In this document: piece after piece, positions 1-34,888 of the stretch | Layout: each line of letters starts with the position of its first letter | How positions within the stretch are numbered: position 1 is the stretch's first letter | Source of the DNA: Caldifarciminota bacterium | GTDB taxonomy: Bacteria > Hydrothermota > Tepidihabitantia > SM23-42 | Direction of reading: 5' to 3' | Assembly (NCBI GenBank): GCA_020353055.1 | Contig: CP070686.1 | Location: forward strand, 2,571,766 to 2,606,653 | DNA: 34,888 nucleotides | Made by a program: the position numbers and the translations under genes | The notes under the pieces: generated by a model | The model's database searches: none | Told to the model about the DNA's origin: nothing | Seen by the model: the letters and a program-made list of their open reading frames with translations, nothing else

Positions 1-219
1 ATTTGTGTCATCAAATCTTAAATTGCACAAACCACCATATTTTGCGGCAATGCCAAAATCTATACAGATTGCCTTTGCATGTCCGACGTGCAGATAGCCG
101 TTCGGCTCCGGAGGAAAACGCGTATGCACACGTCCGCCATGCTTATTAGTACGTAAATCTTCCCCCACGATCTCCTCAATAAAATTGGCTGGCCTGTGCT
201 TGTTATCTTCGTTCACCAT
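1..219 (-). CDS. glnS: Glutaminyl-tRNA synthetase, N-terminal fragment (runs off the left edge)
   Basis: Charges tRNA-Gln with glutamine in the cytoplasm. Only the first 73 residues are inside the window. They contain the class I synthetase signature [16 protein letters not shown] at residues 36-51 (the HIGH motif reads HVGH) and RFDDTN at 68-73, both typical of GlnRS; the related GluRS normally has a shorter form of this signature. The ATG is preceded by GGAGG, which supports the start. It follows the CXC-rich gene by 9 bp on the same strand, so it is probably the distal part of the same transcript. The reading frame is open to base 1. GlnRS is found in only some bacteria, the others using transamidation of Glu-tRNA-Gln, so its presence is mildly informative about lineage. 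Confidence 0.93.
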
Positions 220-228
220 GGCCTCCAA

Positions 229-918
229 TCAAGGCAGATGAACCGCGACCTTGCAGACGTCATCTCCCTTAAGCACGCTTTCCAATAACTCGACCTTCAC
301 CGGACGCTGCAGTATCTCCTCCCAAATGCCTTTGTAGTATCCAGCGCCGCAGTAACAATATGCGGGAGAAATACTAACGTCCGACTTGAACGAATCACGG
401 ATCCGGGGACAGTGACAGTATATCGCTCTTTTCTTCACCGGATCTGATTCCTTCATGTACTGAAGAATATAGGCACTCTTCGGGATCTTCGTGGCGATTA
501 TTTTTCTTCCTTCCCTGCGCCCTGCCAGACCCCATCCCCTCTCCACGATATCCGATACTAACTCCGCATCTAGATTCAGGTCATTCTCGAGAAAAGACAA
601 GAACTTATTTTGCAGCATATCAAGGACAACATCGACATCCTCCGTTTCTTCGTATTTCAATCTTACGTCCTCCAGATCAGCCTTCGGGTATTGGCACGAA
701 CATCCGGTCATAATCTCAATGCGGTCATTTTCACCGACTCGTTCCTCCAATCGTACCATCGCTTTTTTCGTCCATTCGACGATTGCTTCCCGTCCCGCAT
801 CGTCAGATAGTCCTTCACAACCGGCCATTATCTCGTCTCTCATCTCAGCACCTGCAACCATGTAGAGACAGCTTGCGAATTTTTCTAACCAAGATTTTTC
901 AAAATCTACCGCAATCAT
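229..918 (-). CDS. CXC-rich cytosolic protein, similar to ATC-hydrolase / V4R-type proteins (function unknown)
   Basis: A 229-residue soluble protein without signal peptide or membrane segment. It has three Cys-X-Cys pairs, at C73/C75, C168/C170 and C188/C190, plus C34 and C222. The last pair sits in CYCGAGYYKGIWEEIL, followed by a conserved-looking tail with GDDVCKVAVHL. This end resembles the families annotated as L-2-amino-thiazoline-4-carboxylate hydrolase-like, DUF6144 or 4-vinyl-reductase-like, which often bind metal or small hydrophobic ligands. I recognise the fold only loosely, so no reaction is assigned. The start codon overlaps the stop of the DUF4342 gene (ATGA), so the two are translationally coupled. 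Paired cysteines in an operon of Fe-S and flavin enzymes suggest metal or cluster binding, which is inference. Confidence 0.8.
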   Translation of the reverse strand: MIAVDFEKSWLEKFASCLYMVAGAEMRDEIMAGCEGLSDDAGREAIVEWTKKAMVRLEERVGENDRIEIMTGCSCQYPKADLEDVRLKYEETEDVDVVLDMLQNKFLSFLENDLNLDAELVSDIVERGWGLAGRREGRKIIATKIPKSAYILQYMKESDPVKKRAIYCHCPRIRDSFKSDVSISPAYCYCGAGYYKGIWEEILQRPVKVELLESVLKGDDVCKVAVHLP

Positions 919-1238
919 CGATCATTTCCCTGAGAACTCTTGCGCTTGCCCTTTGTCTTGCCTTCATCGACACGTACAATCTCTATTTTGACCCTGGCCA
1001 ACAAACCTGCCATTGCACCGAGCGCGGCAATTACGGGTGCGGCGATTGTAAAAACACCACCCACGGCAACACCCGCAGTCAACGGGACCTCGAGCAGTAA
1101 ATCACCGTTTGGCTTTTTTACGATAAGCCTCCGCACATTGCCCTCGGCGATGACTTCCTTTATCCTTCCGATCAACTCGCTCCCAGCGATTTCTATCTCT
1201 TCAATCCACGTGTGTTCGTTGTCGTTCCCCTTTTTCAT
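915..1238 (-). CDS. DUF4342 family protein
   Basis: A 107-residue protein. The N-terminal half (about 10-50) is a charged helical segment with TWIEEIEIAGSELIGRIKEV and then RRLIVKKPNGDLLLEVPL, the hallmark of DUF4342, a domain often found next to a UBA/TS-N-like helix. Residues about 53-82 are a hydrophobic Gly/Ala-rich stretch (AGVAVGGVFTIAAPVIAALG) that probably crosses or lies on the membrane. The C-terminus is basic and hydrophilic. The ATG follows CGGAGGAAAG, a strong ribosome-binding site, 24 bp after the tryptophanase stop. Its biochemical role is unknown. Family assignment rests on motif recognition. Confidence 0.82.
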   Translation of the reverse strand: MKKGNDNEHTWIEEIEIAGSELIGRIKEVIAEGNVRRLIVKKPNGDLLLEVPLTAGVAVGGVFTIAAPVIAALGAMAGLLARVKIEIVRVDEGKTKGKRKSSQGNDR

Positions 1239-1262
1239 CTTTCCTCCGGGTATTGTTGTTTA

Positions 1263-2753
1263 CTACGACTTGAATTCGAATTTTGCCTTGAAATGACGCA
1301 GGGACAATTCGCGGCCGTACGTTACACGCACCCCGGGAATTTCTTCACGATGAGCGTGCAGAATCTTCATCGCCTCCGCCACTGCATCAAGGTCCTGTTT
1401 TTCATACCTCAGTCTTGGTACGGCAAAGCGGACAAAATTGACCTCCGGCAATATTTCTACTTTCTTGACTTTGTCAAAGTGCCCGAATGTGAAGTAACCG
1501 AGCTCGCATGCCCTGTGACCGTACGCCGCAAGCAGAACAGCACACAAGGCTACTCCGCCAAAATCATCAGGTTTCATTTTCGTATTCTGGAAAAAACTGT
1601 TCACATCAACATATACCGCATGACCGCCAATTGGCATGACCACCGGAATCCCTCTGGCGTGCATGCCTTCGCCGAAATCCCGTACTTGATTGATACGATA
1701 GGTCAAATACTCCTGATCGGTAACAGTTGCCAAACCTGACGCCAAGGCCATGATATCACGCCCCGAAAGACCGCCGTATGTCGGGTGCCCTTCTTTCAAT
1801 ATCTGGTAATCCAAAAGCACACCGGGGATATTCTGATATTTTTTCATGAAAAGACCATCAGCCCGCAAGAATAACCCTCCGCCCATATTCGCAAGGCCGT
1901 CCTTCTTATAGCTCATGGTGAACCCGTCGACACATGAGAACATCTTCAGGACTATATCCTTTATATCCATATCCCCGAAGCCGTCTTCGTGCTGTTGTAT
2001 GAACCATGCATTCTCTGCAAATCGACAGGCATCAAAGAAGAACGGAATGCCATACTCATGGGCGAGCGACGAGGCCTCCACGATGTTTTCCATCGAGACC
2101 GGCTGTCCACCTGCTGTATTGTTCGTTATCGTCATGTAAACAAGAGGAACACGGTCATGGGCTTTCTCCAGCAGTGTTCTCAATCTCTCTATATTCATGT
2201 TCCCTTTGAAATGAAATCCCTTTTCGCCCTCGGTCAATTCATCGGCAAAGAGATTAAGAGCTTGCATTTGGTTGGCTTCGATATTGGCGCCGGTCGTGTC
2301 AAAATGCCCGTTACTCGGAACGATCAGATTCTTACCAATCTTACCGATCTGCGTGAAAAGGGCATCTTCGCTGGTTCGACCCTGATGGAAAATGAACGCA
2401 TTCGGTTCACCGGTGCCGGGTTCGTTGAAGAATACATCACCAAACGTTTTCTTAATCTGATCCTTAATCGCAAAATAACCCCGGTTCGAGCCGTATGCTT
2501 CGTCACCCATATGCAACGATGCCCACTGCTCATTAGTCATTGTTGTAACACCAGAGTCGGACAGCAAGTCGCACCCCGTTATCATTTCTGACGGGAAAAA
2601 GAAAACATTCAACCCGACCCTCGCCAGAACCTCAGCCCGATCTTTGGAAGAGAACGCTTTTTTCAACTCCACAGAATGGTTGAAATAAGGTCTCGGCAAC
2701 GAAGCAAGCTGTCCTTCTTGCGGCAATTTATTTATCAGCGCCGTGATCTTCAT
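1263..2753 (-). CDS. tnaA: Tryptophanase (beta-eliminating lyase family, PLP enzyme)
   Basis: Splits an aromatic amino acid into pyruvate, ammonia and the aromatic leaving group (indole if the substrate is tryptophan). The 496-residue protein aligns along its whole length with TnaA and tyrosine phenol-lyase (about 456-471 aa). Visible motifs are the PLP lysine in MSYKKDGLANMGGG (K283/K284), HQGR at 123-126, AGGQPVS at 214-220, DACRFAENA at 241-249 and TYGGLSGRD at 325-333. Two positions separate the two enzymes. LRHF at 485-488 keeps the tryptophanase His (H463 in E. coli; Phe in tyrosine phenol-lyase), and the Arg of tyrosine phenol-lyase (R381) is Leu418 here. Both favour tryptophanase. About 10-15 extra residues precede HQGR. 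It lies 9 bp after the HdrD-like gene, with a good ribosome-binding site. Confidence 0.88.
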   Translation of the reverse strand: MKITALINKLPQEGQLASLPRPYFNHSVELKKAFSSKDRAEVLARVGLNVFFFPSEMITGCDLLSDSGVTTMTNEQWASLHMGDEAYGSNRGYFAIKDQIKKTFGDVFFNEPGTGEPNAFIFHQGRTSEDALFTQIGKIGKNLIVPSNGHFDTTGANIEANQMQALNLFADELTEGEKGFHFKGNMNIERLRTLLEKAHDRVPLVYMTITNNTAGGQPVSMENIVEASSLAHEYGIPFFFDACRFAENAWFIQQHEDGFGDMDIKDIVLKMFSCVDGFTMSYKKDGLANMGGGLFLRADGLFMKKYQNIPGVLLDYQILKEGHPTYGGLSGRDIMALASGLATVTDQEYLTYRINQVRDFGEGMHARGIPVVMPIGGHAVYVDVNSFFQNTKMKPDDFGGVALCAVLLAAYGHRACELGYFTFGHFDKVKKVEILPEVNFVRFAVPRLRYEKQDLDAVAEAMKILHAHREEIPGVRVTYGRELSLRHFKAKFEFKS

Positions 2754-2762
2754 TGGTACACC

Positions 2763-3968
2763 TCATCGTACCTCATCTTCACCCAACGATTCAAATAAGA
2801 TTTCGGAAACATCCATAACTTGAACATTCAAATTCATCGCTTTGACGGTCTCTTCAAACATCTGCAGACAGTAAGGACATGCAACGGCAATGACATCAGC
2901 ACCAGTATCCACAAGTTGTTTTATGCGGATGTCAGCCATCCGTTCACCTTTGGGCCAATCGATCCAGAGTGCACCGCTTCCCGCACCGCAGCAGAGACTC
3001 AGGTTACGAGAGAAATCCTCAACCTCCAGCAATTCCAAATCCGGAATGCTGCCGAGTATGTTCCTCGGTGCGTCATAAATACCGCTCTGGCGTCCAAGCG
3101 TGCAAGGGTCATGATATACCACCTTTTTCCCGAAACTCTTCTTTGGCAGTATTTTACCCTGTTCGATGCACTTCCAGAAAAATTCAGTGCTGTGTACCGC
3201 ATCGAATTCACCACCCAAATCCGGATATTCCTTCTGGAAAGTAACGTAGCAATGCGGTGAACTGACCAGAACCTTCTTCACACCAGATTCCTTGAAATTA
3301 CCGATGTTTGAACGTGCTGTTTCCTGATACACACTCTCGGCACCGACCCTGCGAATAGCCTCCCCACAACAACTCTCTTTTGCACCCAGGATACCAAAGG
3401 AGACCCCTGCACGTTTGAGCAAGAATGCAGTTGCCTTCGCCACATTCTTTAGTCTCGTATCATAGGACGGCAAGCAGCAAGCGAAATAAAGAATCTCCAT
3501 CTCCTCGCTGTAATCCTTGACGCCAATTTCTTCAGCCCAATCCGCGCGTTTTTCCCGTGGTTCACCCAGGGGATTCCCCACGTTCCGGATCTTCTGTACA
3601 ACGGATTTAAGATTCTCTGGATAAGACCCGAAATCAACGAGAATCCTCCGTGCCGACCTGAGGATATGGGGCATTTTCACACCAAGCGGACATTGGTCTA
3701 CACAAGCTTCACATCCTACACACCGATATATCTTGTCAACCTCCCTGGCTAAATCATCCTTATCTTCACTGCTGGCGATCAGACCAAGCACCGTTTCCAG
3801 AGGAAATCTGAAGACAAGAAACTCGTAAGTTCCCACCTGAAACCAAGGGCAAACGCTGGCGCATTTCCCGCACTGATAACACTTGTATGCGTCAACCGCA
3901 CCCATCTCAACCAGGGCTTCCCTGATTTCTGGATTTATTTCAACAACGATATTTTTCTTATTCGCCAA
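2763..3968 (-). CDS. HdrD-like (HdrC-HdrB fused) Fe-S heterodisulfide-reductase-type subunit
   Basis: A 401-residue cytosolic electron-transfer protein. The N-terminal half is a ferredoxin-like HdrC part with two [4Fe-4S] sites, C30/C33/C36/C40 (CYQCGKCASVCP) and C83/C86/C89/C93 (CVGCEACVDQCP). The C-terminal half has two CCG domains: CC at 164-165 with CCG at 200-202 and C240, then HDPC at 286-289 with CCG at 326-328 and CPYC at 364-367. In heterodisulfide reductases such CCG motifs hold the non-cubane clusters of the catalytic subunit; GlpC and LutA relatives use a similar layout. No membrane helix is present. Translation starts at TTG behind GGAGG, inside the last 11 bp of the HdrA-fusion gene, so the two are probably made in equal amounts and form a complex. 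Its disulfide or other substrate is unknown. Confidence 0.9.
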   Translation of the reverse strand: MANKKNIVVEINPEIREALVEMGAVDAYKCYQCGKCASVCPWFQVGTYEFLVFRFPLETVLGLIASSEDKDDLAREVDKIYRCVGCEACVDQCPLGVKMPHILRSARRILVDFGSYPENLKSVVQKIRNVGNPLGEPREKRADWAEEIGVKDYSEEMEILYFACCLPSYDTRLKNVAKATAFLLKRAGVSFGILGAKESCCGEAIRRVGAESVYQETARSNIGNFKESGVKKVLVSSPHCYVTFQKEYPDLGGEFDAVHSTEFFWKCIEQGKILPKKSFGKKVVYHDPCTLGRQSGIYDAPRNILGSIPDLELLEVEDFSRNLSLCCGAGSGALWIDWPKGERMADIRIKQLVDTGADVIAVACPYCLQMFEETVKAMNLNVQVMDVSEILFESLGEDEVR

Positions 3969-6900
3969 GGATTACCTCCACCATTCTGGAAATCTGGTTC
4001 TCAACCAGATTCTTTTGCTGTGAAGCACCGCTCGGACAAGCTGCCACGCAACAGCCGCAACCCATACAGAGCGCTTCGTTTATCCTCACTATCTTCTTTT
4101 CTTCATCGATTTCCCGTGCTTCGTACGGACACGTCACAACACATAGCTTACAGCCGCTGCACATCTCCTCGTCGATCACAACGACCATCGGTTCGGCGGT
4201 TAATTCTTTTTTTGAGAACATCTCAAGAGCTTTGGCGGCGGCAGCGGATGCCTGGGCAACGCTTTCTGGAATATCTTTGGGGGTCTGGGCACAACCTGCC
4301 AGGAAAAAGCCCGGAACAAGCGACTCAACCGGACGCAATTTTGGATGCGCCTCACTCAAGAATCCGTGAATATTTGTCTGTATTCTGAGTTTCTTAGCCA
4401 GCTCGGTTGTTTCCACGGAAGGTATTACGGCCATCGCTAATACCACCATGTCACATTTCACCTTGAGGGGTCGACCGGTCAATGTATCTGCGGTCCAAAC
4501 GACAAGTCCCTTACCTTCTCTCATCACCCGGGAGGGTTTACCCCGCACATAGAGAACGTTCTCGTCTTCCTTTGCACGCATGAAAAACTCCTCATAATCT
4601 TTTCCCGCAGTTCTCACATCGATCGAGAATACTATCGCCTCACCGTCGGGCACCCTTTCCTTATACAACAGGGCGTGTTTTGTGTTGTACATACAGCATA
4701 TCTTCGAACAATACGGCAAATGATGTTCAGAATCGCGTGAACCCACGCAGGATATGAAAGCGATTCTCTTCGGAATGCTTCCATCGGATGGTCTGCGAAT
4801 TTCACCCTGTGTGGGCCCGGACGCAGAAAGCAATCGCTCGAATTGCAGACCGTCTATCACATCCTCGTACTTGCCTGCTCCGTACTCACGTACTTTCTCT
4901 ACCGGATAGAGCTCATAACCGGTTGCCACTATTATCGCACCAACCTCTTCCTCGACGAGTTCATCCTTCATAGCGTGCACTATGGCATCCTGCTGGCAAG
5001 CCTTTTCGCACTCCCGGCATTCGGTACATCCGCCGCAGGCAAAACATCGTAAGGCCTCGGCCTTGGCTTGTGCTGCGGTGAGTCCGAGATTCACTTCACT
5101 GAAATTCCCAACGCGTTCAGCTGCAGGGAGTGTCTGTGCTTTCTCGTGAACATTGTTCTTCACCACCCTCGGTAGAGTAATCTTTTTGACGACCTCTGGT
5201 TTTGCGCGGTTATCGGCCATATCAACGTCGATCAGATAACGATCAATAGAAATCGCCGCCTCTTTACCGTCCGATATCGCCCAGATGACCGTATCTGGTC
5301 CACGCACCACATCGCCACCTGCAAAAACTCCCGGCATCGACGTCTGTTTTGTCGTATCATCAACGATAATGCTGTTCCATTTGCTGGTCTTGATCTTCGT
5401 ACCGTCCGGCAGATACGAAAGATCAGGTGATTGCCCGATGGTAACAATTACCGTGTCTACTGCAATTGTGAACTCGGAACCCGGTATAGGCTCGGGCCTG
5501 CGGCGTCCAGAATCATCCGGCACACCGAGGCGCATCTGTATGCATTTCATTTCCCTCAATACTCCTGTGTCACCAATGAAGGCCGTCGGGGTCGCGAGGA
5601 ATCTGACATTGATTCCTTCTTTCATCGCCTCGTCGATTTCATCCCGGTCGGCGGGCATTTCCTTTAGAGAACGTCTGTACACGATGGTCACTTCTTTCGC
5701 GCCGGATCTCAACGCAGTGCGTGCTGCATCGATCGCTGAGTTGCCGCCTCCTATTACCGCAACGTTAGCGCCCACCTCGACCTCATCACGGAGATTCACC
5801 CGGCGCAGAAAATCGATACCATAAAATACACCTTTCAAATCTTCTCCGTCGACATCTAATTTTCTCTCAACATGCGCACCGCTGCTAAGATAAACTGCAT
5901 CAAAGCCGTTCTCCAAAAGTTTCTCGGGGTCTTCTATCCTGTGCTCGGTTTCAATATCGACTCCCCATGATTTGATGTAGTCGATATCCTGTTCAAGCAT
6001 TTTTCTCGGTAGTCTGAACTCGGGAATCCCGGTAACTAACATACCACCGACGATCGGTAATGCTTCGAAGACCGTTGCCTTATAACCCAGTTTCGCAAGA
6101 AAATAGGCACAACTCAATCCTGAGGGACCGGCTCCAACCACCGCCACCTTTTGATGTTTTGGCTGCGACTGTTCAGGCTCTGGTAATAGCTCTTCGAAAT
6201 CAGAGATGAACCTCTTTATTGCCCGTATCGAAACGGCATCCCCGAACTCCGTTCTCTTACATTCTGTTTCGCACTGATGCGTGCAAACGCGTCCGCAAAC
6301 TGAGGCAAAGGGGTTGTCTTCTCGTTCAAGCGCAAGTGCCTCCTTGAACTTACCCTGAGACACAAGTGCTACATACCCCTGTACGTTGACGCCAGCTGGA
6401 CAAGCGGCTCGGCACGGAGGGACACCTCTCTTGTCAATCGTATAAACATTGGGTACTGCTTGAGGAAACGGTCTATATATTGCCTTTCGCTGCGATAGAT
6501 AGCCGTCGAATTCGTTCGCCATCAACACGGGACAGGCCGGGTCACAATCTGTACAGCCGTTGCATTTGTTGCCGTCGACATAGGAAGCCTTCCTTCTGAT
6601 TTTCACTCTGAAATTGCCAACCGAACCAGCGACCTCTTCTATTTCTGAATACGCATAGAGTTTTATTTTTTCATGATGTGAAACATCAACCATCTTGGGC
6701 GTCAGGATACACTGTGAACAATCAAGTGTGGGGAAAGTCTCTGACAGCTGCGCCATGTGACCGCCCACTGAAGGACTTCGCTCGACTAATACCACTTCAT
6801 AACCAGAGTTCGCGATATCGATGGCTGCTTGAATGCCAGCAATACCTGCACCCACTACCAGCGCCCTTGGGTTGACGGGTATCTTGGCCGGTTCCAGAGC

Positions 6901-7290
6901 ATCATTGTACTTAACCTTCTCCACAGTTGCTTTTATGATTTCGCTCGCTTTCTTCGTCGCCTCCGTTACATCGGCGTGAATCCAACTGCACTGTTCTCTG
7001 ATATTTGCCATCTCAAGCAAGTAGGGATTCAAACCAGCCTCTTGTATGGCACGCCGGAAGGTCACCTCGTGGAGCAACGGACTGCATGAAGCGACAACAA
7101 TCGCATCGAGATCTTTCTCTTTCAGTTTCTCCTTGATTATTACCTGGCCTGGATCTGAGCACATATATTTGTAGTCTTCACAGTGTACAACTCCGGGATG
7201 CGCGCCAATTTCTTTCACCAATTTGTCTATGTCGACAGTAGTGCTTATGTTCCTCCCACAGTGACAGATGAAAACGCCCACTCTATTCAT
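3958..7290 (-). CDS. hdrA: HdrA-type flavoprotein with an inserted GltD/NfnL-like NAD(P)H module
   Basis: A 1110-residue modular redox protein. Residues 1-140 are the HdrA N-terminal domain (CHCGRN at 9-14). Then come the HdrA FAD fold (GAGIAGIQ at 147-154), the cluster Cys motif LDCSQCILTPKM (189-200) and a ferredoxin motif CNGCTDCDPAC (243-253). From about 288 to 690 a full glutamate-synthase-small-subunit/NfnL unit is inserted: PPCRAACPAG, CGRVCTHQCETEC at 332-344, FAD motif GAGPSG at 386-391 and the nucleotide motif GGGNSAIDAART at 514-525. HdrA sequence resumes with a Cys-rich motif at 749-764 and ends with two [4Fe-4S] sites at 1044-1054 and 1075-1085. HdrA bifurcates electrons in methanogens, and NfnL binds a bifurcating FAD and NADPH. 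The fusion should exchange electrons between NAD(P)H, ferredoxin and the HdrD-like partner. It starts 2 bp after etfA. Confidence 0.92.
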   Translation of the reverse strand: MNRVGVFICHCGRNISTTVDIDKLVKEIGAHPGVVHCEDYKYMCSDPGQVIIKEKLKEKDLDAIVVASCSPLLHEVTFRRAIQEAGLNPYLLEMANIREQCSWIHADVTEATKKASEIIKATVEKVKYNDALEPAKIPVNPRALVVGAGIAGIQAAIDIANSGYEVVLVERSPSVGGHMAQLSETFPTLDCSQCILTPKMVDVSHHEKIKLYAYSEIEEVAGSVGNFRVKIRRKASYVDGNKCNGCTDCDPACPVLMANEFDGYLSQRKAIYRPFPQAVPNVYTIDKRGVPPCRAACPAGVNVQGYVALVSQGKFKEALALEREDNPFASVCGRVCTHQCETECKRTEFGDAVSIRAIKRFISDFEELLPEPEQSQPKHQKVAVVGAGPSGLSCAYFLAKLGYKATVFEALPIVGGMLVTGIPEFRLPRKMLEQDIDYIKSWGVDIETEHRIEDPEKLLENGFDAVYLSSGAHVERKLDVDGEDLKGVFYGIDFLRRVNLRDEVEVGANVAVIGGGNSAIDAARTALRSGAKEVTIVYRRSLKEMPADRDEIDEAMKEGINVRFLATPTAFIGDTGVLREMKCIQMRLGVPDDSGRRRPEPIPGSEFTIAVDTVIVTIGQSPDLSYLPDGTKIKTSKWNSIIVDDTTKQTSMPGVFAGGDVVRGPDTVIWAISDGKEAAISIDRYLIDVDMADNRAKPEVVKKITLPRVVKNNVHEKAQTLPAAERVGNFSEVNLGLTAAQAKAEALRCFACGGCTECRECEKACQQDAIVHAMKDELVEEEVGAIIVATGYELYPVEKVREYGAGKYEDVIDGLQFERLLSASGPTQGEIRRPSDGSIPKRIAFISCVGSRDSEHHLPYCSKICCMYNTKHALLYKERVPDGEAIVFSIDVRTAGKDYEEFFMRAKEDENVLYVRGKPSRVMREGKGLVVWTADTLTGRPLKVKCDMVVLAMAVIPSVETTELAKKLRIQTNIHGFLSEAHPKLRPVESLVPGFFLAGCAQTPKDIPESVAQASAAAAKALEMFSKKELTAEPMVVVIDEEMCSGCKLCVVTCPYEAREIDEEKKIVRINEALCMGCGCCVAACPSGASQQKNLVENQISRMVEVILGE

Positions 7291-7292
7291 GG

Positions 7293-8267
7293 CTATTTTT
7301 TCAACTCCATTATCTTACTTTTCAATGCCGGCAAGACTTTAAAGAGATCGTCGACAATACCGTAGTCTGCTTCGTTGAATATGGGTGCATTTGAATCCTT
7401 GTTTATTGCTATTATCGTATCTGCGTTCTTCATCCCCGCAATATGTTGAAAAGCTCCCGAGATGCCTACAGCTATGTAGAGTTTTGGTTTGACCGTCTTT
7501 CCGGAAGATCCGACCTGCCGATCCTTGGGTAGCCAGTTTGCATCAACAATCGGCCGTGAGCAAGCAACCACACCACCTATTGCCTTGGCGAAATCCTCCA
7601 CCATCGAGAGGTTCGCCTGCTCCTTTATGCCCCGTCCAACACCGACGAGTACGTCGGCTTTCGTAATATCAACATCGCCAACTGCGGCTTCGATGTATTC
7701 AATGAATTTCTTGTAGCTGGGTTGGGTCGTGATCGGCGATTCGATCTTTTGCATCTCCGCGGAAAGATTACCTTCTTCCGCAGGGCAGGTTCCACTTCGC
7801 ATTGTAAGCATATAAGAAGGGCTCTCGGACAATTTCATGTGCGTATCCATCTTACCGTCATATAATTGGCGTGTCACCCTAATTCCACTGTCCGCAATCT
7901 CAGCATCTATGCAATCCGTCGTGAATGGAACACCCAAATGCGTCGCAAGAGAAGGACAGAAATCTATGCCAAAAGCGGTGTTGCCGATCAGAGTAAGAAA
8001 AGGATTCTCTTTCTTGATGATATCCGCGAGTGCCTGCTGATATACATCGCCGTTGAAATCCTTGAACACATCATGGTCTGCAACGATAAGGCGGTGCACA
8101 TGTTTCTTGAGATTATCCGTCAGATTATCAACATTGTGGCCCAGCAATACGCCAGTCAATTTACCATCCGTTTTTTCCGCCAGTTTTCTCCCGAAGGTCA
8201 GCAACTCATAAGTAATATCTCTAACCGCGCCCTGACGGTGTTCGACCACTGCCAGAATATTAGCCAT
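7293..8267 (-). CDS. etfA: Electron transfer flavoprotein alpha subunit
   Basis: Binds FAD and, with EtfB, accepts electrons from acyl-CoA dehydrogenases. The C-terminal FAD domain is clear: GRG at 211-213, SRPIVDANWLP at 237-247, RQVGSSGKTVKP at 250-261 and GISGAFQHIAGM at 268-279. The N-terminal half is the usual alpha/beta domain, and there is no extra ferredoxin domain as seen in some clostridial EtfA. Two ATGs lie side by side (8270 and 8267). I chose the second (324 aa) because AAGGAGGA abuts the first too closely. The gene starts 9 bp after etfB and ends 2 bp before the HdrA fusion. Whether this ETF bifurcates cannot be decided from motifs read by eye. Confidence 0.95.
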   Translation of the reverse strand: MANILAVVEHRQGAVRDITYELLTFGRKLAEKTDGKLTGVLLGHNVDNLTDNLKKHVHRLIVADHDVFKDFNGDVYQQALADIIKKENPFLTLIGNTAFGIDFCPSLATHLGVPFTTDCIDAEIADSGIRVTRQLYDGKMDTHMKLSESPSYMLTMRSGTCPAEEGNLSAEMQKIESPITTQPSYKKFIEYIEAAVGDVDITKADVLVGVGRGIKEQANLSMVEDFAKAIGGVVACSRPIVDANWLPKDRQVGSSGKTVKPKLYIAVGISGAFQHIAGMKNADTIIAINKDSNAPIFNEADYGIVDDLFKVLPALKSKIMELKK

Positions 8268-8276
8268 CATTCCTCC

Positions 8277-9047
8277 TTAGATCAGTCCCTTCTCTTTGAT
8301 TATTCCAGCCGTTCTCGCTGCAACCTCATCGGCACTGCCGGTTAGAATCTCAGCCCTCTTGCCTACGGGTGGCACGAAGAGTTCTTCAAGTGTGCTATTC
8401 GTTTTCGTCTCAACAGGGATATCCTCCTTCCCGAGGATCTTTATCTCCTTTCCAGCTGCCCTTCTTATGGCAATCAACGAAGCGTAACGCGGCTCATTGA
8501 TACCCGTCTGGACCGCAAACACTGCCGGCAAAGACATTTCGAGATGCTCGATCAGACCACCCTCGAGCTCACGGTTCACCCGCACCTTTTCTTCACTGAC
8601 TTCAACCTTGCTTACCAGAGTTGCGTGCGGTACACCAAGCATCTCCGCAAGCACTGGACCGACCTGGTAGTAACTATCGTCCGTTGCCATGCAGCCGGTG
8701 AATATGGCGTCGAATTTGATGTCTTTGATCACCTCTTTCAATAATGCGGCAGTTTTGAATCCATCCAGTTCACCGAAATCTTCCGCCTTTATCCTGACTG
8801 CGCTATCGGCGCCCTTGGCTAAAGCAATACGCAGAGTATCTTCGGCATCAGCCACACCCAACGAAATCGCGGTTATCGTCCCGCCAAATTTCTCTTTAAG
8901 CAGAATCGCTGCTTCGAGCGCGTATGTATCTGCCTCGTTCATATCGAAAGTCAAACGATCTTTCACAATATCCTTGCCCGAAGAGTCGACTCTGACCTCG
9001 GCTTCAGCAGTTTGGGGAACTCTCTTAATGCAAACGATCAGATCCAA
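8277..9047 (-). CDS. etfB: Electron transfer flavoprotein beta subunit
   Basis: The 256-residue partner of EtfA. The N-terminus reads MDLIVCIKRVPQTAE, as in ETF beta subunits, and the nucleotide-binding segment TGCMATDDSYYQVGPVLAEM (117-136) matches the region that binds AMP in ordinary ETFs or a second FAD in bifurcating ones. The family signature near 158-185 is present as NRELEGG through ETSLPAV-like residues (here EMSLPAVFAVQTG). Translation starts at TTG, supported by AAAGGAGG 5 nt upstream and by the conserved first residues. It opens the etfB-etfA-hdrA-hdrD run and is separated from the dehydrogenase gene upstream by a 138-bp AT-rich gap. Confidence 0.95.
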   Translation of the reverse strand: MDLIVCIKRVPQTAEAEVRVDSSGKDIVKDRLTFDMNEADTYALEAAILLKEKFGGTITAISLGVADAEDTLRIALAKGADSAVRIKAEDFGELDGFKTAALLKEVIKDIKFDAIFTGCMATDDSYYQVGPVLAEMLGVPHATLVSKVEVSEEKVRVNRELEGGLIEHLEMSLPAVFAVQTGINEPRYASLIAIRRAAGKEIKILGKEDIPVETKTNSTLEELFVPPVGKRAEILTGSADEVAARTAGIIKEKGLI

Positions 9048-9059
9048 AGCAACCTCCTT

Positions 9060-9175
9060 TAGAAAATCATAAATTCAAATTTATAAATCCTGAATAATGC
9101 CAAAATTCAAATATTGCATGTAATTCCGAGTTACGTATTTTGGTCATTTGGATTTGTTTGGAATTTCGTTTTTCG
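9060..9175. repeat. AT-rich intergenic segment with short palindromes
   Basis: The gap between the first acyl-CoA dehydrogenase gene and etfB is strongly AT-rich. It holds self-complementary strings such as ATTTATAAAT and AAATTCAAATTT, and motifs such as CAAAATTCAAAT and TTTGGATTTG that recur in spirit at 34725-34745. It looks like a degenerate dispersed intergenic sequence. A weak promoter for etfB could lie here (TTGAAT and TATAAA on the minus strand, but 19 bp apart). No reading frame is supported. Confidence 0.35.
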
Positions 9176-9185
9176 TGCTTAGAAT

Positions 9186-10328
9186 TTACCGAGTAAGTTC
9201 TCTCGCAATGACTATTTTTTGGACTTCGGATGTTCCCTCGTACAACTCAAGGATTTTAGCGTCACGGTACAGTCTTTCTACCGTGTAGTCCTTTGAATAG
9301 CCATAGCCACCATGAATTTGAACCGCTTTTCTTGCTACATCAACGGCAATGTCCGAAGCGTAGTATTTCGACATCGCTGATTCTTTGGAAAATCTCTGCA
9401 TACCTTTGTCTTTGCAGTAACCTGCGTAATGTACGAGAAGACGTGCCGCCTGAATTTGAGTCGCCATATCGGCAATCATTGACTGAATCATCTGGAAATT
9501 GCATACCGGCTGTCCAAAAGCCTTGCGCTCTTTTGAGTACTTCACTGCTTCATCCAGGGAGGCCTGAGCAATCCCGACCGCTTGAGCGCCTATGTCAATA
9601 CGTGAAACATCGAGCGTATTCATGCATATCTTGAAACCATCTCCCTCATTACCAAGGATATTTTCTTTCGGCACTTTGACATCCTCGAATATCAATTCGC
9701 AATTTGCAGTCGCTCTGATGCCCATAAGATCTTCATGATTACCAAGGCTGAATCCAGGCGTATCGCGTTCAACGATGAAAGCACTTATGCCCTTATGTTT
9801 CAATTCCCTATTTGTATAGGCAAACACAACAAAGGTACCGGCTTCACCGCCATTTGTGATGAACCGCTTTGTTCCGTTGAGGATATAGTGCCCACCATCC
9901 AGCTTCGCCGTCGATTCCATACCCGCAACATCAGAACCGGCGTTAGGCTCGGTGAGACCAAAAGCACCGATTTTCTGGCCGTTACACAACGACGGCAGGT
10001 ACTTCTTTTTCTGCTCTTCGCTCCCGAATTGTACAATTGGATAGGTCGTCAATGAGTTATTTACGGCAACGATGACACCAGTTGAAGCACAGGCGCGAGA
10101 AATCTCCTCGATTGCAATGGCCAGTGAAACGAAATCGAATCCCGAACCACCATACTGTTCAGGTACAATCACGCCGAGTAAACCCAACTGGGCCATTTTC
10201 TTTATGCTTGCCCAGGGGAATTCACCTGACTTGTCGATTTCTGGCGCAAGTGGCGCCAACTCGGTCTGTGCATACTTGCGCACCTCTTCCTGCAACATCT
10301 TCTGATCATTGGTCAAATCAAAATTCAT
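9186..10328 (-). CDS. Acyl-CoA dehydrogenase (short-chain/butyryl-type), catalytically complete
   Basis: Oxidises an acyl-CoA to the trans-2-enoyl-CoA with FAD and passes electrons to ETF. The 380-residue protein has all family marks: FGLTEPNAGSD at 123-133, KRFITNGG in the middle domain, KAFGQPV, QIHGGYGY at 337-344 and the catalytic base E364 in LYEGTSEVQKIVIAREL. The Glu lies in the position used by short- and medium-chain and butyryl-CoA dehydrogenases. Exact chain length or branching cannot be read from the motifs. The ATG follows GAAGGAGATATA, a strong ribosome-binding site. etfB lies 138 bp downstream, which supports direct coupling to this ETF. Confidence 0.94.
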   Translation of the reverse strand: MNFDLTNDQKMLQEEVRKYAQTELAPLAPEIDKSGEFPWASIKKMAQLGLLGVIVPEQYGGSGFDFVSLAIAIEEISRACASTGVIVAVNNSLTTYPIVQFGSEEQKKKYLPSLCNGQKIGAFGLTEPNAGSDVAGMESTAKLDGGHYILNGTKRFITNGGEAGTFVVFAYTNRELKHKGISAFIVERDTPGFSLGNHEDLMGIRATANCELIFEDVKVPKENILGNEGDGFKICMNTLDVSRIDIGAQAVGIAQASLDEAVKYSKERKAFGQPVCNFQMIQSMIADMATQIQAARLLVHYAGYCKDKGMQRFSKESAMSKYYASDIAVDVARKAVQIHGGYGYSKDYTVERLYRDAKILELYEGTSEVQKIVIARELTR

Positions 10329-10431
10329 TATATCTCCTTCATTGGATAAATTCCTAAGATCACAAATCCCAAAATGTCTAAACAGATAATAGTAAAAAGG
10401 TGTCGATCATTCCACTTCACACAAACACACC

Positions 10432-10476
10432 GTTAATTACGTTAATCACGTTATTATCGTTATTCCCGCTAACGAC
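10432..10476 (+). repeat. Tandem 9-bp array (GYTAATNNC type), 5 units
   Basis: Five consecutive 9-bp units: GTTAATTAC, GTTAATCAC, GTTATTATC, GTTATTCCC, GCTAACGAC. First G and last C are invariant, and TTA/CTA follows the G. The array lies about 105 bp upstream of the acyl-CoA dehydrogenase start at 10328 and is antisense to that gene. The same unit type recurs at 29059, 32323 and 34596. The last two units closely match the last two of the 29059 array. Confidence 0.75.
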
Positions 10477-10490
10477 ATATCACAAATATC

Positions 10491-10527
10491 ATCGTTGCGA
10501 GACCGCCGCAGGAGGACGCGGCAATCT
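10491..10527. repeat. REP-like imperfect palindrome
   Basis: The sequence begins ATCGTTGCGAGACC and ends GACGCGGCAATCT. The ends are imperfect inverted copies (TTGCGAG versus CGCGGCAA) around a GC-rich core. Sequences with the same TTGCGAG...GCGGCAATCT ends are common dispersed intergenic repeats in several bacterial phyla. Only one copy is in this window, so the family assignment is from memory of the motif. Confidence 0.5.
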
Positions 10528-10769
10528 AACAGAGAGAACATCTTTTAAGGTCGATGGTTCCGAAACACGATTCGGACAGCGGCGTCGTTCATCGAAACCG
10601 CTTTTCGCAGCCGTATCGCTTTTCGAAACAGGCCAACGTGATGAAAGCGGGCTCACCTCACAATTCGATACGCTGATTTTCTATGCCAGGTCAAGGAATC
10701 AGAAAAAAAATCGCGCGAGTATCCCAACCTCTGCCCATCAATAATGTGTCATCATTTCGCATTCCGCAT

Positions 10770-11906
10770 CTACTTTCCTAATATCTGCCGTGCGATGACG
10801 ATCTTCTGTATTTCGCTGGTTCCCTCGCCGATCTCCATGAGCTTCTCGTCTCTGATGAAACGCTCAACAGGATAAGTATCGGTAATACCAAGAAGACCAT
10901 GAATGTCGATAGCCATATTCGCTGCCTTCATACCTGCCGTCGAAGCGTAGTATTTGGCCATCGCAGCTTCCTTCACGAAAGGTAATCCGGCATCCTTCAA
11001 GGCAGCCGCCTGGTAGACCAACAAACGTGCGGCCTCGATATCTGTAGCCATCTCCGCGATCATCGATTGAATCGACTGGGACTTTGATAAAGGCTTGCCA
11101 GACTTCTTGTGCGTCTTGCTGAAGGACACCGCGGCATCCAGAGCGCCTTGACCGATACCGAGGGCAAGTGCACCGATAGATATTCTCCCACCATCCAGCG
11201 TCTCCATGAAGATCTTGAATCCGTCACCCTCTTGACCCAAAAGATTTTCCTTTGGAATCACGCAATCCTCAAAAATCAATTCCGAAGTGATAGACCCGTG
11301 TAAACCAAGTTTCTCCTCGTCCTTACCGTAGGAAAACCCTGGCGCGCCTTTTTCGACGACAAAAGCAGATATGCCATGATAACCCTTTGCCGGGTCATGA
11401 GTAGCGGTGATGATGATAACATCCGCAATACTCCCCGATGTGATAAACCGCTTGGCGCCGTTTAGTATGTATTTGTCGCCATCACTCTTTACCGTAGTCT
11501 TCGTTGCCGCGGCGTCTGATCCGGCTTCTGGCTCGGTCAGCCCAAATGAACCAATCTTTTCCCCTTTTGCCAAGGGTATGAGCCATTTTTGTTTCTGTTC
11601 CTCGTTACCTGCATAAAATATCGGGAAAACACCGAGCGATGAATGTGCAGCAAGAAATATACCGGTCGAGCCACAAACCCGACCTATCTCTTCGACCGCA
11701 ATCGAATAGTATAGCGTGTCGAGTCCGGCCCCACCGTATTTCTCTGGAACATATACGGCAGTTAGCTTCAATTCTGCCATACGCTTCACAAAATTCCACG
11801 GGAACTCGCCCGTCCTGTCGAGATCCCTTGCACACGGTGCTATTTCCTTCTCAGCAAAATCCCTAACCTTTGTTTGAAATTGCCTATGCGCATCACTTAA
11901 TATCAT
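10770..11906 (-). CDS. Acyl-CoA dehydrogenase, catalytically complete
   Basis: FAD-dependent oxidation of an acyl-CoA to enoyl-CoA. From the chosen start (MILSDAHRQFQ) it has 378 residues, with GLTEPEAGSD, KRFITSG, DIHGLLGI in place of the usual QIHGGYGY, and the catalytic E361 in GEGTSEIQKIVIAR. A longer frame upstream exists, but the ATG at 11906 is favoured: it overlaps the stop of the upstream dehydrogenase in ATGA and has GAGGAG in front. The coupling to the Glu-less paralogue suggests that the two products assemble together. The sequence differs clearly from the dehydrogenase at 9186-10328, so the two probably use different acyl-CoAs. Confidence 0.93.
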   Translation of the reverse strand: MILSDAHRQFQTKVRDFAEKEIAPCARDLDRTGEFPWNFVKRMAELKLTAVYVPEKYGGAGLDTLYYSIAVEEIGRVCGSTGIFLAAHSSLGVFPIFYAGNEEQKQKWLIPLAKGEKIGSFGLTEPEAGSDAAATKTTVKSDGDKYILNGAKRFITSGSIADVIIITATHDPAKGYHGISAFVVEKGAPGFSYGKDEEKLGLHGSITSELIFEDCVIPKENLLGQEGDGFKIFMETLDGGRISIGALALGIGQGALDAAVSFSKTHKKSGKPLSKSQSIQSMIAEMATDIEAARLLVYQAAALKDAGLPFVKEAAMAKYYASTAGMKAANMAIDIHGLLGITDTYPVERFIRDEKLMEIGEGTSEIQKIVIARQILGK

Positions 11907-13015
11907 GATAAAATCTCCTCTGCAATCATGCTCCTGAGATCGACCGGCCCCCCGCACAGAAGCTGGAGGGTTTTTGCATCACGAAAGTACCTTTCCACCG
12001 GGTAATCTCGCGTGTAACCATACCCACCATGTATCTGTATTGCCTTCAATCCAGATAACACCGCACCCTCACAACTGGTGAGACAAGCGACGCGCGCCAG
12101 CATTGAGAAATCCTCATTCTTGTCGGATCTACTCGCTGCTTCATAAACGAGCAATCTGGATTTTTCGATACTTACTTTGATCTCGGAAAGCATATCCCGC
12201 ACCATTGGAAACTCACAAATTGCACGACCGAATTGCTTACGCTCTTTCGAATACTTCACGGAAGCATCCAACGCAGCTTCATTCAACCCCAGCGCAATTG
12301 CGGAAAGCCCTATGCGAGCGTAATCATGCAGGGAACGTAGCGCCCTCAGACCATCAGCCGCGATCATCAATAGATCTTCCTCTTTCAGATCTCTATGCTC
12401 GACTTCCAATCCAGTTACACCGGCGCCGCACATACCCATCATCCTCACAGGGTATGCACTAACCACGGATTCGTTTTTGTCTAACACGCATAGCACAACG
12501 GACTGCCCGTACTTGGCAGGAACGATGAAGAAATCTGCTACCGCACCATTCAAAGCGATATCATTCCTGCCTGAAAGAAACTTTCCACCACCAGCAGAAT
12601 CAACCAGAAATCCGTATCCGGTGATTTCGGTCTCTGGATAGGACACGTAGCACCCGATACTCCCGGCCGAGATTTTCTTCAGATAGTTTTCTTTTGTCTG
12701 CGTCGAGGCGAATTCTGAAATAGACCGGGCAACGAAGCAATTGTTGACTGCAACCATCAGTGCCAGAGATGCAGAGGATCTCGATAATTCTTCAAGTGCG
12801 ACACAAAGAGTCATCGTATCCAATCCTGAACCGCCATACTGCTCGGGCACAGTCAAGCCGAATAAACCCATCTGTGAAATTTTTGCCAGTATCTCCGGCG
12901 GGATACGGCAATTTTTTTCAATATCTGAGACGACCGGGTCGAGTTCGGCCGCGGCGAACTTCCTTATTTCACCTCTAATCAATTTCTGTTCACTGTTCAT
13001 TTCTATGATGCTCAT
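11903..13015 (-). CDS. Acyl-CoA dehydrogenase paralogue lacking the catalytic glutamate
   Basis: A 370-residue member of the acyl-CoA dehydrogenase family with the normal N-terminal helical domain (GLTVPEQYGGSGLD at 53-66), KQFGRAI, QIHGGYGY at 327-334 and DYPVERYFRDAK. The active-site segment that normally reads YEGTSE is LCGGPVD here, so the base is Cys354. The alternative base position used by isovaleryl-CoA dehydrogenases (Glu just before Arg in helix G) is Ala233. The middle domain is also degenerate: TEPxAGSD is replaced by SYPETEITG. It may be a non-catalytic subunit of a heteromeric dehydrogenase with the 10770-11906 product, as in mycobacterial FadE/ChsE pairs, or an enzyme with altered chemistry. 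It is the first gene behind the 13189-13216 promoter; ATG preceded by GAGGAG. Confidence 0.9.
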   Translation of the reverse strand: MSIIEMNSEQKLIRGEIRKFAAAELDPVVSDIEKNCRIPPEILAKISQMGLFGLTVPEQYGGSGLDTMTLCVALEELSRSSASLALMVAVNNCFVARSISEFASTQTKENYLKKISAGSIGCYVSYPETEITGYGFLVDSAGGGKFLSGRNDIALNGAVADFFIVPAKYGQSVVLCVLDKNESVVSAYPVRMMGMCGAGVTGLEVEHRDLKEEDLLMIAADGLRALRSLHDYARIGLSAIALGLNEAALDASVKYSKERKQFGRAICEFPMVRDMLSEIKVSIEKSRLLVYEAASRSDKNEDFSMLARVACLTSCEGAVLSGLKAIQIHGGYGYTRDYPVERYFRDAKTLQLLCGGPVDLRSMIAEEILS

Positions 13016-13097
13016 GTTCGGTTATCTCCTCTAAATGATTACTACTCACTACCAGAAATGTCTGAGATGTATTTTGATGACGTTTTTATTGATATTT

Positions 13098-13150
13098 AAG
13101 CTACCGCCCTTGTCAGCACAAAGCGGTAACCAGGAATTGACCTTGCTGAC
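13098..13150 (-). promoter_or_regulatory. Structured mRNA leader: possible H-type pseudoknot or competing hairpins
   Basis: In the minus-strand leader of the dehydrogenase operon two complementary pairs interlock. Pair A is GUCAGCA (13150-13144) with UGCUGAC (13118-13112), 7 bp. Pair B is UACCGC (13128-13123) with GCGGUA (13107-13102), 6 bp and extendable by G-C and G-U pairs to 13130/13100. The order is A, B, A', B', so the stems either form a pseudoknot with loops of about 15, 4 and 4 nt or exclude each other as a switch. The 4-nt loop across the 7-bp stem is tight, so alternation is plausible. It lies about 85 nt before the ATG. It matches no riboswitch class I can recall. Confidence 0.5.
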
Positions 13151-13188
13151 CTCTCCGTGGATTAATATTGCGTTTTTTCAACCAGTTT

Positions 13189-13216
13189 ATTATATCCATT
13201 TCCGACGCGTTGTCAA
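13189..13216 (-). promoter_or_regulatory. Sigma70-type promoter of the dehydrogenase/ETF/Hdr operon
   Basis: On the minus strand TTGACA (13216-13211) and TATAAT (13194-13189) are both perfect, with a 16-bp spacer. Transcription should begin near 13182, leaving a leader of about 165 nt before the ATG at 13015. All genes from here to base 1 read in the same direction. Confidence 0.75.
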
Positions 13217-13348
13217 CTGCAGGCATGACCGTTTCTGGAAACGAAATCAAGCGTAAAATCCTGTAATCACGTAGCTTTCTGGCAAATGCATCCAGCCTCG
13301 TCAGCCTGGGGGCTTCATACTGTGGAAAGGGGTATAAGATTGTATTGA

Positions 13349-13362
13349 GCCTCTTCAGAGGC
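13349..13362 (-). terminator. Short hairpin just after the Gfo/Idh stop codon (weak terminator candidate)
   Basis: GCCTCT and AGAGGC flank a 2-nt centre (stem 5 bp with a 4-nt loop) directly after the stop codon at 13364. The following minus-strand sequence is not a U-run (UCAAUACAAUCUUAUA), so intrinsic termination is doubtful. The rest of 13217-13348 holds no gene I can support. Confidence 0.3.
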
Positions 13363-13363
13363 T

Positions 13364-14365
13364 TCAGCTCAAGGGTACCTTCACACCATTTCGTTTGATG
13401 GACTCATCAACTGCAGCAAGCATCTTCACAAGGCGCAGACCAGCCTCGCCGTCCGTCAATGGTGCGTGGCCTTGCTCGATCGATCCGAGAAATGTATCAA
13501 ACATCAGTACTAACGGCTCAATTTGGTCATATCCCAGCACCTCGGCACAACCTCTGCGATAGGAAATCGCCGGATGAGCAGAACCCTCGCCGCAGAGTAC
13601 ATCCACCCCCGAATCGAAGAGTCTTATCTTCTCCTGCATGCTCGTGTCATCAAATACGACCATCCGCTTCTTTGCACCGATAATCAACCTCCTCGTTTTA
13701 ACGGGAGATATCCAACTGACGTGTACATGCGCGACGATATCGTTCTCATAGTGTAATGTAATATGAGCGATTTCCTCTTGTTTGCTGCAGTGGAAACTGC
13801 CGACTCCGGAAACCGCGCGTGGCAGCTCACCGATGAGATAATCCAGAACGGCAAACTCGTGTATTGCCAGATCCCAGACAACATTCACATCTCGCTGCAG
13901 CATACCAAGGTTCGAACGTACCGCATCAAAATAGAGAATTTCACCCAGCATTTGCGAATCGATAAGTTGCTTCAGCTTCCTGACCGCACCGCTATAGACC
14001 GTTATGTGATCAACCATCAGCTTCAAATCGTGCAGTTTCGCCAATTCCACCAAATTCGCCGCATCAACGACCGAGCTGGTAAGTGGTTTTTCCACTAATA
14101 CATGCTTACCATGCTCGAGAGCCTGTCTGGCAGGCAAATAATGCGACGTTACGGGTGTGGCAATGACTACTCCCGTGATTTCGGGATTTTGCAGAATCTC
14201 ATGATAATCCGATACTACATTAACTTCCGGAAATTCACTGGATATTCTGTGCCGTCTCGCCTCATCAATATCATAACCATATATACCGTCGACACATGCA
14301 TGATTCAATAACTTGGGAATCAATCTTGGACCCCATTGACCGAGTCCGATAAGAGCAATCTTCAT
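13364..14365 (-). CDS. Gfo/Idh/MocA family NAD(P)-dependent oxidoreductase
   Basis: A 333-residue cytosolic dehydrogenase, probably acting on a sugar, nucleotide-sugar or inositol-like substrate. The N-terminal Rossmann fold has GLGQWG at 7-12 and ATPVTSHYLPARQALE at 69-84, followed by the family motif EKPLT at 92-96. The second domain carries DLAIHEFAVLDYL at 165-177, in which D165 and H169 occupy the catalytic positions of the family. Some nucleotide-sugar 3-oxidases (WlbA/WbpB) share this layout, but the exact substrate cannot be told. Its ATG directly follows the TAA of the receiver-PAS gene, so the two are one transcriptional unit. Confidence 0.9.
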   Translation of the reverse strand: MKIALIGLGQWGPRLIPKLLNHACVDGIYGYDIDEARRHRISSEFPEVNVVSDYHEILQNPEITGVVIATPVTSHYLPARQALEHGKHVLVEKPLTSSVVDAANLVELAKLHDLKLMVDHITVYSGAVRKLKQLIDSQMLGEILYFDAVRSNLGMLQRDVNVVWDLAIHEFAVLDYLIGELPRAVSGVGSFHCSKQEEIAHITLHYENDIVAHVHVSWISPVKTRRLIIGAKKRMVVFDDTSMQEKIRLFDSGVDVLCGEGSAHPAISYRRGCAEVLGYDQIEPLVLMFDTFLGSIEQGHAPLTDGEAGLRLVKMLAAVDESIKRNGVKVPLS

Positions 14366-15466
14366 TTATAAGAGTTCTACCGGGAGTATCATAACGGCTG
14401 CCAAACGCCTGTTTCTTATATTAACCCTATTTGCTATGATTACTACATCTCTATCATCACCGGGTCCATCCACGATCCTCGAAGCGAAGCTACCACCTTT
14501 GTTTCGCAATACTTCTATTAAACTGTCGATCGCACGCTCGGAAAACGTCGGTGCGAACAGACCTGCAATGGCAACGTTGAATATCATCCCGGGCTCCCGA
14601 CCGAAGAATTCGAGCGCCTTACGGTTTGCATCGACGATTTTATAATCTTCAATATCGATCAATAGTATCGGAAGCATGGATTCATCAAAAACCTTCTCAT
14701 ACGTGGTCATCAATTCAGACTGTGTCTCATAACTGAGTGTTGGTGTATGAAGATGATGCACGAATCCACCCCCTGCAAAAACCTGGGGATACACGTCGCA
14801 TGACAATCTCTCATCCAAACCCTTGAACTGAATCACATCGGATGCCATCTTGCCGCTAAGCATCGCCCTCCTGCCCGGACAGTCATCCGGTGCATTATCT
14901 GCGCCATGGAAAATATGATAACATTTTTCTCCAAGCACCTTGTTAACGCCTTTGCCAAGGCGCCGATAAGTCATCAAGTTCGCTCTCACGATATTGTAAT
15001 CGAGATCGATCAAGAAAATCGGGTCATCAATAGCATCTACCGTAGCCTCCCACTGTTTCTTTGCCTTCGTTATATTTGACAGCATATGTCTTTTTTCGCG
15101 CGAAATTCGCGCTTGCCGCAAGGTGCGCTTGGCAACATTCCTTATCTTTTCTTCGCTCAAAGGTTGTACCAGATATGAAGTTACATCATCTGTGTCTTGC
15201 CTGGAAATATAAGGAAACGCATAGCTCGTGATGAGCACTACCTCTGCCTCGGGAGCCATTTTTCTCACAATTTGGACGATTTTTTCGTATGGTTCGTCGT
15301 GAATGTGAACGTCGATAAAGACAATATCGTATTCCTTACCCTGGATGAGGAATGAAACACCCTTCGGCTTACTGGACGATGAAACGCCATGCCCCTCACT
15401 CCTGAGCGACTCGGTAATCGCATCAATGAGTCCCAAATCCTGACTGATTACGAGTATCTTGGCCAT
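14366..15466 (-). CDS. Response-regulator receiver domain with two PAS domains, no output domain
   Basis: A 366-residue signalling protein. Residues 1-118 form a receiver domain: phosphoacceptor D52 (FIDVHIH), T80 in LITSY, but the conserved Lys (normally KP) is Gln101 in LVQPLS, which usually weakens phosphorylation-dependent switching. A linker helix (about 120-140) leads to PAS1 (about 141-250; DAIDDPIFLID, then CYHIFHGADNAPDDCP) and PAS2 (about 258-366; MLPILLIDIEDYKIVDANRKAL). No kinase, GGDEF or DNA-binding domain follows, so the output may be through protein contacts. The start at 15466 (MAKILVISQD) is chosen over an upstream in-frame ATG because receiver homology begins there and GGAG precedes it. 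It is coupled to the Gfo/Idh gene. Confidence 0.87.
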   Translation of the reverse strand: MAKILVISQDLGLIDAITESLRSEGHGVSSSSKPKGVSFLIQGKEYDIVFIDVHIHDEPYEKIVQIVRKMAPEAEVVLITSYAFPYISRQDTDDVTSYLVQPLSEEKIRNVAKRTLRQARISREKRHMLSNITKAKKQWEATVDAIDDPIFLIDLDYNIVRANLMTYRRLGKGVNKVLGEKCYHIFHGADNAPDDCPGRRAMLSGKMASDVIQFKGLDERLSCDVYPQVFAGGGFVHHLHTPTLSYETQSELMTTYEKVFDESMLPILLIDIEDYKIVDANRKALEFFGREPGMIFNVAIAGLFAPTFSERAIDSLIEVLRNKGGSFASRIVDGPGDDRDVVIIANRVNIRNRRLAAVMILPVELL

Positions 15467-15552
15467 GGCGCTACTCCAGATTGCCGAGCAGCACAATATA
15501 AGAGAAAGGTGAAATGTCTATTTCGCTCCCGCTGCTGACCATGTTTGTGCTA

Positions 15553-16287
15553 TTAATACTCAACCGCCCGCTTTATTCGGCTGATGAGAGTATCGGCGCG
15601 AACAGCATCGAGATTGTGCCGCATGTTGATCTTTTCTTGTTCAAGAAAGCGGTTCAGATCTGCACGAGCTCTCAGCGCGGTGAATGAATCAGGATACCTG
15701 TTAATGATATCAACAAACAACACAACACGTGCCGGATAGATGGACCAATGGCCTTCCCATACGGCAGCCGCACGGTCGACCACCACACTCCTAATGTATT
15801 GGTTGAACGCCAAATCCCTCACATCCCAAGGTGAGAATATCATCTGGCGGTATATTTCATACAGTTCCTCAATAGTATCCTGGTTCTTCGTTCTGTCAAT
15901 TCTCTGCTGCAGTATTTCCACCTGGGCTAGCCATTCGGTGTAATCCACTTCACGGAATTTGAATTCGATCGGTACCCTAACCCAGGTCTGCATCGCCGTT
16001 TCCCCAACAACGGCCGGAGAGAACACAAAAGTCTTGGCTGTACGCACGGCTGCGGAATCCAGAAGATAATTACCTGATGACTTTGCAATTGTGACTTCTT
16101 CTGCCCTGCCGCTCCGATTGACCAATACCTTTACGTGAACAATACCTTCCATACCCTGCCTCCTGGCATCATCTGGATAATCCAGTTGATAATCGAGCAG
16201 GACAGGAACCAACACCTCTTTTTTTGCTGAGCACGTAAGTAGAAGCGCTCCCATCAAGACACAACCAACAATTCGTATGATCCTCAC
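15553..16287 (-). CDS. Lipoprotein with TonB-C-type domain next to the lipidation site
   Basis: A 244-residue envelope protein. The GTG at 16287 gives MRIIRIVGCVLMGALLLTC, a textbook lipoprotein signal with lipobox LLTC (Cys19). Residues about 30-110 are a TonB C-terminal domain (YPDDARRQGMEGIVHVKVLV, AVRTAKTFVFSPAV, WVRVPIEFKF). About 130 residues of unassigned, mostly helical sequence follow (EILQQRIDRTKNQDTIEELY, DLNRFLEQEKINMRHNLDAV). TonB domains normally sit at the far C-terminus behind a transmembrane helix and a Pro-rich linker; here the order is reversed and the anchor is a lipid. A longer in-frame version from ATG 16338 is possible, but the promoter at 16294-16322 would then lie inside the gene. 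Confidence 0.85.
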   Translation of the reverse strand: MRIIRIVGCVLMGALLLTCSAKKEVLVPVLLDYQLDYPDDARRQGMEGIVHVKVLVNRSGRAEEVTIAKSSGNYLLDSAAVRTAKTFVFSPAVVGETAMQTWVRVPIEFKFREVDYTEWLAQVEILQQRIDRTKNQDTIEELYEIYRQMIFSPWDVRDLAFNQYIRSVVVDRAAAVWEGHWSIYPARVVLFVDIINRYPDSFTALRARADLNRFLEQEKINMRHNLDAVRADTLISRIKRAVEY

Positions 16288-16293
16288 TACTAA

Positions 16294-16322
16294 AATATAG
16301 CCATTTCGTGAGCGTTCGTCAA
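16294..16322 (-). promoter_or_regulatory. Leaderless-type promoter of the TonB-domain lipoprotein gene
   Basis: Minus strand TTGACG (16322-16317), 17-bp spacer, TATATT (16299-16294), 6 nt, then the GTG start at 16287. The expected transcription start coincides with the G of the start codon. No ribosome-binding site is visible upstream of this GTG. Confidence 0.6.
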
Positions 16323-16347
16323 TAGCGCACCTTATCATACGAATCCC

Positions 16348-16375
16348 TTGAATTTCGGTGAAAAATAAATATAAT
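16348..16375 (+). promoter_or_regulatory. Promoter candidate of the hisC operon
   Basis: TTGAAT (16348-16353), 16-bp spacer, perfect TATAAT (16370-16375). The predicted start near 16382 leaves a leader of only about 9 nt, mostly the CGGAGG ribosome-binding site before GTG 16391. It is divergent to the 16294-16322 promoter, with 25 bp between the two -35 boxes. Confidence 0.5.
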
Positions 16376-16390
16376 ATCAACGGAGGTACC

Positions 16391-17476
16391 GTGATTGAAC
16401 TAAGGAATTTTGTCAAGAACATCAGACCCTACAAACCCGGAAAGCCTATCGAAGAGGTTATTAAAGAACTGGGATTGAGCGGTGAGGTCCTGAAATTAGC
16501 CTCAAACGAAAATCCCTTAGGCGCATCGCCGCAGGCTATCAAGGCAATGAGTGAAAGAATAGGTGATTCGTATCTTTATCCTGATGATAACTGCTATTAC
16601 CTGAAGCAACGTTTGAGCGAGAAATCCGGGATTCCCGTAACAAATGTGATCGTCGGTAGTGGCTCGGTCGAGTTGATCGAGTTGATTTTCAAAGCATACG
16701 TCAATCCTGGAGATCAGGTCATAATGAGCGAACCGTCATTTATTATGTACAAAATCGCATGCCAGATCTTTGGCGGCGAGCGCATCGCCATACCGCTCAA
16801 GAATCACCAGCATGATATAGCAACAATGACACAGAAGATCAACAATAAAACAAAGATCATCATTGTCGACAACCCAATAAATCCCACTGGTACCATCATC
16901 AGGAAAGAAGAAATGGACCACTTTGTGGACACGGTACCCGCAAATGTCATCCTGGTCATCGATGAAGCCTATCATGAGTATATAAAGAAAACTGAATACC
17001 CGCATGGCCTGGATTACTTGAAAAAACATGAGAATATTCTCGTGCTCCACACGTTTTCGAAAATCTATGGACTGGCCGGGCTGCGTGTCGGTTATGGATT
17101 CAGTAGCGAAGAGATCATCGGCGCAATGATGAAGGTCAGGCTGCCTTTCAATGTGAATCGTATCGGTCAGATCGCGGCAGGCGCAGCACTCGGTGACACA
17201 GATTTCGTCAGATCGAGCATGGAGAATAACGATGCCGGTAAAGCATTCCTCTACCGTGAATTCGAACGTCTGGGATTGAGCTACACACCCACGTTCGGGA
17301 ATTTCGTCCTTGTCGATTTCAAGAGGGAGGCCAAAGAGGTCTTCGAAGCAGTTCAAAAGAAGGGCGTCATCCTGAGAACGGTATACGAGTACGGCCTGCC
17401 TACGTCGCTGCGTATTACCATAGGTTCACAGGTTCAAAACGAAAGACTTGTCAGAACATTACAGGAAATCATTTAG
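16391..17476 (+). CDS. hisC: Histidinol-phosphate aminotransferase
   Basis: PLP-dependent class I/II aminotransferase of histidine synthesis, converting imidazole-acetol phosphate to histidinol phosphate; relatives also act on aromatic amino acids. The 361-residue protein starts VIELRNFVKNIRPYKPGKPI, typical of HisC, and has LASNENPLG at 36-44, DNPINPTG at 160-167, DEAYHEY at 191-197, the Schiff-base lysine K224 in HTFSKIYGLAG and R232 in GLRVGYG. The GTG at 16391 is chosen because CGGAGG lies just upstream and homology begins there. A GTG at 16358 in the same frame would place the -10 box and ribosome-binding site within the gene. No other his gene is in the window, so a second role in aromatic amino acid transamination is possible. 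Confidence 0.92.
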   Translation: MIELRNFVKNIRPYKPGKPIEEVIKELGLSGEVLKLASNENPLGASPQAIKAMSERIGDSYLYPDDNCYYLKQRLSEKSGIPVTNVIVGSGSVELIELIFKAYVNPGDQVIMSEPSFIMYKIACQIFGGERIAIPLKNHQHDIATMTQKINNKTKIIIVDNPINPTGTIIRKEEMDHFVDTVPANVILVIDEAYHEYIKKTEYPHGLDYLKKHENILVLHTFSKIYGLAGLRVGYGFSSEEIIGAMMKVRLPFNVNRIGQIAAGAALGDTDFVRSSMENNDAGKAFLYREFERLGLSYTPTFGNFVLVDFKREAKEVFEAVQKKGVILRTVYEYGLPTSLRITIGSQVQNERLVRTLQEII

Positions 17477-18373
17477 GTGAAATCGTTCGCTGAAGTCATA
17501 AAATTAGCGAAAAAAAAAGGGAAACGAAGATGCGTTGTCGTTAAGGCAGAGGAAGAGACCGTACTGGAGGGAATCAGGTTAGCTCAAGAACTTGGATTGA
17601 TATCACCGGTATTGATCGGTGATGCACAAAAAATCACCGAAATAGCGAAACACGTGAAACTGGATACTAAAGATTGTGAAATACACAACCACCCAGACGA
17701 AAACGAAGCCATAGTCGAAGCTAACATACTGGTCAAGGAAAAAGGTGATCTTCTCATGAAGGGCATGTTATCGACATCCTCTTTTCTAAAAGGGGTCTTG
17801 AACAAAGAAACCGGCTTAAGAAAGGGAAGAATACTCAGTCATATCGCGGCACTCGAGATCCCCGGTTACCACAAATTAATCTTCATGTCGGACGGAGGCA
17901 TGAATCCTAAGCTCGACCTCAATACTCGCATCGAAATCATCAAAAACGCGATTGAAACGCTGAATCTCGTTGGTATTGAGAATCCAAAGGTCGCTTTGGT
18001 CGCGGCAAGCGAAACGATACACCCCGATATACCTGAAACAGTGGACGCGGCTAAGATAGTCGAAATGCACCAGTCGGGGCAGATCACTGGCGCTACGATC
18101 GCCGGACCGTTCGGATTCGACGTGGCGGTCTCCAGGGATGCTGCCGCGATTAAAAAAATCGATAGTCCTGTTGCTGGCGATGTTGATTTCATACTCATGC
18201 CAAATATTTCTGCAGCCAACATTTGGGCAAAAGGATTGATCTATTTCGCTAATGCGAAGGCAGCTGGCACGGTGGCGGGCGCGCTTCGTCCAATAATAAT
18301 GCTTTCAAGAGCCGATGAACCGGCAACAAAACTCAATTCAATTGCCCTGGGTACAATTATAGCGACAACCTAA
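17477..18373 (+). CDS. ptb: Phosphate butyryltransferase / phosphate acetyltransferase family enzyme
   Basis: Interconverts acyl-CoA and acyl phosphate, the step before substrate-level ATP formation by an acyl kinase. The 298-residue size fits Ptb (about 300 aa). Motifs are LLMKGMLST at 92-100, SDGGMN at 138-143, GPFGFDVAVS at 210-219 and SPVAGDVDFILMPN at 230-243, the Ptb form of the PTA/PTB signature. It begins with GTG immediately after the hisC stop, with AGGAAA about 10 nt upstream, so it is translationally linked to hisC. No butyrate or acetate kinase gene is visible here. A link to the three acyl-CoA dehydrogenases on the other strand is plausible on function but not shown by operon structure. 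Butyryl versus branched-chain or acetyl specificity is open. Confidence 0.88.
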   Translation: MKSFAEVIKLAKKKGKRRCVVVKAEEETVLEGIRLAQELGLISPVLIGDAQKITEIAKHVKLDTKDCEIHNHPDENEAIVEANILVKEKGDLLMKGMLSTSSFLKGVLNKETGLRKGRILSHIAALEIPGYHKLIFMSDGGMNPKLDLNTRIEIIKNAIETLNLVGIENPKVALVAASETIHPDIPETVDAAKIVEMHQSGQITGATIAGPFGFDVAVSRDAAAIKKIDSPVAGDVDFILMPNISAANIWAKGLIYFANAKAAGTVAGALRPIIMLSRADEPATKLNSIALGTIIATT

Positions 18374-18542
18374 CATCGATATCATCCGAAAAGAAAATAC
18401 TGCAATTTCTGGCAAACCAAAAAGCCAAGCCGAGGCACTTCAGCTTTTTTCCGGTTCCGAGATAATAAAGCGGCTCTTCGAAACAACATCCCTGCGTATC
18501 GGCGGCCTATGTGGATCGGCGACAACGCTCTTTGTACACGAA

Positions 18543-21236
18543 TTGGCACGGCACAGGCCGATCGTTTTGATGCCGACCGAAGAAAACATCGAACGATACC
18601 GACGTGAACTGAAAAAATTGGGAAACGAAACCGTCCTCATCAATACAGACCAACCATTCTATATGGATTCGAAGATCATCATTACTGACCCGGCGATGCT
18701 CAGTGAAAACATCACGAAAAAAGAACTTGTAACCGTCGCCCTCCATCGTACTATCAGTGTTGAGCAATTCATCGCGCGCCTCGAGGCAACCGGATACTCA
18801 CGAGAGGACAATGTCGAGGAAGAAAATGAATATGCCATGCGAGGCGGCATCATCGACGTCTTCGAAGCCGATGGCTTTCCCATACGAATCGAGTTATACG
18901 GCGATAAGGTATTCTCGATACGGAAATTTGACACACAAACCCAAAGGTCAACAGAAAATGTCGATCGTCTAAAGCTACAACTGGTAAGTGTTACAACCAA
19001 ACCCGAATTGCTCCTGCACTGGATAGCCAAAAAACATATTCTGGTGACTGAGTGTGATGTACAATCACAACTACGGACCTTATTCCTCGTTGACAGAGGC
19101 GACACTCAATACCACTTCAGCACGCCGAGACCCTATTTTGGAGATTTTAGAACCCTCATCGCCGACATCAACCAAGGAACACAAGCGTTCAAATTCCTCG
19201 TCTCTGCTTCCCTCGGCAGAAAATTGACCTCTTTGCTCGGCGACATCGAAATCTATCGTATACCGTTAGAAAGTGGCTTTGTCGACACTGCGAAAAACAT
19301 CGTTTATTTGACAGAAAAAGAGATATTCGGTTCGATTAGAAAGCGCAAGGTTGTCTACAAAGGACCGTTCGTTGATGACCTCATGGGTTTCAAGGAAATG
19401 GACTACGTCGTGCATAGCGACTTTGGAATCGGGCAATACAAAGGGTTGACACTGCTAGATCTTGCTGGGAAGAAGATAGAATGTCTGGAAATCTCCTATG
19501 CGGGCAAGGACAAACTCTTCCTTCCGATCGAGCGGCTGAACCTTCTTGAAAGATTCGTGGCAACCGATGACCGCCCTCCGAGGCTCTCCAAACTGGGAGG
19601 AGAATTATGGCTTCGCACAAAGAAAAGAGTTAGAAAAGCAACCGAGCGACTGGCCATCGAATTATTGAAACTCTATGCGCAGAGAATGAAGGAACCTGGC
19701 TTTGCATACTCTGCAGATTCCCCCGAAGTAAAGGCACTGGAAACAACCTTTCCATACGAAGAAACCGAAGACCAACTGCAAGCGATAGACGACGTGAAGA
19801 AAGAAATGGAATCACCCAAACCCACAGAGCGATTGATTTGTGGTGATGTTGGTTACGGAAAAACAGAGATCGCGCTTCGAGCTTCGTTTAAGGCGGCGCT
19901 CGATGGCAAACAGACAATGCTTCTATGTCCAACGACACTACTGGCGTTTCAACACTACAACACGTTTACGAATAGACTCGACCCTTTTCCGGTCAAAGTC
20001 GAAATGGTGTCAAGATTTCGAAAGAAGGAAGAACTCACCGAAATCATGCAGAAACTTGCTGAGGGCAAAATCGATATCGTCATCGGTACCCATCGTCTGC
20101 TACAGCCCGACGTGCAATTCCATGACCTCGGTCTATTGATCATCGACGAAGAACAAAGATTCGGCGTGGCCCAAAAGGAAAAAATCAAGAAACTAAGACC
20201 GGGCATTGATGTCATTTACCTCTCAGCAACACCAATTCCTCGAACCCTGTACATGGCACTTTCGGGGCTGAAGAATATATCAAATATTCACACGCCGCCG
20301 GTCGGGCGCAAAGATGTATCAACTCAAATAATCCATTTTGATGAAGATATGATAGAAGAAATTATTCGACATGAACTCGACCGGAGTGGCCAAATCTTCT
20401 TCGTACACAACCGGATACAAACCATCGAAACTGTACGAAACAAGCTAATAAGCATCTTACCGGACATTCGAATTTGCCTATTGCATGGAAGAATGCGAGA
20501 GGACATCAGTGCACGACTGATGGTAGAATTCATTAACGGAAAACACGATATGCTTCTATCAACCGCTATAGTAGAATCCGGGCTGGATATCCCGAGGGTC
20601 AACACAATCATTGTTGACCAGGCCCACAAATTTGGACTTGCTGATCTCCATCAACTACGCGGGCGTGTTGGCCGTGGTGAGCTTCAAGGCTATGCTTATT
20701 TCGTAGTACCATCTCACGCAAAGATAACCGCTGAAGCGAACAAAAGACTCGGTGCTTTGGTGTCCTACACATCACTTGGGTCTGGCTTCCGCCTTGCACT
20801 TCGCGACATGGAAATAAGAGGAGTGGGTAATCTCCTTGGACGGGAACAGTCCGGCCACCTGAATGCTATCGGTTATCATCACTACATGAGGCTCCTGAGC
20901 GAATCAGTCAGTGAACTGCAAGGGAAGGGAGTGGTGCACGAACCAATCCTTGACCTAAAACTCGATGCATATTTCCCGGGCGAATATATTTCCAGTGCTT
21001 ACGAGAGAACTGCTCTCTACAAGAGGTTGTTGGAGGTCGACTCACAACACGAACTTGATTCTATCAGAGACGAAATCGTCGACCGTTTCGGAAGATATCC
21101 TTCAGAAGTAGAGAACCTGTTCACACTATCCGCGGTGAGACTAAAAGCCAGGACAGTCGGTGCCTCAGAAGTCATCCGGCAAGGCAAACAATTCATATTC
21201 TATAGAGAAGGTAATGTAGTATGCAAAACCAGTTGA
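18543..21236 (+). CDS. mfd: Transcription-repair coupling factor Mfd (start uncertain, probably further upstream)
   Basis: A DNA translocase that removes stalled RNA polymerase and recruits UvrA. From TTG 18543 it has 897 residues. It contains a shortened UvrB-like N-terminal module (EENEYAMRGGIIDVFEADGF), the CarD-like RNA polymerase-interaction domain (about 282-345; DYVVHSDFGIGQYKGL), Walker A GDVGYGKTE near 432, DEEQRFG near 534, SATPIPRTLYMAL near 560, helicase motifs ESGLDIPRVNTIIVD and QLRGRVGRG, and the C-terminal TRCF domain. It is shorter than the 1148-aa E. coli Mfd because of the reduced N-terminus. Homology-like sequence continues upstream in frame to about 18420 (LRIGGLCGSATTLFVHELAR matches the Mfd GAA-AtLVaEiA segment), but there is no ATG, GTG or TTG in that stretch. 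Confidence 0.93.
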   Translation: MARHRPIVLMPTEENIERYRRELKKLGNETVLINTDQPFYMDSKIIITDPAMLSENITKKELVTVALHRTISVEQFIARLEATGYSREDNVEEENEYAMRGGIIDVFEADGFPIRIELYGDKVFSIRKFDTQTQRSTENVDRLKLQLVSVTTKPELLLHWIAKKHILVTECDVQSQLRTLFLVDRGDTQYHFSTPRPYFGDFRTLIADINQGTQAFKFLVSASLGRKLTSLLGDIEIYRIPLESGFVDTAKNIVYLTEKEIFGSIRKRKVVYKGPFVDDLMGFKEMDYVVHSDFGIGQYKGLTLLDLAGKKIECLEISYAGKDKLFLPIERLNLLERFVATDDRPPRLSKLGGELWLRTKKRVRKATERLAIELLKLYAQRMKEPGFAYSADSPEVKALETTFPYEETEDQLQAIDDVKKEMESPKPTERLICGDVGYGKTEIALRASFKAALDGKQTMLLCPTTLLAFQHYNTFTNRLDPFPVKVEMVSRFRKKEELTEIMQKLAEGKIDIVIGTHRLLQPDVQFHDLGLLIIDEEQRFGVAQKEKIKKLRPGIDVIYLSATPIPRTLYMALSGLKNISNIHTPPVGRKDVSTQIIHFDEDMIEEIIRHELDRSGQIFFVHNRIQTIETVRNKLISILPDIRICLLHGRMREDISARLMVEFINGKHDMLLSTAIVESGLDIPRVNTIIVDQAHKFGLADLHQLRGRVGRGELQGYAYFVVPSHAKITAEANKRLGALVSYTSLGSGFRLALRDMEIRGVGNLLGREQSGHLNAIGYHHYMRLLSESVSELQGKGVVHEPILDLKLDAYFPGEYISSAYERTALYKRLLEVDSQHELDSIRDEIVDRFGRYPSEVENLFTLSAVRLKARTVGASEVIRQGKQFIFYREGNVVCKTS

Positions 21237-21261
21237 CTTTCCATTGACTCGTAATTATAAT
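21233..21261 (+). promoter_or_regulatory. Strong promoter of the 100-aa membrane protein gene
   Basis: TTGACT (21233-21238), 17-bp spacer, perfect TATAAT (21256-21261). The -35 box overlaps the mfd stop codon. The start near 21268 leaves a short leader containing AAAGGAGG before GTG 21279. Confidence 0.65.
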
Positions 21262-21278
21262 CAAACAAAGGAGGAAAA

Positions 21279-21581
21279 GTGGAGAAGAAATTTCGAACTT
21301 TGAGAACGGTATCGCTGATCCTCAAAGTTGTCGCATGGATTATTGCCGCGCTGACAGTGATCGGATTCATCGCCCTACTTGTTGGCGGTGCAGCTCTTGC
21401 CCAATTTGGTGGACGCTACGGTGGTGTGGGTTCTCTTGGACCTTTCGGAGCGGTTGGGGTCGCTTTCTATATACTGATCATCGGCATAATCTGGTTTCTT
21501 AGCATATTAGCCGGTGCCGAATTGATTTTGGTGATTCTGGCGATCGAGGAAAATACGCGCACCAACAAAACCGCAAGCTAA
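21279..21581 (+). CDS. Small membrane protein with two transmembrane segments
   Basis: A 100-residue protein of unknown function. A short basic N-terminus (EKKFRTLRT) is followed by a hydrophobic segment at about 12-40, a Gly-rich loop with FGGRYGGVGSLGPFG at about 43-57, a second hydrophobic segment at about 60-90, and a polar tail EENTRTNKTAS. Both ends should face the cytoplasm by the positive-inside rule. Translation starts at GTG behind AAAGGAGG. It has its own strong promoter, which suggests expression independent of mfd. I do not recognise the family. Confidence 0.75.
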   Translation: MEKKFRTLRTVSLILKVVAWIIAALTVIGFIALLVGGAALAQFGGRYGGVGSLGPFGAVGVAFYILIIGIIWFLSILAGAELILVILAIEENTRTNKTAS

Positions 21582-21651
21582 AACGCTGCAGGATTTGCGA
21601 CAGCTGTTCTGAAGACCGGATAAGAACTAATCGACCGGCCTGTTATTTTTC

Positions 21652-21834
21652 TTATTTCTCCGGGAAGAGAAAATGGAAAGTCAATGCGAAGAGTAGCATG
21701 GTGACGGTGAGTCGCAGATAGGTAATGCCTCCAAGTTCAAAAAGGATATTGTTCGGCATCAGCACGCGAGAAATAATACCCAGTATGATCGTTATCACCG
21801 CCGCTACAAGTGCAGCGTATTTCAGTATCCTCAT
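21652..21834 (-). CDS. 60-aa membrane protein of unknown function
   Basis: Begins MRILKYAALVAAVITIILGI, followed by a second hydrophobic segment (LRLTVTMLLFALTFHFLF), so two membrane passes with a short loop containing MPNNILFELGG. The ATG at 21834 is preceded by AAAGGAGG with 5-nt spacing, which decides the start; the in-frame extension to 22074 overlaps the ACT-domain gene and has no ribosome-binding site. It is the last gene of the minus-strand run that begins at 28989, ending about 70 bp from the convergent gene at 21581. Nothing in the intervening bases forms a convincing terminator. Confidence 0.7.
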   Translation of the reverse strand: MRILKYAALVAAVITIILGIISRVLMPNNILFELGGITYLRLTVTMLLFALTFHFLFPEK

Positions 21835-21881
21835 TGCATCCTCCTTTTGCGACAAAAGATAGAACGCACTCGTCGTTATTT

Positions 21882-22337
21882 CTAAGTGAATTCTTTTTTC
21901 AAAGCCTCCACTGCACCAGCAATCCTGTCCTGGCTGACAACAATACTGAGAACGGTAAGGGAAGCGCTGATCATATCGATATTTATCCCGTTCTCGGACA
22001 GAACCTTGAATATTCTTCCGGCAATGCCTGGTGTAGTCGCCAATTTCGCACCGTAGATGGTAATAAGTGCACAATTCCTATCCACGGCGATATTCCGAGC
22101 GCCGAAATTACCTTTTGTCGTCTCAAGAAGTTTCACAACTTCATCAAGGTCAGCATCAAGAACGGCAAATGAAATATCGGCACGTCCGCGGCCTGTTGAA
22201 CTCGTGGAAATTAACTCGACGTTCAAACCATGTTCACCGAGCGCGCTGAAGATTTCAGCAGCCACACCATATCGATCGGTAACACCATTGAGGGTAACCT
22301 TGGCGATATTTTTATTATGCTCAATACTATCTATCAT
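21882..22337 (-). CDS. Stand-alone tandem ACT-domain protein (aspartokinase-type regulatory fold)
   Basis: A 151-residue protein made almost entirely of two ACT domains, about 10-78 (VTLNGVTDRYGVAAEIFSAL, then RADISFAVLDADLDEVV) and about 88-150 (ALITIYGAKLATTPGIAGRI, then GINIDMISASLTVLSIVVSQ). This arrangement is the C-terminal regulatory half of aspartate kinase, which binds lysine or threonine; no kinase domain is present or encoded nearby. It may bind an amino acid and regulate a partner, or be a detached aspartokinase beta subunit. CAGGAG precedes the ATG. It follows the C25 peptidase gene by 17 bp, though the functional link is not obvious. Confidence 0.86.
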   Translation of the reverse strand: MIDSIEHNKNIAKVTLNGVTDRYGVAAEIFSALGEHGLNVELISTSSTGRGRADISFAVLDADLDEVVKLLETTKGNFGARNIAVDRNCALITIYGAKLATTPGIAGRIFKVLSENGINIDMISASLTVLSIVVSQDRIAGAVEALKKEFT

Positions 22338-22354
22338 TTTGCAGACTCCTGTTG

Positions 22355-25300
22355 TTATCGAGCAATGATGAATTTCTCCACAACATCGTCCCGTGAATTA
22401 TCGGCCTCAACATACGCTTTCACAAGATAAACACCATTACTGATCTCATCACCGAAGTTGTCGAGTCCGTTCCAAAATATCTGATTGTAACCAGCCACAC
22501 AAGAGACGTTGTCGATCGTCTTTATCAAACGTCCAGCGATCGTGAATATTTTCAGCTGTACGATCCCTGAACGAGAAAGTATGAACGTGAACCACAATCC
22601 ATCATCCGTTCGCACCGGATTTGGATAAATCAGAAGATCACTTATCTCCAACTGACCGTATAATTCAGTATTAAGGATAAGTCTCCGTACAGTCTGGTTG
22701 AAATTATTGTCAACGACATTGATTGTCAACGTATCAACCGCTTCCGGCAGTTCAATTCCCACGACAAACTCACCGCTCGTAAAGGAATTTTTGTCATAGT
22801 AGAAATAATCACGAAGATCAACCTTACTGTCCAAATTACTGTTTATATAGATGTAAAAACCGTTCGTACTCTCGATAGAATATAGCAGGTTGATTCCGCT
22901 GCTGTCCGCAACTCGTCCCGTGATAGTAAATTTCCTGTCCACCCAATCGCCATCCTTCAGTTCTCTACCGCCTTCATAGAGAACGACGTCTGGACCTGCC
23001 GCATCCGTAGACGGTAATGCTGAGCCAAAAACACGTACCGAATCGAGCACCCCGCTGCGGTCCCCGTAGATACTGCTCAATTTGAGTACTGGCAGGTTCG
23101 TTGTAGAAACACGCGGTGTAATGATAGTTGCCGTATCGGTGTCCCAGTATCCCACATAAACCTCTTTTCCATCAATGTAGTATCCGTAATCGACCCATGA
23201 ACTGGCGCCCACCTGCACCGACCGGAAGACATATTCGCTGATCCTATCAGCCGTGCTGGCGTCGAACTTGTCGATATGCGTCGTGTCCCTAACAAAAGCC
23301 TTAAGATGATAGCGGCTGTTATCCGCGACAACATCTAGTTTGTCCACCGGTCTTACTGAATCCGGGGAACTGGCAAGGTACATCGGGTGGTACATCTTCC
23401 TGAACTTCGTTGCCGGGTCACCAATCAGTAAGTATTGTTGATGCCAATATCCATCACGGGCGATTACACTACACTCACCCATCGTGAGAGTAGTATCCGG
23501 GCTCGTAATGTTACGGCACAAACGTTCACCGATGACTTCGTTGTCGTGTGGATACGTACCAGCCGTGGCTGCCATCGTACCGATGGCGCCGCTTCTAATA
23601 CGTACGAACTCCTCACCCAAGCACTCATAGTCAGAATCATCGAACCGACCCACATTACAGGAACCAAAAAAGAAGAATGGAAGCTTCCTTCCATTGTTAA
23701 TGCGGCCAATATAAGGACTGAGAAACAGTACCTCATGGGCGAGCTGATGCGTGTTGCCGTGGCCATAGAATAAACCCAGAAGGCCTCCCTTATTGAATTC
23801 CCTGATGAAAGCCTCTCTAGCATTCCCCTTTTCAGTCGTTCCCGCACCGAGCGGTGGATAGCTGATCATATAGACCTTTGCGAAATCGTACAATGAATCC
23901 GGGATACGCTGGCTGTTGCGCTCACAGGCGCCGGTGTGTAAGGTCGGATTCTCGAATCCATATGCATACTCATCGTCCGCAGCCAGTATCACTCTTTTGG
24001 TCCAGTGACCCGTGATGTCGCCTGTTTCATAGTTTATCAATTTATCTATGAAATCCCTTACTTCTGAGCGGTTACGGACCGTTATCCTGCCCAAGCACAT
24101 GGCTTCGCCCTGTCCGAAGTTAACGTATTCGCCCTCGTAAAGGTCGTTATCAGAAAATACGGCACTGCCTGAAAGGTATGTACCGTACTCATACATGGGC
24201 ACAAAATCAGGAGGATTCTCCTTGCCAAGATTGTTCTTGTAGTCGTATGTAGCATCACCAACCAGCAGGACGTATTTCGGATAAGGTGACCAGTTATTCA
24301 TCGTATAATACAGGAAATGCTTTATCGCCAGGGGGTCGAATCGGCCGAAGGAGAAATCATCATAAATATCGTCGACCACAACGACTTTCGTTAGATATTC
24401 GCGGCTTCGATATTCCACGAGAGGCATGATCGCGTTATAGAAATCCTCGTGCACGATCATGATGTATTCACAGCCGTCAATCTGATTACGTAATCTGCCG
24501 GGGTTAGCAGCAATAAGTTCGGCCGAACGGGCAAAAGAAAATTCGGATAAGTGCAACATTTGAAATGAATCAACCGAACTCGAAAAGCGCATCGTGCTAC
24601 CCTCGATCGTCATGTTTGATAATCTTATCGGTGCATCTAAATCAGTAACATCGAGTACAAAAGGCTGCGCTCCAACACCGCGGTATCGAACAGAATACTC
24701 CTGAGGCGTTTCGAATAACACATGATGCGGCGCGCCGAGTGATGCACTTCGTTCGTAGTTGATATCGACCGCATTCAGAAAGGCACTTAGACTACCCGAT
24801 ACTCCATCAAGCCTTATAACATCGTAAACAAGAACCGAAGAATCCCCAAATAAACTGCCATTACCAGTCAAGTATGCAGGAGGCATGTGCGTATATGCAG
24901 CAAGTGACACAGTATCGCTGAAGAAAATACTTCCATCGAGTGTGAAGCGATACCAGAAATTTGCGCTGTCCAGTGTGAACATCGCAATTCGCACCTGTCC
25001 GGGGCCAACTGCTCCCGGATGTCCTACCGTGATCTGCGCCGTTCCAAGATTACCGGTCAGTGGTGAAACGTCAGCCCAATACCAGTTCGTTCCCGAACGG
25101 CTGGGGTTGCCAATGTCAATCTCATTATGGGCAACAGCATTGACCGTCGTGTCCGGCGTCGAACCGTTCCAAGCCGCATCGGACTGCACCATGCGTTTGC
25201 CCTCGACACCTCCAAATGTGAACCAGTAGATATTGTCAATGGCGTACCCGTTTTCATACCAGACAATGCTGCTGTCGGGCACAAAGTGACTCGCCGCATA

Positions 25301-26197
25301 ACCGTAGAATATCAAATAATCCTGGGAATCAAAAACGCCATCTTCCTCGCCACTCACATAAACAGGTATTTCTATCAATGAATCCAGCGAATCGGGCATC
25401 GGCACGGTACGCGGCAGAGCGTCGAACGGAGCCGTATATATCTTCATGGTCCTTGGATCGAATTGATTTGGATCGAGACCCGCGTCACTTATTTCGGCGT
25501 GACCGATCCTGTACAGACCTGCTTCGTCAACCTCAATCTTGAACCATACAGAACCATCGAACGGATTGTATCGCGTCGGCTGGGGTATCCTCTGCCAATC
25601 CTTACACTGCTCATAATTTGCAATAGTCTGGCTATAGATAAGGTCATACGAGTCATCAAACGATCGTCTCGTTCTTGGCTGTCCCCTGAATTCGATGCTG
25701 ATCCTCATATTCTGTGAGACTTTGAGTTCTCTGGTCACAGGATTGTAACGGACAGGATTAATCCTTACGTCTACCGTGTATAGATCACGGAAATATCCTG
25801 GCTCAGAAACGCTAACCAGACTATCGGGGAAAAATCTGTTCTGCCTGTAAACATCGGCGCGGAATATCTCGCGGTCAGAAACCGGCTCCTCGTCGACGGC
25901 GACATAATATGCCGGGTCAATAACTACGTTCCTGTAAACAGTCTCGCTATGGCTGATCAACCTCACTTCCACATTACCATCTTGAGGAATGCCAATTTTA
26001 TAAAGCAACGACGGCACATTTGGCTCGCCCCTCTTACTGAGCCAGACAGCATCGGGAATCGAGTAATCTTCACGGCCCATCTGTTCAACCGTAAAACTGA
26101 TCTCAACACCGTTTGTTCCTAACTGTCTTATCGTCGTCGTACCCACGACAATAAACAGCAATAAAAAGCTAACCATCCAACTTCCTCGCTTCTTCAA
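22355..26197 (-). CDS. Gingipain-type (C25) cysteine peptidase with C-terminal sorting domain
   Basis: A 1280-residue secreted or surface peptidase. The N-terminus is a signal peptide ([18 protein letters not shown]). Residues to about 200 resemble the gingipain propeptide region. The peptidase core carries the catalytic His813 in LFYGHGN and Cys847 in [11 protein letters not shown], 34 residues apart, as in Rgp gingipains (33 apart). The last ~95 residues ([48 protein letters not shown]) form the FlgD-like/type-IX-secretion sorting domain. Translation from TTG 26197 supplies the basic n-region; ATG 26176 has a better ribosome-binding site (GAGGAA) but would leave an uncharged signal. The gene overlaps the Trm112-like gene by 29 bp. 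No type IX secretion component is in the window. Confidence 0.93.
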
Positions 26198-26339
26198 CTA
26201 ACATTATAGGTATATCTTCCTTCACTTTGTATGCCAGTCGACAATTGTGGCATATCAACTCTTCATTCTTCTTGTCGTACTCAAGTTCGCCCCGGCACTT
26301 GGGACAAACCAGTATGTCTAAGAGCTCTCTCTTGAGCAT
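26169..26339 (-). CDS. Trm112-family small zinc-binding protein (56 aa)
   Basis: Starts [20 protein letters not shown] and continues with [20 protein letters not shown], ending [13 protein letters not shown] and CHNC at residues 12-15 and 30-33 form the zinc knuckle, and DIPIML is the conserved end of bacterial Trm112/YcaR-like proteins, which support methyltransferases or are fused to glycosyl- or methyl-transfer enzymes. GAGGTTTT precedes the ATG. It overlaps the GT2 gene upstream by 22 bp and the C25 peptidase downstream by 29 bp, so all three are translationally linked. The position between a glycosyltransferase and a surface protein is notable. The partner enzyme is not known. Confidence 0.87.
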
Positions 26340-27787
26340 AAAACCTCCTGAGGTTCCAGAGCAAGAATCTTGTCCTTAACAGACATGAACCCCAAGCTGA
26401 GAAACCCGAAACTGTAGAAAAATAAAAATGGTATAAGTATCAATTGCACGTTGACGATGACATATATGAGTGCCGCGAATACATATGTGCCGATCAGAAT
26501 TTCGATTATAGGAATTATTGACTTGGAATCCACTCTGTATCCTTTCGACTCGCCCCCGCATTTAGGCGTTCTCCGAAAAACATTCTTACGGTTGAGCCAG
26601 CCCTCAAAGATGGCGAGTGAATTTGAAACGGAAAGTCCCATGCTGTAGGATATTACGCCAGCGATAAAAGGTATCCGCCGCCGGTAATCCGGATACAGTT
26701 CGCGCTGAGAAAGGAAGTAGAGATACGGATATCCAAGCGCACCAATCGTAAAAAACGATGCAAAGATGAAATACCCATTCGCTACGATGTTCTCGACTTT
26801 GAAATAGACAATCACGGGCGAAAATAACGCCAATCCAAGCAGCGCTAGAAAATTGATATGACACGTTAGATGCACAAACGCTTCGTACTTGGCGATCTTC
26901 CCCATTCTTGCACGGAGCACTTGAGATAGCAGCTTGCGCGCGACCTGAATAGTACCTTTTGCCCAGCGGTTCTGCTGTATTTTGAAACTCTCGGCGCTTG
27001 CCGGCAGTTCGCCAAGAACCGAAAAATCATCACGGAACCTTATCTGCCAGCCGCGCAGCTGAACTCGATAAGACAAATCAAGATCCTCGGCAAGGGTGTC
27101 ACTATGCCATCCGCCTGCATCTGCGATCGCTTCTTTGCGCCATATCCCACATGTCCCGTTGAAGTTTATGAAGAACCCGGCGTGAAATCTGAGTCGTTGT
27201 TCCATGGCAAAATGGTTGTCCAAACCGATTGCCTGAGCACGGGTTAGTAGCGAATCATCGTGATTGAGGTGTGCCCATCGAGATTGAACACCGGCGACCA
27301 CTGGAGAATCAAATTCCGGTAACAACTCTTTGAGAAAATTCGGGGACGGTACAAAATCTGCATCGAATATTGCAATGAAATCACCTTTTGCAGTGGCCAG
27401 ACCATGCTGTAATGCACCAGCCTTGTATCCTTCACGTGAACCACGGCGGACATGATGAATGTTGAAATGCCTTTTTCGATACTCACTGACCAGACGTGCT
27501 GCAATATCACTCGTCTCATCGTTCGAATCGTCGAGCACTTGAATTTCGAGCTTGCTTTTTGGGTAATCGAGCTCAATCACACTCTTGAGAAGTCTATGTA
27601 CGACGAATTTCTCGTTATATATCGGCAGCTGTACCGTCACCCGTGGGTATTTGATCAATCTCTTTATCTTTCGCCTTCGACGGTGCCTGAACCGGTAATA
27701 AAAATAAATTAGTACGAATGAATGCATCGAATAAAAAAAGAGCACAACAAGTAAAATGGTGTATAGTGTAAGTATTGTACTAATCAA
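26318..27787 (-). CDS. Family 2 glycosyltransferase, membrane-bound processive type (cellulose-synthase-like)
   Basis: A 489-residue inner-membrane enzyme that should polymerise or transfer sugars from a nucleotide donor. It has an N-terminal hydrophobic helix (1-30) and a cytosolic catalytic domain with VQLPIYNE at 52-59, the first Asp pair D86/D87, DAD at 142-144, LAEDLDLS at 232-239 (TED-type base) and QQNRW at 271-275. At least four hydrophobic segments follow, at about 305-325, 335-355, 380-400 and 430-475. This resembles CESA-like beta-glycan or mannan synthases rather than lipid-linked GT2 enzymes. The TTG start overlaps the preceding stop (TTGA), with GGAG upstream. It could build an exopolysaccharide, or glycolipid groups for the neighbouring surface proteins. 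Confidence 0.9.
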
Positions 27788-28989
27788 CGGAATTCTCCGC
27801 CATAAGATTTCACTTCCAATCCACCCAACGGCTGTAGAATATAAGCCCGCAGGATTTCCATTTCGTTATATTGCATTTCGGGATACAGGTTTATTCTATC
27901 CGACTTTCTTAAGGTGTCAAGAGTGGCGGTTGCCACCAGAAGACTGTCCACCTCGATGGCAACCATGCGCGGCAGAGTGCTTTTTTGCCTCAATTTGAGA
28001 GAAATATATGGCGCAGAACTGCCGTCAAAGTCGATTTTCACCTCCCTGATGTCACGCTCGGTCAGCAAGATTTTGGTCAGGAAAAGTGGCTTGTACACAT
28101 CACCCATCAAATAACCAGTCTTGGTCGCCTCCTGCTGCTTCTCGGCAACGGCATAAACAACCATACCACCCGGTCTTAGCATTGCACCGGCATCTTCGAT
28201 TGCATAGTGAAGGGGAAGCCTGAGCAAGAAACCCTCGTCATTCTTCTCCAATCGATAGTCTACAGAAAGTATATCCAGCCGCTTCTCCAATGAACCATAG
28301 TCAACGCGTGATTCAGAATTTGGTTTTATCAAATATTCCCGCTTCTCCTTCACCGGCGATTTTATGCTCTTGTTGGAATTGTAGCCAAAGAGTTGTGCGG
28401 TCCAGTAGGTCGACGAATCAGGCAGACCTGCCCAGATGAAATCAGGCAGGAAGTTCTTCGGAGAAATAGTAACCAATCCGACCATTTCCTTACGCCGCTC
28501 AGGAGACAAAAAGGGAATGTTAGCTTTGAACCGATACGTATAGCCTTCAGCACTGCCTTCATATTCAAATTTATCCGTAATTAGGATCCGCTTTATTTGA
28601 GTGAATATGTCTGATTCTTCCCCCCGTGAAATTCGTTCCCAATCACTGCCCTTTCTCAAATACTCCACATCTCCCAAGCCAACATACTCGAAGTCCTGCT
28701 CACCCGCTTGACCGTACCACGTACCTGAAACGTTCTCCCCCTCACCAATAACACAGTAACCGGTCGCATCGACCCGCACGAATCTGAGCTTCGCTTCGTA
28801 CCGGTAACTGAACGATCTCTGACGCGCGAAATTCGCAACCCACTGATCAATGTCCTTCTCAGGGTTCGGTACGTACTTTGTGTACTGCACACAACCAAAC
28901 CACGTTCCTAGCAGCGAACCGAAACAACATACAAAAGCCGCTATCCACCTGTTCGAAAAGAATCTTCCTGAACGGAATCCCCAAAGCAT
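27784..28989 (-). CDS. Secreted or membrane-anchored protein with SecD-head-like C-terminal region
   Basis: A 401-residue envelope protein. The hydrophobic N-terminus (WIAAFVCCFGSLLGTWFGC) may be a lipoprotein signal with Cys33, though the lipobox is atypical. Residues about 40-240 resemble an outer-membrane lipid-binding (LolA-like) fold only loosely. From about 255 the pattern matches the SecD P1 head: EKRLDILSVDYRLEKNDEGF, then LRLPLHYAIEDAGAMLRPGG, then LTERDIREVKIDFDG, PYISLKLRQKS, MVAIEVDSLLV. The transmembrane part of SecD is absent. ATG 28989 is preferred to TTG 28995 because a -10 box lies 5 nt upstream of it. First gene of the envelope operon. Confidence 0.75.
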   Translation of the reverse strand: MLWGFRSGRFFSNRWIAAFVCCFGSLLGTWFGCVQYTKYVPNPEKDIDQWVANFARQRSFSYRYEAKLRFVRVDATGYCVIGEGENVSGTWYGQAGEQDFEYVGLGDVEYLRKGSDWERISRGEESDIFTQIKRILITDKFEYEGSAEGYTYRFKANIPFLSPERRKEMVGLVTISPKNFLPDFIWAGLPDSSTYWTAQLFGYNSNKSIKSPVKEKREYLIKPNSESRVDYGSLEKRLDILSVDYRLEKNDEGFLLRLPLHYAIEDAGAMLRPGGMVVYAVAEKQQEATKTGYLMGDVYKPLFLTKILLTERDIREVKIDFDGSSAPYISLKLRQKSTLPRMVAIEVDSLLVATATLDTLRKSDRINLYPEMQYNEMEILRAYILQPLGGLEVKSYGGEFR

Positions 28990-28994
28990 TAACA

Positions 28995-29022
28995 ATACTA
29001 TCGCTATTTACCCAAAAATCAA
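28995..29022 (-). promoter_or_regulatory. Leaderless-type promoter of the envelope operon
   Basis: Minus strand TTGATT (29022-29017), 16-bp spacer, TAGTAT (29000-28995), then exactly 5 nt (TGTTA) and ATG at 28989. Hexamers match consensus at four of six positions each, so the case rests on the spacing shared with 32532 and 34766. No ribosome-binding site precedes the ATG. Confidence 0.45.
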
Positions 29023-29058
29023 GTACCACTTCCGATGGCTCACGGTACAAAACACCTC

Positions 29059-29139
29059 GTTAATTCCGTTAATCTCGGGGATACCGCTAATATCGTTTAT
29101 ACCGTCGATCCCTCTACTATCGCTATTCCCGCCAATGAC
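29059..29139 (+). repeat. Tandem 9-bp array (GYTAATNNC type), 9 units
   Basis: Nine uninterrupted 9-bp units fill 81 bp: GTTAATTCC, GTTAATCTC, GGGGATACC, GCTAATATC, GTTTATACC, GTCGATCCC, TCTACTATC, GCTATTCCC, GCCAATGAC. Eight begin with G and all end with C. It ends about 37 bp upstream of the -35 box of the minus-strand promoter at 28995-29022. The first two and last two units match the 10432 array closely, so the two are copies with different unit numbers. The remainder of this gap up to 29274 shows no gene. Confidence 0.8.
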
Positions 29140-29274
29140 ACAGCAACAGAATCTTCCCCCACCCGAAGAACCGTTTCTTCGCACCAATACGGCTCACGAA
29201 AAACGAGTACCACACTTATCGCATTTCGTAACCGATCAACGCAGAGCGATATTTGAGTTTGTGTATGTTCTATT

Positions 29275-30294
29275 TCAGAAGCGAGACATTGCCCAACGGG
29301 CGGTTTGCGCCAGCACTGCATCATTATCTTTTGAATACTCATCGAGTAGCGGCAATGTGCTTCTATCACCGATGTTGCCGAGAGCAACCAGTGCATTTCT
29401 CTTAATGGCCTTGAAGTTAATCCAGTTTGCAGCCATCTGATTACGTGCATACTTACGGCGGTATTCTTTCTGTGACATCGACAATATGCCTCGAAGTGAT
29501 ACCGCCGGTCCAACATAGCCGATCTCTGTCCGCGGCGGTTGGGGCTTGACATTTTGATTGATCGGACATCTATCCTGGCAATCCGTACACCCATATAAGC
29601 GATTACCCCACACCTTGGCGATTTCATCTGGCAGTATGCCATACCAATTTGTGAGCGCCTGGATACATCTACGCCGATCAATGATATACGGTTCTATGAT
29701 CGCATCAGTTGGACATGCATCAATGCAGATGGTGCAATCCGCACAATCACCTGTGTCTGGAGAATCGGGGTGGATTTCGATATCGGTGATTATTTCACCG
29801 AGCACGATCCATGAACCAAAGTGCTGGTTTATGATGATACTATGCTTACCGTAATACCCAATACCGCTGCGCTGGGCGACCGGCTTCTCGGCAATATTAC
29901 CATTTGAGTATACTACACAACTCGCCATATATTTCTCTTTCAGAACTGCAGCCAGTAGTTCCAGACGCTCTTTTAGATCCGAGTAATGATTACGCCAGCT
30001 GTAACGGGCAATCAACCCTTGCGGGTCGCCTGCTGAATCCAGGTCTGCACATTCTCCAGTCAGGTAGCATTGACAAGCGGCGATGATAGACCGCGCCTTG
30101 GGTAGAGCAGTCCCGACGTCGCAGAAATCATCAATGTTCCTAAGGTGCCAGTGCTCGCTTTCGAGGTAAAAACCTGCGCGTATCTGTTGCTTTATTCGTG
30201 CCGCAGCATCCTGTAATGGCTGTGCAGTGGTGATTTTGATTTCGTCGATACCGAAATCTAGCCCAATGTCTCTTACTATTCGGGCATCAATCAC
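29275..30294 (-). CDS. QueG-like Fe-S protein (epoxyqueuosine reductase family, probably a paralogue)
   Basis: A 339-residue soluble protein with the QueG layout: DUF1730 domain (about 1-170; GIGYYGKHSIIINQ, GSWIVLGEI), two [4Fe-4S] motifs (CADCTICIDACP with C184/C187/C190/C194, then C210 and CTDCQDRCP with C236/C239/C243) and a HEAT-like C-terminal repeat (NALVALGNIGDRSTLPLLDE). True QueG reduces epoxyqueuosine in tRNA with cobalamin and uses an Asp in the VDSAPxxEK segment; here the aligned residue is Ser130 (VYSNGNIAEK). That change argues for a related reductase rather than QueG itself. GTG 30294 starts 18 bp after the stop of the small membrane protein gene and lacks a clear ribosome-binding site. 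Confidence 0.85.
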   Translation of the reverse strand: MIDARIVRDIGLDFGIDEIKITTAQPLQDAAARIKQQIRAGFYLESEHWHLRNIDDFCDVGTALPKARSIIAACQCYLTGECADLDSAGDPQGLIARYSWRNHYSDLKERLELLAAVLKEKYMASCVVYSNGNIAEKPVAQRSGIGYYGKHSIIINQHFGSWIVLGEIITDIEIHPDSPDTGDCADCTICIDACPTDAIIEPYIIDRRRCIQALTNWYGILPDEIAKVWGNRLYGCTDCQDRCPINQNVKPQPPRTEIGYVGPAVSLRGILSMSQKEYRRKYARNQMAANWINFKAIKRNALVALGNIGDRSTLPLLDEYSKDNDAVLAQTARWAMSRF

Positions 30295-30312
30295 AGTGAT
30301 GGATTACTGAAT

Positions 30313-30534
30313 CTACTTAAGTAATATTCCCAAGGGGAAGAACACAAGATAACCAACGATCAGAAGGATCGGCGCGAGAACGATATCACCAGCGGCCAAT
30401 AGAATAAAGCCGATCACAACAAGAACCAACCCGATCCCGAAGAAAATTGTATTTTTCCGCGAGAACTTGACGGTGGCAAGAGCTTCTTCCTTTTTTGCCG
30501 GTTTTTCTTTCTTGGTTTTCTTCTTCTTTGCCAT
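30313..30534 (-). CDS. Small two-helix membrane protein, DUF3098-like
   Basis: A 73-residue protein with a very basic N-terminus (MAKKKKTKKEKPAKKEE), then KFSRKNTIFFGIGLVLVVIG and APILLIVGYLVFFPLGILLK, two hydrophobic helices separated by a short AAGD turn. The F-x-K-N-y/t-I-I-f-G-i-G pattern resembles DUF3098 proteins of Bacteroidetes and relatives, whose function is unknown. AAGGAG lies 7 nt before the ATG. An imperfect palindrome (30552-30574) occupies its 5' side. Confidence 0.78.
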   Translation of the reverse strand: MAKKKKTKKEKPAKKEEALATVKFSRKNTIFFGIGLVLVVIGFILLAAGDIVLAPILLIVGYLVFFPLGILLK

Positions 30535-30551
30535 CTCTTACTCCTTAGTTT

Positions 30552-30574
30552 CCCCGATATCCGGATCTTCGGGG
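30552..30574. promoter_or_regulatory. 23-bp imperfect palindrome upstream of the DUF3098-like gene
   Basis: CCCCGA and TCGGGG enclose an inner ATCCGGAT palindrome. It lies between the lipoprotein gene stop (30602) and the ribosome-binding site of the next gene. It could be an RNA hairpin or a dimeric protein operator. No U-run follows, so a terminator is unlikely. Confidence 0.4.
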
Positions 30575-30601
30575 GCCCGCAATAATTCAGCCAACATCGG
30601 A

Positions 30602-32254
30602 CTAGCCTCCGCCTCTCCTGATATCTGCAAGCTTGATGAATTCTCCATCTTCTATCTGGTAGACACTCAGGATTTCGGTACCTCTCAGTGTTTCGCCGAT
30701 TAAACGTGGCAGATTTGAACGTTGATAATTGCTGATCGTTCTCAGCTGCAGCAACATGGTGTAGAACCGCGCCGTGAATTCATTAACCGGGAGCCTCGCG
30801 GATTCAAGCTGTCTGGAAACCGTCACATCGATGGCAGATGGTGCGACAAAAACCGAGCCTTCCACATATTTCTCACCAAGACGCGGGACTCTCTCGCTGT
30901 GGAATGCATCGGTACCGAGAAGGGTTATATCATCAAGACCATAATAGGCGACTTGGGGCGCTGCGTTAATGATCATATCTGTGTCCATTGCAAGAAATAG
31001 GGCGCCGGGTTCTTTTTCCTTAATCGCCTCTAACTCCCTCTTTATGGTTATTGAATCCGTCGGAAAACTGACCATGGCAACAACCTCGCGGTTGTTTCTC
31101 ACCACTTCCTGCGCAAACGACTGAGCAGTACTTCGATGATGGCTTTCTTCGGGATACAAAACCGCAAAGCGGTTCAACCCCATATCATAAGCGCTGTAAC
31201 GTGCCACCATCCGTGCTTGGTCCTCATGGGATTGACCTTGTGTAAAGACGAGAGGGATTGTGGCAAAACGTCCTTCCGTACTCATCGGCAGGATGAGCGG
31301 AATCGCTTTTCCATAGGCGAAACCGCACAATGTGAATGCCTCGAACGAGCTTACCGGAGCGATCAAAAAATCCACGCCCAGGTCTTCTACCAACCTTGCC
31401 GCCGCCAGTGTTGCATCTATCGGGTCAGATTTAGTATCAAGAACGTGAAGCGAGAAAGGAAGCATTTTGTTTCTTTCAAATGTTCTTACTACGCTGAGCA
31501 AATTCTGCCCGATGTTCGAAAACTTGCCGGTGAGCGGCAGCAGGATACCTGCTCTGCCAGTGGCTTCACCCAGGCTGATGAATCTTTTGTATTCCTCCGC
31601 TTCGTAGAGATACCTGGTTTCCGGAAAACGCCTCATCAGTAAGTTGAAGTCACGCTCTGCATCCTCTTTTCTACCCTTTTGTGCTTCGGCTTGGGCAAGG
31701 TGATAGAGGATATGTTCATCGATTTCCTCAGCCATATATATCCGGTGTAGCTTTTCGAGTTCGCCGATCGAAAGCTCGGGAAGCATCTCCAGTATACGTT
31801 CGAAAGCTTTCTGCCTGCCCGATGAATCTTCAGCCTGGACGTAGTACTTTGTCAGGTAATATGTAGCTTCGTAGTCCTCGTTAAGATGGAAATAAGATTC
31901 ACCAACCAAGGACATTGAATTAAGATAATATTTCGAATTCGGAAATTCCTTCAGGTATTTCTCTCCGAAGTTAACTGCATTCTTGAACCGGGCCAATTTA
32001 TATTGACAAAATGCGCCGAGGTACAGCGCTGGCTCATAGGATTCGGTTCCGGTGTATTTGGTTACGATCTCTTCGAAGGCAATAAGTGCGTTGCTGTAAT
32101 CCTTACGCTTGAAATAGTCATTGCCCCGTTCAAAAGCCACGGCAGCGCGTTCCGCTGCTCTTTCTGAATCAAGGTCAGTTGCGCCCTTTGGTCTAATGTA
32201 AGCGCAATTTAAGGTTAGAAACCCGATGAATGCAAGAAATATCAACTTTTTCAT
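30602..32254 (-). CDS. Lipoprotein with TPR repeats and a periplasmic-binding (LpoA/Leu-binding-type) domain
   Basis: A 550-residue exported protein. The signal MKKLIFLAFIGFLTLNC gives Cys17 as probable lipid attachment site (the lipobox TLNC is slightly atypical). Residues about 25-220 are TPR-like helical repeats (ERGNDYFKRKDYSNALIAFE, EPALYLGAFCQYKLARFKNA, then FPNSKYYLNSMSLVGESYFH). From about 220 a type I periplasmic-binding fold follows (GRAGILLPLTGKFSNIGQNL, FLIAPVSSFEAF, ITLLGTDAFHSERVP). This order matches penicillin-binding-protein activator LpoA, suggesting a role in wall synthesis, or a ligand sensor. GAGGA precedes the chosen ATG; the in-frame extension to 32302 would delay the signal peptide and include the promoter. 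Confidence 0.88.
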   Translation of the reverse strand: MKKLIFLAFIGFLTLNCAYIRPKGATDLDSERAAERAAVAFERGNDYFKRKDYSNALIAFEEIVTKYTGTESYEPALYLGAFCQYKLARFKNAVNFGEKYLKEFPNSKYYLNSMSLVGESYFHLNEDYEATYYLTKYYVQAEDSSGRQKAFERILEMLPELSIGELEKLHRIYMAEEIDEHILYHLAQAEAQKGRKEDAERDFNLLMRRFPETRYLYEAEEYKRFISLGEATGRAGILLPLTGKFSNIGQNLLSVVRTFERNKMLPFSLHVLDTKSDPIDATLAAARLVEDLGVDFLIAPVSSFEAFTLCGFAYGKAIPLILPMSTEGRFATIPLVFTQGQSHEDQARMVARYSAYDMGLNRFAVLYPEESHHRSTAQSFAQEVVRNNREVVAMVSFPTDSITIKRELEAIKEKEPGALFLAMDTDMIINAAPQVAYYGLDDITLLGTDAFHSERVPRLGEKYVEGSVFVAPSAIDVTVSRQLESARLPVNEFTARFYTMLLQLRTISNYQRSNLPRLIGETLRGTEILSVYQIEDGEFIKLADIRRGGG

Positions 32255-32261
32255 TTCCTCA

Positions 32262-32289
32262 ATATTAATCAAAAAAAATGCCGTGTCAA
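32262..32289 (-). promoter_or_regulatory. Promoter candidate of the TPR lipoprotein gene
   Basis: Minus strand perfect TTGACA (32289-32284), 16-bp spacer, TAATAT (32267-32262), then 7 nt to ATG 32254. Transcription would start at about the start codon, so the GAGGA before it might not be transcribed. The -10 match is modest. Confidence 0.4.
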
Positions 32290-32322
32290 CTGGCAAGCCC
32301 ACATACCAAACTTACAAAAGAC

Positions 32323-32385
32323 GTTGATATCGTTAATTTGGCTAATCCCGTTACTGTCATCGGCTTCGTTAATTTCGCATTTCGC
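32323..32385 (+). repeat. Tandem 9-bp array (GYTAATNNC type), about 7 units, degenerate beyond
   Basis: Units GTTGATATC, GTTAATTTG, GCTAATCCC, GTTACTGTC, ATCGGCTTC, GTTAATTTC, GCATTTCGC, with weaker continuation (GCTAGTTATCAC, GCAATCTAC, GGTAATCTA) to about 32430. It lies 33 bp upstream of the -35 box of the minus-strand lipoprotein gene, within the 311-bp divergent intergenic region 32255-32565. No gene is visible in that region. Confidence 0.65.
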
Positions 32386-32531
32386 CCGCTAGTTATCACT
32401 GCAATCTACTTATCAATCACGGTAATCTATTTACGGACCAATGTAGTTCTGCAATTTGCATTGTTGAGATAGCGGTATTAACGAACCGAATGAGAATGGC
32501 AGAAGTGGCAATCGTCCCGATGAAAGAGTTC

Positions 32532-32560
32532 TTGACTTTTCGCACCCATATTCATATAAT
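32532..32560 (+). promoter_or_regulatory. Leaderless-type promoter of the DUF1844 gene
   Basis: TTGACT (32532-32537), optimal 17-bp spacer, perfect TATAAT (32555-32560), then 5 nt (CCCAC) and ATG 32566. Transcription should begin at or within the start codon; no ribosome-binding site fits. Confidence 0.65.
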
Positions 32561-32565
32561 CCCAC

Positions 32566-32880
32566 ATGCAGGAAAAAAACAGTGAAAAAGAAAAAAATGA
32601 TGCGCAGCATGAAGAGCCAAAACTGCTCGACCAGCCAATAAAGGCAAAAGAGATCATCTACATGATGATTCTCTCCCTGGAAGGCAAAGCCTGGGCATAT
32701 CTTGATAAAGTAGCACATGCGGAAACTCAAAAACACCAAAAAGATACGGGTGAAGCAAAAGTTGCTATCGACGCAATTGAAGCACTATTCAGTGTCATCG
32801 AACCAGGCCTCGAAGCGGCCGAGAAAAACGATATTCAGGTACGCCTGACCAATCTTAGACTGAATTTTGCCAAAGAATAG
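32566..32880 (+). CDS. DUF1844 family protein
   Basis: A 104-residue cytosolic protein. A charged, probably disordered N-terminus (QEKNSEKEKNDAQHEE) precedes a helical domain with MMILSLEGKAWAYLDKVAHA and AKVAIDAIEALFSVIEPGLE, ending LTNLRLNFAKE, which follows the DUF1844 pattern (first helix with sLe..A...LGk, second with A...Id.L..l..kt, then L..LR..f). Function is unknown. The gene appears to be leaderless, and its end overlaps the start of the DUF2723 gene by 14 bp. Confidence 0.82.
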   Translation: MQEKNSEKEKNDAQHEEPKLLDQPIKAKEIIYMMILSLEGKAWAYLDKVAHAETQKHQKDTGEAKVAIDAIEALFSVIEPGLEAAEKNDIQVRLTNLRLNFAKE

Positions 32881-34588
32881 TATTCCCATCACGCTGCGCC
32901 AGCACCTCACCACAATCTGTCCTCTGTTAATAATAGCCGTCCTATATCTATTCTCGCTCTGCCCGAATGTCTACCTGATCGATTCTGGTGAATTGGCTAC
33001 CGTCTCATTCACGCTGGGCATCGCCCATCCCACTGGTTATCCGTTGTACACATTGATTGCCTATTTTTTCGCACACTTACCTGGACAACCGATATGGAAT
33101 CTCAACATACTTTCCGCGCTGTTCTCAATTGCAGCAGCAGCCTTCCTCTTTTTTATCGCGCGCCGGATAACAGAAAGTAAGATTACGCCGGTTCTCACTA
33201 TTTCACTCTTCGCCTTTTCACCTATAATCTGGAACACATCCGTCACAAACGAGGTACATTCGCTGACCGGGCTTTTTGCGATATTACTGCTCTTCTTGAT
33301 TTATCGATGTCATAGCGACCGTATATTTTACTTGATCATGTACTTGACCGGGCTGAGCCTGGCGAACCACATGATGATATTTTCTCTTCTTCTTCCGCTA
33401 TTAGTTTACATTCTTCTTGTTTATCGTCCCAATATAAGAAAAATAGCCAGCGGTTTCTTATTTCTGATTCTCGGGCTCTCAATATATTACTATCTTATAG
33501 CGCGTACGCACGGTGGCGCTCAACTGGCATGGGGGAATACCATAAACCTGCAGCGTCTATTATGGCACGTAAGTGGTAAACAGTACCGGGTGTGGATGTT
33601 TACGTTATCACCGCCTGAGGTTCTTAAAAACCTGGTCACCGGTGTCCAAATTCTCGCACGCAACCTTCTGTATGTACTCGCCATACCAACGATTGTAGGC
33701 TTTTATCGCTTGTACCGAGAAAACCGCCGAATGTTCTGGTTACTACTGGTCATTCTCATGGTGAATGTCCTGTATACCATCAATTATTCGATACCGGATA
33801 TCGAATCGTACTACATACCAAGCTTTATTGTGCTCGTGATCAGCTTCACCTATGGCATAAAACAACTCAGCAGGTTCTTAAAGAATGCGATCATCCTGGC
33901 TATATCTTTCATAATCCCCATAATAAACTACAATTCCTGCACGCTGAGGAGCAATGACTTCGGCATGGATTTCGCACAGGCTCATACTTTCATGCTCCCT
34001 GATTCAAGTCTGTTGATCACAACCTACTGGGACATCTACGCACCCCTGATGTATTCCAGAAAAATCAAAAAGGTGAGAGAAGACCTGGTGATCATCGACA
34101 AAGAATTATTACGACGAACTTGGTATCTTGCATACATTGAAAACGAATATCCCGATTTCTACGAAAGGGTTAAGCCTTTTGTTAACGCATATCTCATTGA
34201 ATTGAACAAATTCGAGTACGACCTACCCTATAGCCCCCAGACCATACAGTTGCGCTATATTGACTTGCTCGAGAGTTTTGTCGATGCCAAAATTGAGGAT
34301 GGAGTTTTCTTCTGCTCGCCATGGCCTGACCGGGACTTCGAAGCGGTCAAACCGGGCTACCCAAGAATTCCATTCGGACTAGTCCACAGCATCGCCAGGG
34401 AGATGACCGCAATGCCTTTCGATTTCAGTGAATTCAACCTTGCACCGCCGCCGGTTGTAAACGACACCCGCCTTCAATACAATATGACGGTAGTGCGCAA
34501 TATGTTGCGTCAGAATATTAGATACCTGCAGGCAATCGGCCTTCACGAGCAAGCAGAAAAAGCACACCAAATCCTGAAATCGTTCTAA
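32867..34588 (+). CDS. DUF2723 family polytopic membrane protein (O-mannosyltransferase-like)
   Basis: A 573-residue integral membrane protein. The N-terminal signature SLCPNVYLIDSGELATVSFT, then LGIAHPTGYPLYTLIAYFFA and WNLNILSALFSIAAA, is characteristic of DUF2723/TMEM260-type proteins, which are GT-C-like and in eukaryotes transfer mannose to proteins. About ten hydrophobic segments span residues 15-355, with the conserved acidic motif (D39 of DSGEL) in the first external loop. The last ~200 residues are a soluble domain (LITTYWDIYAPLMYSRKIKK). Translation begins at TTG within the DUF1844 gene; no canonical ribosome-binding site is seen, so it probably depends on coupling. It may glycosylate exported proteins, but no substrate is indicated. 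Confidence 0.87.
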   Translation: MPKNSIPITLRQHLTTICPLLIIAVLYLFSLCPNVYLIDSGELATVSFTLGIAHPTGYPLYTLIAYFFAHLPGQPIWNLNILSALFSIAAAAFLFFIARRITESKITPVLTISLFAFSPIIWNTSVTNEVHSLTGLFAILLLFLIYRCHSDRIFYLIMYLTGLSLANHMMIFSLLLPLLVYILLVYRPNIRKIASGFLFLILGLSIYYYLIARTHGGAQLAWGNTINLQRLLWHVSGKQYRVWMFTLSPPEVLKNLVTGVQILARNLLYVLAIPTIVGFYRLYRENRRMFWLLLVILMVNVLYTINYSIPDIESYYIPSFIVLVISFTYGIKQLSRFLKNAIILAISFIIPIINYNSCTLRSNDFGMDFAQAHTFMLPDSSLLITTYWDIYAPLMYSRKIKKVREDLVIIDKELLRRTWYLAYIENEYPDFYERVKPFVNAYLIELNKFEYDLPYSPQTIQLRYIDLLESFVDAKIEDGVFFCSPWPDRDFEAVKPGYPRIPFGLVHSIAREMTAMPFDFSEFNLAPPPVVNDTRLQYNMTVVRNMLRQNIRYLQAIGLHEQAEKAHQILKSF

Positions 34589-34595
34589 ACGCAGC

Positions 34596-34613
34596 GTTAA
34601 TCCCGCTAATCCA
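34596..34613 (+). repeat. Short 9-bp repeat pair (GYTAATNNC type)
   Basis: GTTAATCCC and GCTAATCCA directly follow the DUF2723 gene, with two poor units after them (GCAGGGAAC, GTGATACTT). Same unit type as at 10432, 29059 and 32323. On its own it would not be called. Confidence 0.45.
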
Positions 34614-34633
34614 GCAGGGAACGTGATACTTAC

Positions 34634-34719
34634 CCGCCCCGCTTCGCAAGGCGAGGCCGTGGATTCTCGACTCAGTAAACGAATACGATACTAACGGGAG
34701 TAAGGACATTGACGTCCTT
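34634..34719 (+). terminator. Two hairpins after the DUF2723 gene (weak terminator candidates)
   Basis: CCCCGCTT and AAGGCGAGG around TTCGC-type bases (about 34635-34654) and AAGGAC/GTCCTT with a 6-nt loop (34702-34719) are inverted repeats downstream of the stop codon. Neither is followed by a clean U-run (TTGTAAATTT after the second). The rest of the 210-bp gap is AT-rich near 34720-34750 and holds no gene. Confidence 0.3.
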
Positions 34720-34765
34720 GTAAATTTCGAATTTTAAAATTTGATTTTGCAGAGTCGGGTATGTC

Positions 34766-34793
34766 TTGACAAGTACCTGCCCAGGTCTATAAT
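34766..34793 (+). promoter_or_regulatory. Leaderless-type promoter of the carbamate kinase gene
   Basis: Perfect TTGACA (34766-34771), 16-bp spacer, perfect TATAAT (34788-34793), then 5 nt (TTTAG) and ATG 34799. The spacing to the start codon equals that at 32532-32560. No ribosome-binding site is present. Confidence 0.72.
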
Positions 34794-34798
34794 TTTAG

Positions 34799-34888
34799 AT
34801 GAAAAAGGCGGTCGTCGCACTCGGTGGTAATGCAATCTCTTCAACCGGCAAAGAAGACATCCACGAGCAATTCGCCAATACCCGAAGG
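34799..34888 (+). CDS. arcC: Carbamate kinase, N-terminal fragment (runs off the right edge)
   Basis: Only 30 codons are inside the window: MKKAVVALGGNAISSTGKED followed by IHEQFANTRR. The first strand plus ALGGNA is the phosphate-binding signature of carbamate kinase in the amino acid kinase superfamily, and the spacing to HEQ-x-x-N fits ArcC. The enzyme makes ATP from carbamoyl phosphate in arginine or agmatine fermentation, or in purine breakdown. Glutamate 5-kinase and UMP kinase have different N-terminal motifs. It has its own strong leaderless-type promoter. Confidence 0.85.
   Translation, partial: MKKAVVALGGNAISSTGKEDIHEQFANTRR

Follow-up and report, generated by a model that had tools for sequence, protein, structure and literature searches.

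Short tandemly repeated repetitive (STRR) sequences are contiguous direct repeats that are dispersed through intergenic DNA and whose function is not known; heptamers of this kind were reportedly described by Mazel et al. in 1990 from heterocystous cyanobacteria. Contiguous boxes can also be protein-binding sites, as in the unspaced rows of 7–8-bp boxes recognised by RHH proteins, among them MetJ, which binds met boxes cooperatively. Similarly, the contiguous heptads of pSM19035 are bound cooperatively by omega/ParB, and at least four repeats are required for full ParA activation (PMC9499535). In Beggiatoaceae, TAACTGA repeats form scores of intergenic sets of 2–6 contiguous units, which are oriented relative to genes and distributed patchily among taxa; the repeat is an exact 7-mer, variants of it are rarely repeated, and most sets lie just upstream of start codons (PMC4679880). 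Finally, rut sites are unstructured, rich in C and poor in G (PMC9160355).

Here, we analysed a window of 34,888 nucleotides from the 2.69-Mb genome of a candidate division WOR-3 relative (G000), in which arrays of a degenerate 9-bp unit, GYTANTHYC, lie between the genes. Like STRR sequences, the arrays are contiguous short direct repeats, dispersed and intergenic, but their period is nine rather than seven (period-7 families coexist with them) and, in contrast to STRR sequences as we know them, they are degenerate at set positions, almost never have identical neighbouring units and are polar with respect to genes. With the TAACTGA sets they share contiguity, intergenic position, orientation relative to genes and patchiness across taxa, whereas the unit is a degenerate 9-mer and the arrays face gene ends as well as gene starts and stand outside the promoter. 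As rows of contiguous boxes of fixed spacing they are comparable to met boxes and omega heptads; no lineage-specific RHH protein was found for them, however, and their chromosomal sites number about a hundred rather than a few. They would resemble rut sites in lying after stop codons and in putative antisense transcripts, in one orientation and unstructured, but rut sites have no fixed 9-mer and the excess of C over G in the arrays is slight. Functionally, the arrays would resemble met-box and omega-heptad arrays most closely, and genomically STRR and TAACTGA repeats. In the literature searched, in which subscription journals were thinly covered, we did not find a description of arrays in WOR-3 genomes, of polar 9-bp arrays or of such a polar arrangement at gene boundaries.

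All four intergenic sites of the original prediction carry phased 9-bp units, as established by checking the letters with a phased scorer; the 9-bp phase of the predicted unit, GYTAATNNC, was correct, but GYTANTHYC is the better consensus. The array at 10432–10476 (plus strand, five units) has its 5′ end toward the start of a minus-strand acyl-CoA dehydrogenase-like ORF (9186–10328), and the orthologous gap contains a 9-bp array in the congener G003 and none in six other congeners. At 29059–29139 (plus strand), nine units, about three of them degraded, run with the 5′ end toward the start of the minus-strand ORF 27784–28995, and arrays are present in the orthologous gaps of G003 and of a further congener, G007. 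The ends of these two arrays are, as had been claimed, literally alike (GTTATTCCCGCTAACGAC versus GCTATTCCCGCCAATGAC). The third array had been placed at 32323–32385, but its good units reach only 32376 (32323–32376, plus strand; four good units to 32358, then one bad and one good). Its 5′ end faces the promoter of the minus-strand ORF 30602–32302, a -35-like TTGACA leaving the array at 32284–32289 (minus strand); GTTGAC is conserved in G003 and G007, and the G003 array follows the same ACAAAAGAC boundary. A remnant of an inward-facing array (GGTATTAAC plus GAACC) is found at 32474–32487 on the minus strand, and its ortholog in G003 has five units. The fourth site (34596–34613, plus strand), whose first base lies 7 nt past the stop codon of ORF 32867–34588, does contain its two units but is a remnant, the orthologous array of G003 having four. 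Three weak units of a degraded inward-facing array are located at 34687–34713 (minus strand), the side of the gap on which G003 has five. All four window arrays fit the polarity rule described below, three being nearest to the start of a minus-strand ORF and one following a stop codon.

That such arrays should exceed shuffled DNA and recur in the genome had been anticipated, and both hold. A phased scan covered the window and 14 genome stretches, and at the lowest cut-off 83 arrays were obtained, compared with none in locally shuffled copies. Across the whole of G000, 237 three-unit matches with at most two mismatches were found (61 forward, 176 reverse) versus one for the backwards-read control pattern (0 forward, 1 reverse); the 237 are overlapping matches, and separate arrays are estimated at roughly a hundred. 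Stretch-based statistics cover about 640 kb of G000, 430 kb of G003 and 480 kb of G007, many of the stretches having been picked for holding arrays. A 20-kb stretch of the genome, G000:C1:680001-700000 (L232), is all N.

The phase is strict: neighbouring CGYTANT cores in G000 are spaced by 9 bp 169 times, by 18 bp 27 times and by 27 bp three times, all other spacings up to 27 bp summing to seven, and in the three genomes pooled the same spacings occur 555, 111 and 14 times, the rest being rare. Among 1159 internal units the composition is G (98%), Y, T (97%), A (90%), N, T (89%), H, Y, C (96%), so that positions 1, 3, 4, 6 and 9 are nearly fixed and positions 2, 5, 7 and 8 are loose. Arrays comprise 3–19 units, mostly 3–8. 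Since the quality of the fixed positions is 0.91–0.96 along the whole array and about 0.41 one unit beyond either end, the ends are sharp and no internal gradient exists; polar growth with ageing, as in CRISPR arrays, was rejected for lack of this gradient, and a CRISPR array itself because spacers are missing and the units are degenerate. Many arrays follow a leader-like unit in which position 6 is G (46%, versus 8% inside arrays), for instance GTTTGGTTC, GTTTAGATC or GTTGAGTTC, and a trailing GYT is often left after the array. REP-like cores (GAGATTG, GCAATGAC or the complement) lie within 40 nt on the 3′ side of 13% of arrays, compared with 1.3% of random windows, and a REP-like palindrome, CTGAGATTGCTTCG...CGCAATGACGG, is seen 3′ of arrays in G000, G003 and G007 (e.g. 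L074:2860-2890) ten times as often as in chance windows. The arrays share dispersal and intergenic position with REP/BIME elements, but their unit is not a hairpin-forming palindrome.

Adjacent units are almost never identical (two of 962 pairs, with 17.3 expected and a minimum of seven in 500 shuffles), which argues against recent slippage and led us to reject a microsatellite. Within-array shuffling of 92 arrays (no identical neighbours found, 1.3 expected) is not significant alone, and the best statement is therefore that an array rarely reuses a unit. Different arrays do have a few blocks of 3–4 units in common (eight shared triples versus 0.2 expected). One array is duplicated, L075:16187-16285 and L075:18301-18381 lying 2 kb apart with the leader and most units in common; one unit is lost between them and the tails differ.

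The arrays are intergenic: 58 of 66 have most of their length outside ORFs of 90 aa or more, though gaps make up 15% of the DNA, and tandem, divergent and convergent gaps hold them about equally (24/105, 11/43 and 7/38, respectively). They are also polar, a property absent from the original prediction and found here on inspection rather than predicted. Read as 5′-GYTANTHYC, the 5′ end is nearer a gene in 134 of 180 gap arrays (P = 3.6e-11; orthologous arrays among the 180 are not fully independent), and this holds in each of the three genomes (G000 46/68, G003 54/66, G007 34/46). Where an array has a gene within 60 nt on just one of its sides, the 5′ end faces that gene in 61 of 70 cases, and two arrays in one gap face inward 11 times and outward never. 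It had been proposed to map the arrays to start codons, and 83 indeed face a gene start, but 97 face a gene end, where many begin 4–10 nt past the stop codon. A TTGACA/TATAAT-like site leaves the array in 33 of the 83 gene-start cases, usually at a distance of 10–40 nt, compared with 7 of 104 on the 3′ side. A fixed orientation relative to the gene strand in tandem gaps was not found (18 same, 15 opposite); this strand-only test hid the polarity, which is visible only when distance is used. A replichore bias was also dropped, the strand switch at 1.2 Mb being an artefact among the first 100 matches listed. At L001 (G000:C1:751737-751900), a stop codon and a four-helix-bundle-like (23S rRNA IVP) ORF flank an array, the ORF running into masked Ns; an association with four-helix-bundle proteins (PF05635), prompted by this neighbour, was discarded because their copy number does not track the arrays.

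Within the genus, three genomes carry the family (G000 237, G003 433 and G007 141 three-unit matches), whereas the five other congeners (G001, G002, G004–G006) have 0–2 matches, and no 9-bp arrays were found in 450 kb of G001, G002, G004 and G005. The same kind of array occurs, in another genome collection, in candidate division WOR-3 bin1351 (CP070802.1), probably identical to G007. Small sets are also present in other genera, and G025, from another family of the order, has 14 matches, one of which (L062) begins beside a -35-like box with the first unit GTTAGGTTC. Elsewhere, matches are mostly exact coding repeats; a phage origin was rejected, as 26 viral contigs hold exact or near-exact repeats only, nearly all in long open frames. 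Partly non-coding GYTANTNNC arrays are found in gut Bacteroidales (L115, L130, L155, L161, L169, L181). Several 9-bp arrays per genome, some non-coding and others inside ORFs, were noted in Bacteroidales at L115, L130, L136, L155, L161, L165, L169, L177, L180 and L181. These arrays share with those of WOR-3 the fixed letters, the 9-bp phase and a partly intergenic position, but differ in that neighbours are often identical or alternating (31 of 235 adjacent pairs identical), that eight cases show no polarity and that other bases occupy positions 7–8. As they came from searching this very pattern, we claim no common origin.

Degenerate arrays of period 7 and 8 occupy the same gaps as the 9-bp arrays. 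Families adjoining 9-bp arrays have period 7 (GATACTN, GCGTNNA, TTCGNAT) or period 8 (CTTCTNAN), and CCTAAANN and CAAAYNC are further families of short period. Direct junctions are seen at L071:13051-13241, L072:11180-11480 and L076:7432-7545, which gives such gaps the appearance of a mosaic built from several short-period families. The gap beside window position 10328, which has a 9-bp array in G003, contains inward-facing CCTAAATN arrays from both genes in G005 and CAAATNN-like stretches in G004, G002 and G007. This 8-bp family is G005's own and, like the 9-bp arrays, stands inward-facing beside genes at L275:11531-11630 and 12955-13033. Other families are polar too: the 5′ end is nearer the gene in six of seven arrays of the G005 8-bp family, and the 3′ end in 22 of 25 GCGTNNA arrays. 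This makes the 9-bp family look like one of a class of replaceable elements.

Orthologous gaps, defined as those with both flanks orthologous, agree in the presence of arrays: between G000 and G003, 14 gaps have arrays in both, 4 + 4 are discordant and 28 have neither (Fisher P 6e-6); the corresponding counts are 8, 3 + 4 and 34 for G000/G007 (P 1e-4) and 14, 4 + 2 and 25 for G003/G007 (P 2e-6). The agreement also holds in gaps of at least 200 bp, and in single-array gaps the orientation agrees in 20 of 23. Fourfold-degenerate identity among the three carriers is 0.47–0.49, which gives a per-lineage neutral p-distance of about 0.33, and at that divergence only 3–11% (about 5%) of simulated neutral arrays remain detectable. 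Retention of arrays is about 78%, which requires either purifying selection on the fixed positions or arrays being continually re-created at the same sites. Between species, the free positions and the number of units turn over; in the gap ending at L072:6315, three, eight and four units follow the same flank (TTYTCGTTCATAAG) in three species. The earlier idea that copies expanded or shrank is borne out by such numbers, but expansion by slippage is not, identical neighbours being depleted. Of 45 orthologous array pairs, 11 align better than 95% of random pairs; their per-site difference is 0.23 (0.228) at loose and 0.165 at fixed sites, a comparison biased by the inclusion of flanking units and by selecting for loose matches. 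In one pair, L075:12461 and G007:2173910, fixed sites changed as often as loose ones. Retention therefore indicates selection on the arrays, which the site rates do not prove.

Our leading hypothesis, held tentatively, is that the arrays are lineage-specific, polar gene-boundary rows of contiguous protein-binding boxes kept by selection, and it draws support from the phase, the sharp ends and uniform quality of the arrays, the polarity, the promoter-like sites at the 5′ ends, the retention and the scarcity of identical neighbours. The row tends to begin where the gene's own DNA ends, either a few bases past the stop codon or 10–40 bp upstream of the -35 box, and runs outward into the gap. The fixed positions would be kept by a protein bound cooperatively to adjacent boxes (compare MetJ and omega/ParB), the pseudo-dyad of the unit (G..A-N-T..C) suiting one dimer per box; the letters at loose positions and the number of boxes would be of little consequence, and any box turned identical to a neighbour would be lost by slippage deletion. 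The bound stretch, we infer, may mark transcription-unit edges or insulate them. A protein-binding array was one of the functions originally proposed and fits best, but the binding protein was not found: RHH_1 (PF01402) detects one NikR-sized protein in carriers and in the non-carriers G001, G004 and G005, and an RHH binder was set aside because this match is not differential, although a divergent RHH protein may escape the search. Further points against binding boxes are the mildness of the deficit at fixed sites, with the L075:12461/G007 pair equal at both, the existence of close sister species without the 9-bp family, and the period-7 and period-8 families, which imply that no single spacing is essential. 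Less probable, though a serious contender, is that these are neutral or selfish STRR-type repeats, added or copied in gaps, outward from a DNA end or an insertion point, and blooming per lineage without needing a function in the cell, so that polarity would reflect the direction of synthesis and abutment on stop codons and promoters the limit of tolerated disruption. The juxtaposition of families of period 7, 8 and 9 and their exchange between species in the same gaps, the 11 inward pairs against no outward ones, the 3–4-unit blocks shared between loci and the one duplicated array all speak for such repeats. They leave the retention at near-saturated neutral divergence unexplained, however, and the arrays are sharp, uniform and without decay, have no linked transposase and are depleted of identical neighbours, unlike slippage repeats such as those of Bacteroidales. 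The mobile repeat of the original prediction finds weak support: a few blocks are copied between loci, but copy number does not follow that of Y1 transposases, and a Y1/RAYT link was rejected (3, 5 and 3 Y1 matches in carriers versus 3–12 in non-carriers).

An action in RNA is an unlikely reading, in which outward transcripts, whether read-through past the stop codon or divergent antisense from the promoter, would read GYUANUHYC and be terminated or processed, Rho being one candidate agent; its binding sites accept varied sequences, which would account for the different families in sister species. The polarity means that outward transcripts always read one strand, a YC step recurs every 9 nt (Y8C9 in about nine of ten units), the RNA of arrays has less structure than its shuffled counterpart and is richer in C (0.22) than in G (0.155), and Rho is present in all eight genomes. 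On the other hand, Rho does not explain the fixed G1, T3, A4 and T6 and is the same in carriers and non-carriers; the 90 nt after a stop codon contain 10.1 YC steps when an array is present and 9.4 when none is, C exceeds G just slightly in 90-nt windows after gene ends (18.7 versus 17.1), sense and antisense strands fold equally weakly, and sites resembling intrinsic terminators show no significant depletion in the presence of arrays. The structured RNA that had also been proposed is not supported, since the window has no Rfam match at the gathering score and shuffled copies form more stable folds than the arrays do. We consider it slightly more doubtful again that the genus marks gene edges with species-specific, replaceable polar box families, read in the outward direction as a boundary code, that are laid by a repeat-adding or copying process and then selected. 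Relics or parts of protein-coding repeats, or chance, are highly improbable: matches in other phyla are mostly, and viral ones nearly all, exact or near-exact repeats in long open frames, whereas the arrays described here are mostly outside ORFs, consist of units that differ from each other, often start at most 10 nt past a stop codon and are absent from shuffled copies.

The short intergenic repeats reported in cyanobacteria and giant sulfur bacteria have come without a handle on function, whereas the arrays of WOR-3 offer testable ones in their polarity at gene ends, their retained positions at near-saturated divergence and the sister species that lack the family. As boundary elements, the arrays would amount to gene demarcation on a genome-wide scale in an uncultured phylum; should they have another nature, their polarity would be the signature of a repeat-laying mechanism not previously known, and either outcome would be new.
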